A DNA stretch of 64,000 nucleotides from Rhodococcus xishaensis (GTDB lineage Bacteria > Actinomycetota > Actinomycetes > Mycobacteriales > Mycobacteriaceae), in contig NZ_RKLO01000004.1 of NCBI RefSeq assembly GCF_004011825.1, positions 302,783 to 366,782 on the forward strand. Direction: 5' to 3'. Within the stretch, counting starts at the first letter, position 1. Each line of letters starts with the position of its first letter. Of the stretch, positions 1 to 64,000 are shown in pieces. The notes under the pieces are model-generated. The model searched no databases, was not told where the DNA came from, and saw only the letters and a program-made list of their open reading frames with translations. Position numbers and translations under genes: made by a program.

Positions 1-1841
<1,841 letters not shown>

Positions 1842-1848
1842 GGCGGCC

Positions 1849-1885
1849 GGGCCCGTGCACTCTTACGGACCGCTCGCACGGGCCC
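1849..1885 (+). promoter_or_regulatory. gyrB-gyrA intergenic stem-loop
   Basis: A perfect 10-bp inverted repeat (GGGCCCGTGC with GCACGGGCCC) surrounds a 17-base loop. It lies just after the gyrB stop and 37 bases before gyrA. No T-run follows, so it is not a classical terminator. It may be an RNA-processing or attenuation element between the two gyrase cistrons. The function is inferred only. Confidence 0.4.
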
Positions 1886-1922
1886 TCCCCGCTCGCGAAG
1901 TCTTTGATCAGAAAGTGAGCTC

Positions 1923-4433
1923 ATGACCGACACGACGTTGCCCCCCGACGAGCCGTCGCACGACCGCATCGAACCGGTCGACATCCAGCACGAGATGCAG
2001 TCCAGCTACATCGATTACGCGATGAGCGTGATCGTGGGTCGGGCGCTGCCCGACGTGCGTGACGGCCTCAAGCCCGTTCACCGCCGCGTGTTGTACGCAA
2101 TGTACGACAACGGCTACCGCCCGGACCGCGGGTACGTGAAGTCCGCCCGTCCGGTCGCGGACACCATGGGTAACTACCATCCGCACGGCGACTCCTCGAT
2201 CTACGACACCCTTGTGCGTATGGCGCAGCCGTGGTCGCTGCGCTACCCGCTGGTCGACGGCCAGGGCAACTTCGGTTCCCGAGGCAACGACGGCGCGGCC
2301 GCGATGCGGTACACCGAGTGTCGACTCACGCCGCTCGCGATGGAGATGACGCGTGAAATTGACGAGGAGACAGTCGATTTCGCTCCGAATTACGACGGCA
2401 AGACGCAGGAGCCGACGGTCCTGCCGTCCCGCGTGCCGAACCTGCTGATCAACGGATCCGGCGGCATCGCCGTCGGTATGGCCACCAACATCCCGCCGCA
2501 CAACCTCAACGAGGTCGCCGAGGCCATCTACTGGGCTCTCGACAACCACGAGGCCGACGAGGAGGCCACGCTCGAGGCCGTCATGGAGCGGGTCAAGGGA
2601 CCGGATTTCCCGACCTCGGGCCTCATCGTGGGCGGACAGGGCATCCAGGATGCCTACCGCACCGGCCGTGGTTCGATCCGCATGCGCGGTGTCGTGGAGG
2701 TGGAAGAAGCCGATCGCGGCGCCACCCAGATCGTCATCACCGAGTTGCCGTACCAGGTCAACCCGGACAACCTGATCACGTCGATCGCCGAGCAGGTGCG
2801 CGACGGCAAGATCGCCGGCATCTCCAAGATCGAGGATCAGTCGTCCGACCGCGTGGGCATGCGCATCGTCGTCGTCGTCAAGCGCGACGCCGTCGCGAAG
2901 GTGGTGCTCAACAACCTGTACAAGCACTCGCAGCTGCAGACGAGCTTCGGTGCGAACATGCTGTCGATCGTCGACGGCGTGCCGCGCACCCTCCGGCTCG
3001 ACCAGATGATCCGCCTGTACGTGACCCATCAGCTCGAGGTCATCGTCCGGCGCACCCGCTATCGGCTGCGTAAGAAGGAGGAGCGGGCCCACATCCTGCG
3101 CGGTCTGGTCAAGGCGCTCGACGCCCTCGACGAGGTCATCGCGCTGATCCGAGCGTCGCAGACCGTCGAAGACGCCCGGACAGGCCTGATCGAGCTGCTC
3201 GAGATAGACGAGGTCCAGGCGCAGGCCATCCTCGACATGCAGCTACGCAAACTGGCGGCCCTCGAGCGACAGAAGATCATCGATGAGCTGGCCGAGATCG
3301 AGCGCGAGATCGCCGACCTGAAGGACATCCTCGACAAGCCCGAGCGGCAGCGCGCGATCGTCCGCGACGAACTCACGGAGATCGTCGACAAGTACGGCGA
3401 TGACCGGCGCACCCGGATCATCGCGGCCGACGGCGACGTCACCGACGAGGACCTCATCGCCCGCGAAGACGTGGTCGTCACGATTACCGAGACCGGGTAC
3501 GCCAAGCGCACCAAGACCGACCTCTACCGCTCACAGAAGCGCGGTGGCAAGGGCGTCCAGGGCGCCGGCCTCAAGCAGGACGACCTGGTCAAGCACTTCT
3601 TCGTCAGCTCGACGCACGACTGGATCCTGTTCTTCACAACCAAGGGTCGGGTGTACCGCCTCAAGGCGTACGAGCTGCCCGAGGCCAACCGCACCGCCCG
3701 CGGCCAGCATGTCGCGAATCTGTTGGCGTTCCAAGCGGACGAGCGGATCGCGCAGATCATCCAGCTCAAGTCTTACGAGGATGCGCCGTACCTGGTCCTC
3801 GCGACCCGCAACGGCCTCGTCAAGAAGTCGAAGCTGACCGATTTCGACTCCAACCGCAGTGGCGGCATCGTCGCGGTCAATTTGCGCGGCGAAGACGAGC
3901 TGGTGGGCGCCGTGCTCTCTTCGGCCGACGACGATCTACTGCTCGTCTCGGCCAAGGGCCAGTCGATCCGCTTCTCCGCGACCGACGACGCGCTGCGCCC
4001 GATGGGCCGCGCGACGTCCGGTGTGCAGGGCATGCGGTTCAACCAGGACGACGAACTGCTGTCGCTCAACGTGGTACGCGACGGCACATACCTACTGGTG
4101 GCAACGTCCGGCGGGTACGCCAAGCGCACCCCCATCGAGGACTACGTCGCACAGGGTCGCGGTGGAAAGGGTGTTCTGACAATCCAGTACGACGCGAGAC
4201 GTGGCACCCTGGTTGGTGCGGTCATCGTCGACGACGACGACGAGCTGTACGCGATCACCTCGGGTGGCGGCGTCATTCGCACCGCGGCCAGGCAGGTGCG
4301 CAAGGCCGGCCGACAAACGAAGGGCGTGCGCTTGATGAATCTCGGGGAGGGTGACACCCTGCTCGCGATCGCACGAAATGCAGACGAGCCAGAGGAAGGT
4401 GCTTCAGGTTCCGATGGAGCGAAGGAGTCGTAG
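1923..4433 (+). CDS. gyrA: DNA gyrase subunit A
   Basis: GyrA (836 aa) is the DNA breakage-reunion subunit of gyrase. The catalytic tyrosine is Y130 in AAMRYTE. The quinolone-resistance region reads [16 protein letters not shown], so the position equivalent to E. coli Ser83 is S91 and that equivalent to Asp87 is D95. M. tuberculosis carries Ala at the first of these. The C-terminal half contains repeated beta-pinwheel blades, including a GQSIRF segment and repeated GKGV motifs. No intein interrupts the active-site region, unlike some mycobacterial gyrA genes. The ATG start is preceded by AAAGTGAG. The next gene starts immediately after the stop. Confidence 0.98.
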
Positions 4434-5654
4434 TTGAGCACTCCCCAAAAGTCCGGTGAGCAAGACAGGGGCGACAAGCCGGACCAGCAGTCGGAGGAGT
4501 CCGTCGAGCCCCAGGCGTCGCAGCGTCCTGGCGACCAGGAGGCCGACGGGAAGCCGGGCCAGCAGTCGGAGGAGTCCGTCGAATCCCAGGCGTCGCAGCG
4601 TCCTGGCGACCAGGAGGCCGACGGGAAGCCGGGCCAGCAGTCGGAGGAGTCCGTCGAGGTGAACGACGGGAAGCCCGTCGCCGGTCCGGCAGACGTGGAG
4701 GCCGGTCCGGCCGACGTCGAGGACGGACCGGAACCGAAGCGCCCGCAGGCCGAGACGTCCGGGCAGCCGGCGCAACCTGAGGCGAAGGAGGCCGACGGAA
4801 ATCGGCTGGGCCAGCCGGCTCCGGGCGGTCCGGCAGGAGGGCCCAAGCCTCCCGTCGTACCCTCCCAGCCGGGTACGAACGGTGCGGCGAAGCCGCCCGC
4901 CGAGACCCGGCCGGTCGTGACCGGCACGGCGGCACCGAAGCCTCCGTCGACGCCGGCACAGCCTGCGCCCGCCCAGACTGGCAGCGCCGACACGCCCATC
5001 GTTGCCGGCGCGGCCGCGCCCAAACAGCCGACTCCGGCACCCGGCGGCGGCGCCGAGACCGGAGGCAGGGGTGCGGCAAAGGCGGAAGCCAGGGCAGCTG
5101 CCCAAATGAAGGCTGCGGTCATCGACGGGCCGACCCGGAACATCGCGCGCACCGACTTGGCGAAGGACATGCCGGACCTGTCGTCGGTCAAGCATCCGGC
5201 GCCCAGTCGAGCCACAGCACCTACCGGATCCTCGGCGCCGGCCGGGGTAAGCAAGCCGACCGCAGCCCCGCGCACCGTCTCCGCGCCCGCGGAGGGGAAG
5301 AAGCTGCGAGCTACCGTTCAGGTGCGCCGCATCGACCCGTGGTCGACACTCAAAGTGTCGCTCGTGATCTCGATCGCGTTGTTCTTCGTGTGGATGGTGG
5401 CCGTCGGTCTCCTGTATCTCGTGCTTGACGGCATGGGTGTCTGGGACCGACTCAACACTGCCTTCAATTCGATCGTCACCGACGCGAGCAGTGGCGGACT
5501 CGTGACGTCCGGACAGGTGTTCGGTTACTCGGCCTTGATCGGGCTCATGAATATGGTGCTGTTGACAGCACTCGCGACAATTGGTTCGTTCATTTACAAC
5601 CTATGCTCCGACTTGGTCGGCGGTGTGCAGGTTACGTTGGCGGACCCGGACTGA
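4434..5654 (+). CDS. DUF3566 membrane protein with disordered repeat N-terminus
   Basis: This 406-aa protein matches the actinobacterial DUF3566 family (position of Rv0007 in M. tuberculosis), always found just after gyrA. Residues 1-300 are Pro/Ala/Gln/Glu-rich and look disordered; they begin with 25-residue tandem repeats. The conserved part is the last 120 residues. It starts near [12 protein letters not shown] and carries two membrane segments (about 308-330 and 365-390). TTG is chosen as start because it directly follows the gyrA stop and has AAGGAG six bases upstream, inside gyrA. This spacing implies translational coupling to gyrA. The molecular function is not established; DivIVA-like or envelope roles would be guesses. 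Confidence 0.85.
4476..4660 (+). repeat. 75-bp tandem repeat inside the DUF3566 gene
   Basis: Two full 75-bp units (4476-4550 and 4551-4625) and a partial third unit are nearly identical at DNA level. Each encodes 25 residues starting [11 protein letters not shown]. The unit length is a multiple of three, so copy-number change would keep the frame. Confidence 0.9.
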
Positions 5655-5729
5655 TCAGGAGGAACAGTGCTCCGCCGGACTCGTTTTGGTGTCCACCGCT
5701 CCGGTGGGGTACTGTTCTGCCTGGTTCGA

Positions 5730-5803
5730 GGGCCTATAGCTCAGGCGGTTAGAGCGCTTCGCTGATAACGAAGAGGTCGGAGGTTCAAGTCCTCCTAGGC
5801 CCA
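5730..5803 (+). tRNA. tRNA-Ile (anticodon GAT)
   Basis: A 74-base cloverleaf: acceptor GGGCCTA pairs with TAGGCCC, and the anticodon stem-loop is CTTCG-CTGATAA-CGAAG giving GAT. The T-loop is GTTCAAGTC, with A as discriminator. CCA is not encoded. It is in the conserved post-gyrA position. Confidence 0.97.
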
Positions 5804-5830
5804 CTCCACGTGCCGACGAAGGGGTACCAC

Positions 5831-5941
5831 ATGAAGGTTGTCCTGATAGTAGGAGCCGGATTGCTGGTTGCGTTCGGAATCGCCAAGTTGCTCGACAAGC
5901 GACGCGGTACCGACGTCTGGCACGAGGTCACAAGTCGCTGA
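5831..5941 (+). CDS. DLW-39 family small membrane protein
   Basis: This 36-aa ORF lies between tRNA-Ile and tRNA-Ala, the conserved place of the short DLW-39 family proteins in mycobacteria and relatives. It has one N-terminal hydrophobic helix (residues 3-18, VVLIVGAGLLVAFGIA), a basic KLLDKRR segment and a DVWHEVT tail matching the family's D-L/V-W-H-E signature. The ATG is preceded by GAAGGGGTACCAC, which gives a good ribosome site. It is too short for most ORF callers. The function is unknown. Confidence 0.85.
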   Translation: MKVVLIVGAGLLVAFGIAKLLDKRRGTDVWHEVTSR

Positions 5942-5965
5942 TCCGGCTGCCGGAGCAGTGCAGAC

Positions 5966-6038
5966 GGGGCCTTAGCTCAGTTGGTAGAGCGCTGCCTTTG
6001 CAAGGCAGATGTCAGGAGTTCGAATCTCCTAGGCTCCA
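5966..6038 (+). tRNA. tRNA-Ala (anticodon TGC)
   Basis: A 73-base cloverleaf: acceptor GGGGCCT pairs with AGGCTCC (one G-U), and the anticodon loop TTTGCAA gives TGC. The T-arm is GGAGTTCGAATCTCC. CCA is not encoded. Confidence 0.97.
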
Positions 6039-6056
6039 CAAGTTGATCCGCAGAAC

Positions 6057-6095
6057 AGAGCCACTTACTCGGTAGCGAGTAGGTGGCTCTTTCTC
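6057..6095 (+). terminator. Rho-independent terminator after tRNA-Ala
   Basis: A 15-bp stem (6057-6071 with 6076-6090, one G-U) with loop GTAG is followed by TTTCT. This is a good intrinsic terminator for the tRNA transcript. Confidence 0.85.
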
Positions 6096-6140
6096 GTACG
6101 TGTGCTTGGGCGCTCCGGTGGTTCGGATCGCCCGCTGCGA

Positions 6141-6176
6141 CAGTGCCCCACCGCCGCGTGAGACGGTGGGGCACTG
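6141..6176. terminator. 13-bp perfect hairpin without U-tract
   Basis: CAGTGCCCCACCG (6141-6153) pairs perfectly with CGGTGGGGCACTG (6164-6176). It lies between the tRNA terminator and the convergent small ORF, so it may end minus-strand transcription. No T-run is seen on either side. Confidence 0.5.
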
Positions 6177-6222
6177 CTCCAGAATTTCGGAGTCCGCGCG
6201 AGCGCGCAGGCGATCTCTCAGA

Positions 6223-6351
6223 TCACAGGATTGTGGCCACCAGGCTGATCAAGCCGAGAGCCGTGCCGATACCCGAAATTGCACTGCCGACGTTGCCGAG
6301 AAAATCAGCGGCCCGATCGATCTGATCGATTTGGTCTGGTGATGAGCCCAT
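6223..6351 (-). CDS. 42-aa amphipathic/hydrophobic small protein
   Basis: This small ORF has a strong ribosome site, GAGGAG five bases before its ATG. The first 14 residues are polar (MGSSPDQIDQIDRA). The rest is Gly/Ala/Ile-rich and can form one helix, including FLGNVGSAISGIG and LGLISLVATIL at the end. There is no signal peptide. It lies about 135 bases downstream of the ketosteroid isomerase on the same strand. I recognise no family. Its size resembles the very short helical porins of Corynebacteriales, but this is speculation. An alternative is a toxin or membrane peptide. Confidence 0.5.
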   Translation of the reverse strand: MGSSPDQIDQIDRAADFLGNVGSAISGIGTALGLISLVATIL

Positions 6352-6485
6352 GGCTACTCCTCTTCGAGATGTGGTGGACGCGCTCCGCGCTATGGCAAGC
6401 TACCGCAGACCACCTCGATTTGCACCAATTCGTTATACGAGAGGGCTCGTGTTCGAGATTTCTCGAGGCTGCGATCAGACCCGGT

Positions 6486-6860
6486 TCAACCGGTGATCAT
6501 GTCTTCCTGGGACCACACAGCACGCATGCTGAGGATCTTGCCGTCGTCGTCGAACTCCATGACGTCGATGGGCGCGATCTCGAACGTCTGGTCCCCCATC
6601 TTGGTGATCAGACGGAAATGGAACGCTGCCGTGTTGGCCGCGATGCGCAGGGTGACCAGCTCGGCCTCCTGCTCGAGCGGCTCGATGATCTGGTAGAACT
6701 CGCGGATCGACTCGCGGGTGGTGCGAACCGGGGTACCTACCGGATCCTCGACCGTGGCGCCCTCGGCATAGAGCGCCAGGATGTCGTCCGCGGTGCCTGT
6801 CGCCACGCCCTTGATGTAGCGCTCGACGGTATTCCGGATGCTTTCGGGTGACGCAGGCAT
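6486..6860 (-). CDS. Steroid delta-isomerase (ketosteroid isomerase family)
   Basis: This 124-aa protein has the NTF2-like fold signature of delta5-3-ketosteroid isomerase, which moves the steroid C5=C6 double bond to C4=C5. The classical catalytic residues line up: Y15 in RYIKG, D39 in ATVEDPVG and D99 in APIDVMEF. The length equals that of the Comamonas and Pseudomonas enzymes. The ATG has GGAGGG seven bases upstream. A KstR-type box lies 17 bases before the start codon, which places it in the cholesterol/steroid regulon. It is divergent from the secreted protein at 7050. SnoaL-like non-steroid enzymes share the fold, but the intact triad supports the steroid call. Confidence 0.88.
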   Translation of the reverse strand: MPASPESIRNTVERYIKGVATGTADDILALYAEGATVEDPVGTPVRTTRESIREFYQIIEPLEQEAELVTLRIAANTAAFHFRLITKMGDQTFEIAPIDVMEFDDDGKILSMRAVWSQEDMITG

Positions 6861-6876
6861 TGTGACCCTCCATAGG

Positions 6877-6890
6877 TAGAACGTGTTTCA
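6877..6890. promoter_or_regulatory. KstR-type operator upstream of ketosteroid isomerase
   Basis: TAGAACGTGTTTCA fits the published KstR consensus TnnAACnnGTTnnA at every fixed position. KstR is the TetR-family repressor of cholesterol catabolism in Mycobacterium and Rhodococcus. The site lies in the isomerase leader or promoter. Confidence 0.7.
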
Positions 6891-7049
6891 GTTGAGGGTA
6901 TCCCAGTGACATTCCTCGGAACACACCCTTTCGGTACCCACTCATACCGCTCGTTCGGTGTGGGAATGGCCCCGAAAGTGGGTTGACATCACATCCTGTT
7001 GGCTAATGTGACGCAAGGCCCACTTCGACAAGTCATGTCGGGAGCTGCG

Positions 7050-7673
7050 ATGAAGCTCGGGAAGATAGTCGCCACAGCCGCATTCGCCACGATGGCCGTC
7101 GCCGTGGGATCGGGAACCGCCTCCGCCGATCCCGCCGCGATCGTCGGCACCCCCTCCATGGCACAAGGCAGCGCGCAGGGAGTGGAATACGCCGCGACCG
7201 CAGAGCCGTCGAATGGAACGGTCACCACCGTGCTCGATACCGGAACATTCCGCATCGAGGCCGACGGCCGTCAGGTTTCCGTCGTGCGGAGCGATGGTGC
7301 CGTCGTCGGCGCGCTCCCGCTCAGCTATCGCCTCGACGGTCGGATGTTCCCCATCGCAGGCAGCGTAGGAAACGACGGTCGGACACTGACGTTGACGCCG
7401 CAGCAGAATCCGCTGCCTATTGAACAGGTTCGCATCGACGATCCAGCCGCACAGCAGAAGCTGATGGAAGAAGTACAGAAGAACCAGGCGGGCGCGATCA
7501 TTGGCAACGTCGTCGGATCCATCGTCGGACTCGCTGTGGGTTGCGTCATCGGCGTCATCGGCGGCTGTATCCCGGGACTGATCGTGGGTGGCGTCGTCGG
7601 TGCGGTGATCGGAATGGACATCCAAGGTGGCCCGCCCATGCGAGAGGCCTTCTTTGAGTTCATAAGTCCGTGA
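7050..7673 (+). CDS. Secreted protein with glycine-zipper C-terminus (DUF8020-like)
   Basis: This 207-aa secreted protein starts MKLGKIVATAAF and has a Sec signal ending GTASA before DPAAIVG (cleavage near residue 26). The middle part (about 45-130) is a compact beta-rich domain, with LDTGTFRIEADGRQVSVV and an ALPLSYRLDG segment. This pattern recurs in Rhodococcus and Nocardia secreted proteins grouped as DUF8020. The end (about 150-190) is a glycine-zipper hydrophobic stretch with GNVVGSIVGLAVG repeats and two cysteines. That could insert in the mycolate outer membrane. GGGAG lies five bases before the chosen ATG; an in-frame ATG at 7035 is possible. The function is unknown. Confidence 0.65.
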   Translation: MKLGKIVATAAFATMAVAVGSGTASADPAAIVGTPSMAQGSAQGVEYAATAEPSNGTVTTVLDTGTFRIEADGRQVSVVRSDGAVVGALPLSYRLDGRMFPIAGSVGNDGRTLTLTPQQNPLPIEQVRIDDPAAQQKLMEEVQKNQAGAIIGNVVGSIVGLAVGCVIGVIGGCIPGLIVGGVVGAVIGMDIQGGPPMREAFFEFISP

Positions 7674-8238
7674 AATCTGGCCTTCTTCGCCGCACATCCG
7701 TACTCGAGGGCGCCGATCGATGTGGAAGCAGGTGTATTCCAGCGAAAACGGGGACACGAACGTTCGATTGGCGCTCCAATGAACACGTGGGTGTGGACGA
7801 ACTGCCACGCAGCAGACTCCGGAGGAGCTCTCGCGGAGTTACGGAGGGGCGCCACATCGGGATCGGCTCGGGCACCGTCGGTGCACTGAGGGTCGTGCTC
7901 ACCCCGAACACCCGTGTCGGGCGAACCAAATCGAAGTTCCCACTCTACGCGCACGTGCGCTCAAATGATCCGGCTGAAGCGGGCTGCAGGATCGCGGCGA
8001 GGGGGCCCTAGTCCGGTGTTGCGACAGGGTGGTCGATCCAACCGACGTACGCTGTCTTCGATCGGGCTGACGTTCGGGGAGGTTGAGGTCGATCGCGGCA
8101 TGTGGCAGGGGGTGCCGACATTGGTGCGTCCGTTGGTGATCGGGCGCGCCGAATACGGAAACCAGGCAGTGGGTGTCTGAGCACACGACGGACTGGTCTG
8201 ACTAGGGGCCGTTTGGCCATAGAAGCAGGGGGATGGGA
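7674..8238. other. 565-base gap without a convincing gene
   Basis: Several overlapping open frames exist on both strands, but none has a good ribosome site, a recognisable domain or typical codon use. It probably holds the promoter of the following regulator. No clear repeat or operator was seen. Confidence 0.5.
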
Positions 8239-9501
8239 ATGACTCGAATGGGAAGCGCCGCGTTGGCGCCCGACACTGGTAGGCGTGGCAAGCAGGACAA
8301 GCGCACCGAGATCCTCGCGGTGTCTTCGGATCTGTTCGCCGCCAAGGGATACACGGGCACGTCGATGCGGGACATTGCGGCTGACACCGGAATGCTGGCC
8401 GGCAGCCTCTACTACCACTTCGCTTCGAAGGAGGTGCTGGCCGCGACGATGGTCCGCGCGCTCCGTGACGACGTCGTGGCGGCCACACAGAGCCCTGAGG
8501 TTCCGACGGACTCGCCGCTGGATGCGATCCGCCGGTTCGCACGGAGGATCGCGGAGGTGTCCGCACGGCACCCTGGTGCACTGCAGGTGTGTCATGGCGT
8601 GCCGGAGATGCGAAACGCGGAACTGGAGACGCTACTCAGCTCCGAGCCGCGATGGTCGGACAAGAAGTGGCAAGCGTTGGTTGGCGACGCCGAGAATGCC
8701 AGTCTGGTTCGCCCCGAGGTAGATACGCGGATACTGCGTGAGGTCTTGCGGGTGGCGCTGACTTACAGTGCGACGGTTGCGCCGACCGGATCATCGGCCC
8801 GCAGGGTCGCGGATTGCATGGTGGACATGCTGTTCCACGGTCTCGCGACCAAGCCGGCGGATGATGACCTTTCCGACTCCGAGGCAGCTCGGGTTGCTCG
8901 TGAAGTGATCACCTCGTGGGATCGCGGAGACTCCAGAATGCTGTCCGACAGACGAGATCGCATTCTCGAGGCCGCCCGGCACGTCTTCGCCGAACGTGGC
9001 TGCGACGCCACGACCACTCGCGACATCGCGAACGCGGTCGGCTTGACCCAGGGCAGCCTCTACCACCACTTCGATTCTCGTGACGCGATTCTCGTCGCGA
9101 TCCTCGAGGGGTTCTCGTCCCGCATGAGGGAGGCGCACGAGGCGATCGGGGCAGTAGCCGGCACCCCGCTCGAGACCATCGATGCGCTCATCCGGGTACG
9201 TACTGCTGCAGGCAAGCGCTTCGAACCCGAGGTGTCGATCCTCAAGTCGTGGGCGATGCTCGTCGCCACCGGAAAATTCGACTTCCTCGAGCAAGACCGT
9301 CGGAAGACGCACCGAGTGTGGGAACGGGCGTGCGCGGCGGGCGTGCGTGACGGCAGCATCACGATGCCCGCCTCGACCCGACTGGTGATTCAGTGCCTCG
9401 GGGAGATCCTGTGGTCCACCCATGCAGTGTCGCGGATCTCAACCGAACGCCTGACCAGGTACAACCTCGAGACCGTCCTGTGGGGCGCCTCACCGAAGTA
9501 G
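8239..9501 (+). CDS. Tandem double TetR-family regulator
   Basis: This 420-aa protein consists of two complete TetR units fused head to tail. Unit 1 (about 15-215) has the helix-turn-helix GYTGTSMRDIAADTGMLAGS followed by LYYHFASKE. Unit 2 (about 235-420) has TTTRDIANAVGLTQGSLYHH followed by FDSRDAI. Each HTH is followed by a helical region the size of a ligand-binding domain. Usual TetR proteins are 190-220 aa and act as dimers, so this may be a covalent pseudo-dimer. ATG 8239 is preferred because AGGGGG lies six bases upstream; ATG 8233 abuts that site. No adjacent target gene is obvious. Confidence 0.85.
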   Translation: MTRMGSAALAPDTGRRGKQDKRTEILAVSSDLFAAKGYTGTSMRDIAADTGMLAGSLYYHFASKEVLAATMVRALRDDVVAATQSPEVPTDSPLDAIRRFARRIAEVSARHPGALQVCHGVPEMRNAELETLLSSEPRWSDKKWQALVGDAENASLVRPEVDTRILREVLRVALTYSATVAPTGSSARRVADCMVDMLFHGLATKPADDDLSDSEAARVAREVITSWDRGDSRMLSDRRDRILEAARHVFAERGCDATTTRDIANAVGLTQGSLYHHFDSRDAILVAILEGFSSRMREAHEAIGAVAGTPLETIDALIRVRTAAGKRFEPEVSILKSWAMLVATGKFDFLEQDRRKTHRVWERACAAGVRDGSITMPASTRLVIQCLGEILWSTHAVSRISTERLTRYNLETVLWGASPK

Positions 9502-9622
9502 CGGAACCATAGGGGGAGGACGTCCGGGGCGTCCCCGATTCTGCTGGAGTAGCGGGTCGGGGATCTCCGGGCTACAGCTGAATCATGTATCACGGCAACG
9601 GCATTCACCGTCCCGCGGAGGG

Positions 9623-9799
9623 CTACTGCGGTCGTGGATCCTTCAGTGACGGCGGACGCGGCGCCACCGGCGGCATCTCGGGGCGCCGTGTGAGTGCGAT
9701 CGCCGCGGCACCGGCCGCGGCTACGGCGACACCGACGCCGATCAGCACTCGGCGACCTGCCGACGTCGGGGTAACAGCACTCTTGGTGGTACGCGTCAT
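9623..9799 (-). CDS. Short CwsA-like cell wall/division membrane protein
   Basis: This 58-aa ORF lies between tRNA-Ala and ppiA on the minus strand, the position of cwsA (Rv0008c) in mycobacteria. It has one membrane helix (about residues 18-37) followed by a Pro-rich tail, RRPEMPPVAPRPPSLKDPRP. That tail resembles the mycobacterial CwsA C-terminus (RPEPSPRPPSVEVQPRP). Mycobacterial CwsA is about 145 aa and carries a long N-terminal cytoplasmic helix that is absent here. The frame stays open another 23 codons upstream, but those codons overlap the ppiA promoter. CwsA interacts with CrgA and Wag31 in mycobacteria; a similar role here is inferred. Confidence 0.6.
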   Translation of the reverse strand: MTRTTKSAVTPTSAGRRVLIGVGVAVAAAGAAAIALTRRPEMPPVAPRPPSLKDPRPQ

Positions 9800-9858
9800 G
9801 ACATCACTTTTGCACACGTCGTGGGCGGGGCGACCGAGGGCAGTGGCACGATAGAGGG

Positions 9859-10380
9859 GTGACTTCACAGACTGCTACCGCAACGCTGCACACCAACCGT
9901 GGCGACATCAAGATCGCGCTGTTCGGTAACCATGCGCCGAAGACCGTCGAGAACTTCGTCGGCCTCGCGAACGGCTCAAAGGAGTACACCACGCAGAACG
10001 CAAAGGGAGGCGCCGACGGCCCGTTCTACGACGGCGCAATCTTCCATCGGGTCATCGACGGCTTCATGATCCAGGGCGGCGACCCGACCGGTACCGGCCG
10101 CGGGGGTCCGGGCTACAAGTTTGCCGACGAGTTCCACCCGGAGTTGCAGTTCGATCGCGGCTATCTGCTGGCGATGGCGAACGCCGGCCCGGGCACCAAC
10201 GGCTCGCAGTTCTTCATCACCGTCGGCCCGACGCCGCATCTCAACCGGCGCCACACCATCTTCGGTGAGGTGCAGGACGAGGACTCGAAGAAGGTTGTCG
10301 ACGCCATCGCGACCACAGCAACGGACCGGGCCGACCGCCCGGTCGACGACGTCGTGATCAACAGCATCACCATCGCGTAA
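9859..10380 (+). CDS. ppiA: Peptidyl-prolyl cis-trans isomerase (cyclophilin A type)
   Basis: This 173-aa single-domain cytoplasmic cyclophilin accelerates cis-trans isomerisation of Xaa-Pro bonds. Family motifs are [34 protein letters not shown] and [12 protein letters not shown]. No signal peptide is present. The GTG start overlaps an AGAGGGG ribosome site. It is divergent from the CwsA-like gene and is followed after 10 bases by the rhomboid gene. This order is conserved in mycobacteria (Rv0009-Rv0010c region), apart from the rhomboid. Confidence 0.96.
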
Positions 10381-10390
10381 GGACTCACGG

Positions 10391-11356
10391 ATGACGAACC
10401 CCGGCTGGGGTGGTGCGGCTAGCGAGGGCACCCCGCCACCTCAGTCGAGGTGCGCGCGCCACCCAGATCGCCCCACCGTACTTTCCTGTAGCCGATGCGG
10501 GCGTCCCGCCTGCCCGGACTGCCTGCGCTCGGCGCCTGTCGGGCATCAATGCGTCGACTGCGTCGCGGCCGGACGGCGGGACAGGCCGTCGGCGCGCACT
10601 GTCGCCGGCGCGACGATGCGTTCCGGGTCCCCGATGCCGGTCGTCACGTATGCGCTGATTGCGCTGAACGTACTTTTCTTCGCGGTCACCGCCATCCAGG
10701 CGGGATCCCTGATGAACAACGGCGCGGGCGTCGTCAACCGGTTCACCGGCGCGGCCACGTTCGACTCGTCGCTGTTCGGCCACTTGGTTCTCGACCCGCT
10801 CGCCGTCGCGCAGGGGGAGTGGTACCGCATTGTAGGGAGCGGATTCCTGCACTTCGGTCTCATCCACCTGGCCATCAACATGTTGGTGCTGTGGATTCTC
10901 GGCCGCGACACCGAGATGGTCCTTGGCCGCAGCCGCTATCTCGCGGTCTATCTCGTCGCGTTACTCGGTGGCTCGGCGTCGGCGCTGGCCTTCGAATCCC
11001 TCGGGGCTTTCACCGCCGGTGCCTCCGGTGCCATCTTCGGCATCATGGGTGCGCAGGCAGTCCTGCTCGTTCGAATGCGCCGCAGCGCCGGGCCGGTCCT
11101 GACGATCATCGGCTTCAACATCGTCATCAGTCTCACCGTGCCCGGTATCTCGCTGTGGGGACACCTCGGCGGGCTTGTCGCCGGTGCCGCCGCGACTGCG
11201 GTATTGGTGTACGCACCCACCGGGCAGCGAACGCCCGCCGACGTCGCACGCGCGCGGCAACTCGGCTGGGCTGGAATCGCCGCCATCGGCGTTCTAGTCG
11301 TCGGCGTCATCGCGTTGCGGGTTGTCGGCCTGCGCGATCAGCTGAACATCGCCTGA
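10391..11356 (+). CDS. Rhomboid intramembrane serine protease with N-terminal zinc finger
   Basis: This 321-aa polytopic protease would cleave transmembrane substrates. The N-terminus (21-57) is a B-box-like zinc-binding module with Cys/His at C21, H24, C33, C36, C41, C44, H52, C54 and C57. The rhomboid core has about seven membrane segments. The HxxxHxxxN motif lies in FLHFGLIHLAINM (H154, H159, N163). The catalytic serine is S212 in TAGASGAIFG, and the catalytic histidine is H258 in LWGHLGG. It is 10 bases after ppiA and likely co-transcribed. Substrates are unknown. Confidence 0.93.
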   Translation: MTNPGWGGAASEGTPPPQSRCARHPDRPTVLSCSRCGRPACPDCLRSAPVGHQCVDCVAAGRRDRPSARTVAGATMRSGSPMPVVTYALIALNVLFFAVTAIQAGSLMNNGAGVVNRFTGAATFDSSLFGHLVLDPLAVAQGEWYRIVGSGFLHFGLIHLAINMLVLWILGRDTEMVLGRSRYLAVYLVALLGGSASALAFESLGAFTAGASGAIFGIMGAQAVLLVRMRRSAGPVLTIIGFNIVISLTVPGISLWGHLGGLVAGAAATAVLVYAPTGQRTPADVARARQLGWAGIAAIGVLVVGVIALRVVGLRDQLNIA

Positions 11357-11369
11357 CCGGCCCAGGCCC

Positions 11370-11840
11370 TCACCTCTCCTGGGGGATTAGTCCACGCACG
11401 GACAGGGCGTCGAACACCGCCGTCGGGTCGGTGCCCAGGTCCCATCGTCCGAAGATCAGGAGTCGCTCGGTGCCATCAGGGTCGATGGCGTCGATCTCGA
11501 GCATCGGCACCCGCCTGCCCAGCCGCGGATACCGAACGATCCGGATCCGAGCGATGTCGCCGCGGGCGTAGACGCGCGGTCCCCGCAAGCGCGTGGCGGT
11601 GATCGCTGGTTCGCCCCCGGCGTCCACGATCGCGAGTTTCGGACGCTGACGGGCAGCGAGTCCTGCGAGGACGAACAGGGCCAGCGACGCCAGAATCGCC
11701 AGGAACCGCCCCGGCGCATCGACGTCTAGCAGCAGCGCGCCGGCGAGCATTGCGACGCCGCCGACCGTCAGTGCCGCTACTGCACTGAGGGGAGTGGACC
11801 ACTCCAGTGATGGTTCGTGATCCACTTCATCCTCAGGCAT
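11370..11840 (-). CDS. PH-domain membrane protein
   Basis: This 156-aa protein corresponds in place to Rv0010c of M. tuberculosis. Two membrane helices (about residues 16-60) are followed by a bacterial PH-like domain, with RPKLAIVDAGGEPAI and LRGPRVYARGDIARIRIVRYP. ATG 11840 is preferred because AAGGAAGG lies eight bases upstream; the in-frame GTG at 11846 is too close to that site. It lies downstream of crgA on the same strand and is convergent with the rhomboid gene. The function is unknown, probably envelope related. Confidence 0.8.
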   Translation of the reverse strand: MPEDEVDHEPSLEWSTPLSAVAALTVGGVAMLAGALLLDVDAPGRFLAILASLALFVLAGLAARQRPKLAIVDAGGEPAITATRLRGPRVYARGDIARIRIVRYPRLGRRVPMLEIDAIDPDGTERLLIFGRWDLGTDPTAVFDALSVRGLIPQER

Positions 11841-11858
11841 GTGCACAGCCTTCCTTGG

Positions 11859-11867
11859 TTATCCACA
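11859..11867 (+). promoter_or_regulatory. Perfect DnaA-box 9-mer
   Basis: TTATCCACA matches the strongest DnaA-box consensus. It lies between crgA and the PH-domain gene, about 10 kb from gyrB. A weaker TTATCAACG follows at 11872. One such 9-mer can occur by chance in this length, so function is uncertain. Confidence 0.4.
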
Positions 11868-11948
11868 GGTGTTATCAACGCTGGGGATGAATGACATGTG
11901 TGTAATTGCAGAACTGTGCGTAACGCGGGATGGTCGCGAAACGGCAGG

Positions 11949-12212
11949 TCAGCGCCATCGCATGGTCATGATCAGGCCCACGATCATGAATCCGAAGCCG
12001 ATGGCGAAGTTGTAGGACCCGAGGCTGTTCATCCACGCGAGGTTTTCGCCGGCCAAGTAGAACACAATGATCCACAGCAGGCCGAGGAGCATCAAACCGA
12101 GCATCACCGAGATGTACAGCGTGCTGGACGGGCCGGCCTTGATCTTGACCGGGGTGCGGTTCGCCGGGTTGATCGTGTAGTCGGTCTTCTTCCTGACCTT
12201 CGACTTAGGCAT
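11949..12212 (-). CDS. crgA: Cell division protein CrgA
   Basis: CrgA (87 aa) is a small two-helix membrane protein that helps recruit FtsI and other divisome parts at the actinobacterial septum. The N-terminus is basic ([12 protein letters not shown]). The family segment [16 protein letters not shown] precedes helix 1 (about 31-53), and helix 2 (about 67-84) ends in TMRWR. The length matches mycobacterial CrgA (93 aa). It is transcribed away from the DUF881 gene, with about 155 bases between them. Confidence 0.96.
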
Positions 12213-12367
12213 GACGTCCTTGTTCTCGTGTGGATGTTCTTGTGTGGATGGGGAACGTGGTCGGGTACCCGTACCGGGCGGACAGGGTACATTCGCACTG
12301 TCTGTCGTGAATTACACGCTATCTCAAACAAGCGCAGCCAGGACCGGTCGCGTACCAATAGTCCGTC

Positions 12368-13147
12368 GTGGGGGTGGTCAACGTGCCGGACGTCGAATCG
12401 CAACCCGAGGCCGCGAACCCGAAGTTCGGCTTCTGGCCGGTGTCCGTACTCGTGGTCTGCCTGGTCGTTGGACTGCTGCTGGCGACGACGCGGCAGGTGT
12501 CCCACGGCGACGAGCTGCGAGCGGCCGATTCGACCCGCCTGTCCGACCTCGTCCGCGGCGCGCAGGACGATGTCGACGATGCCGCAGCCATCCACGACAG
12601 CCTCTCCGCCCGGGTACAGGAACTCCAGGAGACTGCTGCCGGCACGGACAGCCGGGTCGCCGAGGTACTGGCCGACAGCCGTGAACTCGCCGATACCTTG
12701 GGCCTGACCTCGCTCAGTGGGCCCGGTGTCGTCGTCACCCTGACGGATGCGCCGCGGGACGCGGACGGCAACTACCCCGCAGGTGCGTCGCCCGACGATC
12801 TCGTCGTGCACCAGCGGGATGTGCAGAGCGTCCTCAACGCGCTGTGGACCGGCGGGGCTGAGGCGATCGCCATGCAGGACCAGCGGCTCGTGAACACATC
12901 CGCGCCGCGATGCATCGGCAATACCCTGCTGCTACACGGACGCACCTACAGTCCGCCGTATGTGGTGACGGCAATAGGTGACCCCGCTCGTCTCGTGGCG
13001 ACTCTCGCCAATGAGCCCGGGATCAAGACGTACAAGCAGTACGCCGTCCGGTACGGCCTCGGATACACCCAGCAGGAATCGGACCGCCTGGCCGTTCCCG
13101 CCTACACCGGCCAGTTGCACACGGAGCACGCGGACGCGGGCGCCTGA
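12368..13147 (+). CDS. DUF881 membrane-anchored protein
   Basis: This 259-aa protein is the Rv0012 equivalent. One membrane anchor (about residues 22-40) is followed by a heptad-rich helical stretch (about 45-105, DLVRGAQDDVDDAAAIHDSL). The DUF881 core then carries GPGVVVTLTDAP, the HQRDVQSVLNALW segment and GGAEAIAMQDQRL. The family is linked by gene order to division and sporulation loci, and the domain is predicted to be outside the membrane. The GTG start at 12368 has weak ribosome-site support, and a GTG two codons later is also possible. TrpG follows after 44 bases. Confidence 0.85.
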   Translation: MGVVNVPDVESQPEAANPKFGFWPVSVLVVCLVVGLLLATTRQVSHGDELRAADSTRLSDLVRGAQDDVDDAAAIHDSLSARVQELQETAAGTDSRVAEVLADSRELADTLGLTSLSGPGVVVTLTDAPRDADGNYPAGASPDDLVVHQRDVQSVLNALWTGGAEAIAMQDQRLVNTSAPRCIGNTLLLHGRTYSPPYVVTAIGDPARLVATLANEPGIKTYKQYAVRYGLGYTQQESDRLAVPAYTGQLHTEHADAGA

Positions 13148-13191
13148 TCCCGACGCACCGTGCAGGGTCCCGCAGGCACTACCCTCGTCAC

Positions 13192-13857
13192 ATGCGCATT
13201 CTGGTCGTCGACAACTACGACAGCTTCGTGTTCAACCTGGTCCAGTACCTGGGCCAACTCGGAACGCACGCCGAAGTGTGGCGCAATGACGACCCCCGAC
13301 TGACCGGGGCTGATGCGATCGCGGTCGCCGCGGACGAATTCGACGGCATCCTGCTCAGCCCTGGACCGGGCACCCCACAGCGCGCCGGCGCGACGATGCC
13401 GCTGGTCGGCGCGTGCGCCATCGCGAAGACCCCGCTGCTCGGTGTGTGCCTGGGACACCAGGCGATCGGCGCCGCGTTCGGTGCCACCGTCGACCGAGCA
13501 CCCGAACTGCTGCACGGCAAGACGAGCATCGTCCACCACAACGACGGAGGGGTCCTCGCCGGACTGCCCGATCCGTTCACGGCCACCCGCTACCACTCGC
13601 TGACGGTTCTCGAGAACACCATCCCTGGCGAATTGGAGGTCATCGCCCACACCGACAGCGGCATCGTGATGGCGATGCGGCACCGTGAGCTGCCCATCCA
13701 CGGCGTGCAGTTCCACCCGGAGTCGGTACTCACCCAGGGCGGTCACCGAATGCTCGCGAACTGGCTCGGGGTGTGCGGGCAGGCGCCGGCCGAGACTCTC
13801 GTGGCGGCACTCGAAGACGAGGTCGCCCGGTCGCTCGGAGATTCACTCGTTCGCTGA
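13192..13857 (+). CDS. trpG: Anthranilate/aminodeoxychorismate synthase glutamine amidotransferase
   Basis: This 221-aa class I glutamine amidotransferase supplies ammonia to chorismate-using synthases for tryptophan or folate synthesis. The N-terminus is VDNYDSFVFNLVQYL. The oxyanion region is LLSPGPGTP. The nucleophile is C86 in LGVCLGHQAIG, and the triad is completed by H175 and E177 in QFHPESV. No synthase partner gene lies nearby, so it may serve both PabB and TrpE, as reported for amphibolic enzymes. This position matches Rv0013. A strong terminator follows. Confidence 0.93.
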   Translation: MRILVVDNYDSFVFNLVQYLGQLGTHAEVWRNDDPRLTGADAIAVAADEFDGILLSPGPGTPQRAGATMPLVGACAIAKTPLLGVCLGHQAIGAAFGATVDRAPELLHGKTSIVHHNDGGVLAGLPDPFTATRYHSLTVLENTIPGELEVIAHTDSGIVMAMRHRELPIHGVQFHPESVLTQGGHRMLANWLGVCGQAPAETLVAALEDEVARSLGDSLVR

Positions 13858-13873
13858 CGTTTGCTGATCAGAC

Positions 13874-13917
13874 CGCTGAGCGGGTCCCCGGCACGCGGGG
13901 ACCCGCTCAGCGCTTTC
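13874..13917. terminator. Bidirectional terminator between trpG and pknB
   Basis: A perfect 16-bp stem (13874-13889 with 13897-13912) with a 7-base loop is followed by CTTTCT on the plus strand. It separates the convergent trpG and pknB transcripts. Confidence 0.85.
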
Positions 13918-13940
13918 TGTCGTTGCGGCTTCTGGGGCGC

Positions 13941-15878
13941 CTAGCGCGGAATTCCCAGCTCACCCACCATCACCTGCAAAGTAGCGTCCTTCGCCACCTC
14001 GGTGCCTGCCGTCTGCTGCTGAGCGGTGATCTTGCCCACCTCAGAGGGGTCGAGCGTCGGGTCATCCCTCTCGGTCAGCCGGCTCGACGACCCCGTCCAA
14101 CCGGCCTGGCGTAGGGCCTGCAGTGCCTCCGACCTCGACATCCCGCTCAGGTTGGGCATCTCGAACAGCTCGCTGTTCGACACCCGGATCTGGATTGTGT
14201 CGCCCTTCGCGGCATCTTCACCGCCTTCCGGAGAAGTCGAGACCACCTGGCCTTCGGGCTTGCTCGAGTCGATCTCCTCGACCTCCACCTTGAAACCCGC
14301 GCCTTCGATATTGGGCTGCGCGACCTCGAGGGACTGACCCACAACGTTGGGAACCCGCACTTGCTCGGGGCCCTCGCCGAGGGTGATCGCCACAGTCGAG
14401 TCCAAGCTGACCCTCGCGCCAGCAGCCGGAGCCTGCTCGGTCACCTTGTCCACCTCGTCCTCCTCGGACGGGCCTCGGGCGACTTCGGGTTCGAGGCGCA
14501 AACCGGCGGCACCGAGAGCCTTCTCGGCTTCTTCCTGCGTCAAGCCGTCAAGCCTGGGCACCTGCACCTGCTCGGGGCCCGACGACACCAGCAGGGTGAC
14601 CCTGGCCTGCTCGTCCACCGAGGTGCCGGCCGACGGGTTGGTCCCGATGACGTTGCCAACGGCGACCACAGGGTCGGGTCTCGACTGGATGGTCGAATCG
14701 AGGGATACGTTGCGCAGCTCTGCCACGGCCTCCTGCTGGCTGAGACCCGCGACGTTCGGGATGGGCACCTTCGACGGCGTAGACAAGTACGACATGGCGA
14801 AGGCGCCGACGATGCCGACTACCACGAGCGCCGCGACCGCGAGGAGCACGTTGCGGGCCGTGTGGCTCTTCTTCGGCGGCTTCTTCGGCGGCACGATCGT
14901 CTCGGGAGTGGCGGTCACGGTCGCCGTGCCGGCCGGTTCGGGTCGGTAGCCGGAGGCGGTATTCGCGGTACCGTCGTCGACGGTGCCGAACATCGTGGTG
15001 CGTTCCTCGTCGGTCAACACCATCGGCGCGCTCGGCCGCTGGCCGCTCAATACGCGCACCAGATCGCTGCGCATCTCGGCGGCGCTCTGGTAGCGGTTGG
15101 CCGGGTTCTTACTCATCGCCTTCAGAATCACCGCATCCAGCGCCTCCGGAATCGCCGGATTCACATGTGACGGCACCCGGGGATCCTCCCGGACGTGTTG
15201 GTATGCCACCGCGACTGGAGAATCGCCCTGGAACGGAGGCTCACCCGTAAGCACCTCGTACAGCACGCAGCCCAGCGAGTAGACGTCCGAGCGGGCATCC
15301 ACCTGGTCGCCGCGGGCCTGCTCCGGCGACAGGTACTGTGCCGTGCCGATTACCGCGGCGGTCTGAGTCATCGAGCTCGAGCCGTCCGCGATGGCCCGCG
15401 CGATACCGAAGTCCATCACCTTCACCGCGCCGGCGCGGTTGATCATGATGTTGGCGGGCTTCATGTCCCGGTGCACGATGCCGTGGCGATGACTGAAGTC
15501 GAGCGCCGCGCACACGTCGGCGATGATCTCGATCGCCCGTCGCGGCGCCAACGGACCCTCGGTGCGGACGATGTCACGCAGTGTCTCGCCGTCGACGTAT
15601 TCCATCACGATGTACGGCAGCGGCCCCGCGTCCGTCTCGGCCTCGCCGGTGTCGTAGACCGCGACGATTGCCGGATGGTTCAGCGCGGCCGCGTTCTGAG
15701 CCTCGCGCCGGAAACGTAGGTAGAACGTGGGGTCGCGGGCCAGGTCGGCGCGCAACACCTTGATCGCGACGTCGCGGCTCAGCCGCAGGTCTCGCCCGAG
15801 ATGTACCTCGGACATGCCGCCGAAGCCCAGAATCTCGCCCAGCTCGTACCGGGAGGAGAGGTTACGCGGCGTCGTCAT
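13941..15878 (-). CDS. pknB: Serine/threonine kinase PknB with four PASTA domains
   Basis: PknB (645 aa) senses peptidoglycan fragments and phosphorylates division and cell-wall proteins. The kinase domain spans 11-275: glycine loop [13 protein letters not shown]40, HRDMKPANI with D138, and DFG with D156. Activation-loop T171 and T173 sit in [10 protein letters not shown], at the same numbering as M. tuberculosis PknB. The juxtamembrane linker is 280-342 and the membrane helix about 343-365. Four PASTA repeats fill 366-645. It is the last gene of the fhaB-pstP-rodA-pbpA-pknA-pknB operon and overlaps pknA by 4 bases. Confidence 0.98.
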
Positions 15879-17245
15879 GGTTGTCCTTGCGGGGCTGTGG
15901 TGGTCGTGGTCGTGGTGGGTTCGGTCGTCGTGGTGGTGGTCGTGGTCGGTTCAGTGGTCGTGGTCGTGGTGGGTTCGGTCGTCGTGGTGGTGGTCGTGGT
16001 CGGGGTGGGTTCGGTTGTCGTGGTCGTAGCCGGCGGCGGTGTCGTCGTGGTCGTCGTCGGCTCGATTGTGGTGACCGTCGCCCGCTCCGTCGCCTCCGGG
16101 GTGGTTGTCGTTACAGGCGCCGGCAAGGTCGTCGTCACGGCAGGCAGACCGGGCGGTTCACTCGATCCATCATTATTGAGCAGCACGAGGCCGGCCGTGG
16201 TCGCTGCCGCGAGTGCAAGAAGGCTACCGCCAGCCCAGGCGATCGCCCTCTGGCCGGGTGTCCAGCCGGAACCGCCGTCGTCCTGCGGCTGATCCGGGTC
16301 ATCGCCGTCGCCGTGGTCTTGCGTCGGCATCATCGCAGTCGGCGCACCCGGCGGGACCGGCAGGTTCCCTCGCGTCGCACCAGCCGCCGCCCGGCCGGGC
16401 GGCGGCGGACGGCGCCCGGCCCGAACAGCCGCGACGGCGTCGGCGAACTCACCGCCGCTGGCGTAGCGGCTGGCGGGGTCCTTCGTCAACGTGATCTCTA
16501 TGAGTTCACGAATCGGCGCGGGCAGATCGGCGGGCAGCGGCTCCGGCGGATCCTGCACGTGCTTCATCGCTACCGTGATGGTTCCGCCGCGGCCGAACGG
16601 GCGACTGCCCGACAACACCTCGTAGCCTACGACACCGAGCGAGTACACGTCGCTCGCCGCGGTGGCCTCCTGGCCAAGCGCCTGTTCGGGGGCGATGTAC
16701 TGCGCGGTGCCCATCACCACGCCGGTCCGGGTGACGGGGGATGCGTCGACCGCCTTCGCGATACCGAAATCGGTGATCTTCACCTGCCCTGTGGGGGTGA
16801 TGAGGATGTTGCCGGGCTTGACGTCCCGGTGCACGACACCCGCCGAATGTGCGACCTGCAGGGCGCGTCCGGTCTGCTCGAGCATGTCCAGGGAATGCTC
16901 GATCGACAGCCGGCCCACGCGCGCGAGCACCGCGTTGAGCGGCTCGCCCGACACCAACTCCATCACCAGATAGGCGGTGGGTGCGCCGGACGTGTCAGTG
17001 GTCTCGCCGTAGTCGTAGACGCCCGCGATGCCGGGGTGGTTGAGCTGGGCGGTGGTGCGGGCCTCGGTGCGGAATCGCTCCAGGAATTCCGGATCCGATG
17101 AGAGTTCGGCTTTGAGGACCTTCACGGCGACCCGGCGGTCGAGACGGCTGTCGGTTGCCTCCCACACCTGGCCCATGCCGCCGGTCGCGATCAGCCGTTG
17201 CAGGCGGTAGCGGCCGCCGATTACCGATCCGTTGGTCAACGACAT
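15875..17245 (-). CDS. pknA: Serine/threonine kinase PknA with poly-Thr extracellular tail
   Basis: PknA (456 aa) is the second essential division kinase. The kinase domain (13-275) has [12 protein letters not shown]42, [17 protein letters not shown] and activation-loop threonines in [12 protein letters not shown] Pro-rich linker precedes one membrane helix (about 335-357). The outer part has no PASTA domain. It ends in a low-complexity tail (395-450) of Thr blocks separated by EP or PPPA, with only six residues after it. M. tuberculosis PknA has a shorter extracellular tail. It begins 3 bases after pbpA and overlaps pknB. Confidence 0.97.
15896..16063 (-). repeat. Low-complexity repeat encoding the PknA Thr/Glu-Pro tail
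   Basis: The DNA consists of ACC/ACG runs broken by GAACCC-type units (seen as ggtcgtggt repeats on the plus strand). It encodes blocks of 5-8 threonines separated by EP, EPTP or PPPA. Length variation by slippage is likely. The tail resembles heavily O-mannosylated actinobacterial stalks. Confidence 0.85.
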
Positions 17246-17248
17246 GCC

Positions 17249-18736
17249 TTACCCCCTCTGCAATCCGGCCGCGATGACAGCTCGTCCGATCGGGGCTGCG
17301 ACCGACCCGCCGGTGGCGGCGAGTGCACGGTCGCCACCGTCCTCGACGATGACTGCGATTGCGACAGTCGGGTTCTGGGCCGGCGCGAACGCGATGTACC
17401 AGGCATGCGGCGGCGTGTTCTGTGGATCGGTCCCGTGCTCCGCGGTGCCGGTCTTGGACGCGATCTGCACACCCGGGATCGCGCCGGCGCCGGCCGTGTT
17501 GTTCTCGGACCCGATCATCAGCTGGGTCAACGTCGCTGCCACGTCTGGCGACACCGCGCGCCCGAGTGGTGTGGGCGTGGTGGTAGAGAGATTGGACAGG
17601 TCCGGACCTTGTAGTTGCGACACCAGATGCGGCTCCATGTGTACGCCGCCGTTGGCGACGGTCGCGGCGATCTCCGCGTTCTGCAGCGGGGTCAGCGCGA
17701 CATCCCGCTGGCCGATGCTCGACTGGCCGAGGGCGGCGGCGTCGGGAATGGAACCGATGGTGCTGTTCGCGACCGGGATCGGGATGGCGGGTGCGTCGGG
17801 ACCGATGCCGAATGCCCGCGCTTGCTCGGTCAGTGCGTCTGTTCCGGTCCGGATGCCGAGCTCGACGAATGCGGTGTTGCACGAACGCGCGAACGCTTCG
17901 CGCAGCGACGCCGTCTCACCAGTGCCGCAGGCGGAGCCGTTGTAGTTCTCGAGCGTGGTCGTCGTGCCGGGCAGCGTGATGGTCGGTGCCGCGGTGAGCT
18001 GCTCGTCCGGGTTGGCGCCGTTCTCCAGCGCCGCGGCGGTGACGACAACCTTGAATGTCGACCCCGGCGGGTACGTCGCGGACACCGCCCTGTTGAGCAT
18101 TGGCTTGTCCGGATCGGCGTTGAGTTCATCCCATGCCGCCGATGTCGCGGCGCCGTCGTGTCCGGACAGCAGGTTGGGGTCGTAGCTGGGGGTACTGGCC
18201 ATCGCGAGGATGTTCCCGGTGCTCGGCTCGATCGCGACGACCGAACCGGTGTAGCCCTTCGCGGTCAACTGATCGTACGCAACCTGCTGCATCACCGGGT
18301 TGATCGTGGTGATGACGTTGCCGCCGCGGGGATCGCGGCCCGCCACCATGTCGAAGAATCGTTTGCTGAACAGTCGGTTGTCGGAGCCATTGAGGATCGG
18401 ATCCTCGGTCCTCTCGACCCCCGCGCTGCCGTACAGCATCGAGTAGAAGCCCGTGACCGGTGCGTTCGCGAGCGGGCTCGACGGCGCCTGGGGGGCTGGC
18501 GGATACACCCGCAGGTACTTGTAGCGGTCGTCGGTCGGCTCCGACACGGCGAGCACCTGACCGTCGGCGGAGATCTGGCCTCGCTGGCGCGAGTACTCGT
18601 CGAGCAGCACACGTGAGTTGCGTGGATCGTGCCGCAGGTCGTCGGCTTTGATGACCTGCACATACGTGGCGTTGGCAACCAGCGCTGCGACCATCACCAT
18701 GACGGCCAGAGCGACGCGGCGAAGGGATGTGTTCAT
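17249..18736 (-). CDS. pbpA: Class B penicillin-binding protein PbpA
   Basis: PbpA (495 aa) is a monofunctional D,D-transpeptidase that cross-links peptidoglycan together with the glycosyltransferase RodA. It has a short cytoplasmic start, one N-terminal membrane helix (about 7-25) and a dimerisation region. The transpeptidase motifs are STFK in [14 protein letters not shown] in FARSCNTAF and KTG in [10 protein letters not shown]. The length matches mycobacterial PbpA (491 aa). Its start overlaps the rodA end by 4 bases and its stop lies 3 bases before pknA, so RodA-PbpA form a translationally coupled pair. Confidence 0.97.
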
Positions 18737-20169
18737 TGGCGGCCCAACATTTCCGTCGGGGCCTCCGCGATGCGGGTCGGGCCCTTCTTCTTCGGGACCG
18801 CGGGGGTGCGGGCGGCGTCGGAGATCTTCATGAGCAGCGCGAGGAGCAGGTAGTTCGCGAGCAGGGACGACCCACCGTACGACATGAACGGAGTGGTGAG
18901 ACCGGTGAGGGGGATCAGCTTGGTGACACCGCCGACGACCACGAACACCTGGATCGCAATTGTGAATGACAGGCCGGCGGCGAGCAGCTTGCCGAAGCTG
19001 TCACGAACCGCCACAGCGGTCCGCAGCCCACGCACCACGAGGATCAGGAACAGCATCAGCACCGCCGCCAGACCGATCAGGCCCAGCTCCTCACCGATGG
19101 TGGCCACGATGAAGTCGGTCTTTGCGAACGGAACCTGTGATGGGCGTCCGCTGCCCAGGCCGGTGCCGGCGACGCCGCCGGTCGCCAGGCCGAACAGCGA
19201 CTGCGAGATCTGGTAGCCGGTGTCCTGGTAGTCGCTGAGCGGGTCGATCCAGGTGTCCACTCGCACCCGGACATGGCCGAACCCTTGATACGCGAAGAAG
19301 AACCCGATGATCAGCAGTACGCCACCGATCAGCAGCCAACCCACACGCTCGGTCGCGATATACAGCATCACCAGCACGGTGCCGAAGATGAGCAGCGACA
19401 TGCCCAGGTCCTTCTCGAACACCATGATGCCGACCGAGACGATCCACGCCACGAGGATCGGGCCGAGGTCGCGGGCGCGGGGGAGGTCCATGCCGAAGAA
19501 GTGCCGACCGGCAGTGGTGAACAGGTCACGTTTGGCGACGAGCACCGCCGCGAAGAAGATGATCAGCAGGATCTTCGCGAACTCGGCCGGCTGGATACTG
19601 AAACCAGGAAACCTGATCCAGATCTTGGCGCCGTTGACCTCGGAGAAGCGAGACGGGAGCAGTGCGGGGATCGCGAGTAGCACCAGACCCGCCAAGCCCA
19701 CCGTGTAGCTGTAGCGGGCGAGTAGGCGGTAGTCGCGTAGCACTGCCAGCACAGTGACGAATCCGACGAGTGCGAGCGCCGTCCACAGCACCTGTTGGTT
19801 GGCGTCCGGAGCCGGAATCGGGAGACCCTGGAGAACTGCGGCGTCGGCGTCGGCGATGTCGAGCCGATGAATCAGGACCAGGCCGAGCCCGTTGAGCAGG
19901 GCCACGATCGGCAGCAGCAATGGGTCCGCGTAGGGCGCGAAGCGACGCACTGCGAGGTGCGCTACCAGGAACATCACCGCGAACGCCAGACCGTACTTCA
20001 CGAGATCCCATGTGATGGCTTGTTCCTGGCTGGCCTCGACCAGTATCAGCGACATCGTCGTGACAGCGATCGCGAAGCAAAGCAGGACCAGTTCCGTGTT
20101 CCGCCGGTTGGGCTGGGCAGGGGCGGCGGCGAAACCACCGACCGGGGTGGGGAACGGTGCTTCGGACAT
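18733..20169 (-). CDS. rodA: SEDS-family peptidoglycan glycosyltransferase RodA
   Basis: RodA (478 aa) polymerises lipid II. It has about 12 membrane segments. Conserved SEDS parts include [25 protein letters not shown] and [20 protein letters not shown]. The motif [19 protein letters not shown] follows, and near the end comes [16 protein letters not shown]. The start codon shares one base with the pstP stop (TGATG), and the end overlaps pbpA by 4 bases. Both junctions suggest coupled translation. Confidence 0.97.
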
Positions 20170-21548
20170 CAGCTACCGATCCTGCAGTTCTGGCCGGGGA
20201 TCTGTTCGACCTGAGTCGGCATCGGCATGGCCGGCGCGAGCGGGCCCCCGGTCGTCGCATCGGGCGAGGGCTCGACTTCCGGTGTCGTCGGTGCGCACAC
20301 CGGCAACAGGTCATTCGCAGCGAGGCGGCGCATCTGCGCGGTGGCTTCGATCTCCGTACCCGACGGCAAACCGGTACGCACCTGCTCGCGCGCCGACGGG
20401 GCCAGATCCTGCACCATCAACACCTGGCACCAGTTCGGGAGTTGGCCGGCTTCCACGACGATCAACGAGGCGTCGTCGCTGATGCAACCGACGAGCGCGG
20501 CTTCCTGCAGTGAGTAGCCAAGGACTGACCCGGGTATCCCACGCAGGACTGTGACCCGGTCGTCGTAGGCGCCGACGTAATAGTTCTTGCGGATCATTTC
20601 CCGGCCCACGAACAGACCGGCGGCCACCACAACGATCAACCCGAGCGCAACCAACGTCGCCCACCGCAGCCGGTGCGACTTCTTGGGCGCCTCTTCGGGG
20701 ACGGGTTCCAACTCTCGGGGTTCGGGCGGTGGTCGCATCGCTGCGGCACGGCCCGCTGCGGTGTTCGGCGGCGGCGGGTCCTCCTCCCCGCGGGAGGCGG
20801 CACCGCCTACGATCGGATGGCTTTGGCCGTAGTCGAGGTCGATGACGTCGGCGACGACGACCGTGACGTTGTCGGGTCCGCCGCCGCGCAGCGCCAATTC
20901 GATGAGCCGGTCAGCGCAATCGTCATGCGTGCCTTCACGCATCGTGTCCGCGATCGTCTCGTCGCTGACGACGTCGGACAGCCCGTCCGAGCAGAGCAGG
21001 TAGCGGTCACCGGCTCGGGCTTCACGCATCGTCAGTGTCGGCTCGACCTCGGTGCCGGTGAGCGCCCGCATGATCAGTGACCGCTGCGGGTGCGTGTGCG
21101 CCTGCTCGGCGGTGATGCGGCCCTCGTCGACCAAGGACTGGACGAACGTGTCGTCGCGGGTGATCTGGGTGATCTGGTCGTCACGCAGCAGGTATGCCCG
21201 CGAGTCACCGACGTGGACCAGGCCCAGTTTGCTGCCCGCGAACAGTATTGCCGTCAGTGTCGTGCCCATGCCATCGAGCTCGGGGTCTTCCTCGACGTGA
21301 TCGGCGATGGTCGCATTGCCCTCACGGGTGGCGGCGTCCAGCTTGCCGAGCAGGTCTTCGCCGGGCTCGTCGTCGTCGAGATGCGCCAGTGCGGCAATCA
21401 TCAACTGCGAGGCGACTTCGCCGGCCGCGTGGCCACCCATGCCGTCGGCAAGCGCAAGCAAACGCGCCCCCGCGTACACGGAGTCTTCGTTGTTGGCGCG
21501 GACGAGGCCGCGGTCGCTGCGGGCCGCGTAGCGCAGAACCAGGGTCAC
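20169..21548 (-). CDS. pstP: PP2C-type serine/threonine phosphatase PstP
   Basis: PstP (459 aa) reverses PknA/PknB phosphorylation. The PPM phosphatase domain (about 5-235) has metal-binding motifs [21 protein letters not shown] and [11 protein letters not shown] linker leads to one membrane helix (about 300-320, [19 protein letters not shown]). The outer domain, of about 130 residues, has no known fold. The true start is the GTG at 21548, which overlaps the fhaB stop by 4 bases. The longer open frame reaching 22019 only reads through fhaB out of frame. Confidence 0.96.
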
Positions 21549-22009
21549 GGTCGGAGCTCGATCACAGTCTTGCCGACGCGCACCGGTGTGCCGAGCGGAA
21601 CGCGGACAGCTGTGGTGACCTTGTCGCGGTCCAGGTACGTGCCGTTGGTCGAGCCGAGGTCCTCGACGTACCAGTCGGCGCCGCGCTGGGACAGACGTGC
21701 ATGGCGCGTCGACGCGTAGTCGTCGGTGAGTACCAGCGTCGAATCGTCGGCCCGACCGATCAGGACCGGTTGGGTGCCCAGGGTGATGCGGGTCCCGGCG
21801 AGCGCGCCTTGCGTCACCACCAGGTGTTTCGCAACCTTCTGCTTGCCGAGCGACGATAGCATCGACGATCGGCGCTGGTACCGGGTTGCCACTCGGCCGC
21901 CGGTGCCCGCGTAGATGTCGCTGCGCAGTGTGCGAATCACTGCCCACACGAAGAGCCAGAGCAACAGCAGGAAGCCGGCTCGCGTCAGTTGGAGAATCAG
22001 TCCCTGCAC
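21545..22009 (-). CDS. fhaB: FHA-domain protein FhaB (FipA)
   Basis: FhaB (154 aa) reads phosphothreonine marks and couples kinase signals to division; in mycobacteria it contacts FtsZ and FtsQ. A membrane helix (about 9-28, FLLLLWLFVWAVI) precedes a basic linker. The C-terminal FHA domain (75-154) has VLIGRADDS, RHARLSQRG and the [10 protein letters not shown] loop. The GTG start has a strong AAGGAGG site upstream, and this is the first gene of the six-gene kinase operon. Confidence 0.96.
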   Translation of the reverse strand: MQGLILQLTRAGFLLLLWLFVWAVIRTLRSDIYAGTGGRVATRYQRRSSMLSSLGKQKVAKHLVVTQGALAGTRITLGTQPVLIGRADDSTLVLTDDYASTRHARLSQRGADWYVEDLGSTNGTYLDRDKVTTAVRVPLGTPVRVGKTVIELRP

Positions 22010-22076
22010 TGCTCGACACCTCCTTCGGGGGCAGGGCCGCGCGCTTGCGTGGCCGGGGCTTACTCAGCTCGCTTGC

Positions 22077-22105
22077 ATCATATGTGGGAATTCACTGGCA
22101 GTGAT
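22077..22105 (-). promoter_or_regulatory. Possible promoter of the fhaB-pknB operon
   Basis: On the minus strand a good -10 hexamer TATGAT (22082-22077) lies about 67 bases before the fhaB start. The best upstream hexamer at 17-base spacing is a poor -35 (ATCACT). It is the only plausible -10 in the fhaA-fhaB gap. Confidence 0.4.
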
Positions 22106-22113
22106 CATGACCT

Positions 22114-22143
22114 ACCGTCGCGCCCGGTGTTCCGGGCGACGGT
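22114..22143 (-). terminator. Hairpin after fhaA
   Basis: ACCGTCG-cg-CCCGG pairs with CCGGG-CGACGGT around a TGTT loop, with a 2-base bulge. It lies 34 bases beyond the fhaA stop and upstream of the fhaB promoter region. Confidence 0.5.
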
Positions 22144-22176
22144 CTCGTGTGGCGGCTCGATTGGCCTGTGGTGTCG

Positions 22177-23544
22177 TCAGAGGATGCGTACCAGGATTTC
22201 GGAGTGGCCGACGCGGATCACATCACCGTCGGCGAGCTGCCAGTCCTGCACCGGTGCACCGTTGACCGTGGTGCCGTTGGTGGAACCGAGATCGGCGAGC
22301 ATCGCCATCTGACCGTCCCAGCGGACGTCGAGGTGGCGGCGTGAGACGCCGGTATCCGGCAGTCGGAATTGTGCCTCCTGCCCGCGTCCGATGACGTTGC
22401 TGCCCTCGCGCAACTGGTAGTAACGGCCGCTGCCGTCTTCGAGTTGCAACGTCGCGGTGAAGGTACGACCCGCATCGGGGGCGTAGCCGGCCTGGTAGCC
22501 CTGGTCGTACCCCTGCCTGCCGTACGCCGGGTTGTACCCGCCCTGGTCGTACCCCTGCTGGTAGTCGCTCTGCCGGTAGTCGGCGTAGCCCTGCTGGTCG
22601 TAGCCCTGTTGGTCGTCGCCCTGCCGGTAGTCGGCATAGCTCTGTTGGTCGTAGCCCTGCTGGTCGTAGCGCCCCTGATAGCCCTGCTGGTCGTAGCCCT
22701 GCTGGTCGTAACCCTGCTGGTCGTAACCCTGCTGGTCGTAACCCTGCTGGTCGTAACCCTGCTGGTTGTAGTCCCGGTGGTACCCGGGGTACTGGCCTGG
22801 GTATGGCTGCTGGGCGTCGTAGTGCTGATAGTCCTGCTGCTGGTAATCGGACTGGTAGCCGCCCTGCTGCGGGTAGCCGGCGTCCTGCGGGTAGCCGCCC
22901 TGCTGCCCCGCGCCGTACGACTGGTCGAAGCGAGGCTGCTGCGCGTAGCCCGGTGGGTAGTCCTGCTGGTACCCCTGTGTCGGTTCGGGACCCGGGTGCG
23001 CGTTGCCGTTGCGTGGCTGCTCGTGCTCCTGGGTGCGATCCCGGGGGTCGCGGCCAGGTTCGTATCCGGAGTTCTGCGTCATGGGGCCTGCTCCTGGGGT
23101 CGGTGAATCGGGGACTGGGGTACGTCTCGCGCGGGGATCTGGTCCTGGCGCGCCGACCGTACCGCGACTCGCGTCCGGATCGACCGATCCCCTGGTTCGA
23201 AACTGCCCGGTATGTAGCGTCGTCGACGGTTCGAAACGGATGTCGATGTCACCGTACGTCTGCCACCCCTGGTCACGAATGTATCCCTCGAGGTGTCGGG
23301 CGAAGGACTTCGCAGTCAGTTCATGATCCGATGCCAGCTTCTCGTGATCGGACTCGTTGATCGTGATCACGTAGCTGTTGGGTACGAGTTGGTGGCCCCC
23401 GTCGAGTCGCTGAACGCGGTCAGCAGCTTCTTGCTGCAGCGCAGCCTCTACTTCTCGAGGTACCACGCCCCCGCCGAAGACTCGCGCGAAGGCATCACCA
23501 ACAGCACCTTGAAGCTTGCGCTCGAAGCGTTGAACGATCCCCAC
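22177..23544 (-). CDS. fhaA: FHA-domain protein FhaA with YDQQG-repeat linker
   Basis: FhaA (455 aa) binds phosphorylated partners such as the MurJ/MviN pseudokinase domain and restrains peptidoglycan synthesis in mycobacteria. The N-terminal DUF3662 domain (1-120) starts [19 protein letters not shown] long disordered Gln/Tyr/Gly-rich linker (about 150-355) holds many QQGYD repeats. The C-terminal FHA domain (360-455) has [18 protein letters not shown] and [12 protein letters not shown] 23544 is chosen because it fits the family start and has AAGG eight bases upstream; the frame opens earlier without support. It probably has its own promoter near tRNA-Leu. Confidence 0.93.
22488..22775 (-). 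repeat. 15-bp tandem repeats in fhaA (GYDQQ units)
   Basis: The block 22680-22770 contains about six near-identical 15-bp units encoding GYDQQ. Degenerate copies ([16 protein letters not shown]) extend on both sides. The unit length keeps the reading frame, so linker length can vary. Confidence 0.85.
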
Positions 23545-23730
23545 GGCATGAACCTTGCTGTTGTCTTTCGCGGTCAATCTGCGTGTCGCGGCGTGGCCGC
23601 TTGCCTCTGCATGATATCTGGACAGCACCACCGCGGGGGTTCGGTCGCGTGCCGGACCCCCTTCCTCCGTGCCCAGCCTGCGCGAATCGTCGTCCTGGTG
23701 AGCTGCGTGCTAATGTTTGCGGCGTCGCTC

Positions 23731-23816
23731 GGGCGAGTGGCGGAATGGCAGACGCGCTGGCTTCAGGTGCCAGTGTCCTTCGGGACGTGGGGGTTCAAGT
23801 CCCCCTTCGCCCACCA
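23731..23816 (+). tRNA. tRNA-Leu (anticodon CAG)
   Basis: A class II tRNA with a long variable arm (TGTCCTTCGGGACGT). Acceptor GGGCGAG pairs with TTCGCCC, and the anticodon loop CTTCAGG gives CAG. CCA is encoded at 23814-23816. It is divergent from fhaA. Confidence 0.96.
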
Positions 23817-23821
23817 CACAT

Positions 23822-23865
23822 ACTGAGGCCGCGGGTTCTCCGGAACACCGCGGCCTCAGTCGTTT
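23822..23865 (+). terminator. Terminator after tRNA-Leu
   Basis: A perfect 13-bp stem, ACTGAGGCCGCGG (23822-23834) with CCGCGGCCTCAGT (23848-23860), is followed by CGTTTCG. Confidence 0.8.
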
Positions 23866-24367
23866 CGTCACTCGTGATGAGCCTGGCCGCCCATTCCTTC
23901 GGGCTCCGTGCGGGATTCAGCCGGCGTCGACTAGGAATGGGGCATACGGCCCGAAACAAACCCGACACCGCAGCGACATCCGACCGCAGCACCGCGGTGA
24001 AACGATCGCGTCCGTGCCGTGACTCGCCACGCCCTTCGCCCGTGTAACACAGCTCCAAGCTGTGACGTGCGTCTGCATTCCCCCTGCGTGAGGGGATAAA
24101 CACAAAGGTCACGGCTTGGAGAGGGAAAGCTGGCTTGCGCTGCTCCTAGGGGTGTGAATTAACCTTCTCACAACACGCTGGACTCACAAGCGTCTGAAAT
24201 GCCCAGAGCAACGTTGCCGGGGCAGACCTCAGTCCAGCACGGAGGCTCAACGGAGAGCCCCTCTCGGTCGGTGCCGAACACAACGTCGTGTCGGCACATG
24301 CTCTGCAGTTGGATGACCATCAGTGCCGCTGGTCGTCGGTGCATCTACGCATACGAAGGCAGTAGGT
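23866..24367 (+). promoter_or_regulatory. 500-base non-coding leader upstream of gltB
   Basis: No convincing gene lies here. Two dyads stand out: CACAGCT-CCA-AGCTGTG at 24048-24064 and an imperfect 27-base palindrome with arms GTGCCGA/TCGGCAC at 24271-24297. The first could be a nitrogen-regulator site and the second an RNA hairpin in the gltB leader. GAAGG at 24355-24359 is the gltB ribosome site. Confidence 0.4.
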
Positions 24368-27300
24368 ATGAAGCATCTTCCCGGGCCCCAGGGGCTCTAT
24401 CACCCGGCAAACGAACACGACGCCTGTGGCGTCGCTTTCGTCGTCGACATGCACGGTCGTCGTAGTCGGGACATCGTCGAAAAGGCGATCACGGCGCTCG
24501 TCAACCTCGAGCACCGCGGTGCCGCGGGTTCCGAGCCCAACACCGGTGATGGCGCCGGGATCCTGCTGCAGGTCCCGGACCGCTTTCTGCGCGCCGTCGT
24601 CGACTTCGAGCTGCCTGCCGAGGGCGCGTACGCCACGGGTATCGCGTTCCTTCCCCAGGGTGAGGCCGCCGCGGACGAGGCCGCCTCGAGTGTCGAGAAG
24701 ATCGTCGCCGAGGAGGGCCTGACGGTTCTGGGCTGGCGCGGGGTCCCCACCGACGATTCGTCGCTCGGCACGCTCGCGCGTGACGCGATGCCGACGTTCC
24801 GTCAGGTGTTCATCGGCTCGATCGACGACTCGGTCACCGGGATGGACCTCGAGCGTCGTGCGTACGTTGTCCGCAAGCGCGTCGAGCACGAGCTCGGTAA
24901 CCGCGGCGCCGGCGCGGACGGCCCGGGCCGCGAGACGGTGTACTTCCCGAGCCTGTCCGGACAGACCTTCGTCTACAAGGGCATGCTCACGACGCCGCAG
25001 CTCAAGGGCTTCTACCTCGACCTGCAGGACGACCGCCTCGAGAGTGCGCTGGGCCTGGTCCACTCGCGTTTCTCGACCAACACGTTCCCGTCGTGGCCGC
25101 TGGCGCACCCGTTCCGCCGCGTCGCCCACAACGGCGAGATCAACACCGTCAGTGGCAACGAGAACTGGATGCGGGCCCGCGAGGCGCTCATCGAGTCCGA
25201 TGTGTTCGGTGAGGGCGCGGTCGAGAAGATCTTCCCGGTCTGCACTCCCGGCGCGTCCGACACCGCCCGCTTCGACGAGGTGCTCGAGATGCTGCACCTC
25301 GGCGGCCGTAGCCTGCCGCACGCCGTGCTGATGATGATCCCGGAAGCCTGGGAGCGCCACGAGAGCATGGATCCGGCCCGCAGGGCGTTCTACGAGTACC
25401 ACTCGACGCTCATGGAGCCGTGGGACGGTCCGGCATCGGTGTGCTTCACCGACGGCACCGTCGTCGGCGCCGTGCTCGACCGAAACGGCCTGCGCCCGTC
25501 GCGTGTTTGGGTCACCGAGGACGGCTTGGTCGTCATGGCATCCGAGGTCGGTGTCCTCGACATCGCCCCCGAGAAGATCGTGCGCCGCATGCGTATGCAG
25601 CCCGGCCGCATGTTCCTGGTCGACACCGCCCAGGGCCGCATCATCTCGGACGACGAGATCAAGTCGGAGCTCGCCGCCGAGCACCCCTACCAGCAGTGGC
25701 TCGACGAGAACTTGGTCCGGATCGAGGACCTGCCCGAGAACAAGTACACGTACATGACCCACGACCGGGTCGTGCTGCGTCAGCAGATCTTCGGTTTCAC
25801 CACCGAGGAGGTGAACCTCCTCGTCAAGCCGATGGCCGCCAGCGGTATCGAGGCGCTGGGCTCGATGGGCACCGACACGCCGATCGCGGTCCTCTCGGCA
25901 CGCCCGAGGATGCTGTTCGACTACTTCCAGCAGCTGTTCGCGCAGGTGACCAACCCGCCGCTCGACGCGATCCGCGAGGAGATCGTCACCAGCCTGGGCG
26001 GCACGCTCGGACCGGAGTCCGACCTGCTCCACCCGTCGGCCGAGTCGTGCCACCAGATCGCGCTGTCGCAGCCGATCCTGCACAACGACGACCTGTCGAA
26101 GCTGATCCACGTCAACGACAACGGCCAGTACCCACACTTCCGCAGCGTCATCGTCCGTGGCCTGTACCCCGTCGCACAGGGCGGAGAGGGGCTGCGCAAG
26201 GCGCTGGACACGGTGCGAGAGAAGGTCTCCGAGGCGATCGCCGGCGGTGCCCGGATCATCGTGCTGTCGGACCGTGAGTCCAACGAGAAGTACGCGCCGA
26301 TCCCGTCGCTGCTGCTCACCTCGGCGGTGCACCACCACCTGGTGCGTGAGAAGACCCGCACCAAGGTCGGCCTGATCGTCGAGGCCGGTGACGCCCGCGA
26401 GGTCCACCACATGGCTGCGCTGCTCGGCTTCGGTGCCGGCGCGGTCAACCCGTACATGGCTTTCGAGACGATCGACGAGTTGCTGCGCGGCAACCAGTTG
26501 CCGGGGGTGACGCTCGACAAGGCCGTCGCGAACTACATCAAGGCCGCAGGCAAGGGCGTGCTCAAGGTGATGTCCAAGATGGGCATTTCGACGCTCGCGT
26601 CGTACACCGGCGCCCAGCTGTTCCAGGTCATCGGACTTTCGCAGGAGCTCGTCGACGAGTACTTCAGTGGCCTGCGCTCCAACCTGGACGGCATCGGCCT
26701 CGACGAGATCGCAGCGGATGTCGCCGCGCGCCACGCCAAGGCGTACCTGGACCGTCCCGAGCTGCGGGCGCACCGTGAGCTCGAGGTGGGCGGCGAGTAC
26801 CAGTGGCGTCGCGAGGGCGAGTACCACCTGTTCAACCCGGACACGGTGTTCAAGCTGCAGCACTCCACTCGCACCGGCCAGTACGAGATCTTCAAGGAGT
26901 ACACGAAGCTCGTCGACGACCAGTCGGAACGTTTGGCGTCGCTGCGTGGCCTGTTCAAGTTCAAGACCGGTGTGCGCGAGCCCATCTCGATCGACGATGT
27001 GGAACCCGCCAGCGAGATCGTCAAGCGCTTCTCGACCGGAGCGATGAGCTACGGCTCGATCTCGGCGGAGTCCCACGAGACGCTCGCGATCGCGATGAAC
27101 CGTCTCGGTGGCCGATCGAATTCCGGTGAAGGCGGCGAGCACCCGTCGCGGTTCACGCCGGACGAGAACGGTGACTCGCGCCGGTCGGCGATCAAGCAGG
27201 TCGCGTCGGGCCGCTTCGGTGTCACGTCGCACTACCTGAGCAACTGCACCGACATCCAGATCAAGATGGCGCAGGGTGCGAAGCCGGGTGAGGGTGGCCA

Positions 27301-28954
27301 GTTGCCGCCGCACAAGGTGTACCCGTGGGTTGCCGAGGTGCGTGGCTCAACCCCGGGCGTCGGCCTCATTTCGCCTCCGCCGCACCACGACATCTACTCG
27401 ATCGAGGATCTGGCACAGCTGATCCACGACCTGAAGAATGCCAATCCCGCGGCCCGCATCCACGTCAAGCTGGTCTCGGAGCTCGGTGTCGGCACCGTTG
27501 CCGCGGGTGTGTCGAAGGCCCACGCCGACGTGGTCCTGATCTCCGGTCACGACGGTGGTACGGGTGCGTCGCCGCTGACCTCGCTCAAGCATGCGGGGGC
27601 CCCGTGGGAGATCGGCCTGGCCGAGACCCAGCAGACGCTGCTGCTCAACGGGCTTCGTGACCGCATCGTGGTCCAGGTCGACGGTCAGATGAAGACCGGC
27701 CGCGACGTCATGATCGCGGCACTCCTCGGCGGTGAAGAGTTCGGTTTCGCGACCGCGCCGCTGGTGGTCTCGGGCTGCATCATGATGCGTGTGTGCCACC
27801 TGGACACCTGCCCGGTTGGTGTGGCGACGCAGAACCCGGTGCTACGCAAGCGCTTCACCGGTAAGCCCGAGTTCGTCGAGACCTTCTTCATGTTCATCGC
27901 CGAGGAGGTGCGTGAGCTGCTCGCCGAGCTGGGCTTCCGCACACTGCAGGAGGCCGTCGGCCAAGTCGATCTCCTCGACACCACCGAGGCGATCGAGCAC
28001 TGGAAGGCGTCCAAGCTGGACCTGTCGCCGATCCTGCACAAGGTCGAGTCCGCGTTCGCGGACCAGGACCTGTACTGCTCGGGTACGCAGGAGCACGGCC
28101 TCGAGAAGGCGCTCGATCAGCAGCTCATCCAGCAGGCGCGTCCGGCCCTCGACAAGGGCGAGGCCATCGCGTTCGAGTCGGAGATCACCAACGTCAACCG
28201 AACTGTCGGCACCATGCTCGGCCACGAGTTGACGAAGGCTTACGGTGCGGAAGGCCTGCCGGACAACACGATCGACATCACCTTCACGGGTTCGGCCGGC
28301 AACAGTTTCGGTGCGTTCGTGCCCAAGGGCATGATGATGCGGTTGCACGGTGATGCCAACGACTTCGTCGGCAAGGGGCTGTCCGGTGGGCGGATCATCG
28401 TCCGCCCGCCGCTGCAGACGGCCGAGGGTTTCGTACCCGAGGAGAACATCATCGGCGGCAACGTGATCTTGTTCGGTGCCACCAAGGGTGAGGTCCTCAT
28501 CCGCGGCATCGTCGGTGAACGTTTCGCAGTCCGCAACTCCGGCGCCACCGCTGTCGTCGAGGGTGTGGGCGATCACGGTTGCGAGTACATGACCGGCGGA
28601 AAGGTGGTCATTCTCGGCAAGACCGGACGCAACTTCGGTGCCGGCATGTCCGGCGGTGTTGCGTTCATCTTCAACCCGGACCGTGATTTCGGGGCCAACC
28701 TCAACACCGAGTTGGTCGATCTCGAGGATCTCAGCGTCGAGGACTTCGAGTGGCTGAAGGGCGCCATCGAGCGCCACCGTGACGAGACCGGATCCGAGGT
28801 TGCGGCTCGGATCCTCGCCGACTGGTCCCACCAGAAGGCACATTTCGCGAAGGTCATGCCGCGCGACTACAAGAAGGTTCTCGTCGCTATCGAGACCGCG
28901 AAGAAGAACGGAACGAACGTGGACGACGCAATCATGGAGGCAGCTCGTGGGTGA
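24368..28954 (+). CDS. gltB: Glutamate synthase (NADPH) large subunit
   Basis: GltB (1528 aa) combines glutamine hydrolysis with reductive transfer of ammonia to 2-oxoglutarate. The mature N-terminal nucleophile is C20 in [10 protein letters not shown], so a 19-residue propeptide is expected to be removed. The glutaminase domain is followed by the central domain and the FMN-binding synthase domain ([29 protein letters not shown]). Cysteines for the 3Fe-4S cluster lie in [17 protein letters not shown]. The C-terminal GXGXG beta-helix has [11 protein letters not shown] and GGTGYNFG-like repeats. ATG 24368 has GAAGG eight bases upstream. The end overlaps gltD by 8 bases. Confidence 0.98.
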
Positions 28955-30413
28955 TCCAAGCGGCTTTCTGAAGCACACGTCGCGCGAGCTGCCCATCCGC
29001 CGTCCGGTGCCGCTGCGCCTGATGGACTGGAAGGAAGTCTACGAAGACTTCAGCCCTGAGACCCTTCGGACCCAGGCCAGTCGATGCATGGACTGCGGTG
29101 TCCCGTTCTGCCACAACGGTTGCCCGCTCGGAAACCTCATCCCCGAGTGGAACGACCTGATCTTCAAGGGTCAGTGGCGCGAGGGCATCGATCGGCTGCA
29201 CGCGACCAACAACTTCCCCGAGTTCACCGGTCGACTGTGCCCGGCGCCGTGTGAGGCGTCGTGTGTGCTCGGCATCAACCAGGACCCGGTCACCATCAAG
29301 CAGGTCGAGGTCGAGATCATCGACCGCGCCTTCGACGAGGGTTGGGTCCAGCCGGTGCGCGCGTCGCACATCACCGGAAAGAAGGTTGCCGTCGTCGGCT
29401 CCGGGCCGGCGGGTCTGGCTGCCGCACAGCAGCTCACGCGCGCCGGCCACTCGGTGACGGTCTTCGAGCGCGACGACCGCATCGGCGGTCTGCTCCGCTA
29501 CGGCATCCCCGAGTTCAAGATGGAGAAGCGCCACATCGACCGCCGTCTGGCGCAGATGGAGGCCGAGGGCACGGTGTTCCGCACCGGCGTCAACGTCGGT
29601 GTCGACGTCACCGCCGAGCAGCTGCGCGAGCAGTTCGACGCGGTCGTCCTCGCCGGTGGTGCCACCGAGGCGCGCGACCTGCCGATCCCGGGGCGCGAGC
29701 TCGAGGGCATCCACCAGGCGATGGAGTACCTGCCTATCGCGAACCGCGTGCAGCTGGGTGACATGTCGGAGCCCACGATCACGGCGAAGGGCAAGAAGGT
29801 CGTCATCATCGGTGGCGGTGACACCGGTGCCGACTGCCTCGGTACCGCGCACCGCCAGGGTGCCGAGAGCGTGCACCAGTTCGAGATCATGCCGCGGCCG
29901 CCGGAAGAGCGTGCCGATTCCACTCCGTGGCCGACGTACCCGCTGATGTACCGCGTCTCGTCCGCACACGAGGAAGGTGGCGAGCGCGTCTTCGCGGTCA
30001 ACACCGAGGAGTTCATCGGCCGAACGGACGAGCAAGGGCGACAGGTAGTTGCCGGACTCGAGGCGCACGAGGTCAAGATGGTCAGCGGCCGCTTCGAGAA
30101 GGTCGAGGGCACCGACTTCGAGCTCGAGGCCGACATCGTCTTCCTGGCGATGGGCTTCGTCGGCCCAGAGAAGCCGGGACTGCTCACCGACCTGGGTGTC
30201 GACCTCACCGAGCGCGGAAACGTGGCTCGTTCGTCCGGGTGGGAGACCAACGTTCCCGGTGTGTTCGTTGCCGGCGACATGGGCCGCGGTCAGTCGCTGA
30301 TCGTGTGGGCCATTGCCGAGGGCCGCTCCTGCGCGGCCGCAGTCGACAACTTCCTGGAGGGCTCGACGGCGCTACCCACGCCGATCGTGCCGACCAGCGC
30401 TCCGCAGCGCTGA
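28947..30413 (+). CDS. gltD: Glutamate synthase (NADPH) small subunit
   Basis: GltD (488 aa) passes electrons from NADPH through FAD and 4Fe-4S clusters to GltB. Cysteine motifs [17 protein letters not shown] and [12 protein letters not shown] near the N-terminus bind the clusters. FAD binds at [15 protein letters not shown] and NADPH at [16 protein letters not shown]. The C-terminal [18 protein letters not shown] closes the FAD site. The GTG start lies inside gltB with GGAGG seven bases upstream, so translation is coupled. Confidence 0.98.
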
Positions 30414-30459
30414 TCACGGCGGGGGCCGCCAGCGTCGTCCCCGCACTTCTCGCGGATCC

Positions 30460-30505
30460 GAAAGGCTCCGTTTCACGCTTCGCCTCGCGTGAAACGGGGC
30501 CTTTC
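30460..30505 (+). terminator. Terminator after gltD
   Basis: A 19-bp stem (30460-30478 with 30487-30505, one mismatch) surrounds loop TTCGCCTC. It separates gltBD from the Ig-like protein locus. Confidence 0.8.
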
Positions 30506-30561
30506 CCCATTCCCATGAGATTCCCATGAGCTCTTCTTGAACAAACGCCCAGAAAACCCTT

Positions 30562-30588
30562 CTGCAACGATCCTGCAACGGATAGAGT
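30562..30588 (+). promoter_or_regulatory. Promoter/operator of Ig-like pair 1 (TGCAA direct repeat)
   Basis: CTGCAA repeated 11 bases apart (30562 and 30573) is followed by a -10-like TAGAGT at 30583. The same arrangement recurs before pair 2 at 34284. Conservation between copies supports function; the regulator is unknown. Confidence 0.5.
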
Positions 30589-30656
30589 GCAGCCTTGTGT
30601 GATGCATCACCACGCCAGCCCGCCGGGTCGGGAAGGCGGGTTCCCAAGGAGGATTA

Positions 30657-32405
30657 GTGTTTTCGTCTACCCTTCGCAGAGTCGCGAGTCCGGTACTCGC
30701 TGCAGGTTCTGTGATCGCAGTGTTACTCGGTGCCGGTGTCGGCACCGCCGCGGCATCTGAACCGCCGCCGTCGAGCAATACCTACAACGAGGACCAGTTG
30801 GGGGTGACGAAGGAGGTCGTCGGCAGCAATGTGGTGCACCCCGGTGACGTCGTCACCTACAAGACAACGGTCAGGCACCGCAACAACGGCATCCGGTTGT
30901 CGATCTCCGAGATCCGTGACATCCCCCCGGCCGGGTTCGAGCTGATCCGCAACAGTGTGAAGGTCACGTACGTCAACTGGACCGACAAGTACAACATCGC
31001 CTACAACTCCGACGGCGGTATGACCGTTACGTGCAAGGACCGGTGCACCTTCCTGGTCGGTGGTTTCGACCTCGTCGACGGCGAGACGGTGGTCGTCGAG
31101 GCGTCCTACCGGGTGCCGGCCAATGCGCAGTTCGGGGACTACGACAGCGGCACGCTGGTCGGAGTGAGGACCTGGGGAGACCCCCACCGCGGCGGTAACC
31201 CGTTCGGTGTGTTTGTGCGGGTCGAGGATCCGAACGTGAACACGACGACGACGCTGGATGCGCCGGCGGCGGCGAAGACCGGTGAGCCGGCCACGCTGAC
31301 GGCCACCCTGGATCCGTCGAACGCGGACGGCCGGGTGCAGTTCAAGGACGGTGGCGCCGATATCGGTTCGCCGGTCGATGTGGTGGGCGGTGTCGCGACA
31401 CTGTCGCACACGTTCGACACGGTCGGCGCGCACGAGATCACCGCGAACTTCCTGGCGGACTCGGGCTTCTACGACTCGACGTCGGCGCCGGCGACGGTGG
31501 ATGTGACCGCCGATACCTCCACGGCGCTGCAGGTTCCGGCTACCGCCTTGGTCGGTGAGGACGTGACCGCGACGGCATCGATCACTCCGGATACGGCCAC
31601 GGGCCGGGTGCAGTTCAAGGTCGACGGCGAGAACTACGGTCAGCCGGTCGCTGTCGTGGACGGCGCGGCGAGCCTCACCCGTTCCTTCCCGGAGGCCTTG
31701 TCACACAGCATCACCGCCGAATTCGCCGGCACCGGTGGCTACCTCAACTCCGTTTCCTCGCCCGCCGAGATCACCGTCAACGATCCCGACTGGGGCACCA
31801 CCACCACGGTCGTCGAGCCGGTGACCGCGGTGACCGGCACGCCGGTCAACCTGTCGGCGACGGTGCTGCCGATCCCGTCCGGTGGTGACGTGCGGTTCCT
31901 GGTCGACGGTGTCGAGGTCGGGACCGCGCCGGTGGGTACCGCCGACGGTGTCGCGGTGCTGCCGCACACCTTCGAGGTCGCGGGCACGGCGAACGTGGTC
32001 GCCGAGTTCACCGGCACCGCCGGGTTCGAGCCGTCGGCGTCGGCCGGATTCACTGTCACCGTCACCGATCCCGAGCCTGCGCGCACGGAGACCCGGACCC
32101 TGCTCGAGGTGAGCGGTAAGACCGCGGTCGGCCAGCAGGTGACATTCACCGCGACCGTCGATCCCGGCACCGCCGATGGCACGGTCGAGTTCCGCTCGGG
32201 GACCACGGTGCTGGGCACCGCCGAGGTCGTCGACGGTGTCGCGACGCTGACCCACAGCTTCGACGTGGTCGGCACCCACGCGGTGACGGCGAGCTTCGTC
32301 GGCGGTCCGGACTTCGCGGACTCGGTGTCGGGCCCGACGGTCCTCACCGTCGGTGAGGATTCCGGACCGGGCCCGCTGGGCTCGCTCGAGGGACTCTTCG
32401 GCTGA
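30657..32405 (+). CDS. Secreted Ig-like repeat protein A1
   Basis: This 582-aa secreted protein starts at a GTG with AAGGAGG four bases upstream. The signal peptide (1-33) is basic SSTLRRVA, a hydrophobic core and a GTAAA cut site. Residues 45-190 form a DUF11/isopeptide-like beta domain (VTKEVVGSNVVHPGDVVTYK, IPPAGFELIRNSV) with two cysteines in TCKDRCTF. Four bacterial Ig-like (Big_3-type) repeats start near 195, 285, 379 and 471, each with G-V-A-x-L-x-H-x-F and ITAxF motifs. The C-terminus is LGSLEGLFG, with no sortase motif or membrane anchor. It pairs with B1, 32 bases downstream. A surface or adhesion role is inferred from the architecture. Confidence 0.85.
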   Translation: MFSSTLRRVASPVLAAGSVIAVLLGAGVGTAAASEPPPSSNTYNEDQLGVTKEVVGSNVVHPGDVVTYKTTVRHRNNGIRLSISEIRDIPPAGFELIRNSVKVTYVNWTDKYNIAYNSDGGMTVTCKDRCTFLVGGFDLVDGETVVVEASYRVPANAQFGDYDSGTLVGVRTWGDPHRGGNPFGVFVRVEDPNVNTTTTLDAPAAAKTGEPATLTATLDPSNADGRVQFKDGGADIGSPVDVVGGVATLSHTFDTVGAHEITANFLADSGFYDSTSAPATVDVTADTSTALQVPATALVGEDVTATASITPDTATGRVQFKVDGENYGQPVAVVDGAASLTRSFPEALSHSITAEFAGTGGYLNSVSSPAEITVNDPDWGTTTTVVEPVTAVTGTPVNLSATVLPIPSGGDVRFLVDGVEVGTAPVGTADGVAVLPHTFEVAGTANVVAEFTGTAGFEPSASAGFTVTVTDPEPARTETRTLLEVSGKTAVGQQVTFTATVDPGTADGTVEFRSGTTVLGTAEVVDGVATLTHSFDVVGTHAVTASFVGGPDFADSVSGPTVLTVGEDSGPGPLGSLEGLFG

Positions 32406-32539
32406 GTATCCGAAACCACCATCAATCAGGAGAAATTGTGCAGCAGAGCAGAATTCGCCGGCTCGCCGCTCCGATCGGTATCGGAGCTCTGGTCGCCGGC
32501 CTCACCATGACGGGCGGAATACCCGCTCAAGCAGCACCG
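31235..32539 (+). repeat. Identical tract, copy 1 (about 1305 bp)
   Basis: The sequence matches 34949-36253 without a visible difference. It covers all four Ig repeats of the A gene, the A-B spacer and the B signal peptide. Flanking parts of both copies have clearly diverged. Encoded proteins on both strands are identical across it. Confidence 0.9.
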
Positions 32540-34153
32540 GTAACGACCACCTTCAAGACCACCTGCCAGGTGACACCGTCGGCGGTGGCGGGTCCTGTCA
32601 CGGAATCACAGGAAGCCTCGGCAACCATCGATGCGCCGGCCAGCGTCGACGCCGGTGAGGACTTCGAGATCGCCGTCCAGCCGGGGCCGGTCGGCTTCCC
32701 CGACTCGGCGTCGGGCGCATCGATCCAGAACGTCTCTCGTATCAAGCTAGACATAGAAATTCCGGAGAACGCGGAGTATCTGGGTGCCGAGGTGGTGCCA
32801 GGTACGTCGGTGGGACTGAGCGGCGTCGCCCCGAACGTCCTGCGGATCAACGACAGTGGACAGGTGGATCCGAACGGTCCCTACCTGCGACTGTCCGGCA
32901 ACAACGAGGTCATCGGTAACAGCCCGTCGTCGAGCATCAACAGCGAGGGCGGCATCAAGGTCGTCGCGACCGGCAAGAACATCGATGGCAGCACCAACCC
33001 CGACGGCTACACCTACTTCCAGCTCCCGCAGGTCAAGGTTCTGTTAAAGGCCGGCGAGTCGGGTGCAGTCGACCTCAAGCTGCGTTCCAGCGGGGGTGCA
33101 GGAAATTTCAACGACGACAAGAACTTCCTGACGTTCCTTCCCAAGGCGAGCCTCATCATCACCGCATGGGCACCGACGCGATGCAGCCCGCGCGACAGTG
33201 CGGGCGGCCCGCTGAACGAGGGTGCGGGCCCGCTGGCATCGGTGCAGATCATCGAGGCGGACAAGGAGACCACCACGACGATCTCGGGTCCGGATGCGGC
33301 GAAGAACGGCGCCCCGGTCACCTTGACCGCGAACATCGACCCGGCGCCGTCGGGTGGCACCGTCGAGTTCTCTGACTGGGGCACCCCGATCGGGGAGGCC
33401 GACGTGGTCGACGGTTCGGCGTCGATTGAGCACACGTTCGACTCCGATGGCGATCACTCGATCACGGCCGTGTTCTCCGGCAGCGACGGCTTCATCGGCT
33501 CCACCTCGGCGCCGAAGACGATCAACGTCAGCACCGACGACGTCGCCACCAGCATCGCGATCGTCTCGCCGGACAAGGCGTACGTGGACCAGGACGTGAA
33601 CCTGTCCGCGCAGGTGACCCCTGCCGTGCAGGGTGGCACGGTCGAGTTCGTCGTCGACGGTCAGACCCTGACCGCCGAGGTCGGCGCCGACGGTGCGGCG
33701 ATCGCGCCGTACACGTTCACCAACACCGGTACGCACCGGGTGATCGCTCGCTACTCCGGCACCGATGGCTTCGCTGGATCTGTGTCGCCGGCCTTCCCGG
33801 TGAGCGTGACCAACGCGCCGCCGGAGGACGTGCTCACCACGACCACGCTGGATCCGGTCGGCACGGTGACTCCGGGCAGCCCGGTTGTTCTGGTCGCGAC
33901 CGTCGATCCGGCGAACGCGAACGGTAAGGTCCAGTTCAAGCTCGGTAACGCGCCGCTCGGTGCGCCGGTCGACGTTGTCGACGGCGTCGCGACGCTGCCG
34001 ACGACGTTCTTGAACGCCGGAACCTACAGTGTCACAGCCGAATTCGTTGCATTCGCTGGATTCGTCGATTCGGCTTCGGAGCCACAGGAATTGACGGTGC
34101 CCGAGCCACCAACGACCAGCCCGTTCGGCAGCCTCGAGGGATTCGGTTCCTGA
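32438..34153 (+). CDS. Secreted Ig-like repeat protein B1
   Basis: This 571-aa secreted protein starts at a GTG with AGGAG five bases upstream. The signal peptide (1-32) ends IPAQA before APVTTT. Residues 33-265 form a domain I do not recognise: it opens with a Cys, has ATIDAPASVDAGEDFEIAVQ, GLSGVAPNVLRIND and LRLSGNNEVIGN, and closes with WAPTRCSPRD. The two cysteines could form a disulfide. Three Ig-like repeats follow (about 275, 370 and 465). The tail is PFGSLEGFGS. It is probably co-expressed with A1 and may form a complex with it at the cell surface. Confidence 0.82.
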   Translation: MQQSRIRRLAAPIGIGALVAGLTMTGGIPAQAAPVTTTFKTTCQVTPSAVAGPVTESQEASATIDAPASVDAGEDFEIAVQPGPVGFPDSASGASIQNVSRIKLDIEIPENAEYLGAEVVPGTSVGLSGVAPNVLRINDSGQVDPNGPYLRLSGNNEVIGNSPSSSINSEGGIKVVATGKNIDGSTNPDGYTYFQLPQVKVLLKAGESGAVDLKLRSSGGAGNFNDDKNFLTFLPKASLIITAWAPTRCSPRDSAGGPLNEGAGPLASVQIIEADKETTTTISGPDAAKNGAPVTLTANIDPAPSGGTVEFSDWGTPIGEADVVDGSASIEHTFDSDGDHSITAVFSGSDGFIGSTSAPKTINVSTDDVATSIAIVSPDKAYVDQDVNLSAQVTPAVQGGTVEFVVDGQTLTAEVGADGAAIAPYTFTNTGTHRVIARYSGTDGFAGSVSPAFPVSVTNAPPEDVLTTTTLDPVGTVTPGSPVVLVATVDPANANGKVQFKLGNAPLGAPVDVVDGVATLPTTFLNAGTYSVTAEFVAFAGFVDSASEPQELTVPEPPTTSPFGSLEGFGS

Positions 34154-34199
34154 GCATTCAGTTCCTGAGCACGGATAGCTGCCACAAGCAGCACTGACC

Positions 34200-34236
34200 C
34201 CGGGGGTGTCATCGCAGACTGCGGTGACACCCCCGG
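34200..34236 (+). terminator. Hairpin terminator after pair 1
   Basis: A 17-bp stem (34200-34216 with 34220-34236, one G-U) surrounds a 3-base loop. There is no T-run. The equivalent lies at 37929-37975. Confidence 0.7.
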
Positions 34237-34283
34237 TGTCTCATGGTCGGACGTCTAACTGAACGGATGACCAGAAAACGCCT

Positions 34284-34310
34284 TTGCAACGAACTTGCAA
34301 AGGCTAGGGT
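34284..34310 (+). promoter_or_regulatory. Promoter/operator of Ig-like pair 2
   Basis: TTGCAA is repeated 11 bases apart (34284 and 34295), followed by TAGGGT at 34305. It is the counterpart of the element before pair 1. Confidence 0.5.
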
Positions 34311-34373
34311 GCAGCTTTGTGTGATGCATACAACACCGCCGGGTCGGGAGGCGGGTTCCCCCAAGGAGGATGA

Positions 34374-36119
34374 GTGTTTTCGTCAACCCTGCGCAGAGTC
34401 GCGAGTCCGGTACTCGCCGCAGGCTCTGTGATCGCATTGATACTCGGTGCCGGTGTCGGCACCGCCGCGGCCGCGCCGCCGCCGCCTTCGAGCAATTCCC
34501 AGGACACGGGCAGGTTGTTGCTGACGAAGGAGGTAGTCGGCAGCAATGTGGTGAACCCCGGTGACATCGTCACCTACAAGACAACGGTCAGGAAGCACAA
34601 CGACGACCAGGTCCGGTTGTCGATCGCCCATCTGCGGGACATGCCCCCGGCTGGGTTCGAGCTGATCCGCAGCAGTGTGAAGGTCACGTACACCACGTGG
34701 ACCGACAAGCACAACATCGCCTACAACTCCGACGGCGGCGTGACCGCGACGTGCAAGGACCGGTGCACCTTCCTGGTCGGTGGTTTCGACCTCGAGAACA
34801 ACGAGACGCTGACCCTCGAGGCGTCCTACCGGGTGCCGGCCAATGCGCAGTTCGGAGACTACGACTCCGGCGCATTCGCCGAGGTCCGGGTGTGGGACGA
34901 CGCGGGCAGCAACCCGTTCGGTGTGTGGGTGCGGGTCGAGGATCCGACCGTGAACACGACGACGACGCTGGATGCGCCGGCGGCGGCGAAGACCGGTGAG
35001 CCGGCCACGCTGACGGCCACCCTGGATCCGTCGAACGCGGACGGCCGGGTGCAGTTCAAGGACGGTGGCGCCGATATCGGTTCGCCGGTCGATGTGGTGG
35101 GCGGTGTCGCGACACTGTCGCACACGTTCGACACGGTCGGCGCGCACGAGATCACCGCGAACTTCCTGGCGGACTCGGGCTTCTACGACTCGACGTCGGC
35201 GCCGGCGACGGTGGATGTGACCGCCGATACCTCCACGGCGCTGCAGGTTCCGGCTACCGCCTTGGTCGGTGAGGACGTGACCGCGACGGCATCGATCACT
35301 CCGGATACGGCCACGGGCCGGGTGCAGTTCAAGGTCGACGGCGAGAACTACGGTCAGCCGGTCGCTGTCGTGGACGGCGCGGCGAGCCTCACCCGTTCCT
35401 TCCCGGAGGCCTTGTCACACAGCATCACCGCCGAATTCGCCGGCACCGGTGGCTACCTCAACTCCGTTTCCTCGCCCGCCGAGATCACCGTCAACGATCC
35501 CGACTGGGGCACCACCACCACGGTCGTCGAGCCGGTGACCGCGGTGACCGGCACGCCGGTCAACCTGTCGGCGACGGTGCTGCCGATCCCGTCCGGTGGT
35601 GACGTGCGGTTCCTGGTCGACGGTGTCGAGGTCGGGACCGCGCCGGTGGGTACCGCCGACGGTGTCGCGGTGCTGCCGCACACCTTCGAGGTCGCGGGCA
35701 CGGCGAACGTGGTCGCCGAGTTCACCGGCACCGCCGGGTTCGAGCCGTCGGCGTCGGCCGGATTCACTGTCACCGTCACCGATCCCGAGCCTGCGCGCAC
35801 GGAGACCCGGACCCTGCTCGAGGTGAGCGGTAAGACCGCGGTCGGCCAGCAGGTGACATTCACCGCGACCGTCGATCCCGGCACCGCCGATGGCACGGTC
35901 GAGTTCCGCTCGGGGACCACGGTGCTGGGCACCGCCGAGGTCGTCGACGGTGTCGCGACGCTGACCCACAGCTTCGACGTGGTCGGCACCCACGCGGTGA
36001 CGGCGAGCTTCGTCGGCGGTCCGGACTTCGCGGACTCGGTGTCGGGCCCGACGGTCCTCACCGTCGGTGAGGATTCCGGACCGGGCCCGCTGGGCTCGCT
36101 CGAGGGACTCTTCGGCTGA
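34374..36119 (+). CDS. Secreted Ig-like repeat protein A2
   Basis: This 581-aa paralogue of A1 has the same GTG start, AAGGAGG site and signal peptide type (ends GTAAA). The DUF11-like domain (about 45-190) differs from A1 at many positions, such as LRDMPPAGFELIRSSV and DLENNETLTLEAS in place of DLVDGETVVVEAS. From residue 194 to the end it is identical to A1, including all four Ig repeats and the LGSLEGLFG tail. The abrupt switch from diverged to identical marks a recombination boundary near base 34949. B2 follows after 32 bases. The function is inferred as for A1. Confidence 0.85.
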   Translation: MFSSTLRRVASPVLAAGSVIALILGAGVGTAAAAPPPPSSNSQDTGRLLLTKEVVGSNVVNPGDIVTYKTTVRKHNDDQVRLSIAHLRDMPPAGFELIRSSVKVTYTTWTDKHNIAYNSDGGVTATCKDRCTFLVGGFDLENNETLTLEASYRVPANAQFGDYDSGAFAEVRVWDDAGSNPFGVWVRVEDPTVNTTTTLDAPAAAKTGEPATLTATLDPSNADGRVQFKDGGADIGSPVDVVGGVATLSHTFDTVGAHEITANFLADSGFYDSTSAPATVDVTADTSTALQVPATALVGEDVTATASITPDTATGRVQFKVDGENYGQPVAVVDGAASLTRSFPEALSHSITAEFAGTGGYLNSVSSPAEITVNDPDWGTTTTVVEPVTAVTGTPVNLSATVLPIPSGGDVRFLVDGVEVGTAPVGTADGVAVLPHTFEVAGTANVVAEFTGTAGFEPSASAGFTVTVTDPEPARTETRTLLEVSGKTAVGQQVTFTATVDPGTADGTVEFRSGTTVLGTAEVVDGVATLTHSFDVVGTHAVTASFVGGPDFADSVSGPTVLTVGEDSGPGPLGSLEGLFG

Positions 36120-36253
36120 GTATCCGAAACCACCATCAATCAGGAGAAATTGTGCAGCAGAGCAGAATTCGCCGGCTCGCCGCTCCGATCGGTATCGGAG
36201 CTCTGGTCGCCGGCCTCACCATGACGGGCGGAATACCCGCTCAAGCAGCACCG
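34949..36253 (+). repeat. Identical tract, copy 2 (about 1305 bp)
   Basis: This is the counterpart of 31235-32539. The first mismatches on either side are at 34948 (c versus a) and 36254 (a versus g). Confidence 0.9.
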
Positions 36254-37882
36254 ATAACGACGTCGTTCAAGACGGCATGTCTCGCCACACCGAATACTTC
36301 GTTGGCTGGTCCGGAGGCGCTCGTGGAGACCGGTTCGGTCATCGTCGACGCGCCGGCCAGTGTCAACGCCGGTGAGGAGTTCGACGTCACCATCCAGCCC
36401 GGGCCGATCGGCTTCCCGAGAGACGTGTCGATTGCAACCATCTCGGACGTCTCTCGGGTCAAGATCGACGTCGATGTTCCGCAGAACGCGGAGTTGGTAA
36501 GCGCCGAGGTCGTGCCGTTCACGTCAGTGGGGCTGAGCGGCGTCGCCCCGAACGTCCTGCGGGTCGACAGCAACGGGAACGTGGATCCGAACGGCTCCCT
36601 CCTGCGGCTGTCCGGCAACAACGAGGTCATCGGGAACGGCCCGTCGTCGAGCACCACCAGTACGGGCGGAATCAGGGTCGTCGCGACTGGAAAGGATATC
36701 GACGGCAACCCCACCTCCAACGGCTACACCTACTTCCAGCTCCCGCAGGTCAAGGCACGATTGAAGGCTGGCGACTCGGGCACCGTCGAGCTCAAGCTGC
36801 GCACCAGCGGTGCCGCAGGGAACTGGAACGACAACAAGAACTTCCTGACGTTCACGGCGAAGCTATCCGCGCCACTGGTCGGCACCGTGTGGGCGCCGAC
36901 CCGTTGCACCCCGCGGAATGCTGCGAACGCGGGTTCACCCCTCAATGAGGGTGCGGGCCCGCTGGCATCGGTGCCGATCATCGAGGCTGACAGGGAGACC
37001 ACCACGACGATCTCGGGTCCGGACGCGGCGAAGATCGACGCCCCGGTCACCCTGACCGCGAACATCGACCCGGCGCCGTCGGGTGGCACAGTGGAGTTCC
37101 TGGACTGGGGCACCCCGATCGGTGAGGCCGACGTGGTCGACGGTTCGGCGTCGATCGAGCACGCATTCGACTCCGAGGGCGATCACTCGATCACGGCCGT
37201 GTTCTCCGGCAGCGACGGCTTCACCGGATCCACCTCGGGGCCGAAGACGATCAACGTCAGCACCGACAACGTTGCCACCAGCATCGCGGTGGAGTCGCCG
37301 GACAAGGCGTACGTGGGCCAGGACGTGAACCTGTCCGCGCAGGTGACCCCTGCCGTGCAGGGTGGCACGGTCGAGTTCGTCGTCGACGGTCAGACCCTGA
37401 CCGCCGAGGTCGGCTCGGATGGTGCGGCAATCGCGCCGTACACGTTCACCAGCACTGGTACGCACCGGGTGATCGCGCGGTACTCGGGTACCGATGGCTT
37501 CTTGGGATCGGTCTCGCCGGCCTTCCCGGTGAGCGTGACCAATGCGCCGCCGGCCGACGTGCTCACCACGACCACGCTGGCTCCGGTCGGTACGGTGCCC
37601 AACGGCAGCCCGGTGACGCTGGTCGCGACCGTCGATCCGGCGAACGCGAACGGCAAGGTCCAGTTCAAGCTCGGTAACGCGCCGCTCGGTGCGCCGGTCG
37701 ACGTCGTCGACGGCGTCGCGACGCTACCGACGACGTTCTTGAACGCCGGAACCTACAGTGTCACCGCCGAATTCGTCGCATCCGCCGGGTTCGTCGATTC
37801 GGCTTCGGAGCCACAGGAACTGGTGGTGCCCGAGCCACCGACGACCAACCCGTTCGGTAGCCTCGAGGGATTCGGTTCCTGA
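36152..37882 (+). CDS. Secreted Ig-like repeat protein B2
   Basis: This 576-aa paralogue of B1 has an identical signal peptide (residues 1-33), encoded inside the identical tract. The unrecognised N-terminal domain (33-270) is clearly related but diverged: VDAPASVNAGEEFDVTIQPG, GLSGVAPNVLRVDS and WAPTRCTPRN keep the same frame of motifs. Three Ig-like repeats follow, nearly identical to B1. The tail is PFGSLEGFGS. It carries the same two cysteine positions as B1. It is the last gene of the duplicated block and is followed by a strong hairpin. Confidence 0.82.
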   Translation: MQQSRIRRLAAPIGIGALVAGLTMTGGIPAQAAPITTSFKTACLATPNTSLAGPEALVETGSVIVDAPASVNAGEEFDVTIQPGPIGFPRDVSIATISDVSRVKIDVDVPQNAELVSAEVVPFTSVGLSGVAPNVLRVDSNGNVDPNGSLLRLSGNNEVIGNGPSSSTTSTGGIRVVATGKDIDGNPTSNGYTYFQLPQVKARLKAGDSGTVELKLRTSGAAGNWNDNKNFLTFTAKLSAPLVGTVWAPTRCTPRNAANAGSPLNEGAGPLASVPIIEADRETTTTISGPDAAKIDAPVTLTANIDPAPSGGTVEFLDWGTPIGEADVVDGSASIEHAFDSEGDHSITAVFSGSDGFTGSTSGPKTINVSTDNVATSIAVESPDKAYVGQDVNLSAQVTPAVQGGTVEFVVDGQTLTAEVGSDGAAIAPYTFTSTGTHRVIARYSGTDGFLGSVSPAFPVSVTNAPPADVLTTTTLAPVGTVPNGSPVTLVATVDPANANGKVQFKLGNAPLGAPVDVVDGVATLPTTFLNAGTYSVTAEFVASAGFVDSASEPQELVVPEPPTTNPFGSLEGFGS

Positions 37883-37928
37883 TCCTCCGGTTCCCGATCG
37901 CTGATAGCTGCCACAAGCAGCACTGACA

Positions 37929-37975
37929 ACACCGGTGGGGTGTCACCGCGGACTGCGGCGACACCCCACCGGTGT
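37929..37975 (+). terminator. Hairpin terminator after pair 2
   Basis: A 21-bp stem (37929-37949 with 37955-37975, one mismatch) surrounds loop GGACT and is followed by TTGTTCTC. Confidence 0.75.
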
Positions 37976-37996
37976 GTTGTTCTCGGGAGGAGGGAA

Positions 37997-38081
37997 GTAC
38001 GTTTCGCCCACCCCTGGGTAACGTACGTTTACCGAACGTGCATCGTCGCGCAACGTGGACCTGCCAACATACGATATGTTG
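37997..38081 (+). promoter_or_regulatory. Repeats and dyads upstream of the cutinase gene
   Basis: Two direct GTACGTTT copies (37997 and 38023) occur, the second inside a near-palindrome GGTAACGTACGTTTACC. A perfect 7-bp dyad CAACATA-CGA-TATGTTG (38065-38081) overlaps a -10-like TACGAT. The region has the look of a regulated promoter. Confidence 0.45.
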
Positions 38082-38164
38082 CGTCTGTCGCAGGCGTTGT
38101 CACAGTAGGGACGTTACGGCCGTGGTCAGGGAAGTGACCACGTCGATCGAGCGAGTGGGGTGCG

Positions 38165-39085
38165 GTGTCGATGCGTGTGAAGAGGGTTCTGTCCGGGTTT
38201 GGGGCTTGTGTCGTAACGGTTTTCGGTTCCGTGGTCGCGGTCGGAGCGGGGACGGCTCAGGCCGCGCCGGCATGCCCGGACCTGCACGTCGTCGCCATCC
38301 CGGGGACCTGGGAGACCACGACCGATCCGGGTGCGCATCGCGGTCCGGGCATGCTCGGTGCGGTCACCGATCCTCTGCCTGACTCGGTAGGCGTCGATTA
38401 CGTCACCTATGCGGCGACGGCGTTCCCGTGGGAGACCGAGGTGTACGGGGCGTCGAAACGGCAGGCCGTCGACAACGCCCGCGGGATCATCGCGGACGTT
38501 GCGCAGCGTTGCGACAACACGAACTTCGCACTCGTGGGCTACAGCCAGGGTGCGGATGCGGCAGGCGATCTGGCCGCCGAGATCGGTACCGGTCTGGGCG
38601 TGGTGCCGTCGTCGCGGATGGTTGCGGTGGGACTGCTGTCCGACCCCCGCCGGTCGGAGGGCGACACGTTGATCGGACCGCCGGTGGTGGGCAATGGTTC
38701 GGGCGGACCACGCATCGGGGGCTTCGGAATGGTCACGCCGCAGACCCGCACCTTCTGCGTGGCCGGGGACCTGTACTGCTCCACCCCCAAAGACGACTTC
38801 GTCACCCGGCTGGCCGGGTTCTTGGCGCAGAATTCGTCACCGGTGGCGCCGTTGACCGGGAAGACCATGCAGGAGGCGATGGTGATCGCGGATGATCTCA
38901 TGGCGGCCGGCGGGATGTCGGCCCTGGACGCGCAGTCGTCGGACGGCGCCAACCAGGACCGCGTCGACAGGCTCAGCGAGTTCTATGGGTCCCAGGTCCA
39001 TCAGGATTACCGGCAGTACGTCGTCGACGAAAACGGGGCGACCGCGACGTCGTGGCTGGCGAACTGGCTGAACTCCCTCGCCTGA
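38165..39085 (+). CDS. Secreted cutinase-family serine hydrolase
   Basis: This 306-aa secreted hydrolase belongs to the cutinase-like proteins (Culp) of mycolic-acid bacteria, which cleave esters and lipids. The signal peptide (1-34) ends TAQA before APACPDL. The nucleophile is S127 in VGYSQGADAAG. The acid is probably D202 in VAGDLYC, flanked by a disulfide-type Cys pair, and the histidine is probably H279 in SQVHQDY. The C-terminal 60 residues exceed the minimal cutinase fold. The GTG start at 38165 has a G-rich site upstream; ATG 38171 is possible. It follows the Ig-like cluster in the same direction but with its own promoter region. Confidence 0.85.
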   Translation: MSMRVKRVLSGFGACVVTVFGSVVAVGAGTAQAAPACPDLHVVAIPGTWETTTDPGAHRGPGMLGAVTDPLPDSVGVDYVTYAATAFPWETEVYGASKRQAVDNARGIIADVAQRCDNTNFALVGYSQGADAAGDLAAEIGTGLGVVPSSRMVAVGLLSDPRRSEGDTLIGPPVVGNGSGGPRIGGFGMVTPQTRTFCVAGDLYCSTPKDDFVTRLAGFLAQNSSPVAPLTGKTMQEAMVIADDLMAAGGMSALDAQSSDGANQDRVDRLSEFYGSQVHQDYRQYVVDENGATATSWLANWLNSLA

Positions 39086-39088
39086 GGC

Positions 39089-39892
39089 TCACTTCAACCC
39101 GTGGAACCTCGCCATCATCTTCTCCACGGCCGTTCGTGGGGCGAGCCGGCGGGCGGTGAACACCAGCGGTGCCTTGTTCCCGACCGCGTACAGGGGTTTC
39201 GGCTTGTTCGCCTCGATGGCCTTGACCACTAGTGCAGCGACCCGGTCGGGCCGGATGCCGAGGTCTTCGTTGCGCCGCATCCCTTTCGAGACGATCGCGT
39301 AGTCGGCCGTGTACGGCGAATCGTCGCCGATGTACCGGGTGCGGCGGTCACCGATGCCGGTGGCGATGGTCCCAGGTTCGACCGTGGTGAGCCACACGCC
39401 GAACGGACTCAGCTCGCGCCTGGCGGCCGTCGCGAATCCTTTCAGCGCGCATTTCGAGGCCACGTAAGACGACCGGAACGCCAGCGGGAAGCTCGCGAGC
39501 ATGGAACCCACCATCACCACGCGGCCGTAGCCGCGCTCGCGCATGCCCGGCAGGAGCAGCTGCGTCAACTGCACTGCGCCGAGTACGTTCACCCGGAAGA
39601 GCCGATCCATGGCGTCCAGTGGCAACTCCTCGAGTGGACCCATCTGACTCTCGCCCGCGTTGTTGACGAGGATGTCGACGTCGCCGACGGTTCGCGCGCA
39701 CGCCTCGATACTCGACCGGTCCATGAGGTCGAGCGCCACGTACTCGACTCCTGCAATCCGCGAACTATCTTGCAGTGCATCGGGGTTGCGCGTGGTCCCC
39801 AGGACGCGATAGCCGCGAGTGGCCAGCGCACGGGCCACCTCGAGGCCGATACCCGACGACGCGCCCGTCACGAGCGCGGTACGGCCGCTCAT
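39089..39892 (-). CDS. Short-chain dehydrogenase/reductase
   Basis: This 267-aa SDR has the NAD(P) motif TGASSGIG, the NNAGE motif and the catalytic YVASK with upstream Ser (GSMLASFP). A basic residue after the second strand (TTRNPDA) suggests NADP(H). The C-terminal region is longer than in minimal SDRs, with RRLAPRTAVEKMMARFHG. The start overlaps the upstream FAD dehydrogenase by 4 bases, so both are probably co-expressed under the TetR regulator at 41554. The substrate is unknown; lipid or steroid ketone reduction is possible. Confidence 0.88.
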   Translation of the reverse strand: MSGRTALVTGASSGIGLEVARALATRGYRVLGTTRNPDALQDSSRIAGVEYVALDLMDRSSIEACARTVGDVDILVNNAGESQMGPLEELPLDAMDRLFRVNVLGAVQLTQLLLPGMRERGYGRVVMVGSMLASFPLAFRSSYVASKCALKGFATAARRELSPFGVWLTTVEPGTIATGIGDRRTRYIGDDSPYTADYAIVSKGMRRNEDLGIRPDRVAALVVKAIEANKPKPLYAVGNKAPLVFTARRLAPRTAVEKMMARFHGLK

Positions 39893-41550
39893 CGGAGGCT
39901 CCGGCCCAGTGCGCGTCCGGCCGCCCGGCCCGAGAATATGCAGCCGCCGAGGAACGTGCCCTCGAGCGCGTTGTAGCCGTGCACACCACCACCGCCGAAG
40001 CCCGCGACCTCACCGGCGGCGTACAGGCCCTCGAAGACGGTGCCGTCAGGGCGGATCACCTGTGAGTCCAGGTTGGTCTCGAGCCCACCGAGAGTCTTGC
40101 GGGTGAGTAGATTGAGGCGCACCGCGATCAGCGGTCCATGCGCCGGGTCCAACAGGCGGTGTGGCTTGGCGACGCGGATCACCTTGTCCGCGCGATAGGT
40201 TCGCGCATTGCGGATCGCCATTATCTGCATGTCCTTGGAGAAGGTGTTCTCGATCTCGCGGTCGCGGGCGACGATCTCGCGCTCCACCTGCTCGTAGTCG
40301 AGCTTCGCGTCGGGTGTCAGGGCATTCATGCCGTCGACCAGGTCGCGCAGGTTGTCGCGGACAATGAAGTCCTCGCCGTGGCGCTTGAACGCTTCCACCG
40401 GTCCGGGTGCTCCCTTTTTCACGCGGCCGAGCAGCAGCTTCAAGTCCTTGCCGGTCATATCGGGATTCTGTTCGGAACCCGAGAGCGCGAACTCCTTCTC
40501 GATGATCGACTGTGTTAGGACGAACCAGGTGTGGTCGTGTCCGGTACCCAGGATGTGCTCGAGGGTCGCGAGGGTGTCGAAGCCGGGGAACAGCGGCACC
40601 GGCAGGCGCTTTCCGGTGGCATCGAGCCACAGCGACGACGGACCCGGGATGATTCGGATGGCGTGGTTGGGCCAGATCGGGTCCCAGTTGACGATGCCCT
40701 CGGTGTAGTGCCACATCCGATCACGGTTGACGATGTTGCCGCCGGCGTTCTCGGTGATCTCGAGCATCCTGCCGTCGACGTGCGCGGGCACACCGGTGAT
40801 CATCCGCTCGGGTGCGCGACCCAGCCGCTCGACCGGCCAGTTCTTGCGCACCAGTTCGGGATTGCCGCCGATGCCACCGGACGTGACGACGACCGCTTGT
40901 GCGCGCATCTCGAATTCGCCTGCAGGCGTGCGCGACGACTTGACACCGCGCGGCTCGTTCGACGCTTCGAGCACGGTGCCGCGCACCCCCACGACGGCAC
41001 CGCCCTCGACGATCAACTCGTCGACCTGGTGCCGGTACCGGAAGGTGACCTGGCCGCGGCTGGCCGCGTCGAGCACCGGGTCGCGGAACACCCGGACCAC
41101 CTCGGGGCCGGTGCCCCAGGTGATGTGGAAGCGGGGCACGGAGTTTCCGTGGCCGGAGGCGAGGCCGCCGCCGCGTTCGGCCCAGCCGACGTTCGGCATG
41201 ACGCGTAGCCCGAGGTCGTGGAGGTAGGCGCGCTTCTCGCCGGCGGCGAAGTCCACGTATGCCTCGGCCCATTGGCGCGGCCAGTGGTCCTCGCGATCAC
41301 GGTCGAAACCGGCGCTGCCGAGCCAGTCCTGCAGGGCCAAGTCACGGGAGTCCTTGATGCCCATGCGGCGCTGCTCGGGGCTGTCGACGAAGAACAGCCC
41401 GCCGAGCGACCAGAACGCCTGTCCACCGAGGTTTTCTACGTTCTCCTGCTCGACGACGAGGACCTTGCGGCCGGCCTTGACCAGTTCGTGGGTCGCGACC
41501 AGACCTGCCAGTCCCGCTCCTACGACGATGACGTCGGCTTGTTCTGCCAC
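39889..41550 (-). CDS. FAD-binding dehydrogenase (fumarate reductase/KstD-like flavoprotein)
   Basis: This 553-aa flavoprotein is related to Rv0785 and more distantly to 3-ketosteroid delta1-dehydrogenases. The dinucleotide fold is VIVVGAGLAGLVATHEL with E in VVEQEN. GGQAFWSLGGLF follows, and the C-terminal FAD motif is GLYAAGEVAGFGGGGVHG. A catalytic Tyr typical of KstD is not obvious, so steroid activity is not assured. It is the middle gene of a TetR-FAD-SDR operon, 3 bases after the TetR stop. Confidence 0.85.
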   Translation of the reverse strand: MAEQADVIVVGAGLAGLVATHELVKAGRKVLVVEQENVENLGGQAFWSLGGLFFVDSPEQRRMGIKDSRDLALQDWLGSAGFDRDREDHWPRQWAEAYVDFAAGEKRAYLHDLGLRVMPNVGWAERGGGLASGHGNSVPRFHITWGTGPEVVRVFRDPVLDAASRGQVTFRYRHQVDELIVEGGAVVGVRGTVLEASNEPRGVKSSRTPAGEFEMRAQAVVVTSGGIGGNPELVRKNWPVERLGRAPERMITGVPAHVDGRMLEITENAGGNIVNRDRMWHYTEGIVNWDPIWPNHAIRIIPGPSSLWLDATGKRLPVPLFPGFDTLATLEHILGTGHDHTWFVLTQSIIEKEFALSGSEQNPDMTGKDLKLLLGRVKKGAPGPVEAFKRHGEDFIVRDNLRDLVDGMNALTPDAKLDYEQVEREIVARDREIENTFSKDMQIMAIRNARTYRADKVIRVAKPHRLLDPAHGPLIAVRLNLLTRKTLGGLETNLDSQVIRPDGTVFEGLYAAGEVAGFGGGGVHGYNALEGTFLGGCIFSGRAAGRALGRSLR

Positions 41551-41553
41551 GGC

Positions 41554-42204
41554 CTATCTCCTGTCCGTATCGGTGCTGCTGTAATTGCTGACGACGGTGA
41601 CGAACAGGCGCTGGCGCGCTTGCCGGACCGTCTCGTTTCCGGGTTCCATCAGGATCTGCACGGTGGTGCCGTCGTGGAGCGCGACCAGGGCGCGGCCGAG
41701 GGCTTCGCGGTCGGTGACCCGGCGTCCCACGGTGGCGAGGGCGTCCTCGACGATCGGCAGGATCGTGTGCAAGATGGCGTCCTCGCGTGCCGCCATCACA
41801 CGTTTGAGGGCGGGGTTCCGCAGCGCGTGGGCGGTGAACTCCGCGGTGATCCGGTACCACGCGTCGTCCACGGGGATTGCCGCGAGCACGAGTTCGACCG
41901 CGGTCTCGACCGTCGTGGGCCTCGGTTGTACGCCGGAATCGGCGAGAGAGGCGCGGATGTTGTCGAGCATGCGAGCCGACTGACGTTCCCACATCGCGAG
42001 GAAGAGTTCGTCGAGCGAGGTGAAGTTCGAGTAGAACGCGCCGCGCGTGTAGCCGGCCCGTTCGCAGACCTGCTCGACGGTGGAACGGCCGAATCCCTCC
42101 TCGGCGAACACCTCGCCGGCGGCGTCGAGGAGGCGCTGGCGCGTCTCCGCGCGGCGTTTCGTGACACGTCTCGGGCGGGGTGCATCCGTCGTCAGGTCGG
42201 ACAT
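41554..42204 (-). CDS. TetR-family regulator of the FAD dehydrogenase operon
   Basis: This 216-aa regulator has a basic N-terminal arm (PRPRRVTKRRAETRQ) and the HTH GRSTVEQVCERAGYTRGAFY followed by SNFTSLDELF. The ligand domain is all-helical. It is the first gene of the operon and lies 3 bases before the FAD dehydrogenase. A GATAC-N6-GTATC dyad lies 41 bases upstream and is the likely autoregulatory operator. The inducer is unknown. Confidence 0.9.
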   Translation of the reverse strand: MSDLTTDAPRPRRVTKRRAETRQRLLDAAGEVFAEEGFGRSTVEQVCERAGYTRGAFYSNFTSLDELFLAMWERQSARMLDNIRASLADSGVQPRPTTVETAVELVLAAIPVDDAWYRITAEFTAHALRNPALKRVMAAREDAILHTILPIVEDALATVGRRVTDREALGRALVALHDGTTVQILMEPGNETVRQARQRLFVTVVSNYSSTDTDRR

Positions 42205-42244
42205 GTGTGCTGGTCACCCCTCTTTCCGGTGTCGCGGGCCATCC

Positions 42245-42260
42245 GATACGAAACTGTATC
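42245..42260. promoter_or_regulatory. TetR-type operator between divergent genes
   Basis: GATAC-GAAACT-GTATC is a perfect 5-bp dyad extended by matching flanks. It is placed between the TetR gene (start 42204) and the divergent gene at 42289, so it can control both. Confidence 0.6.
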
Positions 42261-42288
42261 CGATGTTGCGGCGCGTAGTGTCGCGAAT

Positions 42289-42783
42289 GTGCAGGTCTGG
42301 TACGTGAGTTACGGATCGAACATGTCCCGGGCGCGGCTCGAGTGTTACCTGCGCGGTGGGCGCCCGGTCGGTGGTTCGTGGGCGTATCCCGGGGCGCGAG
42401 ATCCCCGCGGGCCCTCGGCCCGCATCCCGCTGCGCCTGCCCGGCACCGTCTACTTCGCGGGTGAATCGCGCGTGTGGGGCGGCGGACGCGCGTTCTACGA
42501 TCCCGACCTGCCCGGCGATACCGCCGCGTGCGCCTACCTCGTGAGTGTCGAGCAATTCGACGACATCCATGCACAGGAACCGTCGTGCTACGACCGCATC
42601 CTCCACGTGGGTGCTCGCGACGGCGTACCGATGTCGACGTTCACTTCTGCTGCTTGTGGCGCCGACGTGGTCCGGACCGAACCGTCGGACGCCTATCTGG
42701 CAACGATGGCGACGGGTCTCGGTGAGGTATTCGGCTGGAGTTCGGAGCGGGCACAGGCCTACCTGCGGCGTTTGTCTCATTGA
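42289..42783 (+). CDS. Gamma-glutamylcyclotransferase-fold protein
   Basis: This 164-aa protein begins VQVWYVSYGSNMSRARLECY, the YGSN signature of the gamma-glutamylcyclotransferase (BtrG-like) fold. Actinobacterial relatives are often misnamed histone deacetylase in databases. GRAFYDPDLPGDTAACAYLV includes the region where the catalytic acid is expected, though I cannot assign it with confidence. GTG 42289 is the first start codon that keeps the family N-terminus. No ribosome site is visible, so the mRNA may be leaderless. The longer open frame from 41218 reads through the opposite-strand TetR and FAD genes and is not used. Confidence 0.7.
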   Translation: MQVWYVSYGSNMSRARLECYLRGGRPVGGSWAYPGARDPRGPSARIPLRLPGTVYFAGESRVWGGGRAFYDPDLPGDTAACAYLVSVEQFDDIHAQEPSCYDRILHVGARDGVPMSTFTSAACGADVVRTEPSDAYLATMATGLGEVFGWSSERAQAYLRRLSH

Positions 42784-42840
42784 ACCGGGGTACCGTTGGG
42801 GATGCCGCGTACTGTGGCGGCGCTCACAGAAGGGAATTCG

Positions 42841-43134
42841 ATGTCGAATCTGCATGTCGTAGCGACCATTCCGGCCAAGCCCGGCTCCGAGGACACAGTG
42901 CGTACCGCACTTACCACTCTGGTGGACGCCAGTCGCAGAGAGGATGGCTGCGTGTCCTACGACCTGTACGAGTCGACGTCGACGCCGGGCACGTTCGTCG
43001 TCGTCGAGGTGTGGACGGACCAGCACGCCCTCGATGCCCATATAAAGATGCCTCATTTCCAGGAGGCCGCATCGACGTTCGGTGCGCACCTCGCCGGGGC
43101 CCCGGGTATTCACCCGCTGCGCCCGATTGCCTGA
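42841..43134 (+). CDS. ABM-domain putative quinol monooxygenase
   Basis: This 97-aa protein is a single ABM (antibiotic biosynthesis monooxygenase) domain of the YgiN type, a dimeric ferredoxin-like fold. LHVVATIPAKPGSE opens the domain. REDGCVSYDLYES and VVVEVWTDQHALDAHIKMPHF are typical. GAAGGG lies seven bases before the ATG. It may detoxify quinones; no partner gene is evident. Confidence 0.88.
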   Translation: MSNLHVVATIPAKPGSEDTVRTALTTLVDASRREDGCVSYDLYESTSTPGTFVVVEVWTDQHALDAHIKMPHFQEAASTFGAHLAGAPGIHPLRPIA

Positions 43135-43220
43135 CCACGGGGCCCGCGGGGGGGCGTGCGCCGCCCTCCGGCGCCCCCGGTGGACGCTCGTAGGAGCGAC
43201 GAGCATCACTCCGTTGAGCA

Positions 43221-43250
43221 TTGGTGTGACACACCCCTGGGGGGTACGAT
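43221..43250 (+). promoter_or_regulatory. CsoR-like copper operator within a promoter
   Basis: The dyad ACCCC-TGG-GGGGT (43233-43245) resembles copper-responsive CsoR sites. It lies in the 18-base spacer between a -35-like TTGGTG (43221) and a -10-like TACGAT (43245). The downstream gene pair ends in a multicopper oxidase, which fits copper control. Confidence 0.6.
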
Positions 43251-43283
43251 TCGGGCGGTTGTCTACTGCTGAAGGATCCCGTG

Positions 43284-43787
43284 ATGAGCTTCCTGTCACC
43301 TTTGATCAGGAGCTGGCGCCGTGCGGTGATCTGCTTGGTGCTCTTGACGGGCTTGCTGACAATGCACGGCCTCGCCAACGCCGCGACCAATACCGCCGGC
43401 GGGACGAATGTATGCCCAGGGGCCAGCACCGTGCTGCCGATCCCCGGACCCGACTCATCCAGCGGGACGGCGTTGCCCAAGAAGGCGGCGGTGGACTCGG
43501 AGACGGCGTACCTGGAGAAGGAGCATCCGTCCACCTCGCCTCGATCCATCAGTCAGGGCGCCGGACCAGCAACTGCCATGGAGATGTCGGGCGAGAGCTG
43601 CGTGGCAACCCTTCCGCGCCAGGCTGCCGCGGTCAGTCCCCTGATGCTCGGTTTCCTTGTCCTGGTCGCGCTCGGAGCGAGCGCAGAATCGGCAAAGGGC
43701 CAGGCCAGGACGCACCCGGAAACCCGGCGGGGGCCTCCATCCTCCGGAGTCGACGTCCTACGCCTGAAGTGTGTCCTACGAACGTGA
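43284..43787 (+). CDS. Small secreted/membrane protein, DUF6153-like
   Basis: This 167-aa protein has a signal or anchor helix (about 13-33, AVICLVLLTGLLTMHGLANA) containing the TMHGL motif common to small actinobacterial copper-island proteins. The middle is polar and low complexity. A second hydrophobic stretch (about 117-135) is followed by an Arg/Pro-rich tail ending LRLKCVLRT. This layout fits DUF6153-type proteins. GAAGG lies eight bases before ATG 43284. A CsoR-like promoter lies upstream and the multicopper oxidase downstream, so a role in copper handling is inferred. Confidence 0.55.
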   Translation: MSFLSPLIRSWRRAVICLVLLTGLLTMHGLANAATNTAGGTNVCPGASTVLPIPGPDSSSGTALPKKAAVDSETAYLEKEHPSTSPRSISQGAGPATAMEMSGESCVATLPRQAAAVSPLMLGFLVLVALGASAESAKGQARTHPETRRGPPSSGVDVLRLKCVLRT

Positions 43788-43892
43788 TTCGACCCACCCG
43801 TACCTCCACTTTCGTGCCGGTACGGACTCGAAGCACGTTCCACCCATGCTGCACTTCCTCTGGCTGCAGCACACACTTCTGGAGAGAGTTCC

Positions 43893-45470
43893 TTGAATAC
43901 CTTCGCTAACATCGGCCCCGCCCTCAGCAGGCGCAAATTCCTCGGCGCTACAGCACTGGGGTTCGGCGGTCTGGCATTGACCGCATGCAGTACGAACACC
44001 TCAACCTCGATGAGCACCACCGCTTCCGGTGTCGACGAGAGCGCGATCCTCGCGGCCGAGGCGAAACGACCGCACACCGGACGAACGGTGGCCGCCGAGC
44101 TCACCGCCCACCGCACCGACATCGATCTCGGCGGCAAAACGGTACGCACCTTGGCCTACGGGGATTCCGTGCCCGCCCCTGCGATCCGCGCGAACATCGG
44201 GGATGAGCTCGCTGTGACCGTGCACAACAGAATGTCCGACACGACCTCGCTGCACTGGCACGGCATCGCGTTGCGCAACGACATGGACGGCGCCGCTCCC
44301 GCGACCCCCGACATCGCGGCAGGGGAGTCGTTCACCTATAAGTTCTCGGTGCCGCATTCGGGCACGTACTGGGCGCATCCTCACGTGGGCATGCAGACCG
44401 ATTACGGCCTCTACGTCCCAGTGATCGTCGATGATCCGAACGAACCCCTGGACTACGACGCCGAATGGGTCGTCACCCTCGACGACTGGATCGACGGCAT
44501 GGGCGCCGATCCGGAGCAGATCCTCGACGACCTTCGTTCAGGTGGAATGGGCGAGATGGGGCACGATTCCATGCCGGGCATGGACATGCCGGGTATGGAC
44601 ATGCCTGGTATGGGCGCGGTCGAGCACTCCGACGAGGAAGGGTCCGGGAAAGGTTCGAGCGAACTGCTCGGAGGTGACCCAGGTGATGTCATCTACCCCA
44701 CCTATCTGATCAACGGCAGGATGCCATCCGCTCCCACCTCGTTCGATGCCAAGCCAGGCCAGAGGGTCCGGATCCGGTTCATCAACGCCGGGGCCGACAC
44801 CGCCTTCCGTGTGGCCCTCGGTGGGCACCGCATGACAGTGACGCACACCGACGGCTTCCCGGTCGTTCCCACCGAGGTCGATGCCGTGTTGATCGGGATG
44901 GCGGAACGGTACGACGTTATTGTGACAGTGGGAGAGGGCGTTTTCCCACTGGTCGCTTCGGCCGAAGGAAAGAACGCGCAGGCTTTCGCGCTCCTTCGTA
45001 GCGGTCCCGGATCCGCACCCGGCCCGGATGTGCGCCCACGTGAACTGGATGGGCGCGTCGGCACCGTCGACATGTTCACCGCCACAGGCGAAGTGATGCT
45101 CCCGCAGGGTCCGCCGGACGTGGATCTCAGCGCAGAGCTCGGCGGAGACATGATGAGCTATCGATGGACCATCAACGGCCGCACCTACGACCAGACGGAG
45201 CCCTTGACCGTCAAGGAGGGGCAGCGGGCGCGGCTCACCTTCACGAACAAGACGATGATGTGGCACCCGATGCACCTGCACGGACACACTTTTCAGGTGG
45301 TGAACCCCGACGGCACCCCGGGTGCTCGTAAGGACACTGTCAACGTGCTGCCGATGCAAAGCGTGGCCGTCGACCTCGTGGCCGACAATCCCGGTGACTG
45401 GATGCTCCATTGTCACAACGGGTATCACCTGGAAGCGGGGATGATGACCCGACTCGACTACCGATCCTGA
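43893..45470 (+). CDS. Tat-exported multicopper oxidase lipoprotein
   Basis: This 525-aa oxidase probably converts Cu(I) to Cu(II) or oxidises phenolics at the cell surface. The N-terminus combines a twin-arginine motif (SRRKFLG) with a lipobox (LALTAC, Cys 31). Copper ligands are visible: H121 and H123 in LHWHG, HPH near 165, HPMHLHGHTF near 458-464 and HCHNGYHLEAGM near 507-518. A Met/His-rich insert (about 218-243, repeated PGMDM) likely gathers copper. The TTG start has GGAGAG upstream. It lies 105 bases after the DUF6153-like gene and probably shares its copper promoter. Confidence 0.93.
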   Translation: MNTFANIGPALSRRKFLGATALGFGGLALTACSTNTSTSMSTTASGVDESAILAAEAKRPHTGRTVAAELTAHRTDIDLGGKTVRTLAYGDSVPAPAIRANIGDELAVTVHNRMSDTTSLHWHGIALRNDMDGAAPATPDIAAGESFTYKFSVPHSGTYWAHPHVGMQTDYGLYVPVIVDDPNEPLDYDAEWVVTLDDWIDGMGADPEQILDDLRSGGMGEMGHDSMPGMDMPGMDMPGMGAVEHSDEEGSGKGSSELLGGDPGDVIYPTYLINGRMPSAPTSFDAKPGQRVRIRFINAGADTAFRVALGGHRMTVTHTDGFPVVPTEVDAVLIGMAERYDVIVTVGEGVFPLVASAEGKNAQAFALLRSGPGSAPGPDVRPRELDGRVGTVDMFTATGEVMLPQGPPDVDLSAELGGDMMSYRWTINGRTYDQTEPLTVKEGQRARLTFTNKTMMWHPMHLHGHTFQVVNPDGTPGARKDTVNVLPMQSVAVDLVADNPGDWMLHCHNGYHLEAGMMTRLDYRS

Positions 45471-45516
45471 CAGGGAACCGAACCGGTCGAAGAGCCCCTC
45501 CCCGACGCTCGTCCGC

Positions 45517-48500
45517 CTAAGGGTTTCGGGGCTTGACGAACGGGAACGCGAGTGACTCGCGGATGCTGCCGCCGGTGATCAGCATGACGATTCGGTCGAC
45601 GCCCAGGCCGAGTCCGCCGGTCGGCGGCATCCCGTGCTCGAGAGCCTGCAGGAAGTCTTCGTCGAGTTCCATGGCCTCCGGGGCGCCGCCGGCCGCGAGC
45701 AGGGACTGCCCCGTCAGCCGCCGCCGCTGTTCGATCGGATCGGTCAACTCGCTGTAGGCGGTGCCCAGCTCCGTTCCCCACGCCACCAGGTCCCACTTAG
45801 CGGCGACGCCGGTGAGCGTGGGGTGCGGACGGGTCAGGGGCGAGATCGATATCGGGAAGTTGGTGTAGAACGTCGGGAACTCGGTGTGCGCCTCGACCAA
45901 CTGTTCGTACAGTTCGTGGGCGACGGCGCCCGAGTCCCAGCGCTTCCGGTACTCGACCTTGTTGGCGTCGCACAGCTTTCGCAGGTCGTCGAGCGGGGTC
46001 TGGGGGGTGATGTCGATTCCGAGTTTCTCGGAGATCGCTCCGTGCATCGTCTTGACGGGCCACTCGCCGGAGATGTCGACCTCCGTGAGTTCGCCGTCCG
46101 CGCCGGGCCGCATCACAGTCTGGCTGCCGTGGGCGGCGACGGCGGCGCCCTGGATCAGCTCCCGGCACAGCACCATCATGCGTTCGTGGTCGCTGTGCGC
46201 CTCGTACGCCTCGAGGATCGTGAACTCCGGGTTGTGCTTGAAGTCGACACCCTCGTTGCGGAAGACGCGGCCGATCTCGAACACCTTCTCCACGCCCGCC
46301 ACACACAGCCGCTTGAGGAAGAGTTCGGGTGCGATGCGTAGGTACAGGTCCAGGTCGTACGCGTTGATGTGGGTGACGAACGGGGCCGCGTTGGCGCCGC
46401 CGTGGGTGCGCTGCAGGACCGGCGTCTCGACCTCGAGGTAACCGCGGTCGGTAAGCGAGTCGCGCAGCGATCGCACGATCGCGGTGCGCGCGGCGAGCAG
46501 ACGGCGTGACTCTGGGTTGATCGCGAGATCGACGTAGCGCTGGCGCACCTTCGTCTCGGCGTCGGTGAGCCCCTTCCACTTGTCCGGCAGCGGGTGGAGG
46601 CACTTGCCGTTCATCCGCCAGTCCGTCGCGAGCACTGACAGCTCGCCTCGGCGGCTGCGACCGATGGTCCCGCTGACCTCCATGAGGTCGCCGAGGTCGA
46701 ACTCGGTGGAGAAGGCGTCCAGCCGGTCCCCGACGGCGGTGCGGTCGATGAGTATCTGGATCTCGCCCGACCAGTCCCGCAGCACCGCGAACGCGATCCC
46801 GCCGTAAGTGCGGATCCGTAACAGTCGCCCCGCGATTCGTACGTGTGTGCCCTCGGGTGAGGCCGCCGCGGCGGCGACCGTGTGGGTCGGGGGACTGGCC
46901 GGCGGGTACGCGTCGATGCCGGCCTCGGTGAGCCGGGCGAGCTTGTCCAGTCGCACCCGCACCTGCTCGGGACGATGCGGTCCGGTCGGCTCCTCTGCGG
47001 TCGAGAGGTCACGGGAGGTGGGCGGCAGGGCCCCCTCGGCAACGTCCGGTGCACTGCCGTCGGCGTGCAGAATTCCGGAGCCCGCCAGCGCATTCGGCAC
47101 GGCGGCCCGGCGACCGGTGTGGGTGGGCGCGTTCGCCCGGTGACCGAAAGTGGGCAGCGTGAGGAAACCCTCGGCGATGATCGACGCGATGCCGACGCGC
47201 GGCAGGTGACGGTTGTCGTCGAAGCACAGGTAGCGCGGCGTCCATTCCGGCTGGTACTTCACATTCGACCGGTACAGGGCCTCGAGCTGCCACCAGCGGG
47301 AGAAGAACAGCAGTATCGATCGCCAGATCCGGAGGACCGGGCCGGCACCGAGACGGGCTCCCTCCTCGAATGTCGAGCGGAACGTTGCGAAGTTCAGCGA
47401 TACCCGGGCGACGCCGAACTCGGCGGCGTGGGTCGCGAGTTCGCTGACCATCAACTCGACAACGCCGTTGGGGGCCTTAGGATTCCGGCGCATCAGATCC
47501 AGCGAGACGCCGTTGGGTCCCCACGGCACGAACGACAGCATGCCCAGCACCGCGCCGTCCGCCGCGATCGCCTCGACCAGTAGGCAGTCGCCGTCGAGTG
47601 GATCGCCGAGCCGGCCGAGTGCCATCGAGAAGCCCCGCTCGGTTTCGGTGTCACGCCACTTGTCGGCCCGGGAGATGACCTCGGCCAGCTGGTCCGGTGG
47701 GATGTCGCGGTGGCGTCGGACGCGGACGGTCGCACCCTCCTTGCGGAGGCGGTGGACCGCTTGCCGCACTTGCCGCATCTCGCGGCCGTTCAGCGTGAAG
47801 TCCCGGGTCTCGAGGATCGCCTCGTCACCGAGTTCCAGAACCGACAGTCCCGCGCGTTGGTACGCGGTCGCGCCCGCTTCGCTCGCACCGAGCACCGCGG
47901 GCGCCCAGCCGTACTTGGAGCACAGGGCGAGCCAGGCGTCGATCGCGTGCGGCCACGCCTCCGGGTTCCCGATCGGGTCGCCGCTCGCCAGGCAAACCCC
48001 CACCTCCACGCGATACGTCACCGCGGCCTTGCCGCTGGGGGCGAAAATGACGGCCTTGTCGCGTCGGGTCGCGAAGTACCCGAGGGAATCGCTCGCGCCG
48101 AAGGGCTCGAGCAGACCGCGCAGGGCGGACTCGTCGTTGCCGGTCAGGGCGTTCGAGACCCGCTGCGACCGGAAGAGGGTGATCACCGCGGCCAACAGCG
48201 CGATTGCGCCGAAGAGCCCCAGGAGAATGTCGACGATCACGTCTGGGTGACCGTCGAACTGTTCGCTGCCGATCGCGACGAGTGCGATCACACGGTTGAG
48301 GGCCCACAGGAACCGCTCGTCCGGAGGCAGCGTGCCTGGGAACAGTTCGACGAGCCCCCAGCCGAGCAGGGTGCCGACCGCGAGCCCGACCAGCAGTACG
48401 GACAGTGCCTTCCAGCCCGCGCCATGACGGACCCGCGTGTAGAACTGCTTGCGGGAGGCGATGAGAACGCCCACCACGGCCACCTGAACCAGGCAGGCGA

Positions 48501-48882
48501 TCGCGGAGTTGACGTTCCTGTCGGTCACCGCGTCGATCGCGTTGAGGACCGCGAATGCGGCCATGTAGGCGGTCAGCAGCCACCACGCGATGCGTTTGCG
48601 ACTCGCGAGGGCCGCTGCGACCAGACCGACCACAACCGCCCACGACAGGCTCGTATCGGGTGCGGCGAAGTAGTAGTCGTCGACGTAGACGCGGGGGGTA
48701 TGGAGGAGATTCCGGAGCACGGGCGACAGGCTCCACAGGAAGACCAGGACGGAGAACACCCCCAGCACCAGACCCGCGACGTGCGGAACCTCCGCGAGAC
48801 GCCCGCGTCCGACCGGGACGGCGGTGCTGTCGTGCTCTCGCTTGTCCGCCGTCTCTGCCGGGAGCCCGCTGCCCGAGGCCAT
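45517..48882 (-). CDS. lysX: Bifunctional lysyl-tRNA synthetase/lysylphosphatidylglycerol synthase LysX
   Basis: LysX (1121 aa) charges tRNA-Lys and transfers lysine to phosphatidylglycerol, giving resistance to cationic peptides in mycobacteria. The N-terminal part has about six membrane helices (to residue 240). The DUF2156/MprF transferase domain (about 260-590) includes [20 protein letters not shown] linker leads to the OB-fold (about 690-780) and the class II synthetase core: motif 2 in [11 protein letters not shown] and motif 3 in [12 protein letters not shown]. It is convergent with the multicopper oxidase and divergent from the S4 gene. The housekeeping lysS should lie elsewhere. Confidence 0.96.
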
Positions 48883-48965
48883 AGAGTCCTCTCCGTCCTG
48901 GTGGTGCGTCTGATTCCAGTGTGAGGCGTCGAACAGAGGTTTGGGCCGAGGAGGATGATGGGGGC

Positions 48966-49196
48966 ATGTCTGACGCTGTGGACCAGGTCCCGATCCGTGA
49001 CGAGTCGATCCGCCTGGGTCAGTTCCTCAAGCTCGCGAATCTCATCGAGTCGGGAGCCGAGGCCAAGGGCGTCATCGCTGACGGTCTGGTCAGCGTCAAC
49101 GGTGAAGTAGAGACTCGACGCGGTCGGCAGCTGCACGGCGGCGACCTCGTCGAGATCGGCGGCATGTCCGCGCGGGTCGCGGCCCCGACCTCGTAG
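48966..49196 (+). CDS. S4-domain RNA-binding protein
   Basis: This 76-aa protein is a single S4 RNA-binding domain of the YbcJ-type small family. [20 protein letters not shown] and [20 protein letters not shown] are characteristic. ATG 48966 is chosen because GGAGGATGATGGGGG lies directly upstream; the frame opens earlier. It is divergent from lysX. The RNA target is unknown. Confidence 0.88.
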
Positions 49197-49324
49197 TTTC
49201 CGTATGTCCATATCCGGCGTTCGGTGTCATCCGGGTTTTGGCCACGGACCCATCCGATCGCCGCACTGCGCCGAATCTTTCGAGTGCCTTGAAGGAGTAG
49301 GACTTCGGAAGGAATGGGCGGAAC

Positions 49325-50899
49325 GTGACGACTGAGCAATTCGCGAACCCTCGGGCGGGATGGCGCGGCAGGCACCTGGCGGCGCGAGCCGCGTCGGGGG
49401 TGCTGGCGGCGGCCCTGGTGCTGGGTGTGGGGGAACTGATGTCGGTGCCGGTTGGCGGCGCGTCCTCGCCGTTCTTCGCGGTTGGCGGCACCACCGTTGA
49501 CCGGAGCCCGGCGTGGGCGCGTGAATTCGCCATCAGCACGTTCGGCACGAACGACAAACCCGCCCTCTTCATCGGCATGAGCATCCTCATCGTCGTGTTC
49601 GCGGCGATCGCCGGCATCGTCGAACAACGTAGGCGGCCTTACGGCAGCGCCATTCTCGTCGGACTCGGCGCGATCGGGGTGTACGCGGCGGTGAATCGTC
49701 CCGATGCCACGGCCACGTACGCCGTCCCGACGATCGTCGGTGTCCTCGCGGGGGTGCTGGCTCTCCGCCTACTCACCGCGCAGCTATGGGAGCCGGAGAC
49801 CGGCGACCCGCGCGAGCATAGCGGCATCTCCCGCAGAACCTTCCTCGGGCTGGCCGCGACCACGGCGGCGGTCGCCGCCGCGGCGGGCGTTGTGGGACGT
49901 CAGCTCGCGGAGAGGGTTGCCGGTGCGGTGCGCAATCGCAGCGCCTTTACCGTGCCCACCGTGGCCGCGGCGGACTCGGCACCCGCGATCGCGGCCGGTA
50001 CCGACATCGCGGTCCCCGGCGCGACGCCCTTCCTGACCGCGAACGACGACTTCTACCGCATCGATACCGCGCTGCAGGTCCCCATGCTGACCACCGACGA
50101 CTGGCGGTTGCGGATCCACGGCATGGTGGACCGCGAGATCACGCTCACCTGGGACGACCTGATGTCCCGCACCCCGATCGAACGAACGATCACCCTCACC
50201 TGCGTCTCCAACGAGGTCGGCGGCGACCTGGCCGGCAACGCGACCTGGATCGGCTATCCCATCAAGGACCTGCTCGACGAGGTGGGTGTGCCTCCCGACG
50301 CGGACATGCTCCTGTCGGGTAGCCACGACGGCTTCACCGCCGGCACGCCCATCGAGGTCCTCCGTGACGGTCGGGACGCGATACTGGCCGTCGCTATGAA
50401 CGGTAGGCCGCTGCCCTTCGACCACGGCTACCCGGTCCGGCAGGTGGTTCCCGGTCTGTACGGGTACGTCTCGGCGACCAAGTGGGTCGTCGACTGGGAG
50501 CTGACCCGATTCGACCAGGCCCAGGCGTACTGGACGCGACGCGGCTGGGCCGAGCGGGGGCCGATCAAGACCGCGTCGCGGATCGACGTGCCCGCCGCGT
50601 TCGCGAGACTCGACGCCGGTCCGGTTCTCGTCGCCGGGACGGCATGGGCGCAGCACCGCGGCATCGAAAAGGTCGAGGTCCGGGTCGACGGCGGCCCGTG
50701 GCAGACCGCGACCTTGGCCCCGCAGTACACCGTCGACACGTGGCGGCAGTGGACGTGGCAGTGGGAGGCGACTCCCGGCGCTCATACTCTCCAGGTGCGT
50801 GCCACCGACCTCGACGGCGTGACCCAGACCGAGGTGCAGACAGGGCCCGTCCCCGACGGTGCCACGGGATGGCACTCGCTGTCGGTGACGGTGTCGTGA
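49325..50899 (+). CDS. Membrane-anchored molybdopterin-dependent oxidoreductase (sulfite oxidase family)
   Basis: This 524-aa protein joins four membrane helices (about 19-45, 79-99, 104-122 and 130-150) to a sulfite-oxidase-type molybdopterin domain. Between them lies an internal twin-arginine motif, SRRTFLGLAATTA, near residue 170, so the catalytic part is probably exported folded. The Mo-binding cysteine is C293 in TLTCVSNEVGGDL. The C-terminal Mo-co dimerisation domain follows (KVEVRVDGGPW). The GTG start has GGAAGG upstream. No heme partner is nearby. The substrate is unknown. Confidence 0.88.
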   Translation: MTTEQFANPRAGWRGRHLAARAASGVLAAALVLGVGELMSVPVGGASSPFFAVGGTTVDRSPAWAREFAISTFGTNDKPALFIGMSILIVVFAAIAGIVEQRRRPYGSAILVGLGAIGVYAAVNRPDATATYAVPTIVGVLAGVLALRLLTAQLWEPETGDPREHSGISRRTFLGLAATTAAVAAAAGVVGRQLAERVAGAVRNRSAFTVPTVAAADSAPAIAAGTDIAVPGATPFLTANDDFYRIDTALQVPMLTTDDWRLRIHGMVDREITLTWDDLMSRTPIERTITLTCVSNEVGGDLAGNATWIGYPIKDLLDEVGVPPDADMLLSGSHDGFTAGTPIEVLRDGRDAILAVAMNGRPLPFDHGYPVRQVVPGLYGYVSATKWVVDWELTRFDQAQAYWTRRGWAERGPIKTASRIDVPAAFARLDAGPVLVAGTAWAQHRGIEKVEVRVDGGPWQTATLAPQYTVDTWRQWTWQWEATPGAHTLQVRATDLDGVTQTEVQTGPVPDGATGWHSLSVTVS

Positions 50900-50929
50900 C
50901 GCGGATCGTCACCGGCTACCGGGACGTGC

Positions 50930-50935
50930 GCTAGT
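50930..50935 (+). repeat. Left target-site copy of the IS481 element (GCTAGT)
   Basis: It matches the NCTAGN target preferred by IS481-type elements. The right copy, GCTAGG, lies at 52004-52009 and differs at the last base. Confidence 0.7.
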
Positions 50936-52003
50936 TGTAGTTCCCAGGCAGGTTGTGAACGGCGTGGCGTGGCGGAGTAGGTGAGGACCTCCGGTATCGG
51001 TGTGGTTACCACACACACGCCGACAAATCGGAGGTCCTCGATGACACACGCTAATGCCTTCCTGACTCCTCGTGGACGATTGACCCTCGCCGAACTCGTC
51101 GTCATCGACGGCTGGTCGGTGGCGCGGGTATCCGAACGGTTCCAGTGCTCGAAGGCGACGGCGACGAAATGGGTGGACCGCTACCGTGCCGGCGACCGGT
51201 CGATGCGGGATCGATCTTCACGCCCACACCGGTGTCCACACCGGACACCGACCCGTACCGAGCGCCGGATCGTCGGGCTGCGGTTCACTCGCAGGTGGGG
51301 GCCACACCGGATCGCGTACCACCTGCACCTGGCCCGTTCCACCGTCGAGGCCGTGCTGCGCCGGTACCGGATGCCCCGGCTCGCTCACCTCGATCAGGCC
51401 ACCGGCCTGCCCGTGCGCCGGGAGCCCGCTCGACGCTACGAGCACGCCGAGCCCGGAGATCTGGTCCACGTGGACATCAAGAAACTCGGCCGGATCCCTC
51501 ACGGCGGCGGTCACCGTAAACTCGGCCGCGCAGCAGGACGCAAGAACCGCTCCGGCAGGGGGTACGTGTCCCTGCACCACGCGATCGACGACCATTCCCG
51601 GCTCGCCTACTCGGAAATCCTTGGTGACGAGACGAAGGAGACCGCGGCCGGCTTCTGGACCCGGGCGAAAGCCTTCTTCGCCGCCCACCACATCACTGTC
51701 ACCCTGGTGTTGACCGACAATGGATCCTGTTACCGCTCACACGCATTCGCTGCCGCACTCGGGCCGACGTCGCGCACAAGCGGACCCGCCCGTACCGACC
51801 GCAGACCAACGGGAAGGTGGAGCGTTTCAATCGCACCCTCGCCGCCGAGTGGGCGTATGCCGACACCTACCGCAGCGACGAGGCACGTTCATCGACATAC
51901 CAAGCCTGGATCCATCACTACAATCGCCACCGACCCCACACCGGGATCGGCGGCAAGTCACCCATCGAACGTGTCGGCGTTCACAACGTCCCCAGGAATT
52001 ACA
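50936..52003 (+). mobile_element. IS481-family insertion sequence (1068 bp)
   Basis: The ends are imperfect inverted repeats of about 29 bp: left 50936-50964 starting TGTAGTTCCCAGG, and right 51975-52003, whose complement starts TGTAATTCCTGGG. Both share GTTGTGAACG inside. One DDE transposase frame fills it. It is flanked by 6-bp NCTAGN target copies. It inserted at the very end of the SDR gene at 52005, just after the molybdopterin gene. Confidence 0.9.
50983..51039 (+). promoter_or_regulatory. Hairpin sequestering the transposase ribosome site
   Basis: GAGGACCTCCG (50983-50993) is the exact complement of CGGAGGTCCTC (51029-51039). The right arm contains the GGAGGT ribosome site just before ATG 51041. 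Read-through RNA would fold and block translation. Confidence 0.6.
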
Positions 52004-52008
52004 GCTAG
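51041..52008 (+). pseudogene. IS481-family transposase, frameshifted
   Basis: The first part (51041 to about 51763) encodes an HTH region (LAELVVIDGWSVARVSERF) and the start of the DDE core, with HVDIKKLGRIP (first D) and VLTDNGSCYRSH (second D). At about 51761-51764 one base appears to be missing. The frame then shifts to that of 51765-52008, which encodes KRTRPYRPQTNGKVERFNRT (catalytic E), AYADTYRSDEAR and HRPHTGIGGKSP. Restoring one base would give a standard protein of about 320 aa. The stop TAG lies in the target CTAG, outside the inverted repeat. The element is probably non-autonomous, unless programmed frameshifting operates. Confidence 0.85.
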
Positions 52009-52826
52009 GCGATCCATGAGCCGGTCAGCCCCTGCACCACCGCACCGTCGAGGTCCGCGAGCTTCACTCCGGCGAAAGCACGTGCAGCGTCGGAGGTCAG
52101 CACTCGGAAGGCGGGCCGCTCTGCCGCCAGCACCTCGACCAACTGGCCGGCCACGTCCTGTGGAGTTTGGGCGTTGGCGAAGACACCGCTGGTGTGGGCC
52201 AGGTAGGCGGTGAGTGCGGGCGCGTACGGTCCGGCCTGCTCGATCACGGCATCGATGACACCGACATTGCTGACGAATTCGCTGGCCACCGCACCCGGCT
52301 CGACCACGCTGATCGCCACACCGACGGTCGCCGCGACCGGCGCCAGCGACTCCATGAACCCCTCGACCGCGAACTTGGCCGCGCAGTAGGCCTCATTGAA
52401 CGGCTGCCCCACCACACCGCCGACGCTGGTGACGGTCACCACCCGCCCCTTACTCACGCGCAGCAGTGGCAGTGCCGCCTTGGTGACGGTAAGGACACCG
52501 AAGAAGTTGACCTCCATCACGGCGCGCACGTCGTCTAAACTCTCCTGCTCGAGCGTGCCGAGGTGACCCGCACCGGCGTTGTTCACCAGCGCGTCGAGAC
52601 GATCCAGCCCGGCCAGGCACTCCGCGACCGAAGCCGGGTCAGTCACATCCAAGGCCCTCACATCGACGGACACCCCAGCCTGCTCGGCTGCCGCCAGCAA
52701 CGCGGTCGCCTTGGTGGTGTCGCGCATGGTGGCCACCACATGCCAGCCGCTCTGCGCGGCGGCGACGGCGGTGGCCAGGCCGATTCCGGAGGAGGTGCCG
52801 GTGATCAGGACGGTCTTGCTGCTCAT
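52005..52826 (-). CDS. Short-chain dehydrogenase/reductase under MarR control
   Basis: This 273-aa SDR has TGTSSGIG, NNAGAG and catalytic YCAAK with Ser in TSVGG. The N-terminal fold resembles 3-oxoacyl or retinol-type reductases. AAGGG lies before the ATG. The stop codon TAG is formed by the CTAG target of the adjacent IS481 element, so insertion may have altered the last codons. It is divergent from a MarR gene with a shared dyad between them. The substrate is unknown. Confidence 0.88.
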   Translation of the reverse strand: MSSKTVLITGTSSGIGLATAVAAAQSGWHVVATMRDTTKATALLAAAEQAGVSVDVRALDVTDPASVAECLAGLDRLDALVNNAGAGHLGTLEQESLDDVRAVMEVNFFGVLTVTKAALPLLRVSKGRVVTVTSVGGVVGQPFNEAYCAAKFAVEGFMESLAPVAATVGVAISVVEPGAVASEFVSNVGVIDAVIEQAGPYAPALTAYLAHTSGVFANAQTPQDVAGQLVEVLAAERPAFRVLTSDAARAFAGVKLADLDGAVVQGLTGSWIA

Positions 52827-52853
52827 CTTCTCAACCCTTCATTGCTTATCGTT

Positions 52854-52879
52854 CATAGCTATTATGCACCATAACTATG
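52854..52879. promoter_or_regulatory. MarR-type operator between SDR and marR
   Basis: CATAGCTAT (52854-52862) and ATAACTATG (52871-52879) form a near-perfect dyad (8 of 9) in an AT-rich stretch, unlike the GC-rich surroundings. It probably controls both divergent genes. Confidence 0.6.
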
Positions 52880-52917
52880 TTTTGTAAAATTCCGTTCTGT
52901 CAAGCATCTTGGTAGGC

Positions 52918-53346
52918 ATGGACCCCATGGAAAGCAGTTCGGATGATCCAGTCGACGATGTCGTGGGCCTGTTCGCCGCAATCAACCGCCGCTACGCGCA
53001 GGAGTCAGAAACCGCCGCCGCCGTACATGACCTAACCCCATTGCAGGTCAAGGCACTACTCGCCGCAGAAGCACCGGTCCCGATGCGCCACATCGCTAAC
53101 CGCCTGCACGCGGAACCCTCCAACGTCACCACCATCATCGATCGATTGGAGTCACGCGGCCTGGTCGAGCGCCGCCCCGCCTCGGGCGACCGCCGCATCA
53201 AACTCGTCGCCGCCACCCCGGCCGGGCTCGCCGTCGCGGCTGACCTCCGCGCTCGTATGCCCTTCGCCGCGGCCCCGCTGGCCCGACTCGCCACCGAGCA
53301 ACGCCAGTCCCTGCGCGAACTACTGCAACTCGTCCTGAACGCCTGA
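52918..53346 (+). CDS. MarR-family transcriptional regulator
   Basis: This 142-aa winged-helix regulator has LTPLQVKALLAAEAPVPMRH, the recognition region NRLHAEPSNVTTIIDRLESR, and a wing with ERRPASGDRRIKLV. It is divergent from the SDR at 52005 and probably represses it through the dyad at 52854-52879. ATG 52918 is taken as start; TTG 52909 and ATG 52927 are alternatives. The ligand is unknown. Confidence 0.9.
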   Translation: MDPMESSSDDPVDDVVGLFAAINRRYAQESETAAAVHDLTPLQVKALLAAEAPVPMRHIANRLHAEPSNVTTIIDRLESRGLVERRPASGDRRIKLVAATPAGLAVAADLRARMPFAAAPLARLATEQRQSLRELLQLVLNA

Positions 53347-53370
53347 CCCAGCGGGCGCGGCGGACGACAG

Positions 53371-53898
53371 CTACTCGGTCGGCATCACGATCGTCGAGAA
53401 CAGCCGCCGGGTCCGCCCTTCGGCGGGGCCGAGTTCGCCCCAGCGTTCGATCACGCCCCGCAGTTCGTCCAGGAACTGCTCGAACTCGCTGTCCGACAGC
53501 GAGAGTGCGGTCTGCGTGTATCCGACGCCGTCCTGTGTGAAATCGCGATCGTGCCGGGAGAGGTAGGCGTCGAACGGGCTGAGAAGTCCGGCGAGGAACG
53601 CCATGAATGCCTGACGGTGTTCGTCCGGGGACATCGTGGCTAGTTCTTCGGGGGAGATCCGCCCAGCCTCCGAGCGCAGGGCGTAGGTCCGGCGCACGGC
53701 ACCGCGCACCTTCTCCATGGCGACCACGTCGAGCACGCGGGCATCGGTGAGGGTCGCGACCTGACGGTAGAGCGTGGCCGACGTGACGTCGGGCAGCTCG
53801 GCCGCCAGTGCGGCCGTCGTCAGCTGTCGTCCACCGAGCAGCGCCTGCACGATGCGCAAGCGGATCGGGTGGAGCAGAAGATCTGCGCTGACACTCAT
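53371..53898 (-). CDS. ArsR-like winged-helix regulator
   Basis: This 175-aa protein starts MSVSADLLLHPIRLRIVQAL, typical of ArsR/HTH_20 regulators that sit beside the gene they control. The recognition helix is in DVTSATLYRQVATLTDARVL. The second half is helical and may bind a ligand. The frame opens 20 codons earlier but only the 53898 ATG fits the family start. It is divergent from the hydrolase at 53979. It probably acts on the TTCTCATT repeats between them. Confidence 0.85.
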   Translation of the reverse strand: MSVSADLLLHPIRLRIVQALLGGRQLTTAALAAELPDVTSATLYRQVATLTDARVLDVVAMEKVRGAVRRTYALRSEAGRISPEELATMSPDEHRQAFMAFLAGLLSPFDAYLSRHDRDFTQDGVGYTQTALSLSDSEFEQFLDELRGVIERWGELGPAEGRTRRLFSTIVMPTE

Positions 53899-53910
53899 CG
53901 AACACCAACC

Positions 53911-53949
53911 ATTCTCATTATTGACAACGTTCTCATTTGTAAGAATGAT
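53911..53949 (+). promoter_or_regulatory. Sigma70-type promoter with TTCTCATT repeats
   Basis: TTGACA (53921-53926), a 17-base spacer and AATGAT (53944-53949) form a near-consensus promoter for the hydrolase gene. TTCTCATT occurs at 53912 and 53930, 18 bases apart, on both sides of the -35 box. This suits binding by the divergent regulator. Confidence 0.65.
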
Positions 53950-53978
53950 ACTCCTCAACGGACTTAGGGAGGAGCACC

Positions 53979-55280
53979 ATGGCCAAGTTGACGGTCACCT
54001 CGACCGCACTGACGATCGCACTCTCGCGTGGGGAGAAGGTCGCGAGCCTGCACGGCGACATCACCATCCCGCTCGAGCAGATCAGTTGCGTCGACGTCGT
54101 CGCGGACGCGTTCGCGAACATGCGCGGATTCCGCGCGCCCGGCCTCGGGTTTCCGGGCCGGGTCCGAATCGGAACCTGGCGGGGCCGCGGATCCCGGATG
54201 TTCGTCGTCGCCCGTCGCGGTGTGCCGGCCGTGCGGGTGCGGACCGTCGGCGTCGCCGCAGGTGCGAACTTCGACCAGGTGATCGTCAGTACCCCGAATG
54301 CGACAGCCGACGCTCAACGCGTTCGGGACGCGCTGTCGACGGGCCGTCCCGAGTTCGCCGAACAGGAGGTGTCGTTCGTCTCGGGCGACGGCACCGAGTT
54401 GGTCGGGGCACTGGCCGTGCCGAGCGGCGGAGGCCCCGGGCCGGTGGCGTTGATCCTGAGCGGCTCCGGTGAGATCGACCGGGACGGCGATCATCGCAAG
54501 ATGGCCATCGGTGTCAGTCGGGCGCTCGCGCACGCCCTGGCCCACAATGGCGTCGCGTCGTTGCGATACGACAAGCGTGGGGTCGGTGCGTCGGGCGGCA
54601 GCTTTCTGACCGCGGGCTTCGCCGACAACGTCGCCGATGCCGCAGCTGCTATCGAATGGCTCCGTTCCACAGGAGGATTCGCGAGGGACGAGGTTGCCGT
54701 GATCGGACACAGCGAGGGTGCGTGCCAGGCCGTCGCGCTGGGCGCGGACCGGACCGCGGATCCGGCCGCGGTGGTGCTGCTCGCAGGTCCGGCGGCGACC
54801 GGCCGAGAGGTGCTGTTGTGGCAGTCAGGCAAAGCCGTCGCGGGCCTGCCGGCCGCAGTGCGAGCGATCCTGCGGGTGTTGCGAATCAACGTGCGTACCA
54901 AGCAGATGAAGGCGCTGGACAAGTTGTATCGGAGCGAGGGCGACGTCGCACGACTCGGCAGCCGCAAGGTCAACGCGCGCTGGTTTCGAGAGTTCCTCGA
55001 CTTCGATCCGAAACCGTTTCTACGAGAGAACTATTCACCCGTCCTCGCGATCACCGGCGGGAAAGATATCCAGGTCGACCCAGACGACCTCACGACCATC
55101 GCCGACCTGGTGCCGGACGAGGTCGACACGGTCCGGGTTCCCGATCTGACGCACCTGCTGCGCCGGGATCCGAACCCGCCGTCCCTGCGTGCCTACCGGC
55201 AGCTGGTGCGCGAACCGGTCGATGACAAGCTGCTGTCGCTGGTGGCCGACTGGACCGCCGGCCACCTGCGACGCGTGTGA
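53979..55280 (+). CDS. Alpha/beta hydrolase with extra N-terminal domain
   Basis: This 433-aa hydrolase has the nucleophile elbow VIGHSEGACQAVAL (Ser near 247). LILSGSGEIDRDGDHRKMA forms the oxyanion region, LRYDKRGVGASGG follows, and the His is probably in VPDLTHLLRRD near the end. The first 120 residues are not hydrolase. They are beta-rich, with SRGEKVASLHGDITIPLEQI and GSRMFVVARRGVPAVRVR, and resemble a small PH-like domain. GGGAGGAG precedes the ATG by four bases. It is induced or repressed through the divergent ArsR-like regulator. The substrate is unknown. Confidence 0.85.
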   Translation: MAKLTVTSTALTIALSRGEKVASLHGDITIPLEQISCVDVVADAFANMRGFRAPGLGFPGRVRIGTWRGRGSRMFVVARRGVPAVRVRTVGVAAGANFDQVIVSTPNATADAQRVRDALSTGRPEFAEQEVSFVSGDGTELVGALAVPSGGGPGPVALILSGSGEIDRDGDHRKMAIGVSRALAHALAHNGVASLRYDKRGVGASGGSFLTAGFADNVADAAAAIEWLRSTGGFARDEVAVIGHSEGACQAVALGADRTADPAAVVLLAGPAATGREVLLWQSGKAVAGLPAAVRAILRVLRINVRTKQMKALDKLYRSEGDVARLGSRKVNARWFREFLDFDPKPFLRENYSPVLAITGGKDIQVDPDDLTTIADLVPDEVDTVRVPDLTHLLRRDPNPPSLRAYRQLVREPVDDKLLSLVADWTAGHLRRV

Positions 55281-55330
55281 GCCTTCGTTGTCAGCGGGCG
55301 GCTCCCGGGGTCATCGGACGGCCCCCGATG

Positions 55331-55801
55331 TCAACGGACGACTATGCCGTCGTCGTCGCTGTAGACGGTCTCGCCCGGGTTGAAGGTGACACCGCCGAAG
55401 GAGACCGGCACGTTCTTCTCGCCGGAACCGGTCTGTGTGCTCTTGCGGGGGTTCGTGCCGAGCGCCTTGATGCCGATGTCGAGGGTGCGCAGGATCGCCG
55501 AATCGCGCACCGCCGCGTTGACGATGACGCCCGCCCATCCGTTCGAGACACCACGGCCGGCGATGATGTCGCCAACGAGGGCCGTATGCACGCTCGCGTC
55601 GCCGTCGACGACGAGGACACCGCCGTTGCCGGGTTCGCTCAGGGTTTGCTTGACCAGCAGGTTGTCCTGGAAGCACTTGATCGTGGTGATCGGGCCGGAG
55701 AACACGCTCCGTGCACCGAACTGGATGAACTGGGTGTCGCAGCTGCGGATTTCCGGACCGATCTCGTCGGCCAGATCGGCGGTTGCCACCGGTTCACTCA
55801 T
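55331..55801 (-). CDS. rraA: RraA family protein (RNase E regulator/aldolase fold)
   Basis: This 156-aa protein belongs to the RraA family. E. coli RraA inhibits RNase E, while others are hydroxy-acid aldolases. [19 protein letters not shown] opens the fold. [19 protein letters not shown] and AAVRDSAIL carry the G-X-R-D region shared with the aldolases. The protein is of normal length. A perfect 14-bp palindrome lies 41 bases before the start. It is convergent with the hydrolase gene. Confidence 0.88.
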
Positions 55802-55841
55802 GGTTACTGCCCTTTCGTTCGTTCGCCGGTCGCACCCGAGC

Positions 55842-55855
55842 TTACCGATCGGTAA
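55842..55855. promoter_or_regulatory. 14-bp palindrome upstream of rraA
   Basis: TTACCGATCGGTAA is a perfect palindrome typical of TetR-family operators. It lies between rraA and the 3' end of the acyl-CoA synthetase gene. The cognate regulator is unknown. Confidence 0.6.
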
Positions 55856-55930
55856 CTTGTGCCGGTCAGCTGCGACCGTGACGCCAAACGTAGTCCGGGC
55901 AGGGAACGAGGAGGAACAGCGCGAGGGCCG

Positions 55931-57772
<1,842 letters not shown>

Positions 57773-57796
57773 GACCCGAGTCTATGAACCCCACTG

Positions 57797-57865
57797 ATGC
57801 CCTGAACGGGAATTCATGTCACGGTTCCGCCGCGAAGGCATGACGTGAATTCCCGTTCAGGGCAT
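57797..57865. repeat. 25-bp inverted repeat (possible terminator)
   Basis: Arms 57797-57821 and 57841-57865 match except for one G-U position and start ATGCCCTGAACGGGAATTCA. The 19-base middle part is GC-rich. It separates the ABC permease end from the ligase start. There is no T-run. It may be a terminator or a copy of a dispersed repeat family. Confidence 0.7.
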
Positions 57866-57901
57866 GGGCGGCGGTGGCGGGGCGTCGCCGGCCGGTGAGG
57901 G

Positions 57902-59533
57902 TCAGCGGAGGTCGCGGCGGCGCAGCCCGGCGAGACCGCCGACCAGCAACGCCACCGCGATCAGCAGCAGCCAGACGACCGGTGCGGCCTGGAACTCGGC
58001 CCCCGGCAGCCGGGGCAAGTGCAGGAACGGCACGAGGTCGAGCAGCAGCTGGGGGAGATCGGCGACCATCCCGATGATGTACAAAGCGAGCATCGCTGCG
58101 AACACGACCCACGCGCCCGGGGCCAGACGCGGCAACGCACCGAACAGCGCGACGGTGATCCCCGTGACGAGCCATACCGCCGGCAGTTGTACGAGCGCGG
58201 CTGCTAGGACGGGAGGGATCTGTCCGCCGATGTCGCCGATGGACGCGCCGTACGCGATCCCGGCCGCAAGCCCCGCGACGATGAGGACGATTGCGGGACC
58301 AGCGAGAGCGAACAGGAGGTGGCTGCTCGCCCAGCGCGGGCGGCCGATCGCCGCGCCGAGAACGGATTCGGCTCGGCTCGACTCCTCCTCATCGCGCAAC
58401 TGCAATGTCGCGGAGATGGAGAAGGCGGCCGCGGCGAGGCCGAAGATGGAGAAAATCATCGCGAGGTACGCATCCTCGATCACCTTGGTCCCACCCATGC
58501 GGTCCAGGACAGAGATGATGAATTCGCTGCTGCCGATCTGGTCGCTGACGCCGCTCGCCGCGGCGCCGAGCATGGCCGCGAACACGGCCAGTCCCACCGT
58601 CCACGCGAGCAGTGGTCCGCGCTGCATGCGCCAGGCGAGGCCGATCGGGCCCGACAAGAAGGTCGACGCTTCGCCGGGACCGGGGCGTCCGGCGATGAGG
58701 CCGGCACCCAGGTCGCGCTGGTCGTGCAGGCGGTAGGCGACGGCGACGAGGACGACGGCGGTAACCGCCGATAGCAACAGCACCCACCAGCGTTCGTCGG
58801 CGAACGGCCGCAGCTGCTGCGCCCACCCGATCGGTGACAGCCACGACATCGTTCCCGATCCGACGTCCCCGACAGCTCTGAGCAGGAACGCGAACGCGAG
58901 GACGGCGAACGCGAGGCCGCGCGCCAGTCGCGCGCCGGTGCTGATTTGGGCGGCGACCGCTGCCACCCCCGCGAACACCACCCCGGCGCCGAACATGGCC
59001 GCGCCGAACGCGATCGATCCGGCGGCGCCCGTTCCGATCGCGGCGAGGCCCGCAGTGCTGGCCGCGGCACTGACGACCGTTCCGATGCCTGCGACGAGAA
59101 GCGCCGCGGTGAGGCCCGCGCGGCGTCCGATCGACGTCGACTCGAGCAGTTCTGTGCGCCCCATCTCCTCCTCGGTGCGGGTGTGGCGGATGACGGTCAG
59201 GATGACGGCGATGGCCAGCATCGGGAACAGGATCCCCGATCGCCACGTCGCCAGCGCGCCGATGCTGGACCCGAATATTGGTCCCACCAAGGCGATCTGG
59301 GACTTCACGACCGCGGTCGTTGCCGCGAACGCGGCACGGGCACTCTCCGTCGGGTACAGTCCCGCGATCGAGCTGCCGTACACCATTGGCAGCACGCCCA
59401 ACACGATCGCCCAGGCAGGCAAGATCATCCGGTCGCGGCGCAGGTAGAGGCGCAGCAGCGCCGTTGTTCCGGTGAAAGGCGACGACGTCGTCACCCCCGT
59501 AACGGTGGCCCTCGACGTCGCGGTGGCGGTCAT
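57902..59533 (-). CDS. ABC transporter permease (drug/polyketide exporter type)
   Basis: This 543-aa integral membrane protein has about 12 helices. It resembles the large single-chain permeases that pair with a soluble ATPase in actinobacterial antibiotic-resistance exporters. It begins with a polar N-terminus and a first helix in [16 protein letters not shown]. Repeated [14 protein letters not shown]-type loops separate two halves of six helices, suggesting internal duplication. The start overlaps the ATPase gene by 4 bases. The substrate is unknown. Confidence 0.85.
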
Positions 59534-60429
59534 GCCCGCACCTCTTCCGCGATTTGATAGTGCTGCATGAACAGTTCCTCGAGTGTCGGAGGCGTGCTGA
59601 CCAGGCTTCGGACGCCCGTGTCACCGAGGGTGCGAATCAGGGCGCCGAGTGCGTCCGCGTCGGCCTGGCAGTGCAGCGTCCGGCCGTCGATCCGCACGTC
59701 TTCGACACCCGGAATTCGTCCGAGATCGCCTGGATCACCGTCGAGTTCGGCGGTGATGGACGTGCGGCTCAGGTGACGCATCGCGGCGATCGAGCCACTC
59801 TCGACTGTTCGGCCGGCCCGGATGATCGTGACCTTTTGGCACAGAGCTTCGACCTCCGAGAGGATGTGGCTCGACAGCAGCACGGTCACACCCCGCGCAC
59901 TGGCCTCCGCGATGCAATCGCGGAACACCTTCTCCATCAACGGATCCAGTCCCGACGTGGGTTCGTCCAGCAGCAGCAGCCGGGCATGCGACGAGAACGC
60001 AGAGATCACCGCGACCTTCTGACGGTTGCCCTTCGAGTACGAGCGGGACTTCTTGTGGGGGTCGAGGTCGAATCGTTCGATGAGCTCGGCTCGACGGGCG
60101 GTGTCCAAGCCGCCGCGCATCCGCGCCAGCAGGTCGATGATCTCCCCACCGGTGAGTGACGGCCACAGCGTGACGTCGCCTGGGACGTAGGCAACTTCAC
60201 GGTGCAGGTCGACCGCGTCGCGCCACACGTCGCGCCCGAACAGAGTTGCAGTACCCCCGTTCGCGCGGAGCAACCCGAGCAGCACCCGGATGGTCGTGGA
60301 CTTGCCGGAGCCGTTGGGCCCGAGAAAGCCGTGGACCTCGCCCTCGCGCACCGTCATGTCCAGCCCGTCGAGTGCACGCGTGGAGCCGAACGACTTCTCC
60401 AGCTTCTCGACTTCGATGATTGCGGTCAT
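59530..60429 (-). CDS. ABC transporter ATP-binding protein
   Basis: This 299-aa ATPase has Walker [12 protein letters not shown]-loop region [16 protein letters not shown], a signature-like YSKGNRQK, Walker [15 protein letters not shown] and the H-loop [15 protein letters not shown]-terminal extension of about 80 residues follows, as in drug-exporter ATPases. It overlaps the TetR gene by 4 bases upstream and the permease by 4 bases downstream, forming one operon. Confidence 0.95.
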
Positions 60430-61091
60430 TCCTTCTCCTTGGAGGATTGCCGTGGGGCTGTGTAGGCGTCGAGCAACGCCGAATCGGTGAACAGCCCTTC
60501 GGTGAACAACTCGAGGCCGGGAAGCGCGATCTCGTCGCTCAACTGCCGGAGCGCGCGGGCGTGGTCCACGGAACCGTTCGTATCGGCGTGCATCTGCAGG
60601 AACAGCAGTGTCGTGCCGAGGCTGTTCATTGCCAGGTACCGCGCACGTCCGGTGGGGTCGCGGCTCGGTCGCACTCGTCCTTCCTCGACGGCGGCGTCCA
60701 GGTACTCTTCGACTCCGGCCACCATGTCTTCGAACAGCGACTCTGCGAGTTCGCCCCCGGCCTGGAACGAGCGGACCAGGTAGGCGACGAGAGGTGCGTA
60801 CTGCTCGATCTCGCTCATGGATGCGAGCATCCGGCCCGGATCACTCGCTGTGAGCATGTCCCGTTTCTCGCTCGCGATCGCCGCCAGGACGTGGCCGTCG
60901 CAGGCGGCGCGCAATCCCTTCTTGGAGCCGAAGTGGTGGTTCACGAGGCCTGGCGAGACTCCGGCGGCGGTCGCGACGGCGCGTATCCCGGCGCCGAACC
61001 CCTGTTCTCCGAACACTCTGATCGCGGCGTCACGGATTCGAGCCCGGGTGTTGAGGTCGTGGTCGGGCGAGACCGCCTTTGCTGAACACAT
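60426..61091 (-). CDS. TetR-family regulator of the ABC exporter
   Basis: This 221-aa regulator has [43 protein letters not shown] and FGSKKGLR. The second half (about 80-215) is a typical ligand domain. ATG 61091 is chosen over GTG 61109. A clear promoter (TTGACC, 17 bases, AATACT) ends 7 bases upstream of that ATG, so transcription probably starts at the ATG itself and the upstream GTG would not be transcribed. It leads the exporter operon and probably represses it. Confidence 0.9.
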
Positions 61092-61097
61092 GTTTAA

Positions 61098-61126
61098 AGT
61101 ATTGCTCACCCGTTCAATCGGGTCAA
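61098..61126 (-). promoter_or_regulatory. Leaderless promoter and operator of the TetR-ABC operon
   Basis: On the minus strand, -35 TTGACC (61126-61121) and -10 AATACT (61103-61098) are 17 bases apart. The dyad CCCG-ATTGAA-CGGG (61122-61109) overlaps the -35 and spacer, a suitable place for repression. Confidence 0.65.
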
Positions 61127-61274
61127 GAATTCACACGCCACCCTCGCGGAATTTGAGTGCCATCAGTGCGAAATTCTGATGGCCAGTCGGCCCCGGTTTC
61201 CGACTGGTCGCGGATCGGATCCTGGTTCCTGTGACTAATGCCGGGGAAAGGGTAGGTTGTCTGTAACTTGCAAT

Positions 61275-61288
61275 CTACTTACCAGTAG
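61275..61288 (+). promoter_or_regulatory. Small dyad upstream of gabD2
   Basis: CTACT-TACC-AGTAG is a perfect 5-bp dyad 10 bases before the ATG, overlapping the ribosome-site region (GTAGGGG). It could be an operator or a translation-control hairpin. Confidence 0.4.
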
Positions 61289-61298
61289 GGGTACGACC

Positions 61299-62852
61299 AT
61301 GCCTGCTCCGTCAGCAGCGACCTTCGCCCGCCTCGCCGATCTCATCGCGATCCCGGACGCCGCGGACCGTCCTACGCGCCCGATCATCGAGGCCTTCACC
61401 GGACGCGAACTCGCCACCGTCCCCGTCGGCACCGCGGCCGACACGCTCGCCGCGATCGAGCGGGCCCGCGTGGCACAGAAGGCGTGGGAGAAGCGGTCAC
61501 CGGCCGAGCGTGCCGAGATCTTCCTGCGTTACGCCGAACTCGTACTCGAGCGCCGTGGCGCCCTGATGGACATGGCGCAGGCCGAGACGGGCAAGTCGCG
61601 GGCGTCCGCCCAGGAGGAAGTCCTCGATGTCTCGTTGACCTCGCGCTACTATGCACGTCTGGCCCCGAAGCTGCTGCGCCCCAAGCGTGTTCAGGGCATG
61701 CTGCCCGTCGCGACCAAGACCGTCATCCGCCATCACGCCAAGGGTGTCGTCGGCGTCATCTCGCCGTGGAACTACCCGATGACGCTCGCGGTGTCCGACG
61801 CCATCGCAGCGCTGCTCGCCGGCAACGCCGTCGTCCTAAAGCCGGACAGCCAGACCCCGTACTGCGCGCTCGCGTGTGTCGAACTGCTGTACCAGGCCGG
61901 TCTACCCCGCGATCTGTTCGCAGTGGTGCCGGGCCCCGGTTCGGTGGTCGGCACGGCGATCGTCGAGAACACCGACTACCTCATGTTCACTGGTTCCACC
62001 GCCACAGGACGTCTGCTAGCCGAGCAGGCCGGGCGCCGGTTGATCGGCTTCTCCGCCGAGTTGGGCGGCAAGAACCCGATGATCGTGACCAAGGGTGTGA
62101 ACCTGCGCGAGGTTTCCGACGCGGCGGTCCGTGCGTGCTTTGCCAACTCCGGCCAGCTGTGCATCTCCGTCGAGCGCATCTACGTCGAGGAGGCTATCGC
62201 CCCCGAGTTCATCCGCATGTTCGGCGAGCGTGTGCAGAACATCTCCCTCGCCCCGGGCTACGAGTTCGGCATCGAGATGGGCAGTCTCGTGTCCGAGGCA
62301 CAGGTCAAGACGGTGTCCGGGCACATCCAGGACGCGGTCGCCAAGGGCGCCACCGTGGTAGCCGGCGGCAAGGCGCGCCCCGACCTCGGGCCGTTGTTCT
62401 TCGAACCGACCGTGCTCACCGGCGTCACCGAGGAGATGGAGTGCCACGGGAACGAGACGTTCGGTCCGCTCGTCTCGATCTACCCCGTCGCCAACGTCGA
62501 GGAGGCGATCCGGCGCGCCAACGACACCGAGTACGGGCTCAACGCGAGTGTGTGGGCGGGCAACAAGGCCGAGGGCGAGGCCATCGCGGCCCGAGTCATG
62601 GCGGGCACCGTCAATGTCGACGAGGGCTACGGACCGACCTGGGGGAGCACCGCGGCCCCGATGGGCGGCATGGGCGCGTCCGGCGTCGGACGCCGGCACG
62701 GCGCCGAGGGCCTGCTCAAATACACCGAGGCACAGACCGTCGCGACCACCCGCCTGTTCAATCTCGGTGGCCCGCGGTGGGTTCCGGCGAAGGTCTGGGC
62801 CAAGATCCTGCCGCCGTTCGTCAAGGGAATGAAGTACCTGCCGAAGCGCTGA
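61299..62852 (+). CDS. gabD2: Succinate-semialdehyde dehydrogenase GabD2
   Basis: This 517-aa aldehyde dehydrogenase matches mycobacterial GabD2 (518 aa) along its whole length, for example GVVGVISPWNYPMTL, AVVLKPDSQTPYCALAC and VNVDEGYGPTWGS. The catalytic Cys lies in NSGQLCIS and the general base Glu in FSAELGGKNP. It oxidises succinic semialdehyde to succinate with NADP. ATG 61299 gives the family start PAPSAATFARL; the earlier GTG at 61257 lacks support. It is divergent from the TetR-ABC operon. Confidence 0.94.
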   Translation: MPAPSAATFARLADLIAIPDAADRPTRPIIEAFTGRELATVPVGTAADTLAAIERARVAQKAWEKRSPAERAEIFLRYAELVLERRGALMDMAQAETGKSRASAQEEVLDVSLTSRYYARLAPKLLRPKRVQGMLPVATKTVIRHHAKGVVGVISPWNYPMTLAVSDAIAALLAGNAVVLKPDSQTPYCALACVELLYQAGLPRDLFAVVPGPGSVVGTAIVENTDYLMFTGSTATGRLLAEQAGRRLIGFSAELGGKNPMIVTKGVNLREVSDAAVRACFANSGQLCISVERIYVEEAIAPEFIRMFGERVQNISLAPGYEFGIEMGSLVSEAQVKTVSGHIQDAVAKGATVVAGGKARPDLGPLFFEPTVLTGVTEEMECHGNETFGPLVSIYPVANVEEAIRRANDTEYGLNASVWAGNKAEGEAIAARVMAGTVNVDEGYGPTWGSTAAPMGGMGASGVGRRHGAEGLLKYTEAQTVATTRLFNLGGPRWVPAKVWAKILPPFVKGMKYLPKR

Positions 62853-62867
62853 CGTCCCGCGCCCTTA

Positions 62868-62919
62868 ACGACCTCCGCGCCCGCCCCTGCCAATAGGCAA
62901 GGGCGGGCGCGGAGGTCGT
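62868..62919. terminator. 24-bp hairpin terminator after gabD2
   Basis: Arms 62868-62891 and 62896-62919 differ at one position and enclose loop AATA. It lies between convergent gabD2 and the small membrane-protein pair. There is no T-run. Confidence 0.7.
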
Positions 62920-62978
62920 GGAGTGGCCCGGCCGCAGCGGACTGGCACCGGAGTGGACCAGACCCGGGACGTGCTCCA

Positions 62979-63176
62979 TCACCCCCTGGTGGGTGGAATC
63001 ACCTGCCAGAGGACAACGAGAGCAGCGGCCGCAATGGCACACGAAACCGCGAACATGATCGCCATCAAGGGCGACCCCGTGAGGCCGAGGGTCACCCCCA
63101 GGACGAGGATCGACAGCACTGCGACCACCACCGCCTGGATTACTCGTACCGGTGGCCGGCTCGGTTGTCCGGGCAC
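62979..63176 (-). CDS. 65-aa two-helix membrane protein
   Basis: This small ORF starts at a GTG 5 bases after the SPW-gene stop, so translation is probably coupled. It has a polar Pro/Arg start (PGQPSRPPVRVIQ) and two membrane helices (about 14-31 and 37-56). The final residues are VIPPTRG. There is no recognised family. The longer frame reaching 63653 reads across the SPW gene out of frame and is not used. Confidence 0.6.
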   Translation of the reverse strand: MPGQPSRPPVRVIQAVVVAVLSILVLGVTLGLTGSPLMAIMFAVSCAIAAAALVVLWQVIPPTRG

Positions 63177-63181
63177 CGCTA

Positions 63182-63613
63182 TCAGGTGCCGCGTCGGGTC
63201 ATCGCCATAGCCAAACCCAGAGCCGACAGAACGACGACCACTGCGCCGACCACGACGTTGGACCAGATCATTCCCGCACTCGTGCTCACACCGGCCACCA
63301 GCCAGGGTGAGACGATCAACCAGACACCCAGCAGCGGCGCAACGAAGGTGATGCCGTGCGTCCGCCCGTAGGTTGTGGCGTGACCGACTGCCAGCAGTGC
63401 GACAGCGAGCCCGGCGATCATGTTGGTCATCATCAGGGTCGTCTGACCGTTGAACCCGACGATGAACGACGACGCCGCAGCGTAGAGACCGGCCAGCACC
63501 AGCAGCCCTCCGGCGAACTGTAGGGCGGGACCTTCGCCCAGTTCGTCGTAGCTGTCGCGAAGGGCGGCAATATCCGGATGGGTTTCCATCGACATGCTCG
63601 GTGATGTCGACAT
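63182..63613 (-). CDS. SPW repeat membrane protein
   Basis: This 143-aa protein has about four membrane helices in two SPW-type repeats: a diverged first unit (SSFIVGFNG) and a clear WLIVSPWLVAGVS in the second. The N-terminus is acidic and cytoplasmic. ATG 63613 has GAGGAG nine bases upstream; the ATG at 63622 abuts that site and is unlikely. The function of SPW proteins is unknown. It is followed by a coupled 65-aa membrane protein. Confidence 0.82.
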   Translation of the reverse strand: MSTSPSMSMETHPDIAALRDSYDELGEGPALQFAGGLLVLAGLYAAASSFIVGFNGQTTLMMTNMIAGLAVALLAVGHATTYGRTHGITFVAPLLGVWLIVSPWLVAGVSTSAGMIWSNVVVGAVVVVLSALGLAMAMTRRGT

Positions 63614-63742
63614 CGCAATCATCTCCTCGACCTTGTTCGATCTGTTCGGTCAAGTATCGGAAGCACCCAATTCGGCTCAGCCGCAGTGAGGTCAGTCAAT
63701 GCCCTGGCCGAACCCGGTGATTCCGGCCCTTACTCTGACAGT

Positions 63743-63781
63743 AATCCCGCCAACCGGGTCCCGTAAATCCCGTCAACCGGG
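63743..63781 (+). promoter_or_regulatory. Direct repeat of a CCCG-N5-CGGG type element upstream of nhaA
   Basis: AATCCCGCCAACCGGG (63743-63758) recurs as AATCCCGTCAACCGGG (63766-63781). The two copies are 23 bases apart, about two helical turns. Each is a small dyad. They probably form an operator in the SPW-nhaA intergenic region. Confidence 0.5.
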
Positions 63782-63906
63782 CGCGCACTCCCTGCCTGGT
63801 TGTACGGCTCGAGTAGTTCGGTGCGAGGCCCCGTCCCGTGGATTCCGAGGGCCGTGTTCTGTTCCCGAGACGGGGTCGCAAGGCATTCTGAGGTGGGAGA
63901 ACGTCA

Positions 63907-64000
63907 GTGAACGCACCGCAGTCATCGAGATCGCCGACCGAACGATCCCGCGTCGCGGAGATACTGCGCGACGAGACGGTCGGTGGGGCCTTGCTGTTGG
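63907..64000 (+). CDS. nhaA: Na+/H+ antiporter NhaA (3' end cut by window edge)
   Basis: Only the first 31 codons are visible. After a polar N-terminus of about 17 residues, VAEILRDETVGGALLL matches the conserved start of NhaA antiporters, which exchange sodium for protons. The GTG start has GGTGGGAG upstream. The call rests on this short segment. Confidence 0.75.
   Translation, partial: MNAPQSSRSPTERSRVAEILRDETVGGALLL

Follow-up and report, generated by a model that had tools for sequence, protein, structure and literature searches.

A tandem locus of paired Ig-repeat proteins with similar stalks and exchanged heads in Rhodococcus xishaensis and related bacteria

To our knowledge, little is understood of the way in which Rhodococcus-type bacteria recognise surfaces, partners and phages. 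A locus in Rhodococcus xishaensis raises the question of what two unlike Ig-repeat proteins, encoded side by side and duplicated as a pair, do for the cell. The proteins are here called A and B, working labels from the initial reading of the sequence.

Layout of the locus

The tandem A1-B1-A2-B2 locus spans positions 30657-37882 of the window according to the ORF calls. The window is the whole 64,000-nt stretch analysed from contig NZ_RKLO01000004.1 (GCF_004011825.1), and coordinates count from its first letter. All four ORFs are on the + strand with a GTG start, and the proteins share a common build. From the N-terminus on, each has a leader, a unique head, three or four Big_3_5 Ig repeats and a short tail of the GSLxxLFG(S) type.

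30657..32405, + strand: A1, 582 amino acids; leader, A-type head, four Big_3_5 Ig repeats (about 31245-32351), tail GPLGSLEGLFG
about 30759..31241, + strand: A1 head, the domain that is exchanged; all-beta and pilin/adhesin-like, AlphaFold2 pLDDT 86.5
32438..34153, + strand: B1, 571 amino acids; leader, B-type head, three Big_3_5 Ig repeats, tail FGSLEGFGS
about 32537..33271, + strand: B1 head, AlphaFold2 pLDDT 94.2; its single clear solved relative is 3LSO (C. diphtheriae)
34374..36119, + strand: A2, 581 amino acids, built as A1; head at about 34476-34955
36152..37882, + strand: B2, 576 amino acids, built as B1; head at about 36251-37003
38165..39085, + strand: secreted cutinase-family protein (Pfam Cutinase, E 2.5e-14), the 3' neighbour of the locus

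The Big_3_5 family (PF16640) is above the Pfam cut-off of 35.5 in all four proteins (200.3, 145.2, 199.3 and 143.5 bits), with four stretches in each A protein (E 5.8e-60 and 1.2e-59) and three in each B protein (E 9.1e-43 and 3.1e-42). The four Ig repeats of A are clearly unlike each other; a single Ig1 model scores them at 143, 79, 60 and 69 bits. The ORFs, leaders and Big_3_5 matches together uphold the original prediction of a head-to-tail duplicated pair of unlike exported proteins. The order gltB, gltD, A, B, cutinase is kept in 14 of 20 fetched relative loci, and the cutinase gene is probably a unit separate from A-B.

No Pfam family exceeds its cut-off in the heads of A and B. In NCBIfam, TIGR01451 (DUF11-type repeat) is above its cut-off of 24 in the A heads (A1 29.3 and A2 26.0 bits), and TIGR04226 (RrgB-type isopeptide-forming pilin domain) reaches 28.1 bits in A1, under its cut-off of 30, and is not listed for A2. 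A candidate isopeptide lysine (TKEVV) is limited to type-I A heads and missing from the other head types. The A head has a common fold, which does not in itself prove adhesion. The B head belongs with 3LSO both by sequence-profile match and by having the same fold. Homology between the A and B heads finds no support (hhalign probability 1.3%). Fusion of the two heads was likewise rejected, with no ORF carrying both at E < 1e-4 among the loci compared; one ORF (L146) in the Corynebacterium loci has a 6-bit A match, which is chance level.

The tail triplet (GSL/GSV, LGS/LGT and FGS/FGT in the last 10 residues) was counted in the window and in loci L069-L126. It is present in 50 of 53 signal-bearing Ig-repeat ORFs, in 20 of 85 signal-bearing ORFs called non-Ig by a crude Ig filter, and in 6 of 338 ORFs with neither signal nor Ig repeats. 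Eighteen of those 20 non-Ig ORFs were judged by reading to be A, B or C genes overlooked by the filter, and on these counts the tail is rejected as a general feature of secreted proteins. LPxT[GA] is absent from the last 60 residues of all 44 aligned A and B proteins, and no sortase or pilus gene was spotted when the ORF lists of the inspected loci were read by eye.

30563..30584, + strand: conserved promoter-type block of pair 1 (TGCAACGANCNTGCAANGGNTA), from the upstream alignment
34285..34306, + strand: conserved promoter-type block of pair 2 (TGCAACGANCNTGCAANGGNTA), from the upstream alignment
32406..32437, + strand: A1-B1 spacer of 32 bp, with AGGAG before the B1 GTG; the spacer of pair 2 is identical
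34196..34240, + strand: terminator-type hairpin of pair 1, -40.0 kcal/mol, z -5.6, without a T run
37925..37978, + strand: terminator-type hairpin of pair 2, -45.9 kcal/mol, z -8.0

Each pair has, as predicted, its own promoter-type block, leaders, 32-bp spacer and hairpin. The upstream alignment comprised nine A genes matched by start-codon pattern in eight chosen sequences (L086 yielded none). A wider block, CAGAAAAC...TGTGATG, around the block of pair 1 is common to R. spongiicola and five Prescottella-group A genes. With up to two mismatches TGCAACGANCNTGCAANGGNTA occurs genome-wide at two sites only (30563 and 34285), and a reversed-pattern control gave none. A generic sigma-70 consensus scan found no promoter, and a generic terminator scan gave seven sites against 4.0 expected by chance, of which one (37961) falls at these hairpins. 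The blocks and hairpins are therefore referred to as putative promoters and terminators.

Pairing of A and B among relatives

Pairing was counted among 102 A matches and 90 B matches, the latter taken down to 138 bits with weaker ones left out. An A match is found 1.5-2.5 kb upstream on the same strand for 22 of 26 strong B matches in relatives (19 genomes). Three of the remaining four lie within 300 bases of a contig end where A is expected (G134 twice and G081), and the fourth is a B without A (G025). A B match is found within 8 kb of 27 of 32 long A matches, and two of the five exceptions (G081:C6 and G095:C46) start within 311 bases of the contig start. Short A-like ORFs are mostly alone, 67 of 70 having no B within 8 kb. 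For the stalked forms, A and B are thus conserved as neighbouring genes, and the possibility considered with the original prediction, that the homologues occur mostly apart, fails.

The pairing recurs at a second locus near serS, where the order is reversed to B then A and the genes are again adjacent. serS is present at the second A locus in P. equi, P. agglutinans, OK519, G142 and R. spongiicola. RD6.2 has its second A locus, also with B then A adjacent, at a different site with no serS within the surrounding 20 kb. The B without A (G025, L087) and the Corynebacterium loci, where B-family genes adjoin diverged B' genes and no A head is seen, show that A is not always needed.

Stalks and heads of the copies and of the species

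31235..32539, + strand: first copy of a 1305-bp identical tract covering the end of the A head, the A stalk and tail, the spacer and the B leader
34949..36253, + strand: second copy, 100% identical to 31235-32539

The heads of A1 and A2 have 73% amino acid identity while their stalks are identical; for B1 and B2 the values are 67% for heads and 92% for stalks. Because the copies differ outside this one tract, and because the A-B-A-B order recurs in R. spongiicola and genome G110, chance or an assembly artefact is excluded and the duplication stands. Judging from these comparisons, stalks within a genome tend to be homogenised while the heads of the copies stay different. Homogenisation of the B stalk is weak in R. 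xishaensis (B1-B2 0.924 versus 0.920 between its B2 and that of R. spongiicola). In the stalk tree its B1 and B2 do not pair, and in G110/marinonascens pairing by copy holds for just one of the two B copies. The dN/dS for the copies of R. xishaensis and R. spongiicola is about 0.8-1.1 by a crude Nei-Gojobori estimate with recombination left in.

Between species, A heads at a locus are replaced by types just 25-46% identical, beside an unchanged B head. The identity comparison covered 105 pairs drawn from 15 single-pair loci, with GltB known for 66 of the pairs, and left out the duplicated loci of R. xishaensis, R. spongiicola and G110 and loci whose A or B was unpicked by the ORF finder. The B head and the A stalk follow one tree across species in the groups tested. 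The A-head tree rejects clades held at 100 by both (AU p 1.9e-64 and 2.3e-41 under the simpler LG+G4 model; the two clades were picked after the identity comparison had been seen, and the p-values are not blind). Replacement breaks near the domain ends with the flanks kept. As far as these sequences tell, whole A heads pass as cassettes from one species to another and from one A locus to another. In G142 the A stalk is out of step, with 0.63-0.68 to other Prescottella versus 0.83-0.90 for its B stalk, and exchange may thus extend past the head, or the A stalk may just evolve faster.

Diversification of the A head is not constant, because close relatives without exchange show purifying selection (dN/dS 0.04-0.40) and the head is 97-99% conserved within the R. 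erythropolis clade. The exchanged pair triatomae/RD6.2 gives an A-head dN/dS of 0.87, again crude Nei-Gojobori with recombination left in. Constant positive selection finds no support, and exchange accounts for more than point mutation. An origin in mobile elements was also rejected, in that the N-terminal region of A (leader and head) has no tblastn match in a plasmid collection and the B head lacks one among 50,697 phage records, each query having been compared with that one collection.

Possible role and known systems

The build of the proteins, the pairing of their genes, the upstream blocks and hairpins, the homogenised stalks and the exchanged heads can be read directly from the sequence. 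With about even chances, they reflect a two-gene surface recognition or adhesion system in which the head of B is constant and that of A exchangeable. A and B would be made from one operon and exported to the surface, each as a rod with an N-terminal head on a Big_3_5 Ig stalk, and the short GSLxxLFG(S)-like tail probably anchors the rod in the mycolic-acid envelope. The B head would stay constant and the adhesin-type A head would set the target of the cooperating pair, which may be another cell, a surface, a glycan or a phage. Homologous recombination at the conserved leader and stalk start would be the main route of entry for new A heads, with other species or a second A locus as donors. In the R. 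xishaensis window, where the pair is duplicated, gene conversion would hold the A stalks, spacer and B leaders identical while the heads are kept different, so that the cell could display two specificities at once.

The exchange might instead serve escape from phages or predators, A (with B) being a phage receptor whose replaced head removes a binding site rather than bringing a new ligand. Whole-domain replacement over a conserved stalk fits a receptor under attack and two different heads in one genome would hedge, but the R. erythropolis clade has conserved heads and nothing ties the genes to phages, the B head being unmatched in the phage records. Papers retrieved on Rhodococcus phage receptors name no such protein in their titles or abstract openings either, and this explanation is considered unlikely. 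In phage-infected R. erythropolis, the strongest up-regulation is that of a DUF3542 gene (PMC10986025).

Equally doubtful is an obligate complex in which the A and B heads dock into one binding site or one fibre. A and B had been proposed to work as a unit; this holds for the conserved gene pair, and a physical unit finds no support. A tight head-to-head match is improbable because the B head is kept while partner heads of 25-46% identity come and go. The A-type fold is moreover common, with 3LSO only 19th for A in a second structure comparison, and B exists without A in L087. That A and B are space-filling rods of the outer coat, paired for dosage only and with heads diversified by drift and hitch-hiking, agrees with the long Ig stalks and several paralogues per genome but is very unlikely, since drift leaves unexplained the replacement of heads near domain ends with kept flanks and the retained identity of the copies' heads while stalks convert.

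For the recognition system, what appears to be new is that its parts evolve differently, the stalks being homogenised, the heads of the copies staying different and the A head being mobile. The finding supplies a syntenic locus in many species with a clear split between constant and exchanged head, and a clean example from nature in which stalks are converted and heads retained. The A head, of about 160 residues, becomes a candidate specificity domain, which makes a role in adhesion or phage specificity testable. More tentatively, and with less confidence than the system itself, the locus may be a dedicated two-gene recognition system of mycolic-acid bacteria, in which the B head is constant, A heads are drawn from a pool common to species and several loci, conversion keeps the carriers uniform, selection keeps the heads of one cell different and each strain has its own head set. 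Such a system would act as an identity code at the cell surface, serving the recognition of partners, phages or hosts.

A literature search whose coverage excluded most subscription journals found no description of the A/B locus. The relative of the B head with a solved structure, 3LSO, is a putative membrane anchored protein of Corynebacterium diphtheriae with no function in its title. The sequence match is confined to profile positions 21-122 of 240 in the B head, and 3LSO is a single chain, with 445 residues in the structure library, whereas A and B are a two-gene pair. The A head resembles isopeptide-type pilin and adhesin domains of Gram-positives (PrgB, EbpB, BcpA, RrgB and UafA) at 9-19% sequence identity. 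Unlike that group, A and B have no LPXTG-like motif near the C-terminus (0/44). In mosaic surface antigens, such as M proteins and the pilin variants of streptococci and Neisseria, a variable exposed domain on a conserved scaffold is altered by recombination. A and B share this arrangement, but here the variable protein is one of two that are paired, in mycolic-acid bacteria, and is exchanged across species and loci. Periscope proteins are surface proteins with a rod-like stalk of repeated domains that are highly identical and variable in number (PMC9704523). A and B, sampled here in one genome per species, resemble them in the rod-like stalk and differ in that the Ig repeats of A are dissimilar and the variation sits in the head.

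The gene pair and its relatives

The four secreted Ig-repeat genes that the original prediction placed in the window (G000:C17:302783-366782, within the 3.7-Mb source genome, G000) are real, and their open reading frames were confirmed. Every A and B protein begins with a leader (recognised by eye) and a unique head at the N-terminus, continues as a stalk in which Pfam counts four Big_3_5 (PF16640) repeats for A and three for B, and closes with a short tail that ends in GSLEGLFG or GSLEGFGS. The features in window positions are:

30657-37882, + strand: genes A1, B1 (pair 1), A2 and B2 (pair 2)
30550-30610 and 34272-34332: upstream block, two TGCAA(C/A)G direct repeats and then a TAGRGT-like -10
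31235-32539 and 34949-36253: the two copies of an identical 1305-bp tract

The A-B spacer is 32 bp in each pair. A strong hairpin follows B in each pair; the promoter is putative and argued from block conservation because a generic sigma-70 scan detected none. The upstream block occurs once per pair with no further site in the source genome at two mismatches or fewer, and it is also conserved in R. spongiicola and in five Prescottella-group genes. The block with its repeats may be an operator.

Of 151 genomes surveyed across the family, 34 contain relatives of the A head and 41 contain relatives of the B head. That the two unlike partners stay together is borne out by 22 of 26 strong B matches (at least 255 bits), in 19 genomes, which have a same-strand A match at 1.5-2.5 kb upstream; these distance counts cover B matches of 138 bits or more. 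A B gene lies within 8 kb of 27/32 A matches in long ORFs (at least 550 aa) compared with 3/70 in shorter ORFs. Three of the four strong B matches without A (two in genome G134, one in G081) are less than 300 bases from the contig end at which an A would be expected; the fourth, in genome G025, is a B that has no A. The unit has gltB upstream and a cutinase relative downstream in 14 of 20 fetched loci (gltB and gltD were named by eye from translations), and in the R. erythropolis clade and Tomitella the pair is found at a site other than gltBD. The tandem A-B-A-B layout is shared with genome G110 and with the close relative Rhodococcus spongiicola LHW50502 (L089; G105:C24), whose GltB is 98.8% identical, while in R. 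marinonascens, whose contigs are broken here, two B genes and fragments of A were seen. At a second A locus beside serS, a B gene is directly followed by an A-headed gene in P. equi, P. agglutinans, OK519, G142 and R. spongiicola; RD6.2 has such a pair too, but no serS within the fetched 20 kb.

Outside the window, eight secreted Ig-repeat genes are clustered at G000:C17:402338-421000 (loci L118 and L119), flanked by serS on one side and an acyltransferase gene on the other, as identified by eye in the translations. A B-headed gene comes first and a second one near the end, with tandem C-headed genes between and after; in R. spongiicola the first B is followed by a gene that scores as A-headed. 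The C-headed gene at L119:2507-4364 is apparently interrupted (a 534-aa ORF lacks the usual tail, and one more Ig repeat lies in a separate ORF of 214 aa) and looks like a pseudogene or an assembly error. A secreted protein of 279 aa with only a B head, no stalk and no tail is encoded at L120:5001-5837 (G000:C1:487117-487827), and both R. spongiicola (L123, 279 aa) and G110 (L126, 289 aa) have short ORFs resembling it. In Corynebacterium (the genus of G087; L116, L127-L156), B and a diverged B' gene are adjacent in 11 of 17 B-head genomes, so unlike heads are paired more widely than in A/B alone. In Aldersonia sp. NBC_00410 a B gene (L115:9480-11032) has just one Ig repeat; the 130-aa ORF before it retains part of an A head (20 bits) and may be a decayed A.

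Of the 44 A and B proteins aligned, 41 have the tail and none has an LPXTG-like motif in its last 60 residues; the tail is a candidate envelope anchor. Over A, B and C proteins of the examined loci, a GSLxxLFG(S)-like tail was seen in 50 of 53 signal-bearing Ig-repeat ORFs and on a 306-aa ORF (L102:15797-16714) without Ig repeats by the filter used; it is possibly an envelope retention signal.

Exchange of the A head

Part-by-part comparison of 15 single-pair loci (105 pairs, GltB known for 66) shows broadly concordant identities for the B head, the stalks and GltB but discordant ones for the A head. R. triatomae and Rhodococcus sp. RD6.2 have identities of 0.93 in GltB, 0.92 in the B head and 0.83 in the A stalk but only 0.28 in the A head, while RD6.2 and Prescottella defluvii have 0.54 in the A stalk and 0.60 in the B head but 0.82 in the A head. 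G142 is also out of step, with an A stalk identity of 0.63-0.68 to other Prescottella against 0.83-0.90 for the B stalk. Judged by these sequences the A head is exchanged, and the trees confirm this: the A-head data reject the group of R. triatomae and RD6.2 (AU p 1.9e-64) and that of seven Prescottella-group genomes (AU p 2.3e-41), both with bootstrap 100 in the A stalk and B head trees.

The donor can be another locus. At gltBD, R. triatomae has an A head with 87% identity to the one that RD6.2 carries at its second A locus, and P. equi has one beside serS with 84% identity to the A head found at gltBD in R. spelaei. When the A protein of R. triatomae is followed from end to end, its better match switches from the gltBD A of RD6.2 to its other A at about residue 40 and back at about residue 200, which are the head boundaries.

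Stalk conversion and selection on the heads

The 1305-bp tract has no differences between its copies and spans the extreme end of the A head, the A stalk, the spacer and the B leader, while the A heads of the two copies differ at 27% of residues and the B heads at 33%. A stalks are 93% identical within R. spongiicola and within G110, higher than between genomes, and the copies of each genome pair together in the A stalk tree. In trees, heads of the same B copy cluster together across species (B1 of the source genome with B1 of R. spongiicola, B2 with B2); B1 of G110 pairs with one R. marinonascens B, and the second B genes of these two do not pair with each other. B stalks group by genome in R. 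spongiicola, R. marinonascens and G110. The two B stalks of the source genome do not form one clade, their identity (0.924) is hardly higher than that between its B2 and B2 of R. spongiicola (0.920), and some supports are just 54-95. Gene conversion is thus clear in the window for the stalk of A and the leader of B, and for B stalks it is visible in the three relatives.

Constant diversifying selection in its simple form is opposed by head dN/dS of 0.04-0.40 in close pairs and by the single A head type of the R. erythropolis clade, which is 97-99% conserved. Values of 0.8-1.1 were found only in the source genome and R. spongiicola copies and in the exchanged pair. The elevated dS of some Prescottella heads points to import rather than mutation.

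Probable working of the pair

A and B would be two exported rods produced together, the B head being the constant part and the A head the traded part and therefore the likely carrier of specificity. Through duplication and stalk conversion, the strain would have two heads of each type, A and B, on one common scaffold. B accepts widely differing A heads, so a close fit between A head and B head is unlikely; cooperation, if any, might occur via shared residues, stalks or co-display. We infer surface location, co-transcription, a ligand and A-B contact. The open-access literature searched yielded no two-gene pair of these bacteria in which one head is constant and the other exchangeable; headed rods, Ig stalks and mosaic surface antigens are already known kinds.
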